Below are positions 1 through 64,000 of a DNA stretch of 64,000 bases, piece after piece. The notes beneath the pieces are model-generated. The model did no database searches and had not been told where the DNA came from. It worked only from the letters and a program-made list of their open reading frames with translations. The DNA comes from Streptomyces sp. NBC_00690 (lineage in GTDB: Bacteria; Actinomycetota; Actinomycetes; Streptomycetales; Streptomycetaceae). The stretch lies in the NCBI RefSeq assembly GCF_036226685.1, contig NZ_CP109009.1, forward strand, positions 4,712,001-4,776,000. Direction: 5' to 3'. The position numbers and the translations under genes were made by a program. Position 1 is the stretch's first letter, and the number at the start of each line of letters is the position of its first letter.

Positions 1-360
1 GAACCAGCGGGGCTCGCCGGTGTACCGGAGCTGGTGTTGCACGATGTCTACTTGGAGGTCCAGGCCGCTGCCGCGGCGGATCTTGTCACGGAGAAGCTTC
101 GCGTCGTAGGAGAGTTCCTCAGTGAGGCCGACTGGTACCCAGGTTTTGTCCTGTACCCCGATCACCAGGTAGCCGCCGCTTGTGTTTTTCATGGCCAGCG
201 CGTCCCTGGTGAAGGTTGCGATCCCGTAGTCGTTGTCTAGGTGCAGTGCCTGCTTGAAGTCCAGCCACTCGCACTCGCCGCGACAGTCGATGAGGTACTT
301 CAGCGCGTCAAGGCTGAGGTCGCCCTCGCGCACCATTCTCTCGATCTTGGACAGGTTCAC
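1..360 (-). CDS. AlbA_2 (Schlafen-type) domain protein, N-terminal part, cut by window edge
   Basis: A GTG start at 360 is preceded by AAGGAG at good spacing and opens a frame of 120 codons without a stop to the left edge. The product has the pattern of the Schlafen AlbA_2 fold: an E-x-x-x-LDFK-x-AL segment near residues 33-40, then T-x-DALAMKNTSGGYLVIGV near residues 53-70. Family members bind nucleic acid or ATP, and many act as regulators or defence components. The C-terminal half, which would decide the subtype, is outside the window. The gene is divergent from the integrase relic on its right, so it may be island cargo. The domain call is fairly sure; the function is not. Confidence 0.7.
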   Translation of the reverse strand, partial: MNLSKIERMVREGDLSLDALKYLIDCRGECEWLDFKQALHLDNDYGIATFTRDALAMKNTSGGYLVIGVQDKTWVPVGLTEELSYDAKLLRDKIRRGSGLDLQVDIVQHQLRYTGEPRWF

Positions 361-678
361 GCTGCCGCTCCTTCCCGCTCGGAGCGAGCAGCGTACTGCC
401 TGTACTCCGGTCCAAGTGTGTCGAGTTGGGGTGCGCGCACCATCGCTGACTCCAGCTCTGCATCCCTTGCCGGACCTGCAAGATCAATCGTGATGCGGCA
501 GTGAGATTTCGTGGTTGGCCATGTATCTGCCTGGCCGTGGTGCCGTCGGAGGTTGCCCGTTTTGATGCGCCTTGCACCGCGCGCTCACTGAGGAGTTGTG
601 CCAACGGCTGTTGCGTATTGATGCCTTACTTGGCCTTGGTGGGCTGGATCTGGACGAGAGCACGTCGTCGCGTGTACG
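361..678. other. Intergenic, no gene seen
   Basis: I see no convincing gene here. Open frames on both strands lack ribosome binding sites and Streptomyces-like codon use. The stretch lies between the divergent AlbA_2 gene and the integrase relic and is probably eroded mobile-element DNA plus the AlbA_2 promoter. Confidence 0.5.
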
Positions 679-1089
679 AGAATCGCCACGGTGGAACAGG
701 TGGACGCAAGGACCGATCTACTCGTACCGCGATGGCGGCTGATGGTTCTTCCCGGCGCGTACGGGCCGATGCGCCCGGAGGAACTGTCGGAGCTCCGGCG
801 CCGGGGCGTCGACCTGGACGAGCTGACGATCCGGCTACGGATGGCGGCTCCGGAGCTGATGAGCGGGAAGCAGGCGGAGGGGCCGACGAAGTCCGAAGCC
901 GGTACGCGTGTGGTGGTCCTGCCCGGCTCCCTGCGCGAATGACCTGGGACCGGAGCGGGCTGCCGGATGGCTTCCGCTTCTACGATCTTCGGCACACGGG
1001 GCACACCCTGTCGACGCGGTCGGGCGCGACGCTCAAGGACACGATGGTTCGGGCCGAGGGCAATCTGGATCGCGGCGTTCTGATCTTGC
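679..1089 (+). pseudogene. Tyrosine recombinase (integrase) relic
   Basis: Two reading frames together resemble the catalytic part of the intact integrase at 19138-20337. The first (to the stop at 940-942) has RWRLMVLPGA, then MRPEELSELRR with the box I arginine, then AAPEL. After that stop, a frame with GLPDGFRFYDLRHTGHTL and LKDTMVRA carries the box II region. About 40 residues between these blocks are missing. The segment with the nucleophilic tyrosine is replaced by unrelated sequence. The N-terminal half is also gone. It is a dead gene, related to but clearly diverged from the active integrase, and it points the same way. It sits just beyond the 3' end of the lanthipeptide operon, suggesting earlier integration events at this island. 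Confidence 0.8.
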
Positions 1090-1226
1090 TGGGCCCTGGT
1101 GAGCAGACCGCCCCACTCGGCGATTTCCTGGCGGGCACGCTCCTCGCGCGATTGGAGCGGCGGCACCCTTGCAGTCCAGCGCGAGCCCCACCAGATCTCG
1201 GCAACGCCGGGACACCGACGGCCGAA

Positions 1227-2207
1227 CTACTCGCCAAGGATTGTGGTCCTTGCTGCTCGTGCCATGGCGCTCTGTTGAGGCCCAGGTAGCCCCGTTCGGT
1301 TCCAGTGGAACAGGACATGCCGTTCTGTGATGTCTCGTATGCCTCGTTCGAGGTAGTTGGTGCGGGCGGCCTCGCCTAGCTGCTTCCCAGCGCTGTGGAA
1401 GGCTTCGAACCATGACGACAGGTCTGCGAGCGGCCCACCGGCTTTGAGGAGACTGCTGTCGCGCCCTACGTCGAGGGCCAACAGCTTCAGCAGATCGGGC
1501 TTCATCGCGCGGAGCCGATTCAGCGGTGTGTTGGGTGCGAGCGGTCGGCGGCGCTCCACGTTGTGCCAGATGTCGCCTTGCTCGGACCACTCCTGGCCCG
1601 CCCCGCGCATGAGGGTGCTGAGGAGTAAAAGGGAGAGTTCTTTCCGGCCAAGGGGAAGCGTCGCTTGGCCGGAATGGCGACTGATGTATGTCAGTATCTC
1701 GCGGCTGTCTGCGTGGAAGAGGTGGTGGGCGATGTCGATACCTGCAGGTCCGCCGAGCACGTAGGTTTCGGGTTCGTAGATCGACTCCTGCCAGCGGTCG
1801 GCGGCGCCTTGGGCGGCCATGGCGTCGAACTCCTCCGTCATGAGGTTCTGTACTGCGCTGACAGAGGCCGAGGGGCCGGGCCGGATGCGAAAACGCCAGC
1901 AGGGAAACTTGCGCACGAACCACCACGCAGCGATGGTGCCTTCGGCCTCTGCCTGCTGGAACACCGGCCAGAGATGGGTGATGACGGACTGCTCCGCTGT
2001 GTGCCAATCCCGGAACTGGACGTACACCTGGAGCCAGTCGGGCTGGGTGCTGGCGTCGAGGGCGGCCCGGCCGGCGGATTGGTAGACGTCGATCGCCTCT
2101 TCGAGGCGACGCACATCCAGGGAGGCGTCGGCTGCGGCCTTGGAGACAGGGGTTCCACCGAGAACGGCGTGTATGGCTCGTTCGATCTTCCCGGCTGAAC
2201 TGTGCAT
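1227..2207 (-). CDS. Stand-alone SpaB_C / thiopeptide-type bacteriocin biosynthesis domain protein
   Basis: The 326-residue protein starts at ATG 2207 behind GAGGAGG. Its middle has QPDWLQVYVQF, then AAWWFVRKFPCWRFRIRP, which resembles the WWFVRYRDPNPHLRLRF segment of the adjacent LanB, followed by YEPETYVLGG. This is the SpaB C-terminal fold, which eliminates glutamate from glutamylated Ser/Thr in split dehydratases or does another late step such as cyclisation in thiopeptide systems. It is the last gene of the operon, 21 bp after lanC. Because the LanB here already carries such a domain, this copy is either a second elimination enzyme or has a new role. Family call is good; exact reaction is open. 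Confidence 0.85.
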   Translation of the reverse strand: MHSSAGKIERAIHAVLGGTPVSKAAADASLDVRRLEEAIDVYQSAGRAALDASTQPDWLQVYVQFRDWHTAEQSVITHLWPVFQQAEAEGTIAAWWFVRKFPCWRFRIRPGPSASVSAVQNLMTEEFDAMAAQGAADRWQESIYEPETYVLGGPAGIDIAHHLFHADSREILTYISRHSGQATLPLGRKELSLLLLSTLMRGAGQEWSEQGDIWHNVERRRPLAPNTPLNRLRAMKPDLLKLLALDVGRDSSLLKAGGPLADLSSWFEAFHSAGKQLGEAARTNYLERGIRDITERHVLFHWNRTGLPGPQQSAMARAARTTILGE

Positions 2208-2228
2208 GTGGGCCTCCTCGTGGGAGCG

Positions 2229-3389
2229 TCAGGTGATCAGGAGGCTGGCGTCCCACACGGAGGCCGGGATGCCGCCGTTTGCGGACGCTTCGAGGGCGAG
2301 TGCCGCTCCGGTTGGGCCGCCCAGGAAGCCGTTTTCGCGGGTCGGGTCTTGGGCGAGTAGCTGATTTCGGAGCTGGGCGAGGGCCGTAGTGAAGATGCCG
2401 GATGGGGCGTCCTGGGCGGCGCGGTGGGTGATTTGGAGGAGGCCGGCTGTCCCGTGGCAGAGGCCGGACTCCTGGACCCGGGCCATCTGGACGGGGTCGG
2501 TCAGGCAGCGGAGGAGGGCGTCCTCGGCCATGCGCTGGCGTTCGGTTTCCTGGAGGGCGAGAGCGGCGAGTTGTTGGGCACGGGCGAGGCCGGGAGTGGC
2601 GTAGCACCAGGACGGTGGGGCCGGCTCGGGCTGGAGGAGGGTGCCGGTGTGCTGCTCGGGGAGTGTGATCCAGCGTGGCCACCACAGACCCGTGGTGTCT
2701 TCTCGACGGAGGCCGTCCAGCCAGGCGCAGATTCTGGTCATGGCCTCGACGTGGCCTTCGACGGTGATGCCATGGCGTTTGGAAAGGGCGAGGAGCGCCA
2801 AGGGGCCGGCGATGCCGTGGGCCATGCCGACGTTCGCGTGGCCGTCGCAGAACAGGTCCGAGGGGGTTGTGGTGGGGCCGTGGTTCACCCACCAGCCGGG
2901 GAGCTGGGCTGGGTCGCCGGCGAGGGGCTGGACCAGTCGGACGAGGTAGGAGAGCACGCCTTGAAGCTGCGGGCCGAGGGGGTCGCGGCGGAGCCAGTAG
3001 GCGCCCAGGCCGGTCAGCCCGTACAGCACGTCGAACTCGGTGGCTTGGGGTCGCTCACCCCGATCGATCCGAGCGTTCGCCATGGTCAAGCGGCGGTCCG
3101 TGACTGCGGCGACGCTGGCGTCCAGGGTGTGGAGAGCGCCCGCGTACCGGTCGGTGCCGGCGGCGGCCGTGTGGAGGACGAAGGCGACGGCGGGTGCTCC
3201 GAAGAAGAGGGAGGCGTCGTCCCCAGCGAGGAGACCGTGGGCGGTGACGGTACGGAGAATGCTGTGGACGTCGTCCCAGGTGCCAATGCCGCTGTGGGCT
3301 CGTTCGATGAGGAGCAGAGCTTCTCCGGCCGCGCCTCGGGACAGTGATTGGGAGCGGGCCGCTCCTTCCGTCGACCTGGCGGTGTTCAC
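2229..3389 (-). CDS. lanC: Lanthionine synthetase C-like cyclase (LanC)
   Basis: The likely start is GTG 3389, preceded by GGGAGG and overlapping the lanB stop as GTGA; this gives 386 residues. Longer upstream starts run into lanB. LanC landmarks are present in order: GMAHGIAGPLALL, SWCYATPG with the first zinc cysteine, and SGLCHGTAG with the Cys-His zinc pair near the C-terminus. LanC enzymes use zinc to activate precursor cysteines for Michael addition onto dehydroalanine or dehydrobutyrine, closing (methyl)lanthionine rings. The overlap implies translational coupling with the dehydratase. The enzyme would act in the cytoplasm on the peptide encoded at 6447-6608. Confidence 0.92.
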   Translation of the reverse strand: MNTARSTEGAARSQSLSRGAAGEALLLIERAHSGIGTWDDVHSILRTVTAHGLLAGDDASLFFGAPAVAFVLHTAAAGTDRYAGALHTLDASVAAVTDRRLTMANARIDRGERPQATEFDVLYGLTGLGAYWLRRDPLGPQLQGVLSYLVRLVQPLAGDPAQLPGWWVNHGPTTTPSDLFCDGHANVGMAHGIAGPLALLALSKRHGITVEGHVEAMTRICAWLDGLRREDTTGLWWPRWITLPEQHTGTLLQPEPAPPSWCYATPGLARAQQLAALALQETERQRMAEDALLRCLTDPVQMARVQESGLCHGTAGLLQITHRAAQDAPSGIFTTALAQLRNQLLAQDPTRENGFLGGPTGAALALEASANGGIPASVWDASLLIT

Positions 3390-6379
3390 GGCGTGCCTCC
3401 CTTCCGTTGAGCGAGCCAGGAGAGAGCAACGGCGCGCGCGAGGCGACGGCACTCGCTCTCGCACTCCTCGTCAATGCCGATAGCCCGGATGTGGTGCATG
3501 TGGAGCAGGGACGCAAGCACGGAGTCCGGGTCGTGGTCGGTGGATGCGTCGAGCTGGGATCGGTAGGAGATCAGGACGGCCCCACGGTGGGTCCACGCTG
3601 AGGTCACCGCGGCCGGGGTATTGCCAGGGGCGGCGAGGTGCAGGACCTCTCCGAGGACGGCGCGGGGAAGAGCCGGCCCAGGCACTCGGTCGGTGTGGTC
3701 GGTCAGCCAGCGCATCCCGGCCTCGGTGCTGCCGGTGAAGGCGCTAGCCAGGTCGACGAGGCTCGCGGCGGTTGCCGCCTGTGGATGGAGACCGTGTTCG
3801 GGGGTGAGCTGCGCGATCACGGCGGCGGAGTCGGCTGCGAAGACTGCTTCGGCTGCGGACATGGTCGGGCCAGCACCGTAGCGGCCGGTCTCGTGGAAGT
3901 AGGTGTCCCACTGGAGACGGTTGAGCAGGCCGTCTTGTCGCAGCGCCTCGGCCCAGGCGGCGACGCGTTCGGCGGTCGCACCGAAGTCCTTCGCTCCGGA
4001 GAGGCGGAAACGGAGGCGTAGATGCGGGTTCGGGTCGCGGTAGCGCACGAACCACCACTCGGGCGGGTCCGGCCACGTCTCGAAGAGCCGGGGCAGGTGC
4101 GCTACCAGGAGGGAGGTGAAGCGATCCGGGTGGGCGTACAGCTTGGCGTAGGCCCAAGGGCTGCTTCCTGGGAGGTGCCCGTGGGAGCTGCTGACCGTTC
4201 CGGCGGCAGGGGGAGGAGTGGGTGCCTGGGTGGAGGCGAGCGCCAGGGTTATCTCGTGGGCGCGTCCGCCGAACCATCCGTACGCGGTCGGCTCCGGTGC
4301 CTCATACAGGGTGGCGTGGCCGGTGCGGCCTAGCTCATCCCTCACGAGCTGGAGATGGCTCTCCGTGTTCAGGTCCACGTGCAGACGCTGGTCGGAGTCC
4401 CCGAGGCAGACGGTCTCCGGTAGGCCGTACCGGGCTCGCCAGGAGTTGCCGTCGACCAGATCCTGTGTGGTCACTCGCCACCGCGCGGCGGAGAGCACGG
4501 TGCGGCCGTAGCGAATGCGGGGGAGGTACGGGAGGCGGTTGGCGGCTCCCCAGGAGAAGGGGGACAGGACGGCGGCGTGGGAGCGGGGAAGCTCGGAGAG
4601 GAAGCGCGCCAGGGGGTGGGTGACGTTGGTCAGCTGCACCGCGTTGAGCAGGGCGGGTTCGACGGCTCGGCCGCGGGAGAGTGAGACGAGGCGCAGGCCC
4701 TGGATGTCGCCTCGTACGGCCAGGTCGTCCAAGGGGAGTCCGGGCCGGTGCTCGGCGAGGGAGATCACCGCCGGAAGGACCTCGGGTGTCCTGCCGACGT
4801 TCTCGGTGCGTGGCCACAGCGGTGGACTGGATACCTGGGCTCGCAGCGCGCCGACGGTGAGCGTGGGCAGCGTCGAGTATGTGGTGGCTACGCGGTCGCG
4901 GTCCATTCCGTCGAGGAGGTCGAGGAAGCGTCCGGTGACGGTCCCGGCTCCGAGAGAGAGCCCCTTCAATACGAGCCGGAAGTCGCCGCTGTTCAGCGCG
5001 GCGCGGGTCGGAGCGTGGACGTGAAAGGACAGTTCGGTGTGGGGAGGCAGTTCGGCTGGAGTGCCGACCGATAGTCGGCCGAGGTCGTGGTCGGTGAGCA
5101 CGACCTCGCGGGCTCCCTCGGCGGTGGCCCGTTGCACCAGAGCGAGGAGTTGCTCGTCCTGATCGGTCAGGTGCGGGGCGGGCTTCTCCAGCAGCGATCC
5201 GCGGTATCCGGCGGGGAAGCCGAGCCCCCGGGTCGGATCGATGAGTTCCCGTACGGGGACGAGGGCGCCTGGCCCGTACCGTTCCAGGAATCTGCCGAGG
5301 TAGTCGCGCCACACGGGCGGCCCCGATGGCAAGGGGCTCAGACGGACGATGGCCCCCATCGCCTGCTCTGCCTCTCGCGCCACCTCCAGGGGAAGGACGA
5401 CATCGCAGTCCAGCCGGAGATCGACGGCCAGCGGCTGCTCCACGACATGGCTCAGGGACGTCATCCGCTCGGTGACGGACGCCCGGACAGCGGATCGTGC
5501 GGCAGGCGCGACGCGGTTGTGGCGTGCGAGCGCCTCCTGGATCTCGTAGAGGTGACGGACCGGCTCTTCCACCTCGGGGATGGTGTGCGCCCGTACGGTG
5601 ATCAGTTGTTCCGTCACATGACCGAGCGCGTCCGTGACCGTCATCGGCGACCGCAGGCTGGTGATCAGTACGCGACGGGCGACGAGTTCGTTGAGCAGCT
5701 CGTCGACCGTCGTGGCCGGTACTCCGGGATACTCGGCGGCGATCTTCTCCGCCAGGGTGCCCACAAGCAGCGGTGACCGGGCGGCGTTCAGAGCGATATC
5801 GACGGCCCTGGTGTGGCGCAGGCTCACCTCGGCGGGCCCGTCCCCCTGCCCTTGAGGCTGCTGCTGGTGAGGCACGACGAGCTGCCCGTCACGTACGAGG
5901 CAGGTGTTGTCCGCCAAGACCGGCAGACGGCGCAGCAGCTCGGGGCACGACTCCAAGGAGGTGATCACGTCCGACAGCCAGACGGCGTCGGCCCGTGCGA
6001 CGGCCTGGTGCTGATCGCCCCAGCGCAACGAGGTCTCGGCACCGAAACGGGCGGGGGCGACGCCGGCGAAGAGGCCGAAGGGGGTGGCCCGGTGCCGCAT
6101 CCGCAGGAGGTAGCGGGCGAGGGACATCCCGGCCTTGCGGATCTGGCGTGGCCTTTCGATCTCACCCGCCCGTATCGCACGTAACCGGCGGGCGAGAAGA
6201 GGGCTCGCCACTTCGATGGCCTCCGCTACCGGCCCCTCGGACCAGGCGGTGGTCAGCCAGTCCCGCCACTGGTCCCTGTCCGCAGGCGTGTTGCCCTGTG
6301 CGTCTGGCCACGGCGACAGTTCCAATCCGTCCTGGTACACGGCGGCGCGGATCAGCGCGGCATCTGTGGAGTGGTACAA
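3386..6379 (-). CDS. lanB: Full-length lantibiotic dehydratase (LanB)
   Basis: This is a class I dehydratase of about 997 residues that glutamylates Ser/Thr of the precursor with glutamyl-tRNA and then eliminates glutamate. The N-terminal part has the typical opening (YHSTDAALIRAAVY) and the conserved RHRATPFGLFAGV block. The C-terminal 300 residues form a fused SpaB_C domain (SPWAYAKLYAHPDRFTSLL, WWFVRYRDPNPHLRLRF). I choose TTG 6379 as start: GGGGAGG lies just upstream, the product then starts like known LanB proteins, and the earlier in-frame GTG 6436 lies inside a strong hairpin. The stop overlaps lanC (GTGA). The protein is unusual only in being accompanied by a second SpaB_C protein. 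Confidence 0.93.
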   Translation of the reverse strand: MYHSTDAALIRAAVYQDGLELSPWPDAQGNTPADRDQWRDWLTTAWSEGPVAEAIEVASPLLARRLRAIRAGEIERPRQIRKAGMSLARYLLRMRHRATPFGLFAGVAPARFGAETSLRWGDQHQAVARADAVWLSDVITSLESCPELLRRLPVLADNTCLVRDGQLVVPHQQQPQGQGDGPAEVSLRHTRAVDIALNAARSPLLVGTLAEKIAAEYPGVPATTVDELLNELVARRVLITSLRSPMTVTDALGHVTEQLITVRAHTIPEVEEPVRHLYEIQEALARHNRVAPAARSAVRASVTERMTSLSHVVEQPLAVDLRLDCDVVLPLEVAREAEQAMGAIVRLSPLPSGPPVWRDYLGRFLERYGPGALVPVRELIDPTRGLGFPAGYRGSLLEKPAPHLTDQDEQLLALVQRATAEGAREVVLTDHDLGRLSVGTPAELPPHTELSFHVHAPTRAALNSGDFRLVLKGLSLGAGTVTGRFLDLLDGMDRDRVATTYSTLPTLTVGALRAQVSSPPLWPRTENVGRTPEVLPAVISLAEHRPGLPLDDLAVRGDIQGLRLVSLSRGRAVEPALLNAVQLTNVTHPLARFLSELPRSHAAVLSPFSWGAANRLPYLPRIRYGRTVLSAARWRVTTQDLVDGNSWRARYGLPETVCLGDSDQRLHVDLNTESHLQLVRDELGRTGHATLYEAPEPTAYGWFGGRAHEITLALASTQAPTPPPAAGTVSSSHGHLPGSSPWAYAKLYAHPDRFTSLLVAHLPRLFETWPDPPEWWFVRYRDPNPHLRLRFRLSGAKDFGATAERVAAWAEALRQDGLLNRLQWDTYFHETGRYGAGPTMSAAEAVFAADSAAVIAQLTPEHGLHPQAATAASLVDLASAFTGSTEAGMRWLTDHTDRVPGPALPRAVLGEVLHLAAPGNTPAAVTSAWTHRGAVLISYRSQLDASTDHDPDSVLASLLHMHHIRAIGIDEECESECRRLARAVALSWLAQRKGGTP

Positions 6380-6403
6380 ACGTCCTCCCCTCAGGGGTGC
6401 GGG

Positions 6404-6441
6404 GGCCGGTGCCCGAGCCTCACGAGACTCGGGCACCGGCC
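6404..6441 (-). promoter_or_regulatory. Perfect 14-bp stem-loop between precursor and lanB
   Basis: The arms 6404-6417 and 6428-6441 are perfect inverted repeats with a 10-base loop, starting 6 bases after the precursor stop and ending 25 bases before the proposed lanB start. No T-tract follows on the minus strand, so it is more likely a partial terminator or an mRNA-stabilising hairpin. Such hairpins commonly keep lanthipeptide precursor mRNA in excess over the enzyme genes. Confidence 0.75.
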
Positions 6442-6446
6442 GGGTG

Positions 6447-6608
6447 TCAGCCGTTCAAGCAAGTGCTGTTGGAGCAGGCGCTCTCACAGGTGCTGGTGCA
6501 GTTGTCGCTGGTGTCGTTCATCAGCTCGGGGATGATCCGGCCCTGCGCGACGATGCTGATGTCCAAGTCGAAGTCCGACGGGGACAGCGCAGTGGTGCTT
6601 GCTTCCAT
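6447..6608 (-). CDS. lanA: FxLD-family lanthipeptide precursor peptide
   Basis: ATG 6608 follows a GAAGGGA ribosome site and encodes 53 residues. The leader carries the motif FDLDI at residues 13-17, the signature of FxLD lanthipeptides and equivalent to the FNLD box bound by LanB and LanC. The C-terminal half is hydrophilic and rich in ring-forming residues: cysteines at 37, 41, 45 and 50, and Ser/Thr at 33, 34, 38, 39, 40, 43, 46, 48 and 49. Asp32 and Asp35 are candidate targets for the encoded methyltransferase, which in related systems methylates an Asp and leads to isoaspartate. The leader cleavage site is not evident, and no dedicated protease or transporter gene is nearby. Confidence 0.92.
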   Translation of the reverse strand: MEASTTALSPSDFDLDISIVAQGRIIPELMNDTSDNCTSTCESACSNSTCLNG

Positions 6609-6673
6609 CTCGGGGTTCCCTTCTTTCAGACGGGTGGTGCTGGGCTTCCTGTCCTCACAGCCTGGATCGGCTG

Positions 6674-7924
6674 TCAGGGCCAGGAGATCGTGACCCGCGT
6701 GTGCCGCTTGTCGATCACGCGGCCGGCGGGGAGAAGGTCGTCGGCTGTTGCCGCGGGGAACGCCTCGATGCGCGCCCGGTCGGTACGGTGCTCGCGGTCC
6801 CAGGTCTGGATCTCCTCGGCCAGGCGCTGCGCGACCTTGCTGGCGTCGGGACCGTGCCCATACACCCCGAACTCGAACAGGGTTCGTTCCTCGCTCGTCG
6901 GTCGTACGGTCCGGTAGGCGAAGCTGTCGCCGTCGACGAGCGTGGCGACGCCGATCGGGGAGACGGAGGCGACGATGCCGCGTTCGCGGGCACCCAGCTT
7001 GGCGCTGAGGAGCGTGAAGCCGTCCAAGGCGGTGGCCAGCCACAGATCCAGGTTGTCGTTCGACTCGAAACCGCCGATGGTCACGCCCGTCCACACCTCG
7101 GTGCGCGGCTGGTGCAGGGCGTCCCGGAGGCGGCCCCCGTTCACCTGCTGACCGTCGTCCAGCTTCAGCGCGACCTCCGCGCCCTCCTCGTCATGGAGGG
7201 GAACGAGCCGCATCCGGTTCTCGCCGACACCCTGCATCGGCACGAAGCCGCACAGCTCGTACTCCCGGCTGACGAGACGGTCGCCGACCCGGTTGAAGGC
7301 GACCGACCGGGTCAGGCCGCGCATCCGCAGGGGCACGACGATCCGTCCGCCCTCGGCGAGCTGGTCCACCCACGCGGGCGGGATGTCCCAGGCCCCGACG
7401 GTGACGATGATCTTGTCGTACGGTGCGTGCTTCGGAACGCCGCCTTCGCCGTCGGCCAGGACGACGTTGACCCGCTCGTACCCGGCCTCGGTGAGGAACC
7501 GTTCGGCGCGGGCGGTGATGTCCGGGTCGATGTCCGCCGTGGTGACCTCGCCGGACTCGCCGACCAGCTCGGCGATGTACGCGGCGTTCAAGCCTCCGGA
7601 ACCGATCTCCAGGACACGGTCACCAGGGCCGATCTCCGCCTGCTCCAGCATCAGGGCCTGCACCCGCGAGGCGGAGACCGAGCTGATGTGGACGCCGTCC
7701 TTGTCCTTCTTGGTGATCACCGCGTACTCGGCGGCGTACGCCTTCTCCAGCGGCACCTCGGGCGCGAAGACGTGGCGCGGGACCTTCCGGAGCGCGGCCT
7801 CGACGCCGGGGGTACGGACGGCCTCCAGCTCCCGCAGTTTCTCGATCATCTCCTCGCGAAGTTGCTCGATGCTGGTGGCGGACTGGCCTTCGCCGGGTTC
7901 CGTCGTACGGGACAGGTCGGTCAC
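6674..7924 (-). CDS. FxLD-system PIMT-like methyltransferase (LanS-type)
   Basis: GTG 7924 is preceded by AAAGGAGA at ideal spacing, giving 416 residues; upstream in-frame starts lack such a site. Residues about 25-230 form a protein-L-isoaspartate O-methyltransferase domain with the SAM-binding motif RVLEIGSGGLNAAY and PRHVFAPE upstream. The C-terminal 180 residues are the extension typical of the methyltransferase, FxLD system family. Related lanthipeptide enzymes such as OlvSA methylate an Asp side chain of the modified peptide, which collapses to a succinimide and gives isoaspartate, a beta-amino acid. The gene lies 65 bp upstream of the precursor. It overlaps the preceding short ORF by GTGA. 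Confidence 0.9.
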   Translation of the reverse strand: MTDLSRTTEPGEGQSATSIEQLREEMIEKLRELEAVRTPGVEAALRKVPRHVFAPEVPLEKAYAAEYAVITKKDKDGVHISSVSASRVQALMLEQAEIGPGDRVLEIGSGGLNAAYIAELVGESGEVTTADIDPDITARAERFLTEAGYERVNVVLADGEGGVPKHAPYDKIIVTVGAWDIPPAWVDQLAEGGRIVVPLRMRGLTRSVAFNRVGDRLVSREYELCGFVPMQGVGENRMRLVPLHDEEGAEVALKLDDGQQVNGGRLRDALHQPRTEVWTGVTIGGFESNDNLDLWLATALDGFTLLSAKLGARERGIVASVSPIGVATLVDGDSFAYRTVRPTSEERTLFEFGVYGHGPDASKVAQRLAEEIQTWDREHRTDRARIEAFPAATADDLLPAGRVIDKRHTRVTISWP

Positions 7925-8289
7925 CTGGTATCTCCTTTGTGCTGTGCGCTCTGATCGGTAGGGCGGCGCTGGGCGAGTACCGGCGCGGGGTGCCCTGCTC
8001 CACGCGAGAAGGCGTGTGCCGCTTGTCCCGCGCCGGGGACGTGTTGCCGCTCGAACCTCAGGATCCGTGGATCGTGGCACGGTTGAGCGGCGGCCAGAGG
8101 AGTATGTCCGGCCGTCTTCACGAGATCCGGCGGCCTGATTCCATCCTGAGTTCGAAGGAGAGAGGCAACCGAATGGGCGCGTGCCGGCCAGTCCGACAAC
8201 GGAGCGACTGCGCTCATTCGCCGGTTGATCTCTTCGACGGGCACCTCGGCGATCGTGATCGTCTTGAGGTTGAGGGCACCGGTGGTCAT
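7921..8289 (-). CDS. Short unidentified ORF coupled to neighbours
   Basis: The frame of 122 residues starts at an ATG that overlaps the stop of the upstream phosphatase-family gene (ATGA) and ends overlapping the methyltransferase start (GTGA). The first 35 or so codons have Streptomyces-like GC-rich third positions and encode TTGALNLKTITIAEVPVEEI; the remainder does not look coding. It could be a short real protein, a decayed gene whose N-terminus survives, or just leader RNA. I recognise no domain. Confidence 0.35.
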   Translation of the reverse strand: MTTGALNLKTITIAEVPVEEINRRMSAVAPLSDWPARAHSVASLLRTQDGIRPPDLVKTAGHTPLAAAQPCHDPRILRFERQHVPGAGQAAHAFSRGAGHPAPVLAQRRPTDQSAQHKGDTR

Positions 8290-9218
8290 GAGGCCATCAC
8301 GGCCTTCCCGGGAGTCTCCGTCCTGACCTCTGTGTCGAGGATGACGGGAAGGTGATCGGAGAGGGCGCGCACAGCGGGGCTGTCGTACGTCCGATATACG
8401 GTCGCGGGCAGACCGCGGATGAAGATGTGGTCCAGTCGAAGGGGTACGGGCTCGTTCGCGTAGGCGTAGCCGACGGTCGCCGCTCGATCCTCCCCGGTGA
8501 GGGATTGGGGATCGGCCCAGCCAGAATTGATCAGGACCTGGATCGCCCGTCGGTCCATGGCACCGAATCGGCCAGCGTCGTCGACCTGCCGGTAGCGCGA
8601 GTGGAGATTTCGCGGCACCAGATCCCAGTCCTCCGGGTCGGTGTCGTACGCCCCGGAGCAGTTGAGATCGCCCAGCAGCATCGCCCGGGACGGCATGCCG
8701 GGAAACGCTCCGGCGTAGTCGGTCAGCCAGCGGGCCTCACGTAGCCGGGTCTCGCCGTCGGTGTGGGTGAAATGGGTGGCGAAGGCGAGAAGGTCTCGAC
8801 TGCCATCCTCGGCGCCGACGGGACGGAGGCGTGCGCGGATCAAGGCGTGGTGGAAGACCTCCACGCCCAGAATTCTTCGCCCGACCAGGTGCAGGGTGGA
8901 TGGGCGGTACAGGAGGGCGGTGAAGTTGCGGCCGTCCCCGATGAACGAGCGGGCCATGCGGACGGGTGCCATGCCCAATGTGCGAGCCATCCAGAGCAGG
9001 CGGCGCTCCTCCTGCTCGTCCCACCCGGTGCACTCCTGGAGGGCGAGAACGTCGGGCTTGAGACCAGCCAGGATCTCCGCCTGCGTGTGCAGGCGCTCCT
9101 CGGAGGTTCCGTCCACGCCGCCGCAGTAGAGGTTCCAGGTCACGGCGCGGAGCTTCGTACCGGCCCTCTTGCTCGGAGGCGCATCGATCGCCGGGGCGGG
9201 CAGTTGGTGCAGGTTCAT
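8286..9218 (-). CDS. Endonuclease/exonuclease/phosphatase (EEP) family protein
   Basis: The 310-residue protein starts at ATG 9218. EEP-fold motifs are clear: LRAVTWNLYCGG at the start, LALQECTGWDE with the metal-binding Glu, FATHFTH, MLLGDLNCSG (the catalytic D-x-N) and LSDHLPVIL with the C-terminal Asp-His pair. The fold covers metal-dependent phosphodiesterases from DNases to sphingomyelinases and inositol phosphatases. No signal peptide is evident, so it is probably cytoplasmic. It is the first gene of a chain of three overlapping frames leading to the lanthipeptide operon and may be co-transcribed with it, although such genes are not known lanthipeptide enzymes. Confidence 0.85.
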   Translation of the reverse strand: MNLHQLPAPAIDAPPSKRAGTKLRAVTWNLYCGGVDGTSEERLHTQAEILAGLKPDVLALQECTGWDEQEERRLLWMARTLGMAPVRMARSFIGDGRNFTALLYRPSTLHLVGRRILGVEVFHHALIRARLRPVGAEDGSRDLLAFATHFTHTDGETRLREARWLTDYAGAFPGMPSRAMLLGDLNCSGAYDTDPEDWDLVPRNLHSRYRQVDDAGRFGAMDRRAIQVLINSGWADPQSLTGEDRAATVGYAYANEPVPLRLDHIFIRGLPATVYRTYDSPAVRALSDHLPVILDTEVRTETPGKAVMAS

Positions 9219-9415
9219 GGATCCCCATGGGTGGCGAGTTGTCGATTGCTTGCGGCAGCCCTCCTCGGCTCGCTTCCTGGCCGTGGAGGTGATCAGGCCG
9301 AAGAGAAGCCGGGAAGGACTCTGTGGTTCCTGAAGACGCACGGAGTGAAAGCCGGACAGGAACCTCGGTCCTTCGCTGTCCCTCCCCACGGGGCCGGGCG
9401 GACCGGGCGGTGAGG

Positions 9416-9898
9416 TCATTGCTGCAAGAGCAGCGGGTGGATCAACGGCGGCAGCGGCCAGCGCCAGTCGAGAGCCCGGCGGAGAAGGTCGGGGTCGACG
9501 AAACGGTCGTCCTTGTACGGCCTTAACCAGTACGGGCCTTGGCCCGAGGAGCCCCCTTGGCCGGGGAGCACAACCTTGCCGCGGCCCCGGCAGATGGCCA
9601 GCGGGTGACGCCACTCGCGGGCAGTGCCGGGCGGAACATGCCAGAGGAGGTACGGCCAGCGGGCATCCGTGTGGACGGGACCGCAGCCGTATTGCTGGTG
9701 CCGGTCCATCCACCGAAGCAGCGCCCGGCCGTCCATGCCACTCGTCGTGAAGACGATGTCGAACGAGACATCGACCGTCCACGCGTCCCGCTCCTGCACA
9801 TGGCGGTCCTGGAAGAGCCGGATCCGCACGGCGAGAGCATCCATGTCGCTGACGGCATCCTGCGGAGGCAAGGCCAGTAACTCGGCCGGCAGGCTCAC
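9416..9898 (-). CDS. Hypothetical protein, 160 aa
   Basis: A GTG start at 9898 overlaps the stop of the RsbW-like ATPase gene (GTGA), so the two are translationally coupled. Codon use is Streptomyces-like. The protein is tryptophan- and arginine-rich in its second half (WPYLLWHVPPGTAREW, WRWPLPPL) and has no signal peptide or membrane segment. I recognise no family. The coupling suggests it works with the ATPase or shares its regulation. Confidence 0.7.
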   Translation of the reverse strand: MSLPAELLALPPQDAVSDMDALAVRIRLFQDRHVQERDAWTVDVSFDIVFTTSGMDGRALLRWMDRHQQYGCGPVHTDARWPYLLWHVPPGTAREWRHPLAICRGRGKVVLPGQGGSSGQGPYWLRPYKDDRFVDPDLLRRALDWRWPLPPLIHPLLLQQ

Positions 9899-10395
9899 CG
9901 CAGTCCCCCCTCAGCGGCCACTCCTGTTTCCGGGCAGAGGAACTTAGCCCAGATGTCTTTGCCGTCCTTGTTCACCGAGACCCCGAAGTCGTCGGAGATG
10001 GACTTGACCAGGAGCAGTCCCCGCCCATCCTCCGAGGTTTCGTCCGGCTCGGTGGAGTCATTCGGTACGGTCGTGTCCGCGTCGGTCACCACCGCCACCA
10101 GCGCGCCCGGAATTCTCAGGACCAGCAGCTTGGCATCCTTCGCCGTGGCGTCGCGCGGATCCACCGCGTGGTCAAGGACGTTGGCGAGGAGTTCATCGAT
10201 CGCCAGCACCATCCGGTCGCGTATGTCTTCGAGGTTGGAGACTCCCCACAGCACCAGATGGGCGCCGACGATGGACCGGACGATTCCCAGTGACTGCGGG
10301 GTCACCGTCAGGTCTATGTCGAGCGTGCCGGGCCGGCTGGTGGTGCCGGCACGCGTGCCGGGCACGGGCGGTGTCGCTGTGAGGAGGTCGGCCAT
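9895..10395 (-). CDS. ATP-binding protein, RsbW-like anti-sigma kinase family (HATPase_c_2)
   Basis: The start at ATG 10395 gives 166 residues. The GHKL fold is visible: RDRMVLAIDELLANVLDHAV is the N-box, with the Glu and Asn that bind Mg-ATP, and EDGRGLLLVKSISDDFGV is the G-box. Streptomyces encodes many stand-alone proteins of this kind; some are anti-sigma factors or anti-anti-sigma kinases, others regulate antibiotic or developmental genes. It is divergent from an XRE regulator, a common arrangement in streptomycetes. Specific partner unknown. Confidence 0.85.
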   Translation of the reverse strand: MADLLTATPPVPGTRAGTTSRPGTLDIDLTVTPQSLGIVRSIVGAHLVLWGVSNLEDIRDRMVLAIDELLANVLDHAVDPRDATAKDAKLLVLRIPGALVAVVTDADTTVPNDSTEPDETSEDGRGLLLVKSISDDFGVSVNKDGKDIWAKFLCPETGVAAEGGLR

Positions 10396-10510
10396 CCTGA
10401 TGTACTCCGCTCTGCCAGAAGCACAGCACCAAATTTCGGTTGCGGTGTGTACTGGTCTCGAATCGGTCAGCCACCATTCAGTCAGCACGGCGAAGGAATG
10501 TGCAGATCCC

Positions 10511-10538
10511 GATGCCGAGGGTTCCGTGCCTCGGCATC
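10511..10538 (+). promoter_or_regulatory. 10-bp perfect inverted repeat upstream of XRE gene
   Basis: Arms 10511-10520 and 10529-10538 are perfect complements around an 8-base centre. They lie 20 bases before the regulator's start codon. It may be an operator for self-control or a leader RNA hairpin that shields the ribosome site. Confidence 0.55.
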
Positions 10539-10557
10539 ACGACTCGGGGGCAGAGGT

Positions 10558-11961
10558 ATGCCGCAACCAGAGAAGAAGCTGAATCCTGCGGAGTCTCCCC
10601 GGGAGTGGTTCGGGAGCGAGCTGCGGCACCTGCGGAAGCAGGCCCGCCTCTCCGCTCGCCAGTTGGGCCGCTTAGTGCAGGTCAGTGACGACGTCATCCT
10701 GCAGATCGAGCACGGGAAGTACCCCCACTGCCGCCTCGAACTCGCCCAGTCGCTCGACCGGATCCTGGAGACCGGAGGGACATTCGAGCGCGCCTGGCCG
10801 ATGGCCTTCCGGAAACCGGATGCCGAGAAGAAGGCCATTGATGCCGAGGAACAGCGTCGGAGGGCTGGTGAGGAAGGCGTTCACGGGGGTGGAGGGCGCA
10901 TCCTGGGGAGAGCCGTCTCGCCTGTTTCGAACGGGAGTCCTGAGCCAGTGGATCGCCGTGCCTTTCTCTCTGTCAGCACCCTGGCAGCCCTCGCCCCACT
11001 CGACCTCGCCCGGCTCGTCGCGCCGACCACCCCGTACGAGCTGCCGTCCACCATCACCCCGGCCCATGTGGACCAGATCATCGCCGTAGCTTCCAACCTG
11101 CACATCTGGGACAACCGGTTCGGCGGCGGAGGACTGATCGGCGAAATGGGAAGCCGCGCTCTGGAGTGTGCGGTCGGCCTGCTCTCCGTCTCCTGCCCCT
11201 CGACCCTGCGCACTGAGCTGCTGGCCGCCGTGGCACGGCTGGGCATGGTCGTCGGTGCGACCCACTTCGACATGTACGCCCATGACGACGCCCGGGTCGC
11301 TTTCAAGGTCGCCGCTGACTGCGCTGAGGAAGCCGGCAACTGGCACCTTCGTGCCAAGACGTACTCCTTCCTCGCCCGTCAGGCCGTGTGGATCGGCGAC
11401 CCCGACGACGGCCTGACCCAGGCGGAGAAGGGTCTGGTCCGCTCCGACCGGATCACCGCGACCGAGCAGGCGATGCTGCACACTGCCCGCGCCCGCGCGT
11501 TCGCGAAGATGCGGAATGTCCAGGCCGCACTCTCCGCCGTCGGTGCGGCCGACGACGCCTTCGCGCACTCGCGCCCGGAGGAGGACCCACCGTGGATGGC
11601 GTACTACGACGCCGCCCAGCACGCGGGGGACACCGCCCACGCCCTCTTCGATCTCGCACTCGTCGGCCAGGACCCGGCAGAGGCGGGCAAACGGTTCCAG
11701 TCCGCCGTCCGTGGTCACGGTGATGCCTTCGCCCGCTCCCGTGCCATCTCGTGCACCAAACTGGCCTCTTTGATCATGGTCAAGGGTGATCCCAGCGAGG
11801 CGGCGGCCATCGGGCACAGGGCGCTGGATGAGTCCGGTCGGCTCACCTCGCGGCGCGCTGCCGACGATCTGCGCGAACTGGCCCGGTACGCGGGCAAGCA
11901 TCCGACGATCGGCGAGGCGGCTGCCCTGAGGGAACGCATCGCCGCCGCACTGCCCGCATGA
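10558..11961 (+). CDS. XRE-family transcriptional regulator with TPR-like C-terminus; contains TTA codon
   Basis: ATG 10558 follows GGGGGCAGAGG and gives 467 residues. Residues about 15-75 form an XRE helix-turn-helix (LRHLRKQARLSARQLGRLV, then VSDDVILQIEHGKY). A linker leads to a long helical region with TPR-like repeats, the usual layout of large Streptomyces XRE regulators that control conserved operons. Leu39, in the DNA-binding domain, is encoded by TTA (10672-10674), a codon read in Streptomyces only by the bldA tRNA, so translation should depend on developmental stage. The stop overlaps the next gene (ATGA), indicating an operon with the kinase-like gene. Confidence 0.9.
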   Translation: MPQPEKKLNPAESPREWFGSELRHLRKQARLSARQLGRLVQVSDDVILQIEHGKYPHCRLELAQSLDRILETGGTFERAWPMAFRKPDAEKKAIDAEEQRRRAGEEGVHGGGGRILGRAVSPVSNGSPEPVDRRAFLSVSTLAALAPLDLARLVAPTTPYELPSTITPAHVDQIIAVASNLHIWDNRFGGGGLIGEMGSRALECAVGLLSVSCPSTLRTELLAAVARLGMVVGATHFDMYAHDDARVAFKVAADCAEEAGNWHLRAKTYSFLARQAVWIGDPDDGLTQAEKGLVRSDRITATEQAMLHTARARAFAKMRNVQAALSAVGAADDAFAHSRPEEDPPWMAYYDAAQHAGDTAHALFDLALVGQDPAEAGKRFQSAVRGHGDAFARSRAISCTKLASLIMVKGDPSEAAAIGHRALDESGRLTSRRAADDLRELARYAGKHPTIGEAAALRERIAAALPA

Positions 11962-12842
11962 CGGCCACAGCGACGACCGGTCGGGCGGTACTGGAGGAGG
12001 CGTGCTCCGCTGTCGGCTTCGAGGCGACTGGCGCGGAGCCCCTGCGGATCGCCGAGAACCAGGTCTGGCGACTGCCGGGCCGTGTGATCGCGCGGATCTC
12101 CCGGCCGGGCCAGATGCCGGCGGCGGTCAGGGAGATAGGCGTGGCCCGGTGGCTCGCGGGCAGTGGCATCCCGGTGGTGAAACCGGTCGAGGTCGAGCAG
12201 CCCGTGGAGGCATCGGGCCACCCGGTTACCTTCTGGGCGGAGCTGCCACCGTACGAGCCCGGCACGGTCATGGACGTCGTCAGAATACTCACGCGGATCC
12301 ACGCCCTGCCCGTCCCCGAGGGCTTTGACCTGGGCCTGCTGGACCCGTTCGTCCGCCTTGAAGAACGTATCGACGCCGCGAACACCCTGACGGCAGATGA
12401 CCGGGGGTGGCTGCACCAGCGCCGCGAGGGTCTCCATGCCCAGTGGATCGCCCGACCCTCCGGTCGTCCTGACTGTCCCGTCCACGGCGACGCGTGGGTC
12501 GGCAATGTCGTCCGCACCTCTTCCGGCCCCATGCTCATGGACCTGGAGCGGTTCTCCGTCGGACCGCCGGAATGGGACCTTGTCTCGACCGCGGTGAAGC
12601 GGACGACAACCGGCACGATCGCGGCCGCCGAGTACGCCGAGTTCTGCCGGGCCTACGGAACGGATGTCACTGAGTGGGAGGGATATCCCCTCCTCGCCAG
12701 TATTCGGGAGCTCCGTATGGTCACCTATGCGGCCTTCCACGCCGCCAGGCATCCGGAGTGGACGGCCCAGGCGCAATACCGCGTCGACTGTCTGCGAGAG
12801 AGAGCTGGGCCTCGGCCATGGCGCTGGCACGGAATCATGTAG
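11958..12842 (+). CDS. Aminoglycoside phosphotransferase-like kinase
   Basis: The 294-residue protein overlaps the XRE gene by ATGA. It has an APH/choline-kinase fold: an N-lobe with VWRLPGRVIARIS containing a shortened lysine region, the Brenner motif VHGDAWVGNVV with catalytic Asp and Asn, and LMDLERFSVGPPEWDL in the position of the DFG metal-binding motif. Substrates of this superfamily range from aminoglycosides to small metabolites. Coupling to a regulator, not to a resistance cassette, makes a metabolic role at least as likely as drug resistance. Confidence 0.85.
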   Translation: MTATATTGRAVLEEACSAVGFEATGAEPLRIAENQVWRLPGRVIARISRPGQMPAAVREIGVARWLAGSGIPVVKPVEVEQPVEASGHPVTFWAELPPYEPGTVMDVVRILTRIHALPVPEGFDLGLLDPFVRLEERIDAANTLTADDRGWLHQRREGLHAQWIARPSGRPDCPVHGDAWVGNVVRTSSGPMLMDLERFSVGPPEWDLVSTAVKRTTTGTIAAAEYAEFCRAYGTDVTEWEGYPLLASIRELRMVTYAAFHAARHPEWTAQAQYRVDCLRERAGPRPWRWHGIM

Positions 12843-12849
12843 CGCCGGG

Positions 12850-13038
12850 CTACGGCGATTTCCACCGTGCGCCGGCCAGCGGCGCGTTGTCTCCCAGCCG
12901 TGCCCAGACCTCTGCGGCCCGGGGTAGGGCCACGTCAGCCCGCTGTGCGGCTTCGCGGTGTCGGCGCCACCCGTTGCCCCTTTTACCGCGGGCGCCCGCC
13001 ACGCCGGTTCGCCAGTCGCGGCTCAGCCGTACGGCCAT
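12850..13038 (-). CDS. Possible small basic protein, 62 aa
   Basis: This frame has good third-position GC bias and encodes an arginine-rich peptide with LSRDWRTGVAGARGKRGNGW at the start and a compact C-terminus. No good ribosome site precedes ATG 13038 and I recognise no family. It lies at the left side of the mobile element with the same orientation as the mob genes. It may be a small cargo protein or chance. Confidence 0.35.
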   Translation of the reverse strand: MAVRLSRDWRTGVAGARGKRGNGWRRHREAAQRADVALPRAAEVWARLGDNAPLAGARWKSP

Positions 13039-13091
13039 GCGGACATGCCGCCGGGGCCAACGCTGAGTCGCGTCGGCCCCGGCGGCCCTGC

Positions 13092-13472
13092 TCAGAAGGT
13101 GTGCGGTGTGAAGGGGCGGATGGGCTCGGTCATGAAACGAAACCGCCGGTCGAATTCGGCCCTCTCATCCTTGTTCATGAGGTTGACGGCGTTGCCGAGG
13201 TTCTTCGTGGCGAGCTGCTCCATGAATGGGGCGAGGAAGCGTTGCAGGGCATCCAACGCTTCGTCCTTCGTACGCTTGTACTCCATGTAGCGAGAGTGCT
13301 GCGCCTTCAGCTCTTCGAGCTCGGCACGGGTTGCCTGCAAGGCGGTGGCCTGCTCCTCCTTGGTGAAGGGGCGGCCGTCGCGGTGGGACCAGGTGTTGGT
13401 GTCGGGTCGGTATGTGAAGTCCGCGTCGCAGAGGAGGGCGACGATGTGGGGTCGGATTTCAGTTTCGGGCAT
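13092..13472 (-). CDS. Hypothetical protein of the mobile element, 126 aa
   Basis: ATG 13472 follows GAGGAG at good spacing. The protein starts PETEIRPHIVALLCDADFTY and has a long charged helical centre (TRAELEELKAQHSRYMEYKR) that could form a coiled coil. No catalytic motif or membrane segment is visible. It lies beyond the terminator of the mob operon, so it has its own promoter. Function unknown. Confidence 0.7.
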   Translation of the reverse strand: MPETEIRPHIVALLCDADFTYRPDTNTWSHRDGRPFTKEEQATALQATRAELEELKAQHSRYMEYKRTKDEALDALQRFLAPFMEQLATKNLGNAVNLMNKDERAEFDRRFRFMTEPIRPFTPHTF

Positions 13473-13520
13473 GCGGGTGCTCCTCGAAGGGGTGTGGGAA
13501 GGGCGACGTATCAATGGTCT

Positions 13521-13550
13521 GGAAAATCCCCGGTTCGGCTGACCGGGGAT
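13521..13550 (-). terminator. Rho-independent terminator of the rep/mob operon
   Basis: The arms 13526-13534 and 13542-13550 form a perfect 9-bp stem with a 7-base loop. On the minus strand the stem is followed by TTTT. It lies 31 bases after the relaxase stop. Confidence 0.8.
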
Positions 13551-13580
13551 CGTCGGTTATGTTTCGCCGCTCGCCCTTGA

Positions 13581-15284
13581 TCAGAGCCGTCGGGCGGAGT
13601 CGCTCGCTGCCTTGGCCGTCAGCTCCATGGCAGGAGCCGGGAGCGGGTTGCGCCGGCTACCTCGGGCAGCCGGATCGTGTGGGGTTCTTGGGATGGTGGG
13701 CAGGTTGGCGCTGCGGCGCAGGCGCCAGACGAGGACATCGCTGATCGATGTTGCGGTGTCGAGCTCTCGGCGGCTGGTGGCTTCGGCGAGCAGGGCAGTC
13801 GGGTCGTGTCCGACGCTCTCGGCATCGGCGAGAGTGGCGGCCAAGGCGTGCCAGCCCGGTTCGGCCAGAACGCTTTCGGCCAGTTCAGGCAGCGCCTGGT
13901 GGACGAAGCCGGCCTGCCGTTGCCGAACATGCGGGGCCAGACGTTGGCCTTGCTGCCGGAGGACGGCCATGGGTTGGGCGGCTGCTGCTCGGTAGGCGAC
14001 GCGGAGATGTTCGGCGGCTTGCAGCGCGGCAACGGCCTGCTGGGCGTGATTCCTCTTCGCATGCCAGGCGGCCACCGCTACGGCGAAGAAGAACGCCATG
14101 TCGATCAGCATCGCGGTGGTGGCGCCGTCCTCGCCTCGGCCCAGAGCCGGTCCGCTGTGGATGAGGTCGCGGGCGGCCTGGCGTAGGGCTCGGTCGTGGC
14201 CGCGTTCGGCGCGTACGTGGGAGCGGGCTGCCCGCTCGAACACGGTGGCCGCTTGATTCAGCTGGCGGCGGGTGTGGGCCGCGGAGGTCTTGGCGAGGGC
14301 GTCGAGGACTTCGCCGGCGGCTGCGATCTGGGCGGCCACGGTCCCGTCGTCGGCCTGATCGATGAAGAGGACGGCCTGCCAGATGGCTCCGGTGGCGTCG
14401 AGGCGGGCGGACGCAGGAGTGCTCGCACGCACGGACGGCGGCTGGGTGGGTGCGCCGGTCCAGCGTTCGCGAAGGCGGGGCAGGGAGAGGTCGGGTGCGA
14501 GCTTCGATCCGGAGTAGTGGACGGGTGCCCCGTCCTTGTTGCGGTCTTCGGGCAGGGCGACGGTGTAGCCGAGGGCGTCGCCGGAGGGGGCGATGCGACG
14601 GTGGATGAGGAGTCCGGCGGAGGCGAGCCGGTCGAAGAACTCCGTCTCCGAGGCGGTGCCCGCCGCGGCTCGGCGGACGGTCTCGCGCAGTTCCTCGCGG
14701 GCGGTGCGGTCTCGACCCCGGCGCTGGGCTTTGTGGCGTTCGGCGCTGGTGGGGCGCTTGGCACCGGTGCCGTCCCCGGGCGCCACGCGGTGCAGGTCGT
14801 AGTCGGCCTCGATGCTGCGGCACTCGGTCTGGGCGCGCTGGCCGGAGCGGTGGTGGTTGGGCTTGCGCCCGTCTTCGCGTACGAGTGTGGCGATGAGGTG
14901 GATGTGCTCGTCCGCGTGGCGGATCGCCGCCCACCGGCAGCCCGCGCCATCGCCTGGGTCGATTCCGGTGGCGGCGATGACTCGGTGGGCGATGTCCGCC
15001 CACTCGGCGTCGGTGAGCGTTCGGTCGCCGGGGGCGGCGCGGACGGAGGCGTGCCAGACGTGCTTGTCCGGCCGCGTGTCCGCGGTGCGAAGGCAGAGGG
15101 GTTCGTCGAGGAGCTGCTGGAGGTCCTTCTCGGTGGCGTTCGGGTCGCGGCCGGGGTCGGGGGCGAGGCCGTCGAAGGAGGCGACGAGGTGCGGGTCGGT
15201 GTGTTCCTCGCTGCGGCCAGGGCCGTACAGGTAGGCGATCAAGCCGGCGGTACTGGTGCCTTGTTTGTGGATGGACGGGATCAA
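13581..15284 (-). CDS. Relaxase / mobilization nuclease
   Basis: The 567-residue protein starts at TTG 15284, coupled to mobC by a TTGA overlap, with AAGGAA upstream. It begins IPSIHKQGTSTAGLIAYLYG, a typical opening of actinobacterial relaxases. It carries the metal-binding histidine motif in RHADEHIHLIATLVREDGRK at about residues 124-143. The C-terminal 250 residues are a helical, alanine-rich region. The enzyme should nick one strand at oriT and pilot it to a recipient using a helper conjugation machine. The N-terminal third supports the family well; the MOB class cannot be fixed by eye. Confidence 0.9.
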   Translation of the reverse strand: MIPSIHKQGTSTAGLIAYLYGPGRSEEHTDPHLVASFDGLAPDPGRDPNATEKDLQQLLDEPLCLRTADTRPDKHVWHASVRAAPGDRTLTDAEWADIAHRVIAATGIDPGDGAGCRWAAIRHADEHIHLIATLVREDGRKPNHHRSGQRAQTECRSIEADYDLHRVAPGDGTGAKRPTSAERHKAQRRGRDRTAREELRETVRRAAAGTASETEFFDRLASAGLLIHRRIAPSGDALGYTVALPEDRNKDGAPVHYSGSKLAPDLSLPRLRERWTGAPTQPPSVRASTPASARLDATGAIWQAVLFIDQADDGTVAAQIAAAGEVLDALAKTSAAHTRRQLNQAATVFERAARSHVRAERGHDRALRQAARDLIHSGPALGRGEDGATTAMLIDMAFFFAVAVAAWHAKRNHAQQAVAALQAAEHLRVAYRAAAAQPMAVLRQQGQRLAPHVRQRQAGFVHQALPELAESVLAEPGWHALAATLADAESVGHDPTALLAEATSRRELDTATSISDVLVWRLRRSANLPTIPRTPHDPAARGSRRNPLPAPAMELTAKAASDSARRL

Positions 15285-15886
15285 GCGGCTTGGGTTCCTT
15301 CAGCGGGGTTGGTCATGCGGGCGGTGACCTGGCGGATGCCGTCGGCGGCGCGGTGGACGGCGGTGATGGTCGTGTCGAGATCGTCAGGGGCGAGGCCGAG
15401 GTGCAGGGCGCGGGCGGCCTGGTTGAGGTTGTTGTTGGCGTGTCCGAGCTGGCGTCGGAGGGCGAAGAGCGTGGTGAGGATGTCCTGCTCGGAGGAGATG
15501 GCAGCTGCGGTGCGGTCGAGGTCGCGGGCGGCGGCGAGGCTGGAGGTGGCGAGGAAGCCCGCGACGCTCATGCCGACGGCCTGGGCGCCGGCGGCGATGC
15601 GCTGGTACTCGGGTTCGCTGAGGCGGACGCTGTGAGCACGACGCTGCTTGCGCGCTCGGATACGGGGCTTGCCCCGGCGCCTGCCCGGCTGCGGTCCGCC
15701 CCCGGTCGCCGCCGCCCCGTCCTGCGCCCCCTGGCGCGGGACGGGGCCCGCCACTCCCGGGGCGGGTTCTGGTTCGGACGCACCCCCTGCGGGGGAGTGT
15801 CCGAACCTCCAACTTGCTGCGCTGGTGGCTGTGGTGGTGCTCATCTGCTCGCGGTCGATGGAGTGTTCGCTGGGCTGATCGTGCAT
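15281..15886 (-). CDS. mobC: MobC-like relaxosome accessory protein
   Basis: ATG 15886 has GGAGAA upstream and gives 201 residues. After a disordered Ala/Gly/Pro-rich N-terminus and a basic patch (RRRGKPRIRARKQRRAHSVR) comes a ribbon-helix-helix-like core: SVRLSEPEYQRIAAGAQAVG, then a helix with LRRQLGHANNNLNQAARALH, the conserved segment of MobC proteins (LxxxGNNLNQ-type). MobC binds oriT and helps the relaxase open the nic site. The stop overlaps the relaxase start, and the upstream repeat-rich region is the expected position for oriT. Confidence 0.87.
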   Translation of the reverse strand: MHDQPSEHSIDREQMSTTTATSAASWRFGHSPAGGASEPEPAPGVAGPVPRQGAQDGAAATGGGPQPGRRRGKPRIRARKQRRAHSVRLSEPEYQRIAAGAQAVGMSVAGFLATSSLAAARDLDRTAAAISSEQDILTTLFALRRQLGHANNNLNQAARALHLGLAPDDLDTTITAVHRAADGIRQVTARMTNPAEGTQAA

Positions 15887-15949
15887 GTCGGCTTCTCCGT
15901 GTGGTGGCCATCGAAGGACTGGTGGCTTGGGCCTGCGGGATGTCCGCTG

Positions 15950-16312
15950 CCGGGTGTGCGGACCGGACCGCATCGGAAGAGACGAGGCAGGGACCATGAG
16001 GGGTTGGACGGTCCCGATTCCGGTCCCCGTGAGGTGGTCCGCGATGGCGGGGACGGTCTGCCCACCTTGCGGACCAAGGTCGACGGTCCTCGGGACCGGG
16101 CTGGGACCACCGCCCTGACCTGCGGAAAACGCGGTCCGCAGACCGGTCCGGTCCGCGCGGACCAGTTGTGTACTGCTGTACGTACCGGTCCCTGATCGCC
16201 CCCGGACCAGCCCTCGGGACGGTCTCCTGCTTGGTCCCGGACCGTTCCCCTTGCGGACTGGGCATCCCGTGGAAGGTGGTCCGCCGGTTCAGAGTGGCGG
16301 CGGACCACCTTC
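15950..16312. other. Non-coding GGWCC-rich repeat region, candidate oriT
   Basis: Between mobC (start 15886) and the DnaC-like gene (stop 16337) no gene is seen. The core GGACC or GGTCC occurs at least 18 times in about 360 bases. A perfect 14-bp palindrome lies at 16150-16163. A perfect 14-bp inverted repeat (16272-16285 and 16299-16312, 13-base loop) lies near the right end. Clustered inverted repeats immediately upstream of mobC-relaxase are the usual layout of oriT. The right hairpin could also terminate the rep transcript. Confidence 0.5.
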
Positions 16313-16336
16313 AGTGCGTTGGGCAGACAGATCCGC

Positions 16337-17035
16337 TCAGCGAGCGGGCGACGCTGACCGGCGGCGGTCCGGGCCGCTGAGGATGACCCGGCTGGTCATC
16401 TCCGCGAGGCGGGAGGCGACCCGGTCGCCGACTGCGGCGCGGAGGACGTCGGTGGGCAGGTTGGTGGTGATGAGGGTGGGGAGCATCTGGACGTAGCGGC
16501 GGTTGATCAGCCGGTACATCAGCTCCTCGGTCCACTCGGATTGTTTGGCCGCGCCGAGGTCGTCCAGGATCAGCAGTGGGCAGCGGCCGAGCACCTGGAG
16601 TTCCGCTTCGGGGTCCTGGCCGGGGCGGGGGCGCAGGCGAGCGTTGAGGTCGGCGGTGGTGATGGCTTCCCAGCGCAGGCGGACGCCTGTGGCGAGGAGC
16701 GAGCGGACCGCTCCGTATGCCTGGTGGGTCTTTCCGGTGCCGGTCGGGCCTGTGATCAGCAGCGAGGGCCCGTGGGCGATGCCGCGCGTGCCACTGGGGC
16801 CGGCTCGGCCGGCGTGGGCGACCTGATCCACCCAGGCGGTCACCGCGGAGTTGTCGGCGAGAGCGTGCTGGTAGCGGGGTGGGATGCGGGCGGCAGCCAG
16901 CTCCAGGGCGGTCACGGGCGCCGAAGCGGGCTCCGTCGGAGTGGTGTCGGGGTCGATACCCCGGGCGGCGAGGATGGCTGCGAGCCGGTCGGCCAGAGCG
17001 CCGACCTGCTGGGGTTCTCGGATGGCGGTGGTCAC
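16337..17035 (-). CDS. DnaC/IstB-like ATP-binding protein
   Basis: The 232-residue AAA+ protein starts at GTG 17035, overlapping the stop of the upstream rep-like gene (GTGA). Walker A is GPSLLITGPTGTGKTHQAYG near residue 95 and Walker B is CPLLILDDLGAAKQS near residue 150; sensor-1 sequence LITTNLPTD follows. This is the helicase-loader pattern of phage and plasmid DnaC-like proteins. Together with the preceding gene it makes a two-gene replication module like those of phages, which suggests that the excised element can replicate. Confidence 0.87.
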   Translation of the reverse strand: MTTAIREPQQVGALADRLAAILAARGIDPDTTPTEPASAPVTALELAAARIPPRYQHALADNSAVTAWVDQVAHAGRAGPSGTRGIAHGPSLLITGPTGTGKTHQAYGAVRSLLATGVRLRWEAITTADLNARLRPRPGQDPEAELQVLGRCPLLILDDLGAAKQSEWTEELMYRLINRRYVQMLPTLITTNLPTDVLRAAVGDRVASRLAEMTSRVILSGPDRRRSASPAR

Positions 17036-17949
17036 AGCTCACCGCCGTACGCGGCTTCGACGTCGGTCGGGTTCGTGTAGGTCCGGTGGATGGCATCGGA
17101 AGCGGTGGGTCGCGGAGTGTTCATGGCCTCGTTGACGAGGCTCGGCAGCAGGCTGGCATGCAGGCTCTTGGTCCGCAGTCGGTCGAGTCCGGCCCGGATG
17201 TGGTCGGCGTCGATGCCCTCGGTGAGGAGCTTTCCGACCTCCCGGCCGAGGTGGCCGAGAACGCTGCTCGGTGGGCGGTGGGTGCAGGCGGCGGTGTACT
17301 CGGCGATGAGCTCCTTGGTGGAGACGGCCGGGTGGATGGGGGCGCTCGCGCCCCCCAACGGAGTAGTTCCTAGATCCCTGTTCCTAGGTCCTAGATCCGG
17401 ACCGTGAGGGCTCACGGAGAGGTCCCGGAGTCCTCCCTGAGGCTTCCGCGAAGGCTCACTGAAGCCGCCTTGGCCTGGGATTTCTTCATTCACGGAAGCC
17501 TCCGGCAGTGAGCGTGAGGGCTCGCTGAGTCCTTCCTGAGCCTTCACTGCGGCCTCCGGGGCGGGTCCGTGATCCTGCCGTGAGACCGTGCCGGGTCGGC
17601 CACCGTCATGGTGGGGACAGCCGGGGTGACGAACCCCGCTCGGACGGTTGATCTTCTGATGTTTGGCGAAGGTGACGATGTGCAGGTACCGCTTGCCGTC
17701 GCTGCCCTCGTACCGGCAGATCAGCTCAGCCGTGTCGAGTTGATTGAGGTCGTCCTCGACGCCTACGGGGCCGTGCTCGGGCCGCAGGGACCAGAGCAGT
17801 CCGGCGATGACGGCGGCTTGGTCACGGAAACGCCCGTGGTCGTCGGCCTGGGTCAGCAGGCCGAAGAAGGTCCGCTCGGCGGTGACGGTCACCTCGGCGA
17901 GCGATTCGGAGGAGAAAGCTTCAGGCTTGATGGTCCGTATCCGTGCCAT
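17032..17949 (-). CDS. Replisome-organiser-like protein (phage-type replication initiator)
   Basis: ATG 17949 gives MARIRTIKPEAFSSESLAEV, an opening common to actinobacterial phage and element replication proteins, with a GGCGGGG ribosome site. Residues 1-110 look like a winged-helix domain (FFGLLTQADDHGRFRDQA and ELICRYEGSDGKRYLHIV). A serine/proline-rich, low-complexity linker with SEPSR repeats follows. The C-terminal 90 residues are helical. The layout of N-terminal DNA binding, linker and C-terminal loader-binding domain matches replisome organisers that recruit a DnaC-like loader, which is the next gene. Confidence 0.75.
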   Translation of the reverse strand: MARIRTIKPEAFSSESLAEVTVTAERTFFGLLTQADDHGRFRDQAAVIAGLLWSLRPEHGPVGVEDDLNQLDTAELICRYEGSDGKRYLHIVTFAKHQKINRPSGVRHPGCPHHDGGRPGTVSRQDHGPAPEAAVKAQEGLSEPSRSLPEASVNEEIPGQGGFSEPSRKPQGGLRDLSVSPHGPDLGPRNRDLGTTPLGGASAPIHPAVSTKELIAEYTAACTHRPPSSVLGHLGREVGKLLTEGIDADHIRAGLDRLRTKSLHASLLPSLVNEAMNTPRPTASDAIHRTYTNPTDVEAAYGGEL

Positions 17950-18266
17950 GTCTATCGCCCCGCCTTCGTCGACAGGGCGCGGATGGACAGGGATGCTGCT
18001 ACGGCAGTGGCGGCCGTAGGGTCGGGCACAGGCGTTCCTCACCCGGTGGTTGATGGCTGGCACCATCGCTCACCGTCTTGTTCGTCGCGGAAGGGCGAAT
18101 CGGTAGGGGACACCCGGCTCCCGGTGCGAATGTGCCGGGAGCCGGTTCATTTCCAGGCGCACGTACACACAGCCACACCATCCCGCGAAAGTCCAGACAT
18201 AGCTCTGAACCGCTGTACAACTTTCTGGCGAGGTGGATTTCGGGTGGTGATCAAAACTGTAATCGG

Positions 18267-18488
18267 CGATCCGCTGTTGACGAAATAGCGCCTCTCGGCG
18301 GGCGCATCCGACACCGCGTATCGCGGCGCCCCGTCCACGGGTCAGTGTCCCGATGGGTCACAAGCCGCAGATCAGAGCCGTGATTGACCTCCTCGCTCGC
18401 CCCGGTCCAGGGCCCATGGAAGTCCTGGACCGCCGACTGCGCGATGAAGGGCCGCTATATATAGCGCACGATCCCCGGTTAACGAAAT
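18267..18488 (+). repeat. Two near-identical 20-base direct copies (18267-18286 and 18469-18488)
   Basis: The consensus is CGATCCNCNGTTNACGAAAT; 17 of 20 bases agree. The second copy directly follows the palindrome at 18453-18466 and itself lies in a short inverted repeat (ATCCCCG with CGGGGAT). They could be iterons or operators. Confidence 0.55.
18453..18466. repeat. AT-centred 14-bp palindrome CGCTATATATAGCG
   Basis: It is perfectly self-complementary, with eight consecutive A/T bases in DNA otherwise above 65 percent GC. Such sites are typical of unwinding elements or operators. It is followed after 2 bases by the second 20-base direct copy. Confidence 0.6.
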
Positions 18489-18916
18489 CGGGGATGCGGA
18501 GCTACAAAAATGGGTATGGCGAAACGACCCATTCAATTCAGTCCAGCAGTAATCCCGGCCACCCTCACCATCGAAGCCATCCTCATCCGGCGAAGCGTTG
18601 GTCAATGCCGGCTGGGCGGCCACGGCGCCGCGCCCGGCAACCCGATTCCCTCACGCGTTCAGCGCTCTCGGCATCGCCGCCATGCCGTCGGGCTCACCGA
18701 CATCGCCATGGACCTCAGGGTCCCGTTGCCGGGGTCCCCGCGACGGGGGACCGCCTCGTAGCCCGGTTCTCGCAGAACCGATTCGCCCTTCCGCGACCAG
18801 CGATTCATGGTGACGCACGGGCTGCCAGGCCCCCTACGCGCGCCAGAAGTGGAACCTCCTTGCGCAGAACCGCCCCAATCTCCGCCGCCGCGCTCACCAA
18901 GCCTTCCGCAGGGGAG

Positions 18917-19138
18917 GTGATCCATCAGACCGACCGCCTGCTCACCGCCGACGAGGCCGCCGAACGACTCGGTACAGGTGTGCGTTTCGTCCGGCGCCTC
19001 ATCTCCGAGCGGCGTATCCGCTACGTCAAGCTCGGCAAATACGTCCGTATCCCGGAGAGCGTCCTCACCGCCTTCGTGGAGGAACGGACCGTCGAACCCG
19101 TTCGCGTCCGGCGCTCCCGCTACGGGAGGGCTGCCTGA
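18917..19138 (+). CDS. xis: Excisionase (helix-turn-helix, MerR-like)
   Basis: The protein of about 73 residues has TDRLLTADEAAERLG, VRFVRRLISERRIRYVKLG and YVRIPESVLTAFV, the winged-helix pattern of excisionases of actinobacterial integrative elements. The start is uncertain: GTG 18917 overlaps a GGGGAGG sequence, and a TTG at about 18857 would add 20 residues. It ends with TGATG over the integrase start, so both are translated together. The protein should bend attL/attR DNA and bias the integrase toward excision. Confidence 0.85.
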   Translation: MIHQTDRLLTADEAAERLGTGVRFVRRLISERRIRYVKLGKYVRIPESVLTAFVEERTVEPVRVRRSRYGRAA

Positions 19139-20337
19139 TGGCTCGACCGCGCAAGCGAGCTCCACGTCGCAGCTTTGGGGCGATACGGAAGCTGCCCTCC
19201 GGCCGGTACCAGGCGCGCTATCCCGGCACTGACGGTGTGCTGCGCGCGGCCCCCGAGACATACGAGACGAAGAGTGACGCCGAGGTCTTCCTCTCCCAGG
19301 TCCAGGCCGACCAGACACGCGGTGACTGGATCGACCCGACCGCCGGGGAGGTGCTGTTCGCCGAGTACGCGACGCGCTGGATCGGCGAACGGGGCGTCGC
19401 GCCGACGACGGACGAGCTGTACCGCAGGCTCCTGCGGCTGCACTTGGAGCCGACGTTCGGCGCGCTGCACGTGAACAGGATCAGCCCGGCCCGAGTCCGC
19501 ACCTGGCGGGCCGAGCGGCTCAGGGCCACGGGTTCGACGACGACGGCCAAGGCGTACCGACTGCTCAAAGCCGTCATGGAGACCGCCGTCGAGGACGACA
19601 TGATCCGCAAGAACCCGTGCCGCATCCGGGGAGCCGGCCGGGAGGAAGCGGACGAGCGCCCCGTCGCCTCGGTCGCGCAGGTCTTCGACCTCGCGGAGGC
19701 GATCGGGCTGCGGTGGCGACTGATGGTCCTGCTGGGCGCCTTCGCCTCGATGCGTCCCGAGGAACTCGCCGAGCTCCGCCGCGTCGACGTCGACCTTGAC
19801 GCAGGATCGGTCCGGGTGCGCCGGGCCGCGCCTGAACTGAACACCGGCCGCCGTGTCATCGGTGATCCCAAGTCCCGTGCAGGCAAGAGGGAGATCGTGC
19901 TGCCGGCCTTTGTCCACGCCGATGTGCGTCAGCACCTGGAGTGGTTCGCCGAGCCGGGACCCGACGGGCTCGTCTTCGTGGGAGAGAGGGGCGCGGCTCT
20001 GCGCGGGACCACCTTCGGGCGCAAGTGGCGCAGGGCCCGGGACAAGGTCGGGCTGCCGGAAGAGTTTCGCTTCTACGACCTCCGGCACACGGGCAACACG
20101 CTCGCCGCCGACACCGGCGCCAAGCTGAAGGACCTCATGGTCCGGGCGGGTCAGTCGTCCGAGAAGGCACAGCTGATCTATCAGCACTCCACCAAGGAAC
20201 ATCAGCGCAGGCTCGCCGCGGACATCGACGTCGATGTCCGCCGGCAGCGAGCCGCGGCGACACCGGGCGGTGCGACGGTCCACCCGTTCATCCCCCGCCC
20301 GCCCGCCGCCGCTCCCCCGGCAGCCAGGAGGCGGTGA
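19138..20337 (+). CDS. int: Tyrosine recombinase integrase
   Basis: The 399-residue protein has the three expected parts: an N-terminal arm-binding segment (RSFGAIRKLPSGRYQARY), a core-binding SAM-like domain (about residues 75-170) and the catalytic domain. Active-site features are the box I arginine in MRPEELAELRR near residue 205, the box II region FYDLRHTGNTLA near residue 318 and the tyrosine in AQLIYQHST near residue 345. It is intact. The gene points toward the 3' end of the tRNA-Gly gene 290 bases away, the classical layout for tRNA-integrating elements. A degenerate relative lies at 679-1089. Confidence 0.93.
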   Translation: MARPRKRAPRRSFGAIRKLPSGRYQARYPGTDGVLRAAPETYETKSDAEVFLSQVQADQTRGDWIDPTAGEVLFAEYATRWIGERGVAPTTDELYRRLLRLHLEPTFGALHVNRISPARVRTWRAERLRATGSTTTAKAYRLLKAVMETAVEDDMIRKNPCRIRGAGREEADERPVASVAQVFDLAEAIGLRWRLMVLLGAFASMRPEELAELRRVDVDLDAGSVRVRRAAPELNTGRRVIGDPKSRAGKREIVLPAFVHADVRQHLEWFAEPGPDGLVFVGERGAALRGTTFGRKWRRARDKVGLPEEFRFYDLRHTGNTLAADTGAKLKDLMVRAGQSSEKAQLIYQHSTKEHQRRLAADIDVDVRRQRAAATPGGATVHPFIPRPPAAAPPAARRR

Positions 20338-20593
20338 CTCACCAGATGTTCGATCGAAGCGCCGGACCTCGGCCAGATGGTCCGGCGCTTTGCCATCTCC
20401 GGCTGCTCCGCGCCCGCGTACACCCGCACCGTCAGGCGCGAGTGGTGCACGCCACAGGAAGTCGATCTCGCGGTACGGGTCGGCGGAGCGTCAGCGCTTC
20501 GCGTGGTCGGCGGCGAGGCCCGTTCGGGCACGGCTGACGGTCCCTTATGGCACGCGAATGGCACGGCACCCGAAATTGGTCTAGACAACAAGA

Positions 20594-20620
20594 AAGGCCC
20601 CGGTCTCTGACCAGGGCCTT
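20594..20620 (-). terminator. Terminator downstream of tRNA-Gly
   Basis: The arms AAGGCCC and GGGCCTT with inner GGTC/GACC pair around a 3-base loop with one mismatch. On the minus strand the hairpin is followed by TTTCTTGTTG. It lies 8 bases beyond the tRNA 3' end. The rest of 20338-20628 shows no gene. Confidence 0.75.
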
Positions 20621-20628
20621 CGGTAAAG

Positions 20629-20699
20629 AGCGGGTGACGAGAATCGAACTCGCGCTCTGAGCTTGGGAAGCTCATGTTCTACCATTAAACTACACCCGC
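20629..20699 (-). tRNA. tRNA-Gly (anticodon CCC)
   Basis: On the minus strand the acceptor stem GCGGGTG pairs with CACCCGC. The anticodon stem TGAGC/GCTCA encloses the loop TTCCCAA, giving anticodon CCC, and the T-arm contains GTTCGATTC. CCA is not encoded, as is common in Streptomyces. Its 3' end faces the integrase gene, so it is the likely attachment site. Confidence 0.95.
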
Positions 20700-20920
20700 G
20701 CAATCGACCGCTCACTCGCAGTCGCAACGCCGCTCACTCTACCCCATTCCCGGCCCCCGGCGTGTGAAGCCGGTGGGCTCTTTGTGGGTCGGTGGGGGTG
20801 ATCGGGATGCGGGGCGCGGGAGTTGGGGCGTACCGTGGCGGCTCGGAGTGCCGGTCGTAGTGCCGGGTGGTTGATCCCCTAATGTGGTCGTTCGTCCGCA
20901 TTCTCTGGGGAAGGGACTCG

Positions 20921-21097
20921 ATGGACTTGATGGAGCGCACCGTCGTCCGCTGTGCCGAAGGGCATGTGTTTGCCACCGCCTCGTTTCCGATGCAGCAGCT
21001 CGGTGCTGCGCGGATCGGGCCCGGGCGGCTTGTGCGGTGTCCGCGGTGTGCGCGGCTGCGGAGTGTCGTGCTGGTGGAGTCCGCCGCCAAGCGGTAG
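20921..21097 (+). CDS. Small zinc-ribbon-like protein, 58 aa
   Basis: ATG 20921 follows GGGGAAGGG. The peptide has [15 protein letters not shown] and then [15 protein letters not shown]: a Cys and His in the first half and a CPRC knuckle in the second, compatible with a minimal zinc ribbon. Codon use is Streptomyces-like. It lies just upstream of dcd in the same direction. Function unknown. Confidence 0.75.
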
Positions 21098-21168
21098 ATG
21101 GCCATGAGGGTAGGCGCGCGGAGTCGTCCGAGTGGGGCGGGTCCGCGCGCTCTGCGTATCCTCGGGGG

Positions 21169-21744
21169 GTGCTTCTCTCAGACAAGGACATCCGGGCCGA
21201 GATCGACGCAGGTCGTGTGCGTATCGATCCCTACGACAAATCTATGGTGCAGCCCTCCAGCATCGATGTGCGGCTCGACCGCTACTTCCGGGTGTTCGAG
21301 AATCACCGCTACCCCCATATCGACCCCGCTGTTGAGCAGATCGACCTCACGCGTACCGTCGAGCCGGAGGGGGACGAGGCGTTCATCCTCCACCCCGGTG
21401 AATTCGTGCTCGCATCGAGCTATGAGGTCATTTCGCTGCCCGACGACCTCGCCTCTCGTTTGGAGGGGAAGAGTTCTCTCGGTCGGTTGGGGCTGGTAAC
21501 CCATTCCACCGCGGGCTTCATCGATCCGGGATTCTCCGGGCATGTGACCCTGGAACTCTCGAATTTGGCGACGCTGCCCATCAAGCTCTGGCCCGGGATG
21601 AAGATCGGGCAGCTCTGCATGTTCCGGTTGAGTTCTCCCGCCGAGTTCCCGTACGGCAGTGAGCGCTATGGCTCGCGCTACCAGGGACAGCGTGGGCCGA
21701 CGGCGTCCCGTTCGTTCCAGAACTTCCACCGGACGCAGGTGTGA
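21169..21744 (+). CDS. dcd: dCTP deaminase
   Basis: The 191-residue enzyme starts with [19 protein letters not shown] at GTG 21169 and carries the trimeric dUTPase-fold signature [20 protein letters not shown] with the catalytic Glu, and [10 protein letters not shown] near the start. It deaminates dCTP to dUTP, feeding dTMP synthesis. The usual length of about 190 residues fits. It is followed after 3 bases by a phosphoribosyltransferase gene, forming a small nucleotide-metabolism operon. Confidence 0.95.
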
Positions 21745-21747
21745 GCC

Positions 21748-22245
21748 GTGGGTGACGTGCGAGAGAATCTGACGTACGAGAAGTTCGGCGGCGCTGTCCG
21801 GGAGCTGGCGCAGACCATCGCGGATGACGGCTACGAGCCCGACATCGTGCTCTCTATTGCCCGGGGTGGTGTCTTCGTCGCGGGTGGGCTGGCCTACGCG
21901 CTCGATTGCAAGAACATCCATCTGGTCAACATCGAGTTCTACACCGGAGTGGGAACCACTCTGGAAATGCCCGTGATGCTCGCTCCCGTGCCGAACGCGA
22001 TCGACTTCTCGGACAAGAAGGTTCTGATCGCCGACGATGTCGCGGACACCGGTAAGACGCTGAAGCTCGTTCACGATTTCTGTGTCGACCATGTCGCGGA
22101 GGTTCGCTCCGCCGTGATTTACGAGAAGTCGCACTCGCTCGTGAAGTGTGAGTACGTCTGGAAGCGTACGGACGACTGGATCAATTTCCCCTGGAGCGTG
22201 GAGAAGCCCGTCGTTCGCAGGCAGGGGCAGGTTCTCGATTCATGA
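21748..22245 (+). CDS. Phosphoribosyltransferase family protein
   Basis: GTG 21748 lies 3 bases after the dcd stop. The 165-residue protein has the type I PRTase PRPP-binding loop KVLIADDVADTGKTLKLV near residue 90 and the earlier VLSIARGGVFVAGGLAYAL. It resembles xanthine/hypoxanthine-type PRTases, so base salvage is the simplest role, but the substrate cannot be read from the motif alone. A strong terminator follows. Confidence 0.88.
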   Translation: MGDVRENLTYEKFGGAVRELAQTIADDGYEPDIVLSIARGGVFVAGGLAYALDCKNIHLVNIEFYTGVGTTLEMPVMLAPVPNAIDFSDKKVLIADDVADTGKTLKLVHDFCVDHVAEVRSAVIYEKSHSLVKCEYVWKRTDDWINFPWSVEKPVVRRQGQVLDS

Positions 22246-22326
22246 GTGTCGGTCCTGTTGAGGGCCACCGCCCCAACGGCTAAGGGCGGTAGGGCCTGAG
22301 CGGGATTCACCAGAGACAGCGAACAC

Positions 22327-22362
22327 GAAAGGGCCCGTCCGGTGAATCGGACGGGCCCTTTC
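22327..22362. terminator. Bidirectional terminator
   Basis: A perfect 15-bp stem (22327-22341 with 22348-22362) has a 6-base loop, and its ends are GAAA and TTTC. It lies between the convergent PRTase and Yip1 genes and can serve both. Confidence 0.9.
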
Positions 22363-22380
22363 AGCGGTTTCTGCGAGGGA

Positions 22381-23262
22381 TCAGAGGGTTCCCAGCTTGA
22401 TGATCGACAGCAGCGCGATGAGCTGGATCGAAGCCGCGCCCAGTGCCTTCGGCCAGGGCAGGTCGTGCGACCTGCTCACCATCAGGGTGAAGAGGGCGCC
22501 CGCGCCCAACCAGGTAGCCCAGCCCAGCAGTTGGACCAGGGAGTTCTCGCCGCCCAGGAAGAGCGCGAACAGCAGTCGCGGCGCATCGGTGATCGACATG
22601 ATCAACATGGAGAGCCCGACGGTCGGCTGCCAGGCTCCGGTGCCGCCGAGTTGGCGTGCGAGCGTATGGGTGACCGCGCCCAGGATGAAGCCGGCGATCA
22701 CCAACGCGACACCCGTGGTCAGCACGTACGGGACCGCCGATGAGAGCGTTGCGTTGATCGTCTCTTCGCGGGCCTTGTCGAAGCCGAAGATGGCGAGCAG
22801 GCCGTATACGAAGGTCACGACCAGCGCCGGACCCCACACCGCGTAGTCCCGCATCTGCCAGAACGTCGCCTTGGGGCGCAGCACGATCCCGCTCAGCAAC
22901 TGCTTCCAGTGCAGCCGGGGACCCGCCGGGGGCGCGGGCGAGCTGCCCGCCTGGTAGGTCGCTCCGTCGCCGTAGGGGTCGTCGATGCTGAACGCCTGGG
23001 TGTGACCCGCGCTGTTCGCGTACGGGTCGTGCTGAGGGGGCCCACCGTGCTGACCGCCGTGGTGCGGGTCACCGAAGTACTCCGGCTCGCCGTACTGCGG
23101 TTGATGGCCCTGCGGGCCTGCGCCTTGGGGCCACTGCGGCGGCTGCTGTGGCTGCCGCGCATACGGCGGCTGGCCGCCGCCACCCGGGTGGGGTGGTGGT
23201 GCCTGTCGAGGTTGCTGCTGCGTGCGGTTGTCCCGGCCGCGTCCGATCCTGAATCCAGCCAC
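22381..23262 (-). CDS. Yip1 family membrane protein with Pro/Gln/Gly-rich N-terminus
   Basis: Start at GTG 23262 gives 293 residues. The first 125 residues are disordered and rich in Gly, Pro, Gln and Tyr. The remainder carries about five hydrophobic segments, from YAVWGPALVVTFVYGLLAIF to IQLIALLSIIKL, the Yip1 domain layout. Bacterial Yip1 proteins have no settled function. The disordered tail may interact with other envelope proteins. Confidence 0.85.
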   Translation of the reverse strand: MAGFRIGRGRDNRTQQQPRQAPPPHPGGGGQPPYARQPQQPPQWPQGAGPQGHQPQYGEPEYFGDPHHGGQHGGPPQHDPYANSAGHTQAFSIDDPYGDGATYQAGSSPAPPAGPRLHWKQLLSGIVLRPKATFWQMRDYAVWGPALVVTFVYGLLAIFGFDKAREETINATLSSAVPYVLTTGVALVIAGFILGAVTHTLARQLGGTGAWQPTVGLSMLIMSITDAPRLLFALFLGGENSLVQLLGWATWLGAGALFTLMVSRSHDLPWPKALGAASIQLIALLSIIKLGTL

Positions 23263-23397
23263 GCCTTTGAACGTACCCGTTCGATCCGTGCGGAGTACCG
23301 GCGCACAGTGGTGAGCGCACCCTTTGCGGCCGACCTGTGACATCCCTTAGGGGAACCCTGGGGGGCCTGCCCCAGGTCCCCGGGGTGCGCGCGGGCC

Positions 23398-24471
23398 TCA
23401 GCGGAGGAAGATCGCGGTACTGAAAGTCACGAGCGGCTCCGTGGCCTTCCTTCGCGTTCCGTAGAGCGCGACCACGTCCGTCCGCTCCTTTTGATGGGTA
23501 CGGACCACCACATCGCGGCGTTTGTCCCCGTCGAAGTCGGCGTAGCGCAGGAAGTCCGTCTCCCCGCCCGCCGGCGCGGGCGCGGCGGGGGGCTTGAGTG
23601 CCTTCGTACGGTAGGGGCCGCCTGCTTCGGCAGGGCCGCGGAGGCCGCCCAGGAGCAGGGTGCCGGTGAATGCCTGGCCCATCTGCGGGGGGCGTTGGGT
23701 GATCACGAGATCGTCGTAGCCGTCGTCGTTGACGTCGGCGTCGCCGGCCGGTGCGGCGAGTGCGGCGCCACCGTCGGGGATCGGTGCGGGTGCGGCCTTG
23801 GGGGCCCCGGCCCTGGTGAAGGGGCCGCGCAGATAGCTGATGCGGCCGGCCGATGCGGTGACGGCGAGGTCCGCGCTGCCGTCCCCGTCGAAATCGCCGC
23901 AGACCGGGTTGTCGGGCCACTCGTCGCCGTAGCGCGCGCGGTCCGGGATGCGCAGGACCACGGCCTTGCCGCCGATGCCGTCCGGGGAGCCGAAGAGCAG
24001 TTGCAGCGGTACGGGCGGGCGGCCGACTCCGTTGTACGGGGGGTCGGTGGCGACCACGAGGTCCGCGAAGCCGTCCCCGTCGAGGTCGCAGGAGACTTCG
24101 GCGTCGAACGCGGCGGGGAGCACGCCTTCGATGGGTGCCGCGTTCTCCCGCACGGTGAGCAGACGGTTCACGGCCGGATCGAGGGCGCGCGGCCCCTCGG
24201 TGCCGTAGACGATGCCGATGCCCGCATCGTCTCCGTGGCTGTCTTGTTCGTCCTTGACCAGGTCATTCAGGACGAGGTCGCGGTGGCCGTCGCCGTTGAA
24301 GTCGTCGGGGAGCTTGCTGCCCTTGCCCTGGGGGATCGGTAGTTGGGGTGCGGGTGTCCGGCTTGCGGTCGGTGGTGCGTCGCCGTTCTTGGCCGATTGA
24401 TCAGGGTCGTCGGTCGCCGAGCAGCCCACCAGAAGGGTGAGGCAGAGGGCCGGGGCGACAGCCCGGACCAT
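23398..24471 (-). CDS. FG-GAP repeat lipoprotein
   Basis: ATG 24471 gives a lipoprotein signal, APALCLTLLVGC, with the lipidated Cys at about residue 16. The mature part has repeated calcium-binding FG-GAP/VCBS loops: DFNGDGHRDLVLND, DLDGDGFADLVVAT, DFDGDGSADLAVTA, DVNDDGYDDLVITQ and DFDGDKRRDVVVRT. These predict an integrin-like beta-propeller exposed on the outer face of the membrane. Function is unknown; such proteins often bind carbohydrate or protein. Ribosome site is weak. Confidence 0.88.
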   Translation of the reverse strand: MVRAVAPALCLTLLVGCSATDDPDQSAKNGDAPPTASRTPAPQLPIPQGKGSKLPDDFNGDGHRDLVLNDLVKDEQDSHGDDAGIGIVYGTEGPRALDPAVNRLLTVRENAAPIEGVLPAAFDAEVSCDLDGDGFADLVVATDPPYNGVGRPPVPLQLLFGSPDGIGGKAVVLRIPDRARYGDEWPDNPVCGDFDGDGSADLAVTASAGRISYLRGPFTRAGAPKAAPAPIPDGGAALAAPAGDADVNDDGYDDLVITQRPPQMGQAFTGTLLLGGLRGPAEAGGPYRTKALKPPAAPAPAGGETDFLRYADFDGDKRRDVVVRTHQKERTDVVALYGTRRKATEPLVTFSTAIFLR

Positions 24472-24935
24472 GGCTTTCGCCCGTGTTGTGGGGGTGGGAC
24501 GGTAGTGGATCAACGCACCGGCCGACCGCCCTTCCCTCGTACGCACCCCGGTCCACCGAGCTCCTGCACCTGTTGCCACGACATCCGTCCCATCTCCGTT
24601 TCGCCGCCCCATGATGCTCCGTCGTGCGAACGTCCGTACAGCCGGGAGGCCATGGATGCGTGGGCGGCTGTCGTTCTGGGTGGAGGGGATCTGTTACGGG
24701 TGAAGTGGGTTGATTGTGAGTTTTATTGAGTGAGGTGGGCTTTGTGCTGAGTGGTAGGGAGGGCGGGGCCAACATTGTTCCGCCGGGGTGGGCACCGCGA
24801 TACCGCTCGCCCGATCGGTGCCGGGGCACACGAAGAGCGGCCGGCACCGCCCTGAGGCAGTGCCGGCCGCTCCACACCAGCGGAACTCGACAGCGAATGG
24901 CAACAACTGGAGCCAACGGCGATCAGGCCGCGGCC
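24472..24935. other. Intergenic with terminator hairpin
   Basis: No gene is seen. An AT-rich patch at about 24709-24735 probably belongs to the lipoprotein promoter on the minus strand. At 24835-24847 and 24860-24872 a perfect 13-bp inverted repeat with a 12-base loop lies 64 bases beyond the Fe-S oxidoreductase stop and probably terminates that gene, though without a T-tract. Confidence 0.65.
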
Positions 24936-27227
24936 TTACTGCACCGGCTCCGGTTCCGGTGCGTCCGTCGGTGCCTTCGGGGCTGCCGGTGGGTCGGACG
25001 GGGGAGCCTTCACGGAGTCGAGGAGCAGCTGTGCCACATCCACGACCTGGAGGCTCTCCTTGGCCTCGCCGCTGTTCTTCTTGCCGTTGATCGAGTCGCT
25101 CAGCATGACCAGGCAGAAGGGGCAGGCGGTGGAGACGATGTCCGGGTTGAGGGAGAGGGCCTCGTCCACGCGCTCGTTGTTGATGCGCTTGCCGATGCGC
25201 TCCTCCATCCACATCCGCGCGCCACCTGCACCGCAGCAGAAGCCGCGTTCCTTGTGGCGGTGCATCTCCTGCTGGCGCAGGCCGGGGACGGCGGACATGA
25301 TCTCCCGCGGCGGGGTGTAGACCTTGTTGTGCCGGCCGAGGTAGCACGGGTCGTGGTAGGTGATCAGCCCGTCGACCGGGGTGATGGGCAGCAGCTTGCC
25401 CTCGTCGATGAGGTGCTGGAGCAACTGGGTGTGGTGGACGACCTCGAACTCGCCGCCCAGCTGCGGGTACTCGTTGGCGATGGTGTTGAAGCAGTGCGGG
25501 CAGGTGGCGACGATTTTCTTCGCCGACTTGGGCTTGAGCGTCGAATCGTCTTCGTCATCCTCGCCGAAGGCCATGTTCAGCATCGCGACGTTCTCCTGGC
25601 CGAGCTGCTGGAACAGCGGCTCGTTGCCGAGGCGGCGCGGTGAGTCGCCGGTGCACTTCTCCTCGCCGCCCATGATCGCGAACTTGACGCCCGCCATGTG
25701 CAGCAGTTCGGCGAACGCCTTGGTGGTCTTCTTGGCGCGGTCCTCCAGGGCGCCAGCGCAGCCGACCCAGTAGAGGTACTCGACTTCGGTGAGGTCCTCG
25801 ATGTCCTGGCCGACGATCGGCACCTCGAAGTCGACCTCCTTGGTCCACTCGACGCGCTGCTTCTTCGCCAGACCCCAGGGGTTGCCCTTCTTCTCCAGGT
25901 TCTTGAGCATCGTGCCCGCCTCGGAGGGGAACGCGGACTCGATCATCACCTGGTAGCGGCGCATGTCGACGATGTGGTCGATGTGCTCGATGTCGACCGG
26001 GCACTGTTCGACGCAGGCACCGCAGGTGGTGCAGGACCACAGCACGTCCGGGTCGATCACGCCGTTCTCTTCGAGGGTGCCGATCAGGGGGCGTTCGGCC
26101 TCCGCGAGCGCAGCGGCCGGTACGTCCTTGAGGGCCTCGGCTGATGCCTTCTCCTCGCCCTCCATGGTCTTGCCGCCGCCGGCCAGCAGATAGGGGGCCT
26201 TGGCGTGCGCGTGGTCGCGCAGGGACATGATCAGCAGCTTGGGGGAGAGCGGCTTTCCGGTGTTCCACGCGGGGCACTGGGACTGGCAGCGACCGCACTC
26301 GGTGCACGTGGAGAAGTCGAGGATGCCCTTCCAGGAGAAGTGCTCGACCTGGGAGACGCCGAAGACGGCCTCCTCCGCGCCCTCTTCGTCGTCGAAGACC
26401 GTCTCGAAGTCGATCTCCTTGCCGTGCGACACCATCGGCTGGAGCGGGCCGAGCGCGGAGGCGCCGGTGGCGTTGCGCTTGAACCAGATGTTGGGGAAGC
26501 CGAGGAAGCGGTGCCAGGCGACGCCCATGTTGGTGTTGAGCGAGACCGTGATCATCCAGATCAGCGAGGTCCCGATCTTGATCATCGCGGTGAAGTAGAT
26601 CAGCGTCTGGAGCGTGGGGACGCTCAACCCGTCGAACGCGAGGACGAGGGGGTACGAGACGAAGTACGCGGCCTCGTAGCCGTCCACGTGGTGGATCGCG
26701 CCTTCGAGCCCCCTCAGGACCAGGATGGCGAGGCCGATGGTGAGGATGACGTACTCGACGAAGTACGCCTGCCACGCCTTGGAGCCGGCGAAGCGGGACT
26801 TGCGACCGGCGCGCGAGGGGAGGTTGAGCAACCGGATCGCCATCAGCGTCAGGATGCCGACGACGGTCATCAGACCGATGAACTCGATGTACATCTCGAA
26901 CGGCACGAAGCCGCCGAGGACGGGGAGCATCCAATCGGCCTGGAAGAGTTGGCCGTACGCCTGGGCCAGTGTCGGCGGCAGGGTGAGGAAGCCGATCGCG
27001 ACGAACCAGTGGGCGAAGCCCACGATGCCCCACCGGTTCATCCGGGTGTGCCCCAGGAACTCCTTGGCCAGGGTGATCGTGCGCCCTCGGGGGTTGTCGG
27101 TGCGGCTGCCTGCGGGCACGGGCTGGCCGAGTTTGACGAAGTGGTAGATCTGCGCGACGGCTCGGGCGATGAGCGCAACGCCAACCACGGTCAGGACCAG
27201 CGACACGATGATCGCGGCGAGTTGCAT
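24936..27227 (-). CDS. Membrane (Fe-S) oxidoreductase, EtfD-like
   Basis: ATG 27227 follows GAGGAG; 763 residues. The N-terminal 260 residues are a NarI-like membrane domain with about six segments. A ferredoxin domain has CTECGRCQSQCPAWN and CTTCGACVEQCPVDI, two 4Fe-4S sites. Two CCG (heterodisulfide-reductase type) domains follow (WVGCAGALEDR, CPHCFNT, DPCYLGRHN, FCCGAGGARMW, CPFCLVML). This matches the mycobacterial EtfD family (Rv0338c), which passes electrons from acyl-CoA dehydrogenases through ETF to menaquinone. The C-terminus is a Pro/Ala-rich tail. The assignment to ETF oxidation is by similarity. Confidence 0.88.
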   Translation of the reverse strand: MQLAAIIVSLVLTVVGVALIARAVAQIYHFVKLGQPVPAGSRTDNPRGRTITLAKEFLGHTRMNRWGIVGFAHWFVAIGFLTLPPTLAQAYGQLFQADWMLPVLGGFVPFEMYIEFIGLMTVVGILTLMAIRLLNLPSRAGRKSRFAGSKAWQAYFVEYVILTIGLAILVLRGLEGAIHHVDGYEAAYFVSYPLVLAFDGLSVPTLQTLIYFTAMIKIGTSLIWMITVSLNTNMGVAWHRFLGFPNIWFKRNATGASALGPLQPMVSHGKEIDFETVFDDEEGAEEAVFGVSQVEHFSWKGILDFSTCTECGRCQSQCPAWNTGKPLSPKLLIMSLRDHAHAKAPYLLAGGGKTMEGEEKASAEALKDVPAAALAEAERPLIGTLEENGVIDPDVLWSCTTCGACVEQCPVDIEHIDHIVDMRRYQVMIESAFPSEAGTMLKNLEKKGNPWGLAKKQRVEWTKEVDFEVPIVGQDIEDLTEVEYLYWVGCAGALEDRAKKTTKAFAELLHMAGVKFAIMGGEEKCTGDSPRRLGNEPLFQQLGQENVAMLNMAFGEDDEDDSTLKPKSAKKIVATCPHCFNTIANEYPQLGGEFEVVHHTQLLQHLIDEGKLLPITPVDGLITYHDPCYLGRHNKVYTPPREIMSAVPGLRQQEMHRHKERGFCCGAGGARMWMEERIGKRINNERVDEALSLNPDIVSTACPFCLVMLSDSINGKKNSGEAKESLQVVDVAQLLLDSVKAPPSDPPAAPKAPTDAPEPEPVQ

Positions 27228-27315
27228 TTCGGGACTCCTCGGGCCTGCGAGGTCTGGAAAGGTCCAGCGGGACGACCGCGGAGGGCGGCCCACGGGACAG
27301 GTACCCGCATACTAC

Positions 27316-27329
27316 TAAGCGGTAACTTA
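27316..27329. promoter_or_regulatory. Candidate operator upstream of Fe-S oxidoreductase
   Basis: TAAGCGGTAACTTA is an interrupted palindrome (TAAG/CTTA) in an AT-rich patch about 90 bases before the start codon of the EtfD-like gene. It may bind a TetR-type regulator of fatty acid use; that is inference. Confidence 0.35.
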
Positions 27330-27398
27330 TTCGATTCGTGCTGAGCGTACCCAGTTCTGCCGTCGCACTGTAGTTACCGGGTCGGTGATCTGTGTCGC

Positions 27399-27965
27399 TC
27401 AGGCAAGCCTTGCCCGACTGTGTTCCCTATGGTCGGGGGCGATGCGCGGGCCTCGACCGCGTACGCAGGCGGGCACGGTCCGCAGCAGGATCATCAGGTC
27501 CAGGCCCAGCCAGCATTCCTGCGCGTAGTGCAGATCGAGGATCGCCATCTCCTCCCAGGGCAGCCCTGAGCGCCCGCTGATCTGCCAGAGGCCGGTGATT
27601 CCCGGACGTACGGCCATTCGGGCGCGATCCGGGCAGGTCGCCGCCTTCTGTGGGGAGAGGGGGCGCGGGCCCACCAGGGACATCTCGCCGCGGACCACAT
27701 TGACCAGCTGGGGGAGCTGGTCGAGGAAGTGGTGGCGCAACCTCCGTCCGAGCGGCGTCGACGGCGATGCCTGGAAGGCCAGCATGTCGAACGGTGTGCC
27801 GCCCAGTCCGACCCGGCGTCTGCGGACGAGGGCGGGTCCGGGGCGGCTCACCCGAACGGTCGCGCCGACGGCGAGCAGTAGGGGGGATAGGAGGATCAGG
27901 AGGGTCAGGGCGCCGAGGAGGTCGAGGGCCCGCTTCGCAGGTGCCACCGTCTGTCGGTCGGGCAT
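27399..27965 (-). CDS. Bacterial sugar transferase, shortened
   Basis: The 188-residue protein has one N-terminal membrane helix (ALDLLGALTLLILLSPLLL) and the conserved catalytic blocks FLDQLPQLVNVVRGEMSLVG and PGITGLWQISGRSGLPWEEM of polyprenyl-phosphate hexose-1-phosphate transferases. Such enzymes start exopolysaccharide synthesis. It is shorter than usual in the middle: between RVGLGGTPFDMLAF and LGRRLRHHFLDQ about 20-25 residues, including the normal KFRTM block, are absent or altered. It may be impaired or a divergent subtype. No other polysaccharide genes are near. Confidence 0.8.
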   Translation of the reverse strand: MPDRQTVAPAKRALDLLGALTLLILLSPLLLAVGATVRVSRPGPALVRRRRVGLGGTPFDMLAFQASPSTPLGRRLRHHFLDQLPQLVNVVRGEMSLVGPRPLSPQKAATCPDRARMAVRPGITGLWQISGRSGLPWEEMAILDLHYAQECWLGLDLMILLRTVPACVRGRGPRIAPDHREHSRARLA

Positions 27966-28185
27966 GGCGCGCCTTTCCCCCTCGTTCGGTGGCCCGGCCC
28001 GGGGCGTTACTGCCGGTCCGTCCCTGAGGCTGCCGGCCCGTCCATGAGCTGTGGCCGTTCGGTCGCCACTATCGGATCATTTATGGATATTGCGGGCATG
28101 ACTCTTGCAGATGGTGCGGGAGGGGTTGCTGCGCCACGCCTATGAAGGTCGGGAGAGGGAAGCTGCACATAAGTGCTGGATAAAA

Positions 28186-28258
28186 GTTGAGTGGGGTGGA
28201 CTCAGGTCTGTTGACTCGTTCGCAGGGTTCGTGCATCCTTGAGCCAGATCCACTCAAG
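28186..28258 (+). promoter_or_regulatory. dnaK promoter with two HAIR operators (HspR)
   Basis: HAIR 1 at 28186-28206 reads GTTGAGT-N7-ACTCAGG and HAIR 2 at 28238-28258 reads CTTGAGC-N7-ACTCAAG, close to the consensus CTTGAGT-N7-ACTCAAG. A -35 candidate TTGACT at 28211-28216 lies between them, with a -10 candidate 17 bases later that overlaps HAIR 2. HspR, encoded at the end of this operon, should repress from here. The rest of 27966-28279 shows nothing else. Confidence 0.9.
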
Positions 28259-28261
28259 TAG

Positions 28262-30828
<2,567 letters not shown>

Positions 30829-30867
30829 CGCGTTGACAGCAGTGACGGTTCGGAAGGAGGGACGTCG

Positions 30868-32061
30868 ATGAGCACGAAGGACTTCGTCGAGAAGGACTAC
30901 TACAAGGTTCTCGGCGTCCCCAAGGACGCCACCGAAGCCGAGATCAAGAAGGCGTACCGCAAGCTCGCCCGCGAGTTCCACCCGGACGCCAACAAGGGCG
31001 ATGTCAAGGCGGAGGAGCGCTTCAAGGAGATCTCCGAGGCCAATGACATCCTCGGCGACCCCAAGCGGCGCAAGGAGTACGACGAGGCACGCGCCCTCTT
31101 CGGCAACGGTGGCTTCCGACCCGGGCCCGGCGCTGCCGGTGGCTCGTTCAACTTCGACCTGGGTGACCTCTTCGGGGGCGCCCAGGGCGGACAACAGCCC
31201 GGGGCCGGTGGAGCCGGTGGCTTCGGCGGCGGGCTGGGAGACGTCTTCGGCGGTCTGTTCAACCGCGGGGCGGGCGGCCCGGGCACCCGGGTCCAGCCGC
31301 GCCGCGGCCAGGACATCGAGTCCGAGGTCACGCTGAGCTTCACCGAGGCGGTCGACGGGGCCACGGTTCCGCTGCGGATGTCCAGCTCCGCCGCCTGTGC
31401 GGCGTGCGCGGGCACCGGCGACAAGAACGGCTCACCCAGGGTGTGCCCGACCTGTGTCGGCACCGGGCAGGTCTCACGCGGCGGCAGCGGGTCCTTCTCG
31501 CTGACCGACCCGTGCGTGGACTGCAAGGGTCGCGGGCTGATCGCCCAGGACCCCTGCGAGGTCTGCAAGGGCAGCGGGCGGGCCCGCTCCTCGCGCACCA
31601 TGCAGGTCAGGATTCCCCCGGGCGTCTCGGACGGGCAGCGCATCCGGCTGCGCGGCAAGGGCGCACCCGGAGAGCGGGGCGGTCCCGCGGGAGACCTCTA
31701 CGTCGTGGTGCACGTCGGCGACCACCCGGTCTTCGGCCGCAAGGGCGACAACCTCACGGTCACCGTGCCCGTCACCTACCCGGAGGCGGTGCTCGGCGGT
31801 GAGGTGAAGGTGCCCACGCTGGGCGGCCCTCCGGTCACCTTGAAACTGCCCGCGGGGACACCTAACGGGCGGACCATGCGAGCACGCGGCAAGGGAGCGG
31901 TCCGCAAGGACGGCACCCGCGGGGACCTGCTGGTCACCGTCGAGGTCGCGGTTCCCGAGGAGCTGAGCGACAAGGCGAAGGAAGCGCTGACGGCCTACCG
32001 CGAAGCCACCGTGGACGAGGACCCGCGGGCCGAGCTGTTCCAGGCCGCGAAGGGAGCATGA
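30868..32061 (+). CDS. dnaJ: Chaperone DnaJ
   Basis: The 397-residue protein has a J-domain with the HPD motif (LAREFHPDANKGD), a Gly/Phe-rich linker (about residues 85-140), four zinc-finger repeats (CAACAGTGD, CPTCVGTGQ, CVDCKGRGL, CEVCKGSGR) and the two C-terminal substrate-binding domains. GGAGGG precedes ATG 30868. It delivers unfolded substrates to DnaK and stimulates its ATPase. It is a full type I Hsp40. Confidence 0.97.
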   Translation: MSTKDFVEKDYYKVLGVPKDATEAEIKKAYRKLAREFHPDANKGDVKAEERFKEISEANDILGDPKRRKEYDEARALFGNGGFRPGPGAAGGSFNFDLGDLFGGAQGGQQPGAGGAGGFGGGLGDVFGGLFNRGAGGPGTRVQPRRGQDIESEVTLSFTEAVDGATVPLRMSSSAACAACAGTGDKNGSPRVCPTCVGTGQVSRGGSGSFSLTDPCVDCKGRGLIAQDPCEVCKGSGRARSSRTMQVRIPPGVSDGQRIRLRGKGAPGERGGPAGDLYVVVHVGDHPVFGRKGDNLTVTVPVTYPEAVLGGEVKVPTLGGPPVTLKLPAGTPNGRTMRARGKGAVRKDGTRGDLLVTVEVAVPEELSDKAKEALTAYREATVDEDPRAELFQAAKGA

Positions 32062-32062
32062 G

Positions 32063-32515
32063 ATGGACGGCCGGGCCGGACGCAGTCGTAACCCGTATCA
32101 ACTGACCGACGAGTCACCCGTATACGTGATCTCCGTTGCAGCCCAGCTCTCCGGTCTACATCCGCAGACCCTGCGGCAGTACGACAGGCTGGGTCTGGTC
32201 TCGCCCGACCGCACGGCCGGGCGGGGCCGTCGTTACTCCGCCCGTGACATCCAACTCCTGCGCACCGTCCAGCAGCTGTCGCAGGACGAGGGCATCAACT
32301 TGGCTGGGATCAAGCGCATCATCGAGCTGGAGAACCAGGTCGCGGCGCTCCAGTCCCGCGTGGCGGAGCTGTCCGCCGCGGTCGAGGGCGCTGCGGCGGC
32401 GATGCAGCAGCGCGAGGCCCAGGTCCATGCTTCGTACCGGCGCGATCTGGTGCCGTATCAGGACGTCCAGCAGGCGAGTGCCCTGGTGGTGTGGCGACCC
32501 AAGCGGGTCGACTAG
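32063..32515 (+). CDS. hspR: HspR, MerR-family heat-shock repressor
   Basis: The 150-residue protein starts 1 base after the dnaJ stop. It has the MerR winged helix: VYVISVAAQLSGLHPQTLRQ, YDRLGLVSPDR and GRRYSARDIQLLRTVQQLS, followed by a dimerisation helix (ELENQVAALQSRVAEL). HspR represses the dnaK operon, clpB and lon by binding HAIR sites with DnaK as co-repressor. Both HAIR-controlled loci seen here (28186-28258 and 36160-36180) fit this circuit. Confidence 0.96.
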   Translation: MDGRAGRSRNPYQLTDESPVYVISVAAQLSGLHPQTLRQYDRLGLVSPDRTAGRGRRYSARDIQLLRTVQQLSQDEGINLAGIKRIIELENQVAALQSRVAELSAAVEGAAAAMQQREAQVHASYRRDLVPYQDVQQASALVVWRPKRVD

Positions 32516-33493
32516 CCCTTTGGGTACGGGTACGGCGTCACGGCGCTGTCCCGTTGCCCACGGCGGGGCTCAGGTGCGGCCCACATTGCCGTTGCCGTCC
32601 ATCAGTCGTGGCTGCTCAGTCGTGGCCGCTTTCGCCCGGTTCCTTGAGGGGTTCGCCCCCGGGGCCGGGCTTTTGCGTTGGCGAATAGATGGCGTGGGGG
32701 GGGCGGGCTTCGAACGTTGGGCGCGTGGGCCATAGAGGTCGGCGGCCGGTGTGGCGTTTGTTGTACGGGCCGTCCGTGGGTACGTGAGGCCAGCGGGGCT
32801 TCGTACGGAGCGCACGAGCGGGTGCGCCACCTCCACGGCATCTCGACCGCCCAACCGCTCGTTGACGGTCGTTCCGCACGGGTCACGCACGGGGCCGTGT
32901 GCCTGGTTGAGAGCGGCCTTGGGGGCGGCTTCCGTCACGGAGGGTGGCAGCGAGTGGTTCTCACGCCGGCCGGCCCCGCGACGGGCGTTGTTCGCGGAGA
33001 GTAGGAGGGCCCGGGGCGAGAAGGCCCCGTGGAGGGCTTCCCTGCGGGTTCCACCGGGCTTGCCCGCATTGGGGCGCCCCCGGGTGGTAGCCCTGCCCGA
33101 TAGGCCCTCAGAAGGGCGCCTAAGCCCCTGGATGCAACCTCCGTGCCCATAGGAGCCATTGGCTGCCCCAAGGGGCCGGTCTGCGGCCGTATGCCCATCG
33201 GCACGGCGCCCGGGCGGTGCAACGGACGACCCCGCCGTTGGCTCCTTAGGCTCCTTCGGCTCGGTCGGTGCCGGCTTCGCCCGGTCCTTCCCCCGTTTGG
33301 CCCCCGTCCGCTGATGTTTGCCGCGCTTCTTCGGCGGCCGGCCGAGCGCCCCTCGCGATGTCGCGAGAAGCGCTCGGCCGGTGCCCGTCGACTCATCCGT
33401 CGCGCCCGTCATTCTTGAGCCGGGGAGCGATGGTTTCAGGTCGAACTATGAAGACCTTGTCCTCCTCTTACGCGCCCATATATCGGACATTCA
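32516..33493. other. Long intergenic stretch without a supported gene
   Basis: Nearly 1 kb between hspR and the LuxR gene. Open frames exist on both strands, including a 280-codon minus-strand one, but they are low-complexity (Lys/Pro/Arg-rich), have poor ribosome sites and no steady third-position GC bias. Apart from the compound hairpin at 33338-33381 I see no feature. Confidence 0.55.
33338..33381 (-). terminator. Compound stem-loop, probable terminator of LuxR gene
   Basis: A perfect 12-bp outer stem (33338-33349 with 33370-33381) encloses a 6-bp inner stem CTCGCG-ATGT-CGCGAG. It lies 113 bases beyond the LuxR stop. No clear T-tract follows, so termination is likely but not certain. Confidence 0.6.
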
Positions 33494-34477
33494 TCAGGAA
33501 TCGTGATCCAGAATCCCCGATTGGGCGATCAAGAAGCCGAGTTGCGTACGGCTACCGCTCCCGAGCGACGACCCGAGTTTGGCGATGTGGGCCCGGCAGG
33601 TCCGCACGTTCATCCCCAGGCGGCGGGCGATGGCCTCATCCACGTGGCCCTCCACCAGGAGCTTGGCGATGGAGCGCTGGACGCCGGTGATGCCGTCCAG
33701 GTCGGGACCGTAGGACACGGGCTCCTCCCACGGCAGTCCGTGCAGCCAGAACTGCTCGAACACCCCGACCAGGTACTCCACGATGCCCTTGTGTCGCAGC
33801 TCAAGTGCCGAGAGCCGATCGCTGCTCGCCGGGATGAACGCCACCTTGCGGTCCACGATGATCAGCCGGTCGATTATCTCCTCCAGCGTGCGCACCTCCA
33901 CGCCCGACGGCCCGACCTTCTCCATGTAGGCGAGCGTGGCGGGGTGGTGGCGCGCGGTGTGCTGGTAGAGCGTGCGCATCCGTACTCCCCGCTCGATCAG
34001 GGGCTCCACCCTGCGCAACGCCTTCTCCAGGATGTGCGGCTGTCGGCCGCTCCCGGGCTGCACCGTCAGCAGCTCCTCCGTGCAGTCCGCAGTGACCTGG
34101 TCGAGGGTCGTGTTGATGCGGTTGAGGCCCTCAAGGACGGTTATCCCTTGCGGCACGGTGGAATTCTGAGCGGTGAAGGCCATGAATGGCTCAAGTGCGT
34201 CGGTCAGAGCGACCGTTCGTCGTCGCCGCTCTTGGATCTCACGCTCAATGGGGTGTATCAGCTGTGTCAGCGCGGTCGTTGGTGGGACCGGGCGCAGCCA
34301 TTGAGCGTCGTCGGGATCAGGGTGCAGCAGGGCGAGGTCAAAGAGACAAGGTGCGGGTTCCGCTTCTGACCGGGCGATTCTCCCGGTGCGCAGAGCGGTG
34401 ATGTACAGACGTTTCCCCACCTCGCACAGCTCACCGTCTGTGTGAGGGTGTCCGGATTCGCCCCCATTCGACGTCAT
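33494..34477 (-). CDS. LuxR-family (helix-turn-helix) regulator
   Basis: ATG 34477 is preceded by GAGGGGG and gives 327 residues. The C-terminal 60 residues are a LuxR-type helix-turn-helix: ITGVQRSIAKLLVEGHVDEA, IARRLGMNVRTCRAHIAKLG and GSRTQLGFLIAQSG. The N-terminal 250 residues are helical with a TrmB-like/PLD-like part (MRTLYQHTARHHPATLAYME, VAFIPASSDRLSALELRHKG) seen in Streptomyces orphan regulators. There is no receiver domain. It is divergent from a small secreted repeat peptide, suggesting it controls or senses it; that link is inference. Confidence 0.88.
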   Translation of the reverse strand: MTSNGGESGHPHTDGELCEVGKRLYITALRTGRIARSEAEPAPCLFDLALLHPDPDDAQWLRPVPPTTALTQLIHPIEREIQERRRRTVALTDALEPFMAFTAQNSTVPQGITVLEGLNRINTTLDQVTADCTEELLTVQPGSGRQPHILEKALRRVEPLIERGVRMRTLYQHTARHHPATLAYMEKVGPSGVEVRTLEEIIDRLIIVDRKVAFIPASSDRLSALELRHKGIVEYLVGVFEQFWLHGLPWEEPVSYGPDLDGITGVQRSIAKLLVEGHVDEAIARRLGMNVRTCRAHIAKLGSSLGSGSRTQLGFLIAQSGILDHDS

Positions 34478-34603
34478 ATGCACCCCCTCAGGCTCCTGCA
34501 ATTCAGGAACATGATGCCTGCCGTCGCTGGTGCAAGCGTTCGGAGTGAGACATCGTCTTATGCGCGGGGGAGGAGGAATGATCAAAAGAGGTGGAGATCA
34601 CCC

Positions 34604-34849
34604 ATGTCTAGGACGCTACGTGCTCTTTGTGCTCTTGCCATAACGGCGGCCACGCTAGGCGCGGTGGCCTCCGGTGAATACTCCTGGGACAAGCCGGGTA
34701 CCGCGGTGACCCACGCGGAGCCCTCCTGGGGTGCTGCTCCACCCAGTGGTGCGGTCACTCTTGGTGAGCCCTCTTGGGGCGGCAAACCACCGGCTGTCGC
34801 TGGTGTGTCCTCTCGGAGTGTCACTTCGAACAACGGCACAGAAGCATGA
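34604..34849 (+). CDS. Secreted small peptide with three EPSW-like repeats
   Basis: ATG 34604 follows GGTGGAG. The 81-residue product has a Sec signal (RTLRALCALAITAATLGAVA). Three repeats of about 16 residues follow: EYSWDKPGTAVTH, EPSWGAAPPSGAVTL and EPSWGGKPPAVAGV, each with E-x-SW then Pro/Gly. No cysteine remains after the signal. Codon use is much less GC3-rich than in neighbours, suggesting recent acquisition or low expression. The stop overlaps the next gene (ATGA). It is divergent from a LuxR regulator, so a signalling or matrix role is possible. I recognise no named family. Confidence 0.75.
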   Translation: MSRTLRALCALAITAATLGAVASGEYSWDKPGTAVTHAEPSWGAAPPSGAVTLGEPSWGGKPPAVAGVSSRSVTSNNGTEA

Positions 34850-35166
34850 CCGTTCCACCGGACGACCGGGTCTTCCGGCGTGAGATGGCTACGGCATACC
34901 GCTCGGGGTGGCATTTCATCGACCTCGTCACGGCAATCCCCCACCGTGGCGACTCGTTGATGGTCACTTTGTTCGGAGAGCCGATCGTCGTGGCGCGCGA
35001 GGAGGACGAGGACGTCCGCGCATACCGGTGCCTGCGCAGGCCCCGCGGAGCGCCGCAGCCCGTCCGGTGCGCCATCCGGTACGGAATGATCTTTGTCAAC
35101 CTCGACCAGCGCGACCAGCAGATGGTCGAGCCCGACACCACCACCGCCACCCCCCGCAGTGCCTGA
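34846..35166 (+). CDS. Rieske-like small protein lacking cluster ligands
   Basis: The 106-residue frame overlaps the peptide gene by ATGA. Its core, TAYRSGWHFIDLVTAIPHRG then DSLMVTLFGEPIVVAREED, matches the start of the Rieske fold of ring-hydroxylating oxygenases. Where the 2Fe-2S ligands (CxH and CxxH) should be, it has RAYRCLRRPRGAPQPVRCAI and then YGMIFVNLDQR, with two cysteines but neither histidine. It therefore probably cannot hold a normal Rieske cluster. It may be a binding or regulatory protein. The fold match is by eye and moderate. Confidence 0.7.
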   Translation: MTVPPDDRVFRREMATAYRSGWHFIDLVTAIPHRGDSLMVTLFGEPIVVAREEDEDVRAYRCLRRPRGAPQPVRCAIRYGMIFVNLDQRDQQMVEPDTTTATPRSA

Positions 35167-35208
35167 GCGATTCCCCCGTCGAAAAAGATCGCTCGGGTAC
35201 TTCCCCCA

Positions 35209-35292
35209 CACAGTGGTGCCATCGCGGACCTGAAACGCGATGGCACCACTGTGCTTTTCCCGTGGGCCCGTCCGCCAAAGGACGGGCCCACG
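35209..35292 (+). terminator. Two tandem terminator hairpins after the peptide/Rieske-like operon
   Basis: Hairpin 1 (35209-35226 with 35236-35253) is a perfect 18-bp stem with a 9-base loop, followed by CTTTTCC. Hairpin 2 (35261-35273 with 35280-35292) is a perfect 13-bp stem with a 6-base loop. The remainder of 35167-35656 contains only the tandem repeat at 35567-35626. Confidence 0.88.
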
Positions 35293-35566
35293 GTGCGTTC
35301 CGTACCGCCTTCGTGGGCCCGTTGGCTGTGCACAGGCCGTGCAACGGCCATGTAGAGGTCGCCCGGGTGCCCGGGGTGGATGGTTCCGAACGGCGGAAGC
35401 CGTCGATGCCTGCTGGCCGGGTGCGAGCATGCGCCCCCCGATGTGAGCCGGGTGTGATCCCGGTGGTCCTACCTTCTGGCACGCACCGGGCGGGCCGGGC
35501 GTTCAATCGAGTCGTCAGCGGGCTTCATGGACGGTCGTCGGCCCTATGGGCGGCGGCTCGTTCAAG

Positions 35567-35626
35567 AACAGCGGGAACAGGAACAGCGGGAACAGGAACA
35601 GCGGGAACAGGAACAGCGGGAACAGG
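35567..35626 (+). repeat. Four perfect tandem copies of a 15-bp unit
   Basis: AACAGCGGGAACAGG is repeated four times without a mismatch, just beyond the 3' end of the F420-type oxidoreductase gene. One plus-strand frame would encode NSGNR repeats, but no ribosome site or gene context supports translation. Confidence 0.9.
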
Positions 35627-35656
35627 AGCGGCGGGGGCCAAGAGTGGCGGCGGACG

Positions 35657-36085
35657 TCAGGCGCGCCCGAGCGCCTTGTCCACGGCGATCTCGATCAGCA
35701 CCCGGTCCGGGTTGGGCCCGGGTGTGCGCCCGTAGCGCTCCGCGTACCGCCGTACCGCGTCCGCGACCAGCTCCGGTTCCGTACGGACCCGGGCCAGGCC
35801 CTCCAGGGTCGCCCAGCGGGCGTGGTCGAGCTGGCACACGGCCACCCGGGCCCCGTCCGCACCTCCGCCGGCTTCCGCTTCTTCCGCTGATCGGAGGACA
35901 TGGGCGATCTTTCTGCTCTGGCGATTGGTGATCACTCGTGCCAGGCGCTGATCGTGGTCGTAGGTCACGCCCACCGGTACGACATGAGGACTACCGTCCG
36001 GTCGCAAGGTCGTCAGGGTGCACAGATGGCGCTCCTGCCAGAACGCCAGATACTCGGGGCTGAGGTGGGATAGGTCATGGGCCAT
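35657..36085 (-). CDS. PPOX-class F420-dependent oxidoreductase
   Basis: The 142-residue protein has the split beta-barrel of FMN/F420-binding proteins: LAFWQERHLCTLTTLRPDGS then PHVVPVGVTYD at the start, NRQSRKIAHVLR in the middle and WATLEGLARVRTEPELVADA toward the end. Family members reduce varied substrates, such as biliverdin or quinones, with F420H2, a cofactor made by actinobacteria. ATG 36085 overlaps no other gene and is divergent from clpB. Substrate unknown. Confidence 0.88.
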   Translation of the reverse strand: MAHDLSHLSPEYLAFWQERHLCTLTTLRPDGSPHVVPVGVTYDHDQRLARVITNRQSRKIAHVLRSAEEAEAGGGADGARVAVCQLDHARWATLEGLARVRTEPELVADAVRRYAERYGRTPGPNPDRVLIEIAVDKALGRA

Positions 36086-36159
36086 GCGTACAGCGTAGTT
36101 GCGCTCCGTGATCGACCATGGCTCGGGATGGCGGGATAGCAGATGGCTGGCGCAACGAG

Positions 36160-36180
36160 GTTGAGTGGAATACGCTCAAC
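36160..36180 (+). promoter_or_regulatory. HAIR operator upstream of clpB
   Basis: GTTGAGT-N7-GCTCAAC forms a perfect 6-bp palindrome (GTTGAG/CTCAAC) of HAIR form 75 bases before the clpB start. It overlaps a TTGAGT sequence that can serve as -35. HspR control of clpB is established in Streptomyces. Confidence 0.88.
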
Positions 36181-36255
36181 TTTATGCAGGTTGTATGAGT
36201 CAGTGCTAGTGGCTGTTAGGGATGAAGCGATACCTGCACGGAGGAGAGAGCGCGC

Positions 36256-38853
36256 GTGGACGCCGAGCTGACCAACAAGAGCCGGGAAGCGATCAACAAC
36301 GCCACCAGTCGGGCCGTGACCGATGGGCACCCCGATCTGACGCCGGCGCATCTGCTGCTGGCCCTGCTCGCCGGCCAGGAGAACGAGAACATCATCGATC
36401 TGCTGGTCGCGGTCGAGGCGGACCAGGCCGCCGTGCGCGCCGGGGCCGAACGGCTGCTGGCCGGACAGCCGAGCGTCACCGGTTCCACCGTCGCGCCCCC
36501 GCAGCCCAATCGTGAGTTCCTCGCCGTCATCGCGGATGCGGCCAAGCAGGCCAAGGAACTCGGCGATGACTACCTCTCCACCGAGCACCTGCTGATCGGC
36601 CTCGCCGTCAAGGGCGGACAGGCAGGCGAGGTGCTGGCCGCACAGGGCGCGAGCGCGCAGCGGCTGCTCAATGCATTCGAAACCGTACGGGGAGGCAGGC
36701 GCGTGACCACCGCGGATCCGGAGGGCCAGTACAAGGCGCTGGAGAAGTTCGGTACGGACTTCACGGCGGCTGCCCGGGAGGGCAAGCTCGACCCGGTCAT
36801 CGGCCGTGACCAGGAGATCCGCCGGGTTGTCCAGGTGCTGTCCCGACGCACCAAGAACAATCCGGTCCTCATCGGCGAACCCGGTGTCGGCAAGACCGCC
36901 GTCGTGGAGGGACTCGCCCAGCGCATCATCAAGGGTGATGTGCCCGAGTCGCTGAAGAACAAGCGGCTGGTCTCGCTCGACCTCGGGGCGATGGTCGCAG
37001 GTGCAAAGTACCGCGGTGAATTCGAGGAACGGCTGAAGACCGTCCTGTCCGAGATCAAGGGCAGCGACGGCCAGATCATCACCTTCATCGACGAACTCCA
37101 CACGGTCGTCGGCGCGGGCGCCGGCGGTGACTCGGCCATGGACGCCGGCAACATGCTCAAGCCGATGCTGGCCCGCGGTGAACTGCGGATGGTGGGTGCG
37201 ACGACGCTCGACGAGTACCGGGAGCGGATCGAGAAGGACCCGGCGCTGGAGCGCCGCTTCCAGCAGGTGCTGGTCGCGGAGCCGACCGTCGAGGACACCA
37301 TCGCGATCCTGCGCGGGCTCAAGGGCCGCTACGAGGCCCACCACAAGGTCCAGATCGCGGACTCCGCGCTGGTGGCCGCCGCGACCCTCTCCGACCGGTA
37401 CATCACCTCGCGGTTCCTGCCCGACAAGGCCATCGACCTCGTCGACGAGGCGGCCTCCCGGCTGCGGATGGAGATCGACTCCTCGCCCGTCGAGATCGAC
37501 GAGCTCCAGCGGTCCGTGGACCGGCTGCTGATGGAGGAGATGGCCCTCAAGAACGAGTCGGACCCGGCGTCCAAGCAGCGGCTGGAGAAGCTGCGCCGCG
37601 ACCTCGCCGACAAGCAGGAGGAACTGCGTGGGCTGACCGCCCGCTGGGAGAAGGAGAAGCAGGGCCTCAACCGTGTCGGCGAGTTGAAGGAGAAGCTCGA
37701 CGAACTGCGCGGACAGGCCGAGCGGGCCCAGCGCGACGGCGACTTCGACTCCGCCTCCAAGCTGCTGTACGGGGAGATCCCGACCCTGGAGCGGGAGCTC
37801 GCCGAGGCGTCCGAGGCGGAGCGCGAGGCGGCCAAGGACACCATGGTCAAGGAGGAGGTCGGCCCGGACGACATCGCCGACGTCGTCGGCTCCTGGACCG
37901 GCATTCCGGCCGGGCGGTTGCTGGAGGGGGAGACTCAGAAGCTGCTGAGGATGGAGTCCGAACTCGGCCGACGGCTGATCGGCCAGTCCGAGGCGGTCCG
38001 TGCGGTCTCCGATGCGGTACGGCGCACCCGTGCCGGCATCGCCGACCCCGACCGGCCGACGGGATCGTTCCTCTTCCTAGGCCCCACCGGTGTCGGCAAG
38101 ACCGAGTTGGCGAAGGCCCTCGCTGACTTCCTCTTCGACGACGAGCGGGCCATGGTCCGCATCGACATGTCCGAGTACAGCGAGAAGCACAGCGTGGCCC
38201 GTTTGGTCGGTGCCCCGCCCGGTTACGTCGGCTATGAGGAGGGCGGCCAGCTCACCGAGGCGGTGCGCCGTCGCCCGTACAGCGTGGTGCTGCTCGACGA
38301 GGTGGAGAAGGCGCACCCCGAGGTCTTCGACATCCTGCTCCAGGTGCTCGACGACGGACGCCTCACCGACGGCCAGGGCCGCACGGTCGACTTCCGCAAC
38401 GCGATCCTCATCCTGACCTCCAACCTGGGCAGCCAGTATCTGGTGGAGCCCTCGACCAGCGAGGACGAGAAGAAGCGCCAGGTCCTGGAGGTCGTACGCG
38501 CTTCGTTCAAGCCCGAGTTCCTCAACCGGCTGGACGATCTCGTCGTCTTCTCGGCGCTAAACCGCGACGAGCTCGAACTGATCGCGAAGCTCCAGATCGA
38601 ACGGCTCGCCAAGCGTCTCGCGGAGCGCCGACTCACCCTGGAGGTCACCGACGCCGCGCTCGCATGGCTGGCCGACGAGGGCAATGACCCGGCATACGGG
38701 GCACGCCCGCTGCGCCGGCTGGTGCAGACGGCCATCGGGGACCGACTGGCCAAGGAGATCCTCTCGGGGGAGGTCACGGATGGGGACACCGTGCGGGTGG
38801 ACCGTGTCGACGACGGCCTGATCGTGGGACCGGTCCCGGTCAAGAGCCTCTAG
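36256..38853 (+). CDS. clpB: ATP-dependent chaperone ClpB
   Basis: GTG 36256 follows GGAGGAGAG; 865 residues, normal length. The N-domain is followed by AAA-1 ([20 protein letters not shown]), the coiled-coil middle domain with long Lys/Glu helices (about residues 395-520) and AAA-2 ([20 protein letters not shown]), ending in a D2 small domain. The coiled-coil middle domain separates it from ClpA/ClpC. ClpB threads aggregated proteins and returns them to DnaK-DnaJ-GrpE. HAIR control ties it to the dnaK operon 8 kb away. Confidence 0.97.
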
Positions 38854-39012
38854 GTCGTGTCTGCAAGGTCCCGTCTGTCTGTCGTGCCCTGACACGCACA
38901 CTTACTGCGCAGGTCAGCTCAGAGCGGATACCTGTGGATAGCGGGGGCGGGGTTGCCACCCCGGCCCTGCCATGGGGGAGGATGGCGGCATCCGTACGAA
39001 GGGAAATCCACG

Positions 39013-39543
39013 GTGACCATCGATCCGTCCTCGATTCCGAATTTCGGGGGCCAGCCCCAGCCTCAGGCCGCAGGACCGGCGGGCCCCGTCGTTCCCGACC
39101 AGGACCTGGTCAAGCAGCTCCTCGACCAGATGGAGCTGAAGTACGTCGTCGACGACGAGGGAGACCTCGCCGCGCCGTGGGAGGAATTCCGCACGTACTT
39201 CATGTTCCGCGGCGAAGACGAGCAGCAGGTCTTCTCGGTGCGGACCTTCTACGACCGGCCGCTGCCGGTGGAGGACCGGTCCCAGATCCTCGATCTGATC
39301 GACGACTGGAACCGCCGCACCCTGTGGCCCAAGGTCTACACCCACCTCCACGAGGACGAGGAGGGCGGCGCCACCATCCGGCTCATCGGTGAGGCGCAGA
39401 TGCTCATCGGCACCGGCGTCAGCCTGGAGCACTTCGTCTCGTCCACCGTCAGTTGGGTGCGCGCGGCGATGGAGTTCGAGAACTGGTTCGCGGAGGCGCT
39501 CGGCCTCAAGCCCGAGGACGAGAAGCCCTCCGACGACGCCTGA
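39013..39543 (+). CDS. YbjN domain-containing protein
   Basis: GTG 39013 has AAGGGA upstream; 176 residues. After a Pro/Gln/Ala-rich start comes a YbjN fold: VKQLLDQMELKYVVDDEGDL, RTYFMFRGEDEQQVFSVRTF, LIDDWNRRTLWPKVYTHLHE and EAQMLIGTGVSLEHFVSSTV. The fold resembles type III secretion chaperones. Function in actinobacteria is unsettled, perhaps as a sensory or binding module. It is transcribed alone. Confidence 0.85.
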   Translation: MTIDPSSIPNFGGQPQPQAAGPAGPVVPDQDLVKQLLDQMELKYVVDDEGDLAAPWEEFRTYFMFRGEDEQQVFSVRTFYDRPLPVEDRSQILDLIDDWNRRTLWPKVYTHLHEDEEGGATIRLIGEAQMLIGTGVSLEHFVSSTVSWVRAAMEFENWFAEALGLKPEDEKPSDDA

Positions 39544-39625
39544 GCCCCCCGGGGTTCGTTGGCGCCGGTAGCCGAACGCCGTCCGTGTTCGGGCGGCGCG
39601 TCGCACCAGGCGCTCAGGAGCGTCC

Positions 39626-40852
39626 CTAGAGTGCGATGGGCGAGAGCGTCAGCAGGTACGTTCCATAGGCGAACGACAGCCCGGCCAGGGCGACGGTCAC
39701 CACGACCGCCGTGCTGGGCCGGGCTTTCGTCAGTGCCCGGGCGGCCGGGATCAGCAGGGGGAACGCCGGCAGCAGGAACCGCGGCTTCGACTCGAAGAAC
39801 CCCGAGCCGCCGACGGTGATCAGTACGAGTACCGCGGTGTAGACGAGCAACGCCGCCGGTGGTCGCTCCAGGACCAGCAGGGCGAACAGCACCACCGACA
39901 CGGCGACGACGAGCAGCGCCATCACCAGCGAGAGCAGTGTCGGGCGCAGGACGATGTCGCGCACCACCCGCAGGGCGCCGGCTCCGAAGTCGAATCTTGA
40001 GGTCCAGCCGCGCTGTACGGCGAAGTAGCCGCCGAACGGATCGCCGGTGCGCACCCCGACGTACAGCACATAGCCGCACCAGCCGAGGGGTGCGAGTGCC
40101 GCCGCTGCCCAGATCCGCCAGCGGGGCGGGCCGGCTGCTGGCGGGGTGCGGTGGGCCCGTACCAGCGCCCAGCCGGCGACGACCAGCACGGCCAGTGCCA
40201 CCGCCACCGCATTGGGCCGGGACAGTCCTGCGAGTGCGGACAGGGTTCCCGCCCAGAGCCAGCGGTCGGTGAGCACGGCGTACAGCGACCAGGCGGCCAG
40301 CGCCGTGAGCACGGGTTCGGTGTACGCCATGGAGAGCACCACCGAGTGGGGGAGTAGTCCCCACAGCACCACCAGGGCGGTCGCGGTCCGGCGCCCGTAG
40401 AGTCGCTCGCCGATCGCGTAGATGCCCCAGGCCGCGGCGCCTGCGGCGGTCCAGGAGACCAGGAGTCCGGCGCTGCCGCTGGTCACGGGCGCGATCGAGG
40501 TGATCGCCCGGACGAGCCCGGGATAGAGCGGGAAGAACGCCACATCGCTTTGGACCGCGCCGTCCGGCCAGCGCAGGACGCGGCCGTAGCCGTGTTCCGC
40601 GATCAGCATGTACCAGTCGGAGTCCCAGGCGCGGGCCAGGATGCGTCGTGGTTGTCGGTCGATGTGCCAGGCCCACAGCGCCATCGTCAGCAGCCCGGTG
40701 AGACGGGCCGCGGCGAACAAGCCCAGGGCGGGAGCGGCGCGCAGCAGTGCGGCGCGCAGACGGGGGGTGGGCTCATTGCCCGCGGCGACGGTGAGGCTCC
40801 GGGTGGGCTCGGCGGACGTCTCGGCGGACAGGGGGCACCTCCGGGCACGCAT
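39626..40852 (-). CDS. Polytopic membrane glycosyltransferase (mannosyltransferase/PIG-V-like)
   Basis: ATG 40852 gives 408 residues with about ten hydrophobic segments. Near the N-terminus ARAWDSDWYMLIAEHGYG contains the D-x-D-W pattern of GT-C enzymes, then DVAFFPLYPGLVRAI and LLPHSVVLSMAYTEPVLTAL, the segments seen in PIG-V-like mannosyltransferases. Such enzymes use polyprenyl-phosphate sugars at the outer membrane face. There is no genetic link to a known polymer pathway. Upstream starts would add only an Arg-rich tail. Confidence 0.8.
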   Translation of the reverse strand: MRARRCPLSAETSAEPTRSLTVAAGNEPTPRLRAALLRAAPALGLFAAARLTGLLTMALWAWHIDRQPRRILARAWDSDWYMLIAEHGYGRVLRWPDGAVQSDVAFFPLYPGLVRAITSIAPVTSGSAGLLVSWTAAGAAAWGIYAIGERLYGRRTATALVVLWGLLPHSVVLSMAYTEPVLTALAAWSLYAVLTDRWLWAGTLSALAGLSRPNAVAVALAVLVVAGWALVRAHRTPPAAGPPRWRIWAAAALAPLGWCGYVLYVGVRTGDPFGGYFAVQRGWTSRFDFGAGALRVVRDIVLRPTLLSLVMALLVVAVSVVLFALLVLERPPAALLVYTAVLVLITVGGSGFFESKPRFLLPAFPLLIPAARALTKARPSTAVVVTVALAGLSFAYGTYLLTLSPIAL

Positions 40853-41102
40853 ACGAGTCGGACAACCCGACCATGATCGGACCGGCCCTCTCCTATGGGC
40901 GGCGACCGGCCGACAGGCCCGTGTTCCCACCCGGTCGGCTGACACCGCGATGGACGCCGGCCCTGAGTCGGCCCCGTACCCGCCCGGCGTATGTCTGGTC
41001 TCGGCCGGGACGGGTGCGGAGGTGAGTACGGGGCATGGGCGGGGTCCGAACGGTCCGGCCGGAGCGGGTGCCGCCCGTCGACAAGGCTCGTGATCAGTAC
41101 GG

Positions 41103-41555
41103 CTAGGCCGTGTTCTGGATCATCCGCTGGAGCACCCTCAGCGCGGTGACGTAGTCGGCGTCGTCGATGCCCTCGTGGATGCGGGCGCGGATGGCCGGGG
41201 CGTGCTGTTTGAGATCGGTACGGGCCTTCTCTCCCGCCTCGGTGATCCACAGTCGCGCCTCGGCGTCCCGGGTCAGCCAGCCGCGCTGCAACAGGACCTC
41301 CGCTTCTGCCGTCAGGTCGTCCTCGGGCCTGAGGTAGGAGCTCATGGCCTGCTGGAGTTCGGGGATGGTCATGCCGTGGCCGTCGGGTGAGATGTCGTGC
41401 TTCGACAGATTGCGCAGCAGCCAGAACTGCGGCTGGGTGAAGCCGTGTTCGCCCTGTCGGGCCCGGGTGAACGAGATGAGGGCCTCATAGGCCGTTCCGG
41501 TCCAGTAGGCGGCCGGTTGTGCGGCGAGTTCGGCGTCGGAGAAGTCGGTCGTCAT
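41103..41555 (-). CDS. MarR-family regulator
   Basis: The 150-residue protein contains a winged helix: AYEALISFTRARQGEHGFTQ and FWLLRNLS are helical scaffold, MTIPELQQAMSSYLRPEDDL is the HTH and AEVLLQRGWLTRDAEARLWI is the wing. MarR proteins repress nearby genes and respond to small ligands. It lies 170 bases downstream of the SDR gene in the same direction, perhaps in one unit. Ligand unknown. Confidence 0.8.
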   Translation of the reverse strand: MTTDFSDAELAAQPAAYWTGTAYEALISFTRARQGEHGFTQPQFWLLRNLSKHDISPDGHGMTIPELQQAMSSYLRPEDDLTAEAEVLLQRGWLTRDAEARLWITEAGEKARTDLKQHAPAIRARIHEGIDDADYVTALRVLQRMIQNTA

Positions 41556-41726
41556 CTGGGGTTCCCCCTTGGAGCGCTTGGCTGGTGAGGAAACCGTAAA
41601 ACCTCAACAATGGTTGAGGTCAAGGCCGTTCCCGGTAGTCCTCCGTCCGCGAACTCGGGCGCGCACGACCGCGGCGAGAAGACGGTGGGTGAGGGGCGCT
41701 CAAGGGTGGTGGGCGCGTGGTGCGGC

Positions 41727-42515
41727 TCATCCGCCCGGGTGCGGCGCACGGGCCGCGGCAGAGCCGTCGCGGATCACCTCGCCCGTGAGGTTGCCATTGG
41801 CTCCCGAGCCGAGGAACACCACCAGCTTGGCCACGTCGTCCGCGTCGGAGAGCCGTCGGGTGGGCGTTCTCGTGGCGAAGCCGTGCACGACCGCCGCGGG
41901 CAGGGGCGGTCGACTGTCGGTCAGGGTGAGGCCGGGGGCCACCACATTGACCAGGATTCCGTCCCGGCCGGCTTCCCAGGCCAGTGAGCGGGCGAGTCCA
42001 TGGAGGCCGGACTTGGCGGTTCCGTAGGGCCCGGGCCCCGGGACCCCCTCTTCGGCGACGCTGGAGGAGATCAGCACGATGCGTCCCCACCCGCGGGAGC
42101 GCATACCCGGTAAGACTGCTTTGACCTGGGCCGCAGCGCCGATCAGATTGGCGCCGATCATGGACTGCCACTCCTCCAGGGGCACGTCCTCGAACCGGAT
42201 GTCCGGGTGCGGCGGGCCGTCGCCGCCCCAGTGCACCGCGTTGGCCACGAGGACGTCGATGCCGCCCCACCGGTCGACGACCGCGCCCACGGCTCGTTCG
42301 ACGGTGTCCAGGCCCTCCAGGTCGAGGTGGGTGGTGAGGGCTCGACCGCCGACGGCCTCGATCCGGGAGGCGACCTCATCCCCCGATCGGGATTTGCTGC
42401 GGTAGGTGAGGGCGACCCGTGCGCCCTCCCGGCCGTATGCGAGGGCGGTCGCGGCACCGATGCCGGTCGACCCTCCGGTGACCAGGACCACACGGTCCTT
42501 GAGTGCGGTGTCCAT
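41727..42515 (-). CDS. Short-chain dehydrogenase/reductase
   Basis: ATG 42515 gives 262 residues. The Rossmann cofactor motif is VVLVTGGSTGIGAATALAYG (TGxxxGIG). VLVANAVHWGG replaces the usual NNAG, and the catalytic residues are SSSVAEE and YGTAKSG (Ser, Tyr, Lys). An Arg after the second strand (TYRSKSRSG) suggests NADP. It is divergent from a MarR gene across a palindromic operator that overlaps its promoter, so the two probably form a ligand-responsive pair. Substrate unknown. Confidence 0.9.
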   Translation of the reverse strand: MDTALKDRVVLVTGGSTGIGAATALAYGREGARVALTYRSKSRSGDEVASRIEAVGGRALTTHLDLEGLDTVERAVGAVVDRWGGIDVLVANAVHWGGDGPPHPDIRFEDVPLEEWQSMIGANLIGAAAQVKAVLPGMRSRGWGRIVLISSSVAEEGVPGPGPYGTAKSGLHGLARSLAWEAGRDGILVNVVAPGLTLTDSRPPLPAAVVHGFATRTPTRRLSDADDVAKLVVFLGSGANGNLTGEVIRDGSAAARAPHPGG

Positions 42516-42687
42516 CGCTGGGCTGTCCTCTCGTCGTGCGTGACTGCATACCGGGGGTTCGTCGAGCGAGGCCGGTTCAGGCTCCGGAGGTCTGCGCGAA
42601 CGGGCGGGTGGCCAGGGGTGACCGGGCCTCATGCGGCAGCTGGGTCATGGTGTTCCCCTGCCTTCGAGATGATCTGATTCAGAAACC

Positions 42688-42723
42688 AGATTAGAGTCAG
42701 ATCGTCTCAAGTCAAGACGATCT
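42688..42723. promoter_or_regulatory. SDR promoter overlapping a MarR-type operator
   Basis: On the minus strand TTGACT (42715-42710), a 16-base spacer and TAATCT (42693-42688) form a near-consensus sigma-70-type promoter facing the SDR gene. A perfect 9-bp inverted repeat (42699-42707 with 42715-42723, spacer 7) overlaps the -35 box. A second imperfect repeat lies left (TCTGATTC ... GAGTCAGA). Confidence 0.75.
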
Positions 42724-42746
42724 CAGGGTTTTGTTATCGTGCAGCC

Positions 42747-43262
42747 ATGGCCCCTCCCCCTCCTCCCGCCTCCGGTCGGCCGTCCGGCAGTGGGATCCAT
42801 GACGATCTGCACTGGTTGTTCGCCCGGATCAAACAGGGGCTGGCCACCGCGGCGACCGCGGCCGTGCGCGAACACGGCATGAGCCACTGGGGATACACGG
42901 TTCTGATCGCCGTCGCGGAGTCCCCCGCGCGGAGCCAACTGACCCTCGCCCGAGCCGTATCGGTGGACAAGAGCAAACTGGTCCTGGTCCTCGACGAGTT
43001 GGAGACGGCCGGGCTGGTCCGCAGGCGGCCGGACCCGTCCGACCGCAGGGCCCGCATTGTGGAGGCCACCCAGCAGGGGCACCGCACCCTCAATGCCGCA
43101 CGCCGCGACGTCGAGGCCATCGAGAGCGAGCTGCTCGCGGACCTGGACGCCCCGGCCCGTACGGCACTGCGCACGGTGCTCCAGCGACTCGCGGGCGAGC
43201 CCGTCGAAAGGATTGAGGGCGGACGGCCGACGGGCCACTCCTGTGCGCCGCCCGGGGCGTGA
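42747..43262 (+). CDS. MarR-family regulator, divergent from SDR
   Basis: The 171-residue protein has the MarR fold: HDDLHWLFARIKQGLATAAT, YTVLIAVAESPARSQLTLAR, AVSVDKSKLVLVLDELETAG (recognition helix) and LVRRRPDPSDRRARIVEATQ (wing with the DPxDRR signature). No ligand is known. The palindrome between it and the SDR gene is the expected binding site, so it probably represses the SDR gene and itself. Confidence 0.9.
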   Translation: MAPPPPPASGRPSGSGIHDDLHWLFARIKQGLATAATAAVREHGMSHWGYTVLIAVAESPARSQLTLARAVSVDKSKLVLVLDELETAGLVRRRPDPSDRRARIVEATQQGHRTLNAARRDVEAIESELLADLDAPARTALRTVLQRLAGEPVERIEGGRPTGHSCAPPGA

Positions 43263-43412
43263 TGGGCGTACGCGAAGGCCCGCCGCACCCCCGTCCGTGC
43301 GGGACAGGGAGGTGGGCGGGCCGATCAAGCGGGCGAACGGGCCGCTGCCGAGGTCGTGGTGAGTCGGTGGTGAGTCGGGCGGCGCCCGTGCGCCGTCGAG
43401 CAGGCCCGTCCG

Positions 43413-44597
43413 TCAGGCCAGCCGCTTCAGCCGGGCCACCGCCTCCTCCAGGACGTCCTGCCGCTTGCAGAAGGCGAACCTGACGAAGGGCGCTCCCTCG
43501 GTGCGGTGGTCGTAGAAGACCGCGTTGGGAATGGCCACGACCTGGCAGCGCTCGGGGAGCGAGCGGCAGAACGCAAAGCCGTCTTCCTCACCCAGGGGCC
43601 GGATGTCGGTGGTGACGAAGTAGGTTCCCGCCGGGCGGTAGACGGTGAAACCGACGTCGGCCAGCCCGGCGCTGAGCAGATCCCGCTTGGCCCGCAGATC
43701 GTCGCGCAACTCTTGGAAGTAGCTGTCCGGCAGGTGCAGCGCCTCGGCCACGGCGTACTGGAACGGGCCCGCCGACACATACGTCAGGAACTGCTTCGCC
43801 GACCGGACCGCCGTCACCAGTTCCGGGGTCCCCGTCAGCCAACCGACCTTCCACCCGGTGAAGGAGAACGTCTTGCCCGCCGAACTGATCGTCACGGTCC
43901 GCTCCCGCATCCCCGGCAGACCGGCGAGCGGGATGTGTTCGCCGTCGAAGACCAGGTGCTCGTACACCTCGTCCGTGATCACCAGCAGATCGCGCTCGAC
44001 GGCGAGTTCGGCGATGGCGGTGAGCTCCTCGCGGGTGAGCACCGTGCCCGTGGGGTTGTGCGGTGTGTTCAACAGGAGGAGCCGGGTGCGGGGGGTGACC
44101 GCGTCCCTGAGTTCATCGAGATCGAGGTGGTACGAGCCGTCCCGCGGGTGCAGTGTCACCGGGACCCGCTGGCCTCCGGCCAGTGCGATGCACGCCGCGT
44201 ACGAGTCGTAGTACGGCTCCAGCGCGATGACTTCGTCGCCCGGTTCCACCAGCGCGAGCAGCGAAGCCGCGATCGCCTCGGTCGCGCCCGCGGTCACCAG
44301 CACATCCGTGTCGGGGTCCAGGGCGATGCCATGGAAGCGTTGCTGGTGCTGTGTGATCGCCTCGCGCAGTTCGGGGACGCCGGGGCCGGGCGGGTACTGG
44401 TTGCCCCGGCCGTCGCGCAGGGCGCGCACCGCGGCCTCCCGCACCGAGTCGGGGCCGTCGGTGTCGGGGAAGCCCTGGCCGAGGTTGATCGAACCGGTTC
44501 GGGCAGCCAGCGCCGACATCTCCGCGAAGATCGTCGTGCCGAACTCCGTCAACCGACGGTTGAGCAGCGGTCGCGCTCCGGGCGCTGATGGATCCAT
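43413..44597 (-). CDS. PLP-dependent aminotransferase, class I/II
   Basis: The start is probably ATG 44597, with GAGG 9 bases upstream (394 residues); ATG 44606 would add three residues. Landmarks: INLGQGFPDTDGPDSV near the start, LLLLNTPHNPTGTVLT with the cofactor Asn, LLVITDEVYEHLVFDG with the Asp and Tyr, and TISSAGKTFSFTGWKVGW with the PLP lysine. Similar enzymes include kynurenine/glutamine transaminases and DapC-like aminotransferases. Substrate cannot be read. A kynurenine pathway lies 10 kb away, but no operon link exists. Confidence 0.88.
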   Translation of the reverse strand: MDPSAPGARPLLNRRLTEFGTTIFAEMSALAARTGSINLGQGFPDTDGPDSVREAAVRALRDGRGNQYPPGPGVPELREAITQHQQRFHGIALDPDTDVLVTAGATEAIAASLLALVEPGDEVIALEPYYDSYAACIALAGGQRVPVTLHPRDGSYHLDLDELRDAVTPRTRLLLLNTPHNPTGTVLTREELTAIAELAVERDLLVITDEVYEHLVFDGEHIPLAGLPGMRERTVTISSAGKTFSFTGWKVGWLTGTPELVTAVRSAKQFLTYVSAGPFQYAVAEALHLPDSYFQELRDDLRAKRDLLSAGLADVGFTVYRPAGTYFVTTDIRPLGEEDGFAFCRSLPERCQVVAIPNAVFYDHRTEGAPFVRFAFCKRQDVLEEAVARLKRLA

Positions 44598-44770
44598 GGT
44601 CGCCATCCTCTGCGGAAGCTCTGGAGTTGCTCAAGTCTGCTTTGACGTCCTTGGGCCATGGGGATTGTGACTTCACACAGGAAGCGGCCGGGCCCGGAGC
44701 GCGAGCGAAGGGCAGGGGGGCCTGCTTCGGGGGACTCCGGGGATTCTCGGAGGTGACGGAGGGTGGAGCG

Positions 44771-45094
44771 ATGACTGCGTTCCTCTTGGTGGTGGCGGGA
44801 GCCCTGTTCCCGGTCGTCGTGCTGGCAGTGATGGCGATCGTGTTCAGGACGCGGAAGGTCAAGGCCCGTCGGTATCGCGGTGCGTCCGCGGGCAGCACTG
44901 CGGGCGGGAGCAGTTCGGGGGGTTGGTGGGTGAGCGACGGGGGTTCGTCGTGGACCGGTGGCTCGTCCTGCGGCGGAGGGTCGTCCGGTTCGTCGGGTGG
45001 CTCGTCCTGCGGCGGTGGCTCGTCCGGTTCGTCGGGCGGCTCGTCCTGCGGGGGAGGGGGCGGCGGTTGCGGGGGCGGTGGCGGAGGCTGCTGA
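44771..45094 (+). CDS. Small membrane protein with Gly/Ser/Cys-rich repeat tail
   Basis: ATG 44771 is preceded by GGAGG-type sequences; 107 residues. One N-terminal hydrophobic helix (AFLLVVAGALFPVVVLAVMA) is followed by a short basic patch (RTRKVKARRYRG). The last 70 residues are Gly, Ser and Cys only apart from a few Trp: SSCGGGSSGSSGG is repeated twice and the C-terminus ends in CGGGGGGC. Such tails occur in small actinobacterial membrane proteins of unknown role. Seven or so cysteines might bind metal or form disulfides. Confidence 0.75.
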   Translation: MTAFLLVVAGALFPVVVLAVMAIVFRTRKVKARRYRGASAGSTAGGSSSGGWWVSDGGSSWTGGSSCGGGSSGSSGGSSCGGGSSGSSGGSSCGGGGGGCGGGGGGC

Positions 45095-45514
45095 CACGGG
45101 GCAGCAGGTTCGCCATCGAGTGACCAGGTCAGCGGACGATCCGCGACCCTCGGGGCGCCTGGCGGAGCACCTCTTCGCCAGGCGCCTCTTTTCCTGGCGA
45201 TTTCCTAGGATTCTCGCTGTTTCACAGGCTTCCTGGCCATCCCGCACCGATTTCAACGGTTTTTACCAGGGTGCTTTGTTGAACAGTTGAACCGTAAGGC
45301 CCCCTAGGGGATGGAAACCACTTCAAGTTGGGTAAAAACACTGTGAGCGACGCGTACTTCGTGATTCCCTCGCTGACGGAACCTGTTGGAACCATCCAGC
45401 CCTCGGACCGGTTTTTCTGGGCCCGAGCAGGCGGTCCCCCACCTTCTTGTACTTCCGCTCAGGGGCGCCCAGGTCCACGTGTCCACCGCCGAAGCGTGTT
45501 TGCGGAGCCGACCC
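45095..45514. other. Intergenic with strong terminator
   Basis: No gene is seen. At 45154-45164 and 45176-45186 a perfect 11-bp inverted repeat with an 11-base loop is followed by TCTTTTCC, a good terminator for the Gly/Ser/Cys gene. The AT-richer segment 45195-45350 probably holds the promoter of the DUF2617 gene. Confidence 0.75.
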
Positions 45515-46063
45515 ATGCTCACGACCCTCAGTACCGCCTATACCGACACCCGTGCCGACGACCTCGCCTGGGCGCTCGGTCGGGAGCCGCTCCCTGCCCT
45601 AGCCGTCCTCGACCTGGAACTCTCCGGGGCGAAACTCCAACTCAGACTCCTCGGAGCCTCCCACCAGGTGCTCTTGGAGGAGGAACAGGGCAGCTGTTCG
45701 GAGACCGTTGCCTGCATGCCCGGCAGCAGCACACCGCTCCCGCTGGGCGTGGCGAAGAGACTCGGCGACTGGGAGTACGAGTTCGCCGCCCGCGTCGAGA
45801 CGCTCTCGCGTGGGTCCTTCGCCGGCCGGGCCCAGGAGTTGCTGGCCCTCGTCGCCGACCATCCCAACTCCCTCGCCGGGACCTTCCCCGGCTCCCCTCA
45901 CGCCTTCACCGCGATGATGGCCCAGCACCGGGAAGGCCAGGTGCGTTGGCGCACCTGGCATGCGTATCCGCAGGAAGGGCGGCTCGTGGTCACTCGTACG
46001 CGGGTCGGTGCGGTTCCGCGAGGTTCCCGCGCCGAACGGGTACCGGAGGCCGTGGGGCGGTGA
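45515..46063 (+). CDS. DUF2617 family protein
   Basis: I start at ATG 45515, with GGAG upstream (182 residues); a longer frame exists but its N-terminus does not look conserved. The opening TTLSTAYTDTRADDLAWALG, the central LQLRLLGASHQVLLE, and FPGSPHAFTAMMAQ then VRWRTWHAYPQEGRLVVTRT are typical of DUF2617 of actinobacteria. No function is known. It lies 76 bases before the spermidine-synthase-like gene, in the same direction. Confidence 0.82.
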   Translation: MLTTLSTAYTDTRADDLAWALGREPLPALAVLDLELSGAKLQLRLLGASHQVLLEEEQGSCSETVACMPGSSTPLPLGVAKRLGDWEYEFAARVETLSRGSFAGRAQELLALVADHPNSLAGTFPGSPHAFTAMMAQHREGQVRWRTWHAYPQEGRLVVTRTRVGAVPRGSRAERVPEAVGR

Positions 46064-46139
46064 GCCACCGCCGCGGTACCCGCGAGATGCACACGTGTGG
46101 GTGACAAGATGCGCACTTGACGTGACATAGCGTTACTGC

Positions 46140-47738
46140 ATGGTCGACCCGCCCCAGCAGCTGTCACCACCCCAGGGCTCGGTGCGGCTGCCGGTGCGGC
46201 CGTCGGCAGGGCGCAATCTCGTCCTGCTGACCGTCTTCGTGTGCGCCGCCTGCGGGCTCGTCTACGAACTCGAACTGGTCGCCCTCGCCTCCTATCTGAT
46301 CGGCGACTCGGTCACCCAAGCCTCCGTGGTCCTGTCATTGATGGTCTTCGCCATGGGCATCGGGTCACTCCTCGCCAAGAGGCTGCGCTGCCGTGCGGCC
46401 GTCGGCTTCGGAGTGCTGGAACTGGCCCTCGCCCTGGTCGGTGGCTGTTCCGCACTGGTGCTCTACGCGTCCTTCGCATGGATCGGCGAGGCCCGTTCCG
46501 TACTCGTGGGCTTCTCGCTCGCCATCGGCGTCCTCATCGGCGCAGAGATCCCCTTGCTGATGTCCCTGATCCAACGCATCTCCAGACGGGACGCGGAAGG
46601 CACCGTGGCCGACCTCTTCGCCGCCGACTACGTGGGCGCCCTCGTCGGCGGGCTCGCCTTCCCCTTCCTGCTGCTGCCCTGGCTCGGCCAACTCACCGCC
46701 GGACTGCTGACCGGAGCGGTCAACGCACTCGCCGGCGGTGCGCTGGTGCTCTGGCTCTTCCGCCGCGAGCTCACCCCCCGCTCCCGCGGCTGGCTGCTCG
46801 TCGCCAACCTCGTCGTGCTCTGCCTCCTCGGCACCGCGACCGTTCTCGTCGACGACTTCGAGGAGGCCGCGCGGACCGCGGTCTACGGGGACCGGGTGCG
46901 GGTCGCCGTCCACACCGGAGTGCAGGAAGTCGTCCTCACCGGAAGCCGTTCCACCTCCCTGGAACTCTTCCTGGACGGCCGGCTCCGTGTCAGCGGGCGC
47001 GACGAGTACCGCTACCACGAGGGATTGGTCCACCCCGCCGCCTCCGGCCCGCGCGGTCGGGTGCTCATCCTCGGCGGCGGCAACGGGCTCGCCGCCCGCG
47101 AGGTGCTGCGCTACCGCGACGTCCAAGCGGTGACCATCGTGGAACTCGACCCCGCCGTCGTGCGTCTCGCCCGTACCGATCCGGCGCTCGCCGAGCTGAA
47201 CCGACACGCCTACCGCGACCCCCGGATACGCGTGGTGCACGCGGACCCCTTCGACTGGCTGCGCGCCCCGCACGGCACGTACGACCTGGTGATCGTGGAC
47301 CTGCCCGACCCCGGCATCACCCAGAGCACCAAGTTCTACTCGCAGGAGTTCTACGGGCTCGCCGCACCGGTGATCGCCCCAGGTGGACGGATCGTCGTCC
47401 ACGCCGGACCGCTCGTGTCCCGGCCGCGTACGTACTGGACCGTCGAGGCGACCCTGCGGGCCGCCGGATACGGCACACGTGCCTACCGGGCCACCGGGCG
47501 GCGCTCCGGCTTCGCCGCCGGCCCCGACCGGGCCCACGACACCGCGTCCGCCCCCCACGACTGGGGCTTCCTGCTCGCAGCACCCGGACGCACACCGCCG
47601 TTGCGGCTCGCCCCCGAAGCGCCCCCGCTGCGCTCGCTCACCCCGGACGGACTCCTCGCCGACTCCGGGTACGCGCAACGCACCCGCTTGGCGGGACTCG
47701 CCCCCTCGACCCTCGTCCACCCGCGCTACGGAGACTGA
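46140..47738 (+). CDS. Membrane-anchored spermidine synthase-like protein
   Basis: The 532-residue protein has about seven membrane segments in its first 225 residues (for example [20 protein letters not shown]) and a C-terminal spermidine-synthase fold with [20 protein letters not shown], the SAM-type binding motif, then [14 protein letters not shown] and [20 protein letters not shown]. Soluble relatives transfer aminopropyl groups to putrescine; membrane-fused forms in actinobacteria have unknown substrates. The enzyme domain probably faces the cytoplasm. The D-D catalytic pattern is partly kept (the D in IVDLPDP). Confidence 0.88.
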
Positions 47739-47778
47739 AACGCAGACGTGGTGGGCACCCCTGGGTACGCTCGGGCCC

Positions 47779-48804
47779 ATGGACCATGAGGTGTTCGTTC
47801 CGGCTGCGGTGGAGACCGTCAGGCAACTGCTGAGGGACCCGGCGCGCATCGCCCGCTGCGTCCACGGGCTCCAACAGGACGCCGCCGGCTCCACGGCGGA
47901 ACCCGAGGCCGGCGACGGTGTGATCTCCGGCCGGCTCAAAGTGCGGGTCGCCAACCACTCGATCACCTACCGGGGCACCCTGCGCATCACCGAACGCGGA
48001 GGCGACTTCGTGGTGGAGGCGAGCGGCACCGAGGTCCGGGGCACGGGCTCCGCCCGCACGACCCTCACGATCGGCCTGTCCGAGGCCGAAGGGGGGACCG
48101 CCCTCCATTTCAGCGGCTCCGTCGAGGCCGAGGGCCGGTTGGCGGAGCTACCGGACGATGCGGCGCACCAATCCGCACACCGCCTCCTTGACCGCTTCGC
48201 CGAACGGCTCGCGGGCCAGGCACCCGGCACACCGGACCAGCAAGCCGCGCAGACAACCGGCATCGAGGACCGGGGGTCCGAGGGGCCGGGCCCGGTGAGT
48301 CGTGAGGACGCCGAGCGGTTGGGGATCGTGGGCGACGAGCCGGCCGACGCGAAGGCAGCCGGTCCGAAGGCCACCGACCCGGAGGCCGAGAATCCCGATG
48401 AGGGGGACGCGAAGGCCGAGGACGGGGCATCGCATTCCCCTGACTCCGCTGACTCGGCTGACTCCGCAGACTCGGCCAGCGAGGCATCGGCTGAGACATC
48501 GGCTGGGACGTCCGCCGGGGCCGAGGTCGAGTTCGTCGATCTCGAAGGGCTGGCCCTCGAAGAACTCAAGGACTTCACCGCGATTCCCGAGGAGCCCCCG
48601 GCCGAAGCCGCCCATGCGCGGCGCACCATGATCGGCCGTAGCGCCGAAGAGGTGGACCACGCCCCGCCACGCGGTCGGTACGCGCCCGTCCCGGCACCCG
48701 ACGGGAGCGCTTCGGGCCTGCCGCTGCGCTGGATCGCGCCCGCTGCCGCACTGGCCGTCGCATCGGCGGTCGTCGTCAGCAGGGCACTGCGCCGTCGTCG
48801 GTAG
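47779..48804 (+). CDS. SRPBCC (CoxG-like) domain protein with acidic linker and C-terminal membrane helix
   Basis: The 341-residue protein has an N-terminal SRPBCC/CoxG fold of about 145 residues (MDHEVFVPAAVETVRQLLRD, VRVANHSITYRGTLRITERG, LHFSGSVEAEGRLAELPDD). A long acidic low-complexity linker follows, with PDSADSADSADSASE. At the C-terminus a membrane helix (WIAPAAALAVASAVVVSRAL) is followed by an Arg-rich end. It would tether a ligand-binding domain to the membrane. CoxG proteins assist carbon monoxide dehydrogenase maturation, but no cox genes are here. Confidence 0.82.
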   Translation: MDHEVFVPAAVETVRQLLRDPARIARCVHGLQQDAAGSTAEPEAGDGVISGRLKVRVANHSITYRGTLRITERGGDFVVEASGTEVRGTGSARTTLTIGLSEAEGGTALHFSGSVEAEGRLAELPDDAAHQSAHRLLDRFAERLAGQAPGTPDQQAAQTTGIEDRGSEGPGPVSREDAERLGIVGDEPADAKAAGPKATDPEAENPDEGDAKAEDGASHSPDSADSADSADSASEASAETSAGTSAGAEVEFVDLEGLALEELKDFTAIPEEPPAEAAHARRTMIGRSAEEVDHAPPRGRYAPVPAPDGSASGLPLRWIAPAAALAVASAVVVSRALRRRR

Positions 48805-48911
48805 TCGCGCCGCGAGCGACGCACGCCACATGACGGGCGGTGCGTGACGGCGATCCGTCCACCGGGGACGGTCGCCGGGTGCCCCGGCAGCGGCGCCAGT
48901 AGGGTCGAAGG

Positions 48912-49718
48912 GTGAGCAGCGAAGAGAGCGTCCGGCTGGCCGCCGGAGACGTCGAATTGACCGTGCACCCCCACAACGGCTGCCGTATCGCCAGTCTGAG
49001 CGTCGGCGGCACCGAACTACTGCGCCAAGGCGACCAGTACGGCTGCTTCCCGATGGTGCCCTGGTGCGGACGGGTCGCCGAAGGACGGTTCCGCAATGGC
49101 GGGGACGTCCATCAGCTGCCGCTCAACTCCCCGCCCCACGCCATCCACGGCACCGGTCGGGATACTGCGTGGCGCACCGCCCGGGCAGAGAAGGACCAAG
49201 CCGCCTTCACCTATGAACTCGGCTCCCCCTGGCCCTATCCCGGGCGGGTCACCCAGCTCGTCGAGTTGACCGCCGATTCCCTCACCCTCACCTTGGGCGT
49301 CGAGGCGTACGAGAGCTCGTTCCCCGCTCAGGTCGGCTGGCATCCGTGGTTCCTGCGCAATCTCGGCGACGGCGGCCTCGACGCCCGAATCGACTTCACG
49401 CCCGCATGGCAGGAGGAGCGCGGCCCCGACCATCTGCCGACCGGGCGCCGCATCGACCCGCTGCCCGGTCCCCGGGACGACTGCTTCGGCATGCCCGACG
49501 GCGTATCGGCGACCGTGACGTGGCCGGGACAGCTGGAGTTGGCGGTCACCAGCCGCGCCGAGTGGGTCGTGGTCTACGACGAGCAGCGCGAGGCCGTCTG
49601 TGTGGAACCGCAGTCAGGGCCGCCCAACGGGCTGAACACCGCACCGCGCCTCGTCACCCAGATCGACCCCCTGGAGCTCTCCACCACCTGGCGCTGGCGT
49701 CGGCTGTCGGCCGCTTAA
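48912..49718 (+). CDS. Aldose 1-epimerase family protein
   Basis: GTG 48912 gives 268 residues. The galactose mutarotase-like fold is indicated by VHPHNGCRIASLSVGGTELL, MVPWCGRVAEGRF, NSPPHAIHGTGRD (catalytic His), VGWHPWFLR (second His) and AVCVEPQSGPPNGLN with the catalytic Glu. Such enzymes interconvert sugar anomers. The specific sugar is unknown. pyrE follows after 10 bases and is probably co-transcribed. Confidence 0.88.
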   Translation: MSSEESVRLAAGDVELTVHPHNGCRIASLSVGGTELLRQGDQYGCFPMVPWCGRVAEGRFRNGGDVHQLPLNSPPHAIHGTGRDTAWRTARAEKDQAAFTYELGSPWPYPGRVTQLVELTADSLTLTLGVEAYESSFPAQVGWHPWFLRNLGDGGLDARIDFTPAWQEERGPDHLPTGRRIDPLPGPRDDCFGMPDGVSATVTWPGQLELAVTSRAEWVVVYDEQREAVCVEPQSGPPNGLNTAPRLVTQIDPLELSTTWRWRRLSAA

Positions 49719-49728
49719 GCTCATGGGC

Positions 49729-50277
49729 ATGACTGACGTACGCGCTGAGCTGCTCCAGCAGATCAAGGACAAGGCCGTGGTGCACGGCCGAGTGACCCTC
49801 TCCTCGGGTCTTGAGGCCGATTACTACGTGGACCTTCGTCGGATCACGCTCGACGGCACGGCCGCGCCGCTGGTGGGACAGGTCATGGCCGATCTGACCG
49901 CCGAACTGGACTTCGACTGTGTCGGCGGACTCACCCTGGGCGCCGACCCGGTGGCCACGTCGATGCTGCACGCCGGCGCTGCCCGCGGCCGGCACATGGA
50001 CGCCTTCGTCGTCCGCAAGGCGGCCAAGGCGCACGGCATGCAGCGCAGGGTCGAGGGCCCCGACATCAAGGGCCGGCGCTGTCTGGTGGTCGAGGACACC
50101 TCGACCACCGGTGGTTCGCCGCTCACCGCCGTGGAGGCCGTCCGGGAGGCCGGTGGCGAGGTGGTGGCCGTGGCGACGATCGTCGACCGGGCGACCGGCG
50201 CCGGCGAGAAGATCAGCGAGACGGCGGGCGTGCCCTACCTCTACGCGTACTCCCTCGCGGAACTCGGTCTGAGCTGA
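49729..50277 (+). CDS. pyrE: Orotate phosphoribosyltransferase
   Basis: I choose ATG 49729 (MTDVRAELLQQIKDKAVVHG), the usual start in Streptomyces; ATG 49723 would add two residues. The 182-residue enzyme has VTLSSGLEADYYVDLRRITL with the orotate-site residues and the PRPP loop RCLVVEDTSTTGGSPLTAVE. It makes orotidine 5'-phosphate in pyrimidine synthesis. Its stop codon is embedded in a series of 14-bp repeats. Confidence 0.95.
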   Translation: MTDVRAELLQQIKDKAVVHGRVTLSSGLEADYYVDLRRITLDGTAAPLVGQVMADLTAELDFDCVGGLTLGADPVATSMLHAGAARGRHMDAFVVRKAAKAHGMQRRVEGPDIKGRRCLVVEDTSTTGGSPLTAVEAVREAGGEVVAVATIVDRATGAGEKISETAGVPYLYAYSLAELGLS

Positions 50278-50338
50278 CGGATCTGAGCTGACGGATCTGA
50301 GTTGACGGGTCCGAGCTGTCAGGGCTGAGCTCGTGGGT
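50269..50338 (+). repeat. Five diverging tandem 14-bp repeats overlapping the pyrE stop
   Basis: CTGAGCTGACGGAT occurs twice exactly (50269-50282, 50283-50296) and is followed by three degenerate copies to 50338. The first unit includes the pyrE stop codon. The remaining space to fbaA (to 50760) has no gene. Confidence 0.8.
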
Positions 50339-50760
50339 TGATCCGTCGGGCTGACTGATGGGGCCCCTGAGCCGGCGGATCCGAACTGCCGAGCTCAGGG
50401 TGCGGCCTGGACTTCCTCCGGCCGCATGCCGGGCCGCATCCGACTCCATCCGCGCCGTACTCGGGCTGTGTCGGGGGCTGTATCCGGGCTGCATTCTGGC
50501 CGCACCGATGCCGCATCCAGGCTGCGTCCAAGGTGAGGGGCCCGATCCAGCCACCCCGGCACATCCGCTGCGGACCACATCTGAGCTGCGGAAATGCATA
50601 GGATCTTGCTCTTTTGGCGGAAACCGCAAGATCGTCTCGATTGGGCGGGCACCCGCTGTGCGGGAGTCCCGTGGGGAGTCTGGAAAGATAGGGGCTGACG
50701 ATGACGTCGCCCCAAGGTCAGGGCCCATATCGCCAACCCGCACATACAAGGAGCGGACAG

Positions 50761-51792
50761 ATGCCCATCGCAACCCCCGAGGTCTACAACGAGATGCTCG
50801 ACCGGGCGAAGGCAGGCAAGTTCGCCTACCCGGCCATCAACGTGACCTCCTCCCAGACGCTCCACGCCGCACTGCGCGGCTTCGCGGAGGCCGAGAGCGA
50901 CGGCATCATCCAGATCTCCACCGGCGGTGCCGAGTTCCTGGGCGGCCAGCACAGCAAGGACATGGTCACCGGAGCGGTCGCGCTCGCCGAGTTCGCGCAC
51001 ATCGTCGCCGCGAAGTACGACGTGACGATCGCGCTCCACACCGACCACTGCCCCAAGGACAAGCTCGACGGCTTCGTCCGTCCGCTGCTCGCCGTATCGG
51101 CCGAGCGCGTCGCCAAGGGTGAGAACCCGCTGTTCCAGTCCCACATGTGGGACGGTTCCGCCGAGACCCTCGCCGACAACCTCGCCATCGGCCAGGAGCT
51201 GCTGGCCCAGGCCGCCGCCGCCCGGATCATCCTCGAAGTGGAGATCACCCCGACCGGTGGTGAAGAGGACGGCGTCACGCACGAGATCAACGACGAGCTC
51301 TACACCACCGTCGACGACGCGCTGCGCACCGCCGAGGCGCTCGGACTGGGCGAGAAGGGCCGCTACCTGCTCGCCGCCTCCTTCGGCAACGTCCACGGCG
51401 TCTACAAGCCGGGCAACGTCGTCCTCCGTCCCGAGCTGCTGAAGGACCTCCAGGCCGGCGTCAGCGAGAAGTACGGCAAGGCCCAGGGCAGCCAGCCGTT
51501 CGACTTCGTCTTCCACGGCGGCTCCGGCTCCACCGCCGAGGAGATCGCTACCGCGCTGGAGAACGGCGTCGTGAAGATGAACCTCGACACCGACACCCAG
51601 TACGCCTTCACGCGTCCGGTCGCCGCGCACATGTTCACCAACTACGACGGTGTGCTGAAGGTCGACGGCGAGGTCGGCAACAAGAAGACCTACGACCCGC
51701 GGACCTGGGGCAAGCTCGCGGAGGCCGGCATGGCCACCCGCGTTTCCGAGGCGTGCGTCGCCCTGCGCTCCACCGGTACCCGGCTGAAGTGA
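50761..51792 (+). CDS. fbaA: Fructose-bisphosphate aldolase, class II
   Basis: ATG 50761 follows AAGGAG; 343 residues. Class II zinc-aldolase landmarks are present: FAYPAINVTSSQTLHAAL, IALHTDHCPKDKLDGF with the Asp and zinc His, LEVEITPTGGEEDGV, FGNVHGVYKPGNV (zinc His) and FVFHGGSGSTAEEI (zinc His, glycine loop). It cleaves fructose 1,6-bisphosphate in glycolysis. Length and motifs fit the class IIA form of actinobacteria. Confidence 0.96.
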   Translation: MPIATPEVYNEMLDRAKAGKFAYPAINVTSSQTLHAALRGFAEAESDGIIQISTGGAEFLGGQHSKDMVTGAVALAEFAHIVAAKYDVTIALHTDHCPKDKLDGFVRPLLAVSAERVAKGENPLFQSHMWDGSAETLADNLAIGQELLAQAAAARIILEVEITPTGGEEDGVTHEINDELYTTVDDALRTAEALGLGEKGRYLLAASFGNVHGVYKPGNVVLRPELLKDLQAGVSEKYGKAQGSQPFDFVFHGGSGSTAEEIATALENGVVKMNLDTDTQYAFTRPVAAHMFTNYDGVLKVDGEVGNKKTYDPRTWGKLAEAGMATRVSEACVALRSTGTRLK

Positions 51793-51836
51793 CCTCGGCC
51801 TGACCGTCGCCCCGGGCGGCGAAGGGCTTGCTGACG

Positions 51837-51866
51837 ACCCGGTGCTCCCTCGCGGAGGCACCGGGT
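51837..51866 (+). terminator. Terminator hairpin after fbaA
   Basis: The arms ACCCGGTGC and GCACCGGGT (51837-51845 with 51858-51866) pair perfectly around a 12-base loop, followed by TCGTTATG. The remaining bases to 52067 hold no gene. Confidence 0.65.
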
Positions 51867-52067
51867 TCGTTATGTCCGGGCAGCTACGAAGATCGCGTCC
51901 GGGTAGCCATGCAGAGCGCGTCCAGACGGGTATGCAGGGGCGCGTCTGGACCGACATCGAGGTCAGCGGCCCCGGCGCCTCCAGAGACCTGTACGGCCTC
52001 GTCGGGCCGCCACGGGTCCCGGGCGCTCCCGGTAGTCGCCCGTGCCCCCCGCTGCGATGATCCGCGT

Positions 52068-53555
52068 ATGGATGACCGTCCGGGAGACATCAGGCTGTCC
52101 ACCCCCAAGGGCCGTTGGGTGATCCTCACGACCGTTCTCGGCTCCAGCATGGCCCTGCTGGACTCGACCGTCGTCAATGTGGCGCTCCCGCGCATCGGCG
52201 AGGACCTGAACGCGGACATGGCGGTCCTCCAATGGACCATCAACGCCTACATGCTCGCGCTCGCCGGGCTCATCCTGCTCGGTGGCGCCCTCGGCGACCG
52301 CTACGGGCGCCGGAGGGTGTTCGTCATCGGAGTGATCTGGTTCGCCCTGGGGTCACTGCTGTGCGGAGTCGCCCAGAGCGGCGAGATGCTGGTGCTGTCG
52401 CGGGCCCTCCAGGGCATCGGCGGGGCGCTGCTCACCCCCGGGTCCCTCGCCCTGATCCAGGCGAGCTTTCACCCGGATGACCGCTCGCGCGCCGTGGGGT
52501 TGTGGTCGGGGCTCGGCGGTGTCGGTGCGGCGATCGGGCCGTTCGTCGGCGGCTGGCTCGTGGACGGACCCGGCTGGCGATGGGTGTTCCTGATCAATGT
52601 GCCGCTGGCGGCGATCTGCGTACCCGTTGCCCTGCGGCACGTGCCCGAATCCCGTGACCCGGCGGCGCACGACACCCACTTCGATGTGTTGGGAGCGGTG
52701 CTCGGCGCGTTGGCGTTGGGCCTGGTGACGTACGGGCTCATCGCACCGCAGTGGGTGGCGGGGCTCGCCGGAGTGATCGTCGCCGTGGTGTTCGTTGCGG
52801 TGGAGCGAAGGCGACCCGACCCGATGCTGCCCCTGTCGATCTTCCAGTCGCGGCTGTTCACATCGGTCAACCTGGTGACGCTCTGCGTGTACGCCGGGTT
52901 CGGCGGCTTCTTCTTCCTGGTGGCGCTCCAGTTGCAGGTGGTGGTCGGGTACTCGGCACTAGGCGCCGGGCTGGCACTGCTGCCGACGACGGTCCTGATG
53001 CTGTTGTTCTCGGCGAAGTCGGGTGCGCTCGCCGAACGCATCGGGCCGCGGATCCCACTGACGGTGGGCCCGCTGCTGTGCGCCGCGGGAATGCTGCTCA
53101 TGCTGCGGGTCGGGCAGGACGCCTCGTACCTCGCCGACGTACTGCCCGCACTGGTCGTGATGGGCCTGGGCATGGTGACGCTGGTCGCCCCGCTGACCGC
53201 GACCGTCCTCTCGTCGGTGGACACCGCCCGGGCGGGGATCGCCAGTGGTGTCAACAACGCCGCGGCCCGGGCCGCCGGTCTGCTGGCGGTGGCGGCGCTG
53301 CCCCTGCTCGCGGGCATGGGGCCGGAGGCGTACCGCTCGGCGGATGAGTTCGGGGAGACGTTCAACAAGGCGATGCCGATGTGCGCGGGGGTGCTGGTGC
53401 TCGGGGCGCTCATCGCCGTGGTGATGGTCAGACGGCCCGCGCCGACCCCGGACGGCACCGAGGTGCGCCCGGAATGCCGGGTGAACTGCGGAGTAGGCGC
53501 ACCCCCGCTGGAGCCCCGGGCCGCTGAGGCGCCCCCGGGGCTCCAGCGGGGGTGA
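52068..53555 (+). CDS. MFS transporter, DHA2 family (14-TMS drug exporter)
   Basis: ATG 52068 gives 495 residues. MFS motifs are visible: ALLDSTVVNVALPRIGEDL (helix 1), ALGDRYGRRRVFVIG (motif A) and GIGGALLTPGSLALIQASF with SGLGGVGAAIGPFVGGWLVD (motif C region of antiporters). About 14 membrane segments fit the EmrB/QacA type that exports drugs with proton exchange. The Pro-rich C-terminal tail is cytoplasmic. No adjacent regulator is seen, so the substrate is unknown. Confidence 0.9.
   Translation: MDDRPGDIRLSTPKGRWVILTTVLGSSMALLDSTVVNVALPRIGEDLNADMAVLQWTINAYMLALAGLILLGGALGDRYGRRRVFVIGVIWFALGSLLCGVAQSGEMLVLSRALQGIGGALLTPGSLALIQASFHPDDRSRAVGLWSGLGGVGAAIGPFVGGWLVDGPGWRWVFLINVPLAAICVPVALRHVPESRDPAAHDTHFDVLGAVLGALALGLVTYGLIAPQWVAGLAGVIVAVVFVAVERRRPDPMLPLSIFQSRLFTSVNLVTLCVYAGFGGFFFLVALQLQVVVGYSALGAGLALLPTTVLMLLFSAKSGALAERIGPRIPLTVGPLLCAAGMLLMLRVGQDASYLADVLPALVVMGLGMVTLVAPLTATVLSSVDTARAGIASGVNNAAARAAGLLAVAALPLLAGMGPEAYRSADEFGETFNKAMPMCAGVLVLGALIAVVMVRRPAPTPDGTEVRPECRVNCGVGAPPLEPRAAEAPPGLQRG
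53504..53550 (+). terminator. 17-bp perfect hairpin within the 3' end of the MFS gene
   Basis: The arms 53504-53520 and 53534-53550 are perfectly complementary around a 13-base loop and end just before the stop codon (53553-53555). The coding sequence of the Pro-rich tail is thus shaped by the hairpin, which probably acts as the gene's terminator or mRNA end stabiliser. Confidence 0.7.
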
Positions 53556-53663
53556 GCACCACGGCCCTCCGGTCCCTGGTGCCGTCGGACCGGTCGTCCC
53601 CCCGTTCCGGTGATCGGGGTGGGGGCCGCCGTGGACTTCGGCGCCGCCTGGGACACTGGGGGC

Positions 53664-54077
53664 ATGGGCATCCATGAAAACCTCCTCGGGGGCCCACCCC
53701 CGACCCACCTCCCCGACGACCCCGAGCCGCGCGAGCTGCTCGCCTCCGGCACCTCCCCGGCCGAGGTGGCCGCGAAGTACCCGACCTCTTCCCTGGCCTG
53801 GGCGCGGCTCGCCGACGACGCGTTCGAGCGTGGCAGCGTCGTCGAGTCCTACGCGTACGCCCGTACGGGCTACCACCGCGGATTGGATTCACTGCGCCGC
53901 AGCGGTTGGAAGGGACACGGCCCGGTGCCGTGGGAGCACGAGCCGAACCGCGGTTTCCTGCGGGCCCTGCACGCCCTGGCCAGGGCAGCCGGAACGATCG
54001 GTGAGCAGGAGGAGTACGAGCGCTGCTCCACCTTCCTGCGGGACTCCTCGCAGACCGCTGCCGACACCCTCGGCTGA
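53664..54077 (+). CDS. DUF3151 family protein
   Basis: ATG 53664 gives 137 residues. GIHENLLGGPPPTHLPDDP, then EVAAKYPTSSLAWARLADDA, YAYARTGYHRGLDSLRRSGW and VPWEHEPNRGFLRALHALAR are the conserved blocks of DUF3151, an actinobacterial family found near fba. It is helical, TPR-like and cytoplasmic. No function is known. Position between fbaA and the kynurenine genes is conserved in streptomycetes as I recall it. Confidence 0.87.
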   Translation: MGIHENLLGGPPPTHLPDDPEPRELLASGTSPAEVAAKYPTSSLAWARLADDAFERGSVVESYAYARTGYHRGLDSLRRSGWKGHGPVPWEHEPNRGFLRALHALARAAGTIGEQEEYERCSTFLRDSSQTAADTLG

Positions 54078-54113
54078 GCCCCCGCGCCCGCGCCCGCTGC
54101 GGGAGATGTGACA

Positions 54114-54151
54114 CGGCCCGCGCCCCCGGAACGATCACGGGGTGCGGGCCG
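54114..54151 (+). terminator. Terminator hairpin after DUF3151 gene
   Basis: The arms CGGCCCGC and GCGGGCCG with inner CCCC/GGGG pairing form a GC-rich stem starting 37 bases after the stop codon. There is no T-tract. Confidence 0.6.
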
Positions 54152-54235
54152 CGGCTTATGATGCGATTGGGGACCGGGGCTCCCACACCAACAGGAAGGG
54201 GCGCGGACCGCTACCCGGACGTCTAGGAGACAGCG

Positions 54236-55057
54236 ATGTCACATGACGCTGCCCCGCATCTGGATTTCGCGGGCACCACTCCGTACGAGGACTACGTCCA
54301 GGCGGATGTCCTCACCCATCTACAGCACACCCTCTCCGACGACCCGGGAGAGATGGTCTTCCTGGTCACCACGCAGGTGATGGAGTTGTGGTTCACCGTC
54401 ATCGTGCACGAGTGGGAGACGGCTTCCCGCGCCCTGAGCGAGGACCGGGTGCCGGCCGCCATAGACGCGCTCAAGCGCTCCGTGCGCGAACTGGAGGCGC
54501 TGAACTCCTCCTGGAAGCCGTTGGGCCAGCTGACCCCCGCCCAGTTCAACTCCTACCGCGATTCCCTCGGCGAGGGCTCGGGTTTCCAGTCGGCCATGTA
54601 CCGGCGGATGGAGTTCCTCCTCGGTGACAAGTCGGCGTCGATGCTGGTGCCCCACCGTGGTGCGCCGCGCGTCCACGCGGAGTTGGAGAAGGCCCTCCAG
54701 CAGCCCAGCCTGTACGACGAGGCGCTCCGGTTCCTCGCCCGCCGCGGCTTCGCCGTGCCGAGCGCGGTCCTGGAGCGGGATCCGGCCCTCAAGCACGAGC
54801 CGTCCACCGAGGTGGAAGCAGTGTGGGCGGGCATCTACGCCGATCCGGACGGCCATGCCGAGGCGGTACGTCTCGGTGAGGCGCTGACCGACGTGGGCGA
54901 ACTGGTGTGGCGTTGGCGCAACGACCATCTGGTGGCCACCCGCAGGGCGATGGGTTCGAAGACGGGCACCGGAGGCTCGGCCGGGGTCGCCTGGCTGGAG
55001 AAGCGGGCCCGCAAGAACGTATTCCCCGAGCTGTGGACGGCGCGCAGCCATGTCTGA
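54236..55057 (+). CDS. kynA: Tryptophan 2,3-dioxygenase
   Basis: The 273-residue haem enzyme has YEDYVQADVLTHLQHTLSDD, QVMELWFTVIVHEWETASRA (the distal region and haem-binding helix), YRDSLGEGSGFQSAMYRRME and RWRNDHLVATRRAMGSKTGT (proximal His). It opens the indole ring of tryptophan to N-formylkynurenine. ATG 54236. It overlaps the kynureninase gene by 8 bases, so the two are coupled. Confidence 0.94.
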   Translation: MSHDAAPHLDFAGTTPYEDYVQADVLTHLQHTLSDDPGEMVFLVTTQVMELWFTVIVHEWETASRALSEDRVPAAIDALKRSVRELEALNSSWKPLGQLTPAQFNSYRDSLGEGSGFQSAMYRRMEFLLGDKSASMLVPHRGAPRVHAELEKALQQPSLYDEALRFLARRGFAVPSAVLERDPALKHEPSTEVEAVWAGIYADPDGHAEAVRLGEALTDVGELVWRWRNDHLVATRRAMGSKTGTGGSAGVAWLEKRARKNVFPELWTARSHV

Positions 55058-56285
55058 GGCCCTGAAGAAGAAGGCCGCCGCGCTGGACGCGGCCGATGAA
55101 CTGCGCTCGCGGCGCGCCCTGTTCCAACTCGGCGATCGTGACGAGGACGTCTATCTGGACGGCAACTCACTGGGCGCACTGCCCGTGCACGTGCCCGCTC
55201 GGGTCGCCGATGTCGTCCAACGCCAATGGGGTGAACTGCGCATCCGCTCCTGGGCGGAGAGCGGCTGGTGGGACGCGCCGCAGCGGGTGGGCGACCGGAT
55301 CGCCCCCTTGGTCGGCGCGGGCCCCGGCCGCGTGGTCGTGGGCGACTCCACCAGTGTGAATGTGTTCAAGGCGGTGGTGGCGGGCGCCCGGCTGAATCCG
55401 GGACGCACCGAGATCGTCGTCGACGCCACCACCTTTCCCACCGACGGCTATCTCGCCGCCTCCGCGGCGCGGCTGACCGGATGCAGGATCGTCGCCGTCG
55501 ATCCCGGTGAACTGGCGTCCGCACTGGGTCCGGCGACGGCGGTGGTGCTGCTCAACCACGTCGACTTCCGCACCGGCCGCCTGCACGATCTGCCGTCGCT
55601 GACCGCCGCGATCCAGAGCGTCGGCGCGCTCGCCGTGTGGGACCTGTGTCACAGTGCGGGAGCCCTGCCGGTGGGCCTGGACGCCCACGGGGTGGACCTC
55701 GCCGTCGGCTGCACCTACAAGTACCTGAACGGAGGTCCCGGTTCACCGGCGTACCTCTATGTCGCCGAGCGCCACCAGCGGGCCTTCGACAGCCCGCTGC
55801 CCGGGTGGCACTCCCATGTGGACCCCTTTGCGATGGCACCCGAACACACCCCAGCGGACGGGGTGGCCCGGGGCAGGGTCGGTACGCCCGCGATCCTCTC
55901 GCTGCTGGCACTGGAAGCGGCGCTTGAGGTGTGGGACGGGGTCTCGATCGATTCCGTACGGGCGAAGAGCCTGGCCCTGACCGACTTCTTCCTGGAGTGC
56001 GCCGAATCCCATGTGGAGGGCGGTGTCAGCGGCCCGGACTCGCCGGTCTCCCTGGTGACCCCGCTGGCGCACTCCGAGCGTGGAAGCCAGTTGGCGTTGC
56101 GGTGTGCGAAGGCTCCGGTGGTGATGGAACGGCTCATCGAGCGCGGTGTGGTCGGAGACCTGCGGCGGCCGGATGTGCTGCGGTTCGGTTTCACTCCGCT
56201 GTACACGGGCTTCGCGGACGTCGAACGAGCCGCATCCACACTCGCCCGGGTGTTGGCGGAGGTCGCCGAGGATCCCACTGCTTGA
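55050..56285 (+). CDS. kynU: Kynureninase
   Basis: The 411-residue PLP enzyme has DEDVYLDGNSLGALP near the start, VGDSTSVNVFKAVVAGARLN, LNHVDFRTGRLHD, WDLCHSAGALPVGLDAHGVD with the cofactor Asp-His, and the PLP lysine in VGCTYKYLNGGPGSPAYLYV. It cleaves kynurenine to anthranilate and alanine. It starts at ATG 55050 inside the end of kynA. A strong hairpin follows the stop. Confidence 0.94.
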   Translation: MSEALKKKAAALDAADELRSRRALFQLGDRDEDVYLDGNSLGALPVHVPARVADVVQRQWGELRIRSWAESGWWDAPQRVGDRIAPLVGAGPGRVVVGDSTSVNVFKAVVAGARLNPGRTEIVVDATTFPTDGYLAASAARLTGCRIVAVDPGELASALGPATAVVLLNHVDFRTGRLHDLPSLTAAIQSVGALAVWDLCHSAGALPVGLDAHGVDLAVGCTYKYLNGGPGSPAYLYVAERHQRAFDSPLPGWHSHVDPFAMAPEHTPADGVARGRVGTPAILSLLALEAALEVWDGVSIDSVRAKSLALTDFFLECAESHVEGGVSGPDSPVSLVTPLAHSERGSQLALRCAKAPVVMERLIERGVVGDLRRPDVLRFGFTPLYTGFADVERAASTLARVLAEVAEDPTA

Positions 56286-56300
56286 TCCGCCTGGCCAACC

Positions 56301-56335
56301 TGACCAGCGGGGACTGATAGCGTCCCCGCTGGTCA
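56301..56335 (+). terminator. Terminator hairpin after kynU
   Basis: A perfect 14-bp stem (56301-56314 with 56322-56335) with a 7-base loop lies 16 bases after the kynU stop. It probably separates kynA-kynU from the hydrolase gene, or only attenuates read-through. Confidence 0.8.
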
Positions 56336-56405
56336 GCACATTTCCGCGGTGACCCGGTTGGGTCCGCGGTCAATTCCGAGACAGCTTCGGAAGGTTGGAA
56401 GCACA

Positions 56406-57275
56406 ATGCCGGACCCCGTCGCCCGTGACACCGCCGAGACCGAGTCTGCCTTCTCGCATCCCGCCGTGGCCCCGGACGTGTCCATCGCGTACGGCGAACA
56501 CCCCGACCAGGTGGTCGATTTCTACGCTCCCCGCGGCGGACAGCACAGTGTGCCGTTGGTCGTCGTGCTGCACGGCGGGGCGTGGCGGGCCCGCTACGAC
56601 CGGCAATACCTGACCCCGTTCGCCGACTTCCTGGCCCGTCGTGGACTCGCGGTCGCCAATGTGGAGTACCGACGCGGGCGGAACCTGCCACAGCAGGGCG
56701 GGCAGGGCCCGGTCGCGGGCCGATGGCCGGAGACCTTCGACGACATCGCCGCAGTGCTGGACGCCCTGCCCGAACTGGTCCGCACCGCACTGCCGCAGGC
56801 CGATGTCCGGCGCACGGTGCTCACGGGCCACTCCGCGGGAGGTCAGTTGGCGCTCTGGGCCGCTGCCCGGCATGTGTTGCCCATCGGGTCCCCCTGGCGA
56901 CTGCCCGCCCCACCACCGCTGCGCGGGGTGGTGGCACTGGCGCCGATCGTCGACTTCGCCCGCGCCGTGGAGCTCGATGTGTGCGGTGGAGCCGTGGCGG
57001 AACTCCTCGGTGACAGCGACGAGTTCACGGCACGCACGGCCCAGAGCGACCCCGCCGCGCTCCTGCCCACCGGGATCGCCACCGCTGTGGTGCAGGGACG
57101 GGACGACCTCACCGTGCCCCACGAGCTCGCCGAGTCCTTCGTCGCGGCGGCGGCCAAGGCGGGGGAGACGGTGGGACTGACGTTGCTGGAGGAGGTCGGG
57201 CACTTCCCGGTGATCGACCCCGCGGCGGACGCCTGTGCGGTGGTCGCCGAGGAGATCGCCCAACTGGCTTTTTGA
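56406..57275 (+). CDS. Alpha/beta hydrolase, kynurenine formamidase-like
   Basis: ATG 56406 follows GGAAGG; 289 residues. LVVVLHGGAWRARYDRQYLT holds the oxyanion HGGxW motif, TVLTGHSAGGQLALWAAARH the nucleophile (GHSAGG), and the catalytic Asp and His lie in VVQGRDDLTVPHELA and EEVGHFPVID. This is the esterase/formamidase group that hydrolyses N-formylkynurenine. Placement after kynA-kynU supports that role and would complete tryptophan to anthranilate. No cyclase-type KynB is seen. Confidence 0.82.
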   Translation: MPDPVARDTAETESAFSHPAVAPDVSIAYGEHPDQVVDFYAPRGGQHSVPLVVVLHGGAWRARYDRQYLTPFADFLARRGLAVANVEYRRGRNLPQQGGQGPVAGRWPETFDDIAAVLDALPELVRTALPQADVRRTVLTGHSAGGQLALWAAARHVLPIGSPWRLPAPPPLRGVVALAPIVDFARAVELDVCGGAVAELLGDSDEFTARTAQSDPAALLPTGIATAVVQGRDDLTVPHELAESFVAAAAKAGETVGLTLLEEVGHFPVIDPAADACAVVAEEIAQLAF

Positions 57276-57351
57276 ACCGGTACCCGGACCACATCAACGG
57301 GTCGGGGAATCGAGGACGGAAGCTGACCGCAAGCCTTCCTACCTTCTTCCC

Positions 57352-58173
57352 ATGACCTACCTAGTGACCGGGGCGACCGGAACCGTCGGCTCTCAGATCG
57401 TGCAGCAGCTGTTGAACCGCGGCCACTTGGTCCGCGCCCTGACCCGCAACCCCGAAACCGCCGCGTTCCCCGCCGGAGTCGATGTCGTCCAAGGAGACCT
57501 CACCGATCCCGCGTCCCTCGCCCCTGCCCTCGCGGGAGTGACGGGTCTGCATCTGATCACCTTCGGCGGACCCTACTTCGCGGACCTGGAGAGCGGTCCG
57601 CAGATCCTGGAGCTCGCCCGCGCCGCCGGGGTGCGCCGCATCACCGTCCTCCACGGCGGCGGACCCACACCGCTGGAGACCGCCGTGCGCGAGAGCCACT
57701 TCGTGTGGACCGTCGTCATGCCGGTGGAGTTCATGTCGAACGCACTGTCCTGGGCCGACTCCATCCGCACGGACGACGAGGTGCGCGAGCCGTTCGTGAA
57801 CCGGCTCAGCGCCATGGTCCACGAGTCCGACATCGGCGCGGTCGCCGCCGTCGCCCTCAGCGAGGACGGCCACGCCGGTGGGGAGTACGTCGTCACCGGC
57901 CCGCAGGCGCTGACCGTCGAGGACAAGACACGGGCGCTCGCCGCCGCCCGCGGGAAGCCGATCCGTCTCGTCGAACTGACCGAGGACGAGGCGCTGGCCC
58001 AGTGGCGAGCGGCCGGGCAGCCGGATGAGGTGATCGATTTCCTGCTCATGGTCTACCGCGACACCCCGGCCGTCGGACGCACCGTCGTGGACACCGTGGA
58101 GAGGGTCACCGGGCACCCGCCGCGGAGCTTCGACGAGTGGGCGAAGGACCATGCGGAAGAATTCCGTGGCTGA
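57352..58173 (+). CDS. NmrA-like/atypical SDR NAD(P)-binding protein
   Basis: The 273-residue protein starts MTYLVTGATGTVGSQIVQQL, an extended-SDR/NmrA nucleotide motif (GATGTVG), and continues with VRALTRNPETAAFPAGVDVV and GDLTDPASLAPALAGVTGLH. The Tyr-x-x-x-Lys catalytic pair is not evident, so it may be a sensor or quinone reductase of the QOR2/NmrA type. It follows the formamidase-like gene after 76 bases. Function unknown. Confidence 0.85.
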   Translation: MTYLVTGATGTVGSQIVQQLLNRGHLVRALTRNPETAAFPAGVDVVQGDLTDPASLAPALAGVTGLHLITFGGPYFADLESGPQILELARAAGVRRITVLHGGGPTPLETAVRESHFVWTVVMPVEFMSNALSWADSIRTDDEVREPFVNRLSAMVHESDIGAVAAVALSEDGHAGGEYVVTGPQALTVEDKTRALAAARGKPIRLVELTEDEALAQWRAAGQPDEVIDFLLMVYRDTPAVGRTVVDTVERVTGHPPRSFDEWAKDHAEEFRG

Positions 58174-58207
58174 CCTGTCGTCCGTAAGGAACCCCAGGTA
58201 GTCCTTG

Positions 58208-58255
58208 GGGCGGACGCGGCGGAATCCATAGTGATGGTGACGACCGCGTCCGCCC
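58208..58255 (+). terminator. Terminator hairpin after NmrA-like gene
   Basis: The arms GGGCGGACGCGG and CCGCGTCCGCCC (58208-58219 with 58244-58255) are perfect, with a 24-base loop, and are followed by TTCCCCTT. Confidence 0.7.
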
Positions 58256-58275
58256 TTCCCCTTACCGTTCTGTAG

Positions 58276-59577
58276 GTGACCGAGAAGACCAGACCCCCCG
58301 AATACCGCCTGGCCATGGGGGCCCTGGGCGGCCTCCGCAAGGAGCTCGTCCTCAACGCCTTCGCCTACCGACCCCTGCCACCACTGAGCCCCGAAGGCCC
58401 GCTGCTCCGCCGGCTGCCGACACGAATACGCCGCCTGGCCGTGTGGGCGCCCCATGGCGCCGTGGCCATGCTCTGCTTCTTCACCCTGTTCGCCTGGGGG
58501 GCCTCACGGGTCACCGGCTTCAGCTCCACGCTGAGCGTGGCGGTGCCCATCCTCGCCCTGGCGATGACGCTGGTACGGCCCGTCGGCGGGTTCTGGATCT
58601 CCATCGCGGCCGTTCCCCTGGTCAATGCGACGGGCGGGTACGACGGGGGAGCGTGGCCCTGGCCGCCCACCCTCTTCTTCGGCCATCTCTGCGTGCTGAC
58701 CGTCGTCACCCTGCGCACCCGGCCCCGCTGCGCCGTGTGGATGTGGCTGATCACCGCGGTGGCCGGGTACTTCACCGAGTCCCTGTTGGACCGCTGGGCC
58801 CCGACCAACACCTCCCAGCTGCTCTTTGCAGCCGCGGTACTGATGCTGCTGGCGACCACCTACCTCGTCCGCAAGGACGCCAAGGAAGAAGTCGCAGCGC
58901 AGCAGACCGTCACCGCCGTCGAACGCGATCGGCGCACCCTCCTGGAGGAGCGCACCACCATCGCCCGCGAACTCCACGACGTCGTCGCCCACCACATGTC
59001 GGTGGTCGCGATCCAGGCGGAAGCAGCCCCCTACCGGGTCGAGAACCCGCCGCCCGAACTGGAGCAGGCATTCGCCACCATCCGGGAGAACGCGGTCGCC
59101 GCCCTGACCGAGCTGCGCCGCATCCTCGGTGTGGTCCGCGCGGAGGACTACGAAGCCCCGGACGCGCCCCAGCCGGTGCTCGCCGACCTAGGTCAGCTGC
59201 TCGGCAATGTGAGCGAGGCCGGTCTGCGCACGGACAAGACCATCACCGGAGCCGTGCGCGAGCTGCCCCCGGGCGTCGAACTCTCGGCGTTCCGGATCAT
59301 CCAGGAGGCACTGAGCAACGCGCTGCGCCACGCACCCGGATCGACGGCGAAGGTCGAGGTGTCCTACGTGCTCGGCGGCCTTGGACTGCGGATCGTGAAC
59401 ACCGCCCCGCAGGGCCTGGTCAAGCCGTCACCGGGAGCGGGACACGGCATCACCGGGATGCGGGAGCGTGTGACCATGCTCCAGGGCGAGATGACGGCCG
59501 AGCCCACCGAGGACGGGGGCTACGAGGTGACCGCCTTCATCCCCGTGCCCGCAACCGCCACCGAGGAGACCGTATGA
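58276..59577 (+). CDS. Sensor histidine kinase (HisKA_3 type)
   Basis: GTG 58276 gives 433 residues. The first 215 residues include about six membrane segments without a large extracellular domain. The phosphoacceptor block is ERTTIARELHDVVAHHMSVV (His in ELHDVVAHH) and the ATPase part shows FRIIQEALSNALRHAPGSTA (N-box) and PGAGHGITGMRERV (G-box). Such NarX/DesK-like kinases sense membrane or small-molecule signals. It overlaps its response regulator gene by ATGA. Confidence 0.93.
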   Translation: MTEKTRPPEYRLAMGALGGLRKELVLNAFAYRPLPPLSPEGPLLRRLPTRIRRLAVWAPHGAVAMLCFFTLFAWGASRVTGFSSTLSVAVPILALAMTLVRPVGGFWISIAAVPLVNATGGYDGGAWPWPPTLFFGHLCVLTVVTLRTRPRCAVWMWLITAVAGYFTESLLDRWAPTNTSQLLFAAAVLMLLATTYLVRKDAKEEVAAQQTVTAVERDRRTLLEERTTIARELHDVVAHHMSVVAIQAEAAPYRVENPPPELEQAFATIRENAVAALTELRRILGVVRAEDYEAPDAPQPVLADLGQLLGNVSEAGLRTDKTITGAVRELPPGVELSAFRIIQEALSNALRHAPGSTAKVEVSYVLGGLGLRIVNTAPQGLVKPSPGAGHGITGMRERVTMLQGEMTAEPTEDGGYEVTAFIPVPATATEETV

Positions 59578-60242
59578 CCGCCCCGAAGATTCGTGTACTG
59601 ATCGTCGACGACCAGATGATGGTGCGCGAGGGCTTCTCGGTCCTGCTCAATGCGATGCCGGACATCGAAGTCGTCGGGGAGGCCGTCAACGGGCGGGAAG
59701 CGGTCGCGAAGGTCGCCGCGCTGGTTCCGGACGTGGTGCTGATGGACATCCGGATGCCCGAGCTCAACGGCATCGAGGCCACCCGCGAGATCGTCGCAGG
59801 GGGCGAGAAGTCGAAGGTGCTGGTGCTCACCACCTTCGACCTCGACGAGTACGTCTACCAGGCCCTGCGCGCGGGGGCGTCGGGCTTCCTCCTCAAGGAC
59901 GCGTCCGCCCGGCAGCTCGCGGACGGGGTCCGGGTGGTCGCGGCGGGGGAGGCGCTCCTCGCGCCGACCGTGACCCGGAGACTGATCACGGAGTTCTCCA
60001 AGCTCGGCGCCATCCCCAAGGCGCCCGCGCTCTCGCAGGTGGGGGACCTCACCGAGCGGGAGACCGAGGTGCTGGTCCTGATAGCCCAGGGGTTGTCCAA
60101 CGCCGAGATCGCCTCGCACCTGGTGGTCGCCGAGTCGACCATCAAGACGCATGTGAGCCGCATCCTGGTGAAGCTCGGACTGCGGGACCGCACCCAGGCC
60201 GCCGTGTTCGCCTACGAGGCACGGCTCGTCACCCCCGGGTAG
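59574..60242 (+). CDS. Response regulator, NarL/LuxR family
   Basis: The 222-residue protein has a receiver domain (IRVLIVDDQMMVREGFSVLL, phospho-Asp in DVVLMDIRMPELNG, Lys in GFLLKDASARQL) and a C-terminal LuxR-type helix-turn-helix (LTERETEVLVLIAQGLSNAE, IASHLVVAESTIKTHVSRIL). It is coupled to the kinase by overlap. Targets are unknown; the P450 and ABC exporter genes nearby are candidates. Confidence 0.95.
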   Translation: MTAPKIRVLIVDDQMMVREGFSVLLNAMPDIEVVGEAVNGREAVAKVAALVPDVVLMDIRMPELNGIEATREIVAGGEKSKVLVLTTFDLDEYVYQALRAGASGFLLKDASARQLADGVRVVAAGEALLAPTVTRRLITEFSKLGAIPKAPALSQVGDLTERETEVLVLIAQGLSNAEIASHLVVAESTIKTHVSRILVKLGLRDRTQAAVFAYEARLVTPG

Positions 60243-60454
60243 TCACAGCCAGTGGTCACACCCGGACGGTCCCGCCCGACGGGCCGAGATCGGGCACGGC
60301 CGGCAACGCCTGGACGGTCCGGGCCCGAAGGGGCGACCACAGCGCCGGTCACCGCCCACCGACCGGCTCAGCTCGCAAAAGGGCTGGTCACAAACGGGTT
60401 GAGCCTTCTCGCGGACACTGGCCCCCATGGGGTCGACGGGGTTAACGTCCCGCT

Positions 60455-61660
60455 ATGAGCGCACTTTTCGAACCTTGGTCACCCTCCTTCGTCGCTGATC
60501 CGTACCCCGCGTACGAGGAGCTGCGGGCGCAGGGGCGCGTGCACTGGTTCGAACCCACGCGGCAGTGGCTCGTACCGCACTACGAGGACGTCTCCGCACT
60601 GCTGCGCGACCGGCGCCTGGGGCGGACGTATCTGCACCGCTTCACCCATGAGGAGTTCGGCCGCACCGCGCCGCCCGTCGAACACGAGCCGTTCCACACG
60701 CTCAACGACAACGGCATCCTCGATCTGGAGGCACCGGACCACACCCGCATCCGCCGACTGATCACCAAGGCGTTCACCCCGCGGACCGTGGCCCGGCTGG
60801 AGCCGACCGTGCAGCGGCTGGCCGCCGAGTTGGTCACGGACTTCGTCCGGGACGGCGGCGGCGATCTGCTGGCCCGGGTCGCAGAACCGCTGCCGGTGGC
60901 GGTGATCGCCGAGATGCTGGGTGTCCCCGAAGCCGATCGGGCACTGTTGCGCCCCTGGTCGGCCGATATCTGCGGCATGTTCGAGCTCAGTCCCTCGACG
61001 GAGACCGCGGAGCGTGCGGTGAGGGCGTCGGTGGAGTTCTCGGCCTATCTGCGGGAGCTGATCGCCGAGCGCCGCAAGGAGCCCGGCGACGATCTGATCT
61101 CCGCGCTGATCGCCGCCCACGAAGAGGGCGACCGGCTCAGCGAACAGGAGATGATCTCCACCTGTGTGCTGCTGCTTAACGCCGGGCACGAAGCCACCGT
61201 CAACACCACGGCGAACGGCTGGTGGACCCTGCTGCGGCACCCCGAGCAGCTGGCCCGGCTCCGGGCCGACCACTCCTTGGTGCCCACCGCCATCGAGGAG
61301 CTGATGCGGTACGACACCCCGCTCCAGATGTTCGAGCGCTGGGTGCTGGACGACATCGAGATCGACGGCACGGTCCTTCCCCGCGGCTCCGAACTGGCGC
61401 TGCTGTTCGGCTCGGCCAACCGGGACCCGCAGCGCTTCCCGGACGCGGACCGGCTCGACCTCGCCCGTACCGACAACGCGCACATCACCTTCGGCGCTGG
61501 CATCCACTTCTGTCTCGGCGCACCGCTGGCCAGGATCGAGCTGGCGGCGTCCTTCGGCGAGCTGCTGCGGCAGGCCCCGACGATGAAGCTGGCGGCCGAA
61601 CCGCGGTGGAAGCCGGGGTATGTCATCCGCGGTGTGTACGAGCTGCCGGTGGAGCTCTAG
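60455..61660 (+). CDS. Cytochrome P450
   Basis: The 401-residue protein has all P450 landmarks: LLNAGHEATVNTTANG (I-helix oxygen groove, with the acid/Thr pair replaced by H-E-A-T), EELMRYDTPLQ (the ExxR-like K-helix region), and FGAGIHFCLGAPLARIELAA with the haem Cys. It is soluble and would need ferredoxin, of which no gene is seen. The substrate is unknown. Its stop lies in the first of three 12-bp repeats. Confidence 0.92.
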   Translation: MSALFEPWSPSFVADPYPAYEELRAQGRVHWFEPTRQWLVPHYEDVSALLRDRRLGRTYLHRFTHEEFGRTAPPVEHEPFHTLNDNGILDLEAPDHTRIRRLITKAFTPRTVARLEPTVQRLAAELVTDFVRDGGGDLLARVAEPLPVAVIAEMLGVPEADRALLRPWSADICGMFELSPSTETAERAVRASVEFSAYLRELIAERRKEPGDDLISALIAAHEEGDRLSEQEMISTCVLLLNAGHEATVNTTANGWWTLLRHPEQLARLRADHSLVPTAIEELMRYDTPLQMFERWVLDDIEIDGTVLPRGSELALLFGSANRDPQRFPDADRLDLARTDNAHITFGAGIHFCLGAPLARIELAASFGELLRQAPTMKLAAEPRWKPGYVIRGVYELPVEL

Positions 61661-61765
61661 GTGGAGCTCTAGGCGGAGCTCTCAAGGGGTTGCGTACGAG
61701 TGGGTCTGTACGGGACGGTCTGTACGGGTCGGTCTGTACGAGTGGGTCTGCTCGGGGGCGTCTTC
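61649..61765 (+). repeat. Tandem 12-bp repeats and GTCTGTACG repeats at the P450 3' end
   Basis: GTGGAGCTCTAG occurs twice (61649-61660, 61661-61672) and is followed by a degenerate third copy. Then GGTCTGTACG occurs three times, plus a degenerate fourth (to 61765). The P450 stop codon lies in the first unit. This marks expansion by slippage in the space before the convergent ABC permease gene. Confidence 0.75.
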
Positions 61766-61818
61766 GCCGGCGTCGAGCAGTGCGCCGGTGATCGGGGCGA
61801 TTCCGGGGTCCCATGAGC

Positions 61819-63435
61819 TCATGTCCGAAGGTCCCTTCTGCACAGTGCGACCAGTCCGGCGCAGCCGGAAGCGGCGGCCAGCGCCGTGAGCACCAGCAGC
61901 GGGGGCCACTGCACGGAACCTCCCGGGAGCTTCGGCAGCTGACCGAAGGGGGACAGTTCCAGTACCCGGCCGGGCAGGTCGAGCGCCGGCCCGATCCAGC
62001 CGACGGTGAGACAGACGCCGGCCACGACCCAGGCCGCTCCGGCGGCCCGGGGGACCAGCCCGTACAGCAGCACCGCGATGCCTCCGAGCAGCCAGACGGC
62101 GGGCAGTTGGGCCAGTGCCGCCGCGACGATCGCCCCGTGCCGCTCACCGTGTCCGAGGGCCAGACCCAGCCCCGCCGCACCGAGGACCACGACCGAGCCG
62201 CCGAAGGCGACGGCCAGATGGCCGGCAGCCCAGGTCGGCCGGCCCACCGCGGTCGCGAGGACGGGTTCGGCCCGCTGGGCGGCCTCCTCGCCGTGCAGCC
62301 GCAGCACGGAGGCGACCACGAACAGCCCGGCGACCATGCCGCAGAGCCCCACCATGGCGGCGAGGAACGCATCGGTCAGCCCGGTTCGGCCTCCCATCCG
62401 CTCGAAGACGGCCCTGGCCTGCTCGTTCTGGCCGACGAGCTCGGTCGCCCCGTCCGCCAGTGATCCGAGGGCGAGCCCGGCGACGAGGAATCCGAGGGTC
62501 CAGCCCAGCAGGGCGCCCCGCTGGAGTCGCCAGGCCAGCGCGGCAGGGCCGGTGAGCCGGCCGTGGGCGGGCCCGGGCCGGGTGGGCAGGAAGCTCATGC
62601 CCACATCGCGCCGTCCGGCCAGTGCGTACGCCAGGGTGCCCTGCGCGGCGACGGCGAGGACGAGCAGGAGCAGCACCCACCAGCGCTCGGTACCGAAGGG
62701 GCGTACCTGTTCCGCCCAGCCCAGCGGGGAGAGCCAGACCAGGGCGGAGGGCTCGGTGGCGGCGTCACCGGCGGCCCGTAGGGCGTAGGCGCCACCGAGG
62801 ACGGCGGCGGTCAGCCCCCGGGCGAGCCGGGCGCTCTCGGTGAGCTGGGCCATCAGCGCCGCGGTGGTGGCGAAGAGCATCCCGGTCCCGCCGATGGCGA
62901 GCCCCAGTGCGAGCGCCCCGGCCGCCGATCCGCCCGGGCCGGCCAGGCCCGCGGTCACCAACAGGGCGATGCCGGCATTGCCGACCGCCGCGGTGAGCAG
63001 GGCAGCGGTCAGTGGTGCACGGCGCCCCACGACGGCGGCGGACAGCATCTCCTGACGGCCGCTCTCCTCCTCGTCACGGGTGTGCCGGACGACGATGAGC
63101 AGGCTCATCACCGCGGCCATCAGCGCCGCGAAGCCTCCGAACCGCCAGCTGACCAGACCGCCGACGGAGTCGCTGAAGACCGGCCCGTACAGCGCGCGCA
63201 GCGAACCGTTGGTGGTCATCGACCGCAGGAGCTCAGCGCGGGCGGCGGGGGTGTCGTAGAAGGACTCGATGGTGCCGGCGCCGCTGACGACCAGGGCGGA
63301 GAGGACCAGCACCCAGATAGGGAGCAGGACGCGGTCCTGGCGCAGGGCGAGCCGCAGCAGGGGTCCCGTACCGGCGAAGGGGCTGTTGCCGGGGCGCCGG
63401 GTGTGGAGCGGGGAGGTGTCCGCAGTGGTGGTCAT
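61819..63435 (-). CDS. ABC exporter permease
   Basis: The 538-residue protein has 12 or so hydrophobic segments in two similar halves ([20 protein letters not shown] near the start and a second set after residue 295), the pattern of bacterial ABC-2-like permeases of antibiotic and lipid exporters. It overlaps the upstream ATPase gene by ATGA (63432-63435). No substrate is visible. Confidence 0.88.
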
Positions 63436-64000
63436 CGGGGCGCCGTCCGACCGGTCCGCTCATCGGCGTAATGGCGCAGGAAGAGTTCTTCCAGGGTGGG
63501 CGGGCTGCTGGTCAGCGACCGTACGCCGGCGTCGGTGAGGGAGCGCAGAACGGTGTCGAGCTGGTCGGTTTCGACCTGGAGCGTGATGTGGTGGCCCCGG
63601 ACGTCGAGGTCGTGGACGCCGCTGAGCCGGTCCAGTCCGCTGGGTGCGGTGGCCAACTCGGCCGTGATGCTGGTGCGGGTGAGACGGCGCAGTGTGCTGA
63701 GCGAACCGGTCTCCACCCGCTCGCCCTGCCGGATGATGCTGACCCGGTCGCAGAGGCTCTCCACCTCGCTGAGGATGTGCGAGGAGAGCAGGACGGTCCG
63801 TCCGCGGTCGCGTTCCTCGCTCACGCAGTGCTGGAAGACCTCCTCCATCAGCGGGTCGAGTCCTGAGGTGGGTTCGTCGAGGATCAGCAGATCCACATCG
63901 GAGGCGAAGGCGGCGATCAGGGCGACCTTCTGGCGGTTCCCCTTGGAGTAGGTCCGCCCCTTCTTCGTGGGGTCGAGTTCGAACCGCTCGATCAGTGCGG
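63432..64000 (-). CDS. ABC transporter ATP-binding protein, C-terminal part, cut by window edge
   Basis: The frame enters from the right edge. Visible are [20 protein letters not shown] (the signature loop, here S-K-G-N instead of LSGGQ), [15 protein letters not shown] (Walker B, D-loop), and [20 protein letters not shown] (switch His). A C-terminal domain of 85 residues ends in [15 protein letters not shown], as in DrrA/CcmA-type exporters. Walker A is outside the window. It energises the adjacent permease. Confidence 0.93.

Follow-up and report, generated by a model that had tools for sequence, protein, structure and literature searches.

Signalling in Streptomyces is known mostly through small molecules, for example gamma-butyrolactones. 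Peptide signals elsewhere take several forms: the Rap-Phr signal is a short peptide, often of five residues, from the C-terminal end of its precursor; the agr and ComQXPA systems use membrane histidine kinases and modified peptides, and in these the signal covaries with the linked sensor region of its receptor while the backbone around them is conserved; and yeast alpha-factor is secreted as one precursor with several uniform pheromone copies, with processing by Kex2 and a GPCR as the receptor. As set out in a paper on the RRNPP systems of the Bacillota (Rap-Phr, PlcR-PapR, NprR-NprX, and others), these encode a propeptide, mostly Sec-exported, beside the gene of a cytoplasmic receptor, candidate receptors are defined by peptide-binding TPRs, and the signals of Actinomycetota are typically small molecules (PMC10075063). 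Here we describe a locus of Streptomyces sp. NBC_00690, lying in a 64,000-nucleotide stretch of contig NZ_CP109009.1 (the window), that resembles the RRNPP systems in that a small propeptide, predicted to be secreted, is encoded beside a receptor; precursors of this kind were present in 187 of 192 fetched loci, with secretion judged by sequence composition. It differs from them in that the receptor is a TrmB-LuxR fusion rather than a TPR protein, the precursor carries up to 12 motif copies, and the system is found in Streptomyces and its family. With a probability of roughly three in four (0.77), judged from sequence comparison, we read the locus as a Phr-like, pherotype-divided pheromone system, serving quorum sensing or kin recognition, with a TrmB-LuxR fusion receptor and a clusterless Rieske-like accessory protein. 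Searches of the open-licence literature yielded no description of this peptide-receptor system.

The layout of the locus in the window is given in Table 1. A preliminary description had proposed a LuxR-type regulator divergent from a secreted repeat peptide of 81 residues, an ATGA overlap between the peptide gene and a Rieske-like gene, and a tandem terminator closing the unit; the open reading frames and their coordinates confirmed the divergent pair, the peptide ORF contains both a hydrophobic signal sequence and the repeats EYSWD, EPSWG, and EPSWG, the stop of the 81-residue frame overlaps the start of the 106-residue frame as proposed, and the two hairpins, with a third behind them, lie in a stretch (35150-35290) with a fold z of -11.6 that was equalled in stability by 0 of 200 shuffles. 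The peptide's codon use, which had been called less GC-rich than its surroundings, indeed showed a GC3 of 0.573 vs 0.80-0.90 for luxR, the Rieske-like gene, hspR, ppox, dnaJ, and clpB.

Table 1. Features of the locus, in positions of the window
Feature	Position	Strand	Basis or remark
LuxR-type receptor/regulator ORF	33494..34477	-	ORF call; profile matches; AlphaFold2 model
Sensor, ~residues 112-246; LuxR/GerE HTH, ~residues 265-320	within receptor		Profile matches and AlphaFold2 model
Receptor residue 157 (Val here)	34007..34009	-	Asp with Ser/Thr, Val/Met with Pro at motif position 2
Receptor residue 153 (Ala here)	34019..34021	-	Varies with motif position 3
Receptor residue 146 (Gln here)	34040..34042	-	Varies with Glu or Asp at motif position 1
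Receptor residue 136 (Leu here)	34070..34072	-	Putative determinant of specificity for motif position 2
Divergent promoter region of the receptor-precursor pair	34478..34603	.	Sequence
Candidate operator, TCCTG-N5-CAGGA inverted repeat running into conserved block CAGGAACATGATGC	34494..34517	.	Alignment of 181 intergenic regions
Second conserved block CATCGTCTT	34551..34559	.	Alignment; exact in 109/181
Putative pheromone precursor, 81 aa	34604..34849	+	ORF call
Predicted Sec signal sequence, residues 1-24	34604..34675	+	Basic N-terminus and hydrophobic run; approximate boundary
Motif copy 1, EYSWD	34676..34690	+	Position 2 differs from majority core
Motif copy 2, EPSWG	34718..34732	+	Sequence
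Motif copy 3, EPSWG	34766..34780	+	Sequence
Rieske-like accessory protein, clusterless, 106 aa	34846..35166	+	ORF call; overlaps precursor gene by ATGA
Terminator-like hairpins, two in tandem	35158-35201, 35209-35253	+	Fold analysis
Third hairpin	35263-35290		3' of tandem pair; fold analysis

As a similarity search with the peptide yielded 4 proteins only, related loci were gathered by synteny. The order LuxR(-), Rieske-like(+), PPOX(-), clpB(+) was kept in 80 of 80 named loci, these being the best 80 of 495 confirmed, and hspR lay on the opposite side from clpB in all 65 of them that show that side. At E 0.001 the Rieske-like gene had matches in 167 of 199 genomes of the genus, five of which (G048, G055, G073, G086, and G164) were weak and unconfirmed as the Rieske-like gene, leaving ~162/199. 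In wider samples, hits at E 1e-10 came from 1 of 17 genera of a family sample and 1 of 114 of a class sample, where part of each genome's first-look candidates was scored. Among the 28 same-genus genomes of the class sample, the Rieske-like gene and a close orthologue of the receptor occurred together in 23, both were missing from 5, and 0 had one without the other. The wide presence in the genus, the kept order, and the restriction to one genus in each wider sample make this a genus-specific core locus and not a recent insertion, so the small insertion first supposed falls away; the genes, far from being scattered and unlinked, are linked and inherited together.

The precursor carries 1-12 copies of [D/E]-x-x-W, which was present in 179 of 182 nonredundant loci (NxxW takes its place in two of the other three), with 34 different cores among them. 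The core varies between species and is kept uniform within most species. A single core was shared across all copies in 141 of 153 multi-copy precursors, the majority core accounted for 566 of 578 copies, and mixed cores occurred in the remaining 12 precursors, the window's among them (EYSW beside EPSW). Copies within one precursor agreed at 0.96-1.00 for the core residues, at 0.77 for the less uniform fifth residue, and at 0.16-0.54 in the flanks, and since 24-47% of identical core residues are nonetheless encoded by different synonymous codons, selection acts on the peptide. Of the one-copy precursors, 19/27 end exactly one residue past the Trp (shuffled mean 0.13, maximum 3), as do 14 of 154 multi-copy precursors after their last Trp. 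A secreted precursor with uniform copies recalls yeast alpha-factor, from which the locus differs as that system is eukaryotic, with a GPCR and Kex2. The signal sequence and repeats could also be those of a Trp-repeat cell-surface protein to which the regulator adjoins by ordinary linkage; we consider this extremely improbable, as it leaves unexplained the motif-ended one-copy forms, the residue-by-residue matching with a cytoplasmic DNA-binding protein, and the separate paralogous pairs described below. The searches made gave no known structural peptide family.

The receptor combines a TrmB-type winged helix, a long helix, a phospholipase-D-like alpha/beta sensor, and a C-terminal LuxR/GerE HTH (AlphaFold2 model: mean pLDDT 88, pTM 0.65). 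A profile search of the PDB matched positions 16-263 to TrmBL2 (E 8.8e-17) and the C-terminus to NarL/GerE-type HTHs, whereas Pfam TrmB was matched by 4 of 80 receptor sequences and not by the window's own. The N-terminal winged HTH and PLD-like domain are thus shared with archaeal TrmB/TrmBL2; the receptor differs in its additional LuxR HTH and in its ligand, which would be a peptide, the known TrmB ligands being sugars. With LuxR-LuxI systems it has the C-terminal LuxR/GerE HTH in common, but the Pfam matches of the window's proteins and of the 80 receptor sequences include no autoinducer-binding domain, and no LuxI-type gene is evident in the unit. No TPR occurs among the 17 Pfam families matched by the 80 sequences (E 0.001), and PHROGs gave no match for the regulator or the Rieske-like protein. 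The region between receptor and precursor genes measures 42-146 nt (median 131; 181 loci). Within it, GGAACATGATGC is exact in 164/181 regions, and TCCTG-N6-CAGGA is exact in 96/181, or 140/181 in a relaxed form (N5-6, CAAGA allowed). In the paralogues' regions the best match to the candidate operator was 3 of 14 positions off, so they do not share it, and the idea of a common operator was dropped.

Covariation of the peptide core was much stronger for the regulator than for the Rieske-like protein. Across 181 loci, the class of receptor residue 136 followed motif position 2 with 0 exceptions (Leu-Pro 56, Met-Ser 44, Val-Ile/Leu/Thr/Val 77, and Ile/Ala-Leu/Ile 4), the classes having been defined from the same data that they sort. 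Three trees were used: a first dominated by the regulator itself, a second without the sensor, and a third of ClpB DNA for 77 named loci. On the first tree, residue 136 changed together with position 2 in 18 of 21 cases (expected 2.2) and came top of 273 tested columns (z 12, the next 4.6); on the sensor-less tree, residue and position each showed 20 class changes, of which 20 were shared, and on the ClpB tree 16 each, of which 16 were shared. Residue 153 led all 273 columns for position 3 on the first tree (12/19, expected 2.5, z 6.8) and came third behind 152 and 143 on the second (13/26, expected 5.8, z 3.7). Co-changes of residue 157 with position 2 numbered 5/15 (expected 1.4) and 11/22 (expected 3.0) on these two trees, and those of residue 146 with position 1 reached z 3.7 on the first (6 motif changes) and 4.3 on the second (8). 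Judging from secondary structure and fold family, residues 136, 153, and 157 would form one pocket. As the core changes in step with regulator residues, the two have the look of a signal matched to its receptor. We dropped the Rieske-like protein as a candidate receptor, since none of its columns is among the leading associations and it does not diverge along with the core: on the first tree, rie16 was the sole Rieske-like column listed, low down, for position 1, and on the sensor-less tree the best Rieske-like ranks were 5, 67, and 21, column 94 being fifth for position 2 (z 3.0). Several LuxR columns showed a weaker association with the motif on both trees. As the comparison of close relatives below suggests, some of the shared tree changes may stem from the module being transferred as a whole, and not from point changes that recurred.

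D-x-x-W peptide genes also lie divergent to paralogous regulators, those of sister genera included. Such a gene was seen for 26 of 100 paralogues, mostly best-scoring ones rather than a random sample (26/75 from the window's family and 0/25 from other families of the class; L289, L299, and L311 had been dropped for receptors that were cut off or too short). Asp157 accompanied Ser/Thr in 17 of 18 cases and other residues in 0 of 8 (Fisher 5.8e-6) among these 26, which lack independence, given the near-twins L302/L303 and L253/L258, and include doubtful small ORFs (L207 and L321). As a control, 20 of 537 unrelated long ORFs from the window and 80 loci had a divergent signal-sequence [DE]xxW ORF; 8 of the 20 were at most 130 aa long, the studied system itself among them, and by eye two recurring families seem to account for most of the others. 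The control admitted ORFs of up to 170 aa starting within 260 nt, against 130 aa and 320 nt in the survey, where 2 of the 26 start beyond 260. For the 74 paralogues near which no D-x-x-W gene was seen, Asp157 was present in 45, which makes it a common residue, and many of these receptors would be orphans or misjudged. The residue associations might instead be a by-product of a few allele lineages travelling together by recombination, without any contact between peptide and receptor, and the alleles do seem to co-travel, with several LuxR columns showing a weaker association. We nonetheless hold this to be highly improbable, as residue 136 stands so far above the other columns on a tree dominated by the regulator, the pairing of Asp157 with Ser/Thr fits contact chemically, and this rule recurs in paralogues whose aligned parts share 24-48% identity with the window's receptor.

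Close relatives differ at the locus in a characteristic way. In pairs 95-98% alike in ClpB DNA (30 with the same core and 10, which share loci, with different cores), identity of the LuxR sensor was 0.973 for the same core vs 0.700 for different cores, whereas the flanks hardly moved (Rieske-like 0.985/0.978, hspR 0.994/0.974, PPOX 0.946/0.949, dnaJ 0.974/0.966). These patterns of divergence suggest that close relatives swap peptide and receptor sensor as alleles; strains would thereby become pherotypes deaf to one another. Joint variation of signal and sensor between constant flanks is a likeness to agr and ComQXPA, although no membrane histidine kinase or peptide-modifying enzyme was recognised by eye among the ORFs of 31500-37500 or the six genes ordered in 80 loci. 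Together with the covariation and the paralogues, this variation strongly supports the peptide-signal system that the preliminary description had guessed at. The same matching would also serve a regulator that reads the peptides as a private report on the cell's own Sec export or extracellular proteolysis, or that binds the not yet exported precursor within the cell; in neither case would a message pass from cell to cell. Such a sensor would suit a place among chaperone genes (clpB in 80/80 named loci, hspR in the 65 showing that side), yet it has no evident need for 34 cores, and variation of peptide and sensor between unchanged flanks is the pattern of a recognition polymorphism; we regard it as unlikely.

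Similarity of the third protein to Rieske proteins is weak, with a Pfam E of 0.02, below the cut-off, and PDB matches to oxygenase alpha subunits (best E 6e-6) within residues 4-69; the AlphaFold2 model has a mean pLDDT of 74. The Rieske [2Fe-2S] ligand motif is C-x-H ... C-x-x-H, in place of which the protein has C-L-R ... C-A-I-R. As both ligand histidines are missing and the two remaining cysteines vary (Cys62 and Cys75 are replaced in some homologues, and L136 and L138 have lost the first loop), the term ligandless given to it earlier holds, and we rejected an iron-sulfur enzyme because of the missing ligands. Its C-terminal tail, ATPRSA, is well conserved, and its gene overlaps that of the precursor by 4 bases in 133 of 182 loci. 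RiPP loci, too, can contain multi-core precursors and small proteins that are co-translated, and the repeats could by that likeness be core peptides of a modified product, with the Rieske-like protein as tailoring partner and the LuxR protein as pathway regulator. This is very doubtful given a partner that lacks cluster ligands and whose columns do not lead the covariation, no other enzyme being evident among the translated ORFs of the unit; moreover, the peptide-LuxR pair was found in other genera where the search gave no Rieske-like gene. The protein, seen only in Streptomyces and with little sign of carrying specificity, is best regarded as an accessory, so that of the three-part system first proposed, the peptide and receptor pair was borne out and the Rieske-like protein was not as a core part.

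In the pheromone system that we favour, the precursor would be exported through its Sec signal sequence and cut outside the cell into peptides of 4-5 residues, that is, [D/E]-x-x-W and about one residue more, as the observed copies and cores suggest. The peptides would be re-imported, presumably by an oligopeptide permease, and would bind the phospholipase-D-like sensor of the regulator, where, going by the covariation, residues 136 and 157 may read motif position 2, residue 153 and its neighbours position 3, and 144/146 position 1, with near-invariant sensor residues reading the constant acid and Trp. Binding would then change the regulator's grip on the palindrome conserved in the shared promoter, and on sites elsewhere. 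The Rieske-like protein, having lost its ligands and not varying with the signal, probably acts on a constant step, for example the regulator's output, which is the least certain part of the scheme. We lean, further, towards a wider proposition: that Streptomycetaceae use a family of [D/E]-x-x-W pheromones read inside the cell by TrmB-LuxR receptors, with specificity legible at residues 136, 153, 157, and 146; that the core copy is polymorphic in pherotype and swapped as a peptide-plus-sensor allele; that paralogues without a peptide are orphan listeners; and that the receptor of S. coelicolor (probably SCO3664) restrains antibiotic production. As far as our searches tell, this would be the first system of its sort with a non-RRNPP receptor in Actinomycetota.

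Streptomyces is the main antibiotic-producing genus, and in about four-fifths of it (162/199) signal and receptor are recognisable from sequence. For nearly every locus examined, the candidate signal can be written down as a 4-5-mer and the specificity residues of its receptor predicted, so that the question of which peptides Streptomyces exchange becomes testable with cheap synthetic peptides. The system could give access to silent antibiotic clusters and could exemplify kin recognition among filamentous bacteria.

In S. coelicolor, clpB is SCO3661 and hspR is SCO3668 (PMC2631018, PMC3902916), which leaves six numbers between them. The nearest relative found has the order clpB, Rieske-like, peptide, LuxR, LuxR, LuxR, binding-protein-like gene, hspR, without a PPOX match. 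An extracellular peptide signal of S. coelicolor, the BldK-imported factor of 655 Da, is taken up by an oligopeptide transporter (PMC9640686); a link to it was dropped, as DSKWD, the core of this nearest relative, comes to 649.3 Da by hand calculation. From its position, SCO3664 is probably the studied receptor: it would be so if the arrangement is that of the nearest relative and the peptide is numbered, or if PPOX is present and the peptide unnumbered, and otherwise it could be a neighbouring LuxR paralogue. A transposon insertion in SCO3664 is listed among mutants with actinorhodin up >50-fold, and complementation in the same study is given as 12 of 16 regulator mutants, a count for the whole set (PMC6585502).

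The receptor (the LuxR-type regulator), the divergent precursor of a putatively secreted repeat peptide and the Rieske-like gene form a conserved unit, in which the peptide cores are mostly uniform but species-divergent. Among 192 loci with a Rieske-like match, a set that holds some genomes twice, 187 carried an upstream signal-sequence ORF with the core [D/E]xxW (motif positions 1-4) and 190 carried the receptor. After duplicates had been removed from a larger set, 182 complete nonredundant loci were retained: [D/E]xxW was found in 179 and NxxW in two, and L187 was the sole locus in which no precursor could be recognised. In the two NxxW precursors, L122 and L179, the acid is replaced by Asn (NTVWP, NTSWP); no other majority core in 181 loci departs from [D/E] at position 1. 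Precursors of the 182 loci held 1 to 12 copies, with 34 different majority cores; of those with several copies, 141/153 had a single core throughout, and the majority core was matched by 566/578 copies. The first copy of the window's precursor, EYSWD, differs from its EPSW majority. Copies within a precursor agreed at 96-100% for the four core residues, 77% for the next residue and 16-54% for the flanks, and identical core residues were encoded by different codons in 24-47%, indicating that the copies owe their likeness to selection on the peptide and not to recent duplication alone. Precursors ended exactly one residue past Trp in 19 of 27 one-copy cases (such as ...DSKWD and ...DTIWS; shuffled mean 0.13, maximum 3) and in 14 of 154 multi-copy cases; copy agreement and one-copy endings together point to a functional unit of about [D/E]xxWx.

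The receptor is a TrmB-LuxR fusion. In its family profile, positions 16-263 matched archaeal TrmBL2 (E 8.8e-17) and the C-terminal end matched NarL/GerE-type HTHs; Pfam GerE was present in 45 and TrmB in four of 80 family members, and for the window's own regulator no Pfam family passed at 0.001. An AlphaFold2 model from an 80-sequence alignment (pLDDT 88, pTM 0.65) showed N-terminal-domain helices, a long helix (66-105), an alpha/beta sensor and a helical C-terminal domain. In the model, strand 135-140 carries residue 136 and helix 147-162 carries residues 153 and 157, with a spacing of four residues; these three probably share one pocket.

Peptide and receptor are matched at the level of single residues. 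On a tree of 181 loci, the first-ranked column of 273 was residue 136 for motif position 2, which co-changed in 18/21 cases (2.2 expected; z 12), and residue 153 for motif position 3, in 12/19 (2.5 expected; z 6.8). With residue-136 classes taken from the same data that they sort, Leu136 occurred with Pro at position 2 in 56/56 loci, Met136 with Ser in 44/44 and Val136 with Ile, Leu, Thr or Val in 77/77, the rare classes being Ile136 with Leu or Ile (three loci) and Ala136 with Leu (one). Every Ser locus (44) and every Thr locus (22) had Asp157, and 54 of 56 Pro loci had Val or Met157; Gly153 was never paired with Gly at position 3. At residue 146, Arg, Lys, Gln or Gly went mostly with Glu at position 1, and Ser, Pro, Thr or Leu mostly with Asp. 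On a tree built without the sensor domain, residue 136 and position 2 each switched class 20 times and 20/20 switches coincided. On this tree residues 152 and 143 outranked 153 for position 3, leaving it third (z 3.7), and the highest Rieske-like column came 5th for position 2, 67th for position 3 and 21st for position 1. A ClpB DNA tree of 77 named loci, in which weak nodes had been collapsed, gave the same picture, with 16/16 switches of 136 and position 2 coinciding.

Peptide and sensor vary jointly even between close relatives. We compared pairs of named loci that were 95-98% identical in clpB DNA, 30 with the same core and 10, which share loci, with different cores. Identity fell from 0.945 (same core) to 0.675 (different core) in the N-terminal part of the receptor and from 0.973 to 0.700 in the sensor, with a smaller drop in the LuxR HTH (0.972 to 0.881) and little or none in the Rieske-like protein (0.985/0.978), hspR (0.994/0.974), PPOX (0.946/0.949) and dnaJ (0.974/0.966). 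Sensor values were 0.951/0.689 in the 93-95% band and 0.944/0.747 in the 91-93% band, where the Rieske-like protein gave 0.947/0.919. Such joint change of signal and reader in a constant setting is the pattern of a pherotype locus.

Paralogous pairs exist as well. A divergent signal-sequence D-x-x-W ORF starting within 320 nt accompanied 26 of 100 usable paralogues (26/75 from the window's family, 0/25 from other families), against 20/537 unrelated genes under slightly different limits and 8/537 at the survey's size limit; 10 of the 26 ORFs end at Trp or one residue beyond. The Asp157 rule of the orthologues holds here, since Asp157 accompanied Ser/Thr cores in 17 of 18 paralogues (the remaining one has Glu) and other cores in 0 of 8 (Fisher 5.8e-6, relatedness ignored). 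Telling against the rule, Asp157 also occurred in 45 of the 74 paralogues for which no peptide was detected; these may be orphan receptors or have peptides that were missed. For L002, the closest paralogue in the window's genome (1438-2484; G000 C1:8160321-8161229; 42% identical), no D-x-x-W gene was found nearby; from its Val136, Ala153 and Asp157 one would expect a ligand of Thr type, different from the EPSW that this strain encodes. Several Streptomyces have one to four extra TrmB-LuxR paralogues close to the receptor at the clpB-hspR locus (L349, 4845-7843; genomes G013, G056, G106, G250, G430 and G447), and no own peptide was recognisable in the six examined (L291-L296).

The preliminary description had regarded the locus as a small insertion, which is not borne out by its prevalence and constant order. 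Rieske-like matches occurred in 167 of 199 genus genomes, and in 162 after five weak ones (G048, G055, G073, G086, G164; long frames or gone on re-search) were dropped. The best 80 named loci of 495 confirmed with the gene were all from Streptomyces, and all 80 kept the order LuxR(-), Rieske-like(+), PPOX(-), clpB(+). Ahead of it, dnaJ and hspR were present in 65 and not found in the fetched stretch of 15, of which L027 and L028 begin close to the receptor; in 13 (including L043, L051, L067 and L070) neither was seen in the ~6.6 kb that lies upstream of the receptor, which suggests that species differ in the distance from hspR to the receptor. The Rieske-like gene and the receptor co-occurred in the class sample: of its 28 same-genus genomes, 23 contained both, the receptor being a close orthologue (E 4e-132 or better), and five had neither. 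Among 25 genus genomes with an absent or weak Rieske-like match, a count that leaves 12 further genomes without one outside it, 10 had a receptor-family match (1e-40), and none of these matches exceeded 41% identity. The family sample (17 genera) and the class sample (114) were searched by scoring part of the candidates (for the Rieske-like gene, of each genome's first-look candidates): the receptor family (E 1e-40) appeared in 15 and 16 genera, respectively, and the Rieske-like gene (E 1e-10) in one genus of each.

Features of the locus in the window
Feature	Position	Strand	Product
hspR	32063-32515		
Regulator (receptor)	33494-34477	-	
Precursor	34604-34849	+	81 aa
Rieske-like	34846-35166	+	106 aa
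PPOX-class F420-dependent oxidoreductase-like	35657-36085	-	
clpB	36256-38853		

Two local features noted earlier in this 9.17-Mb genome were upheld: the ATGA overlap of the precursor and Rieske-like genes, and the lower GC content of the precursor (third-position GC 0.573 versus 0.80-0.90 in neighbours). Hairpins lie 3' of the Rieske-like gene, and between them and the PPOX gene a short direct-repeat run of type GGGAACAGGAACAGC was seen by eye (35563-35627). The 181 divergent regions (median 131 nt) contained the block GGAACATGATGC exactly in 164 and CATCGTCTT exactly in 109. The former is part of an inverted repeat, TCCTG-N6-CAGGA (exact in 96/181, relaxed in 140/181), which is a candidate operator and is not common to the 26 paralogues.

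The Rieske-like protein, identical (100%) in S. albipurpureus, resembles over residues 4-69 the N-terminal part of ring-hydroxylating-oxygenase alpha subunits. It was rightly called ligandless, as Arg occupies histidine ligand positions and the cysteines are not kept in all homologues; forms of 45-46% identity lack the first ligand loop, and the C-terminal ATPRSA is well conserved among close homologues. The protein showed little association with the peptide signal; presumably it works at some step that does not vary, with the receptor as its likeliest partner, and this is the weakest part of our account. In four genomes (L135-L138) the Rieske-like protein is far diverged, with 36-43% identity to that of the window and, in the two aligned, a deleted ligand loop; the receptor there is 60-61% identical, and a single C-terminal DPAWD or DPTWG is present. 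A second, 66% identical copy (L143, G023 C1:93194-93517) lies far from the main locus, with neither receptor nor motif peptide found in its fetched stretch.

We infer that the peptide is exported, trimmed, imported and bound by the receptor, with control of DNA and a social function. The system would work like Phr-type peptide pheromone systems but is no member of RRNPP, because its receptor is unrelated to RRNPP receptors. S. coelicolor SCO3664 ('regulator') is reported as an insertion target with actinorhodin >50-fold up (PMC6585502), and in that species clpB is numbered SCO3661 and hspR SCO3668 (PMC2631018, PMC3902916). A relative whose Rieske-like protein scores 110/111 against that of S. 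violaceoruber carries clpB, Rieske-like, peptide, three LuxR genes, a binding-protein-like gene and hspR; from this order and the numbering, SCO3664 would most simply be the receptor. The relative L349 has, between its LuxR cluster and hspR, a lipoprotein-like ORF (8000-9118) that by eye resembles a transporter binding protein and is a candidate for a part in uptake.
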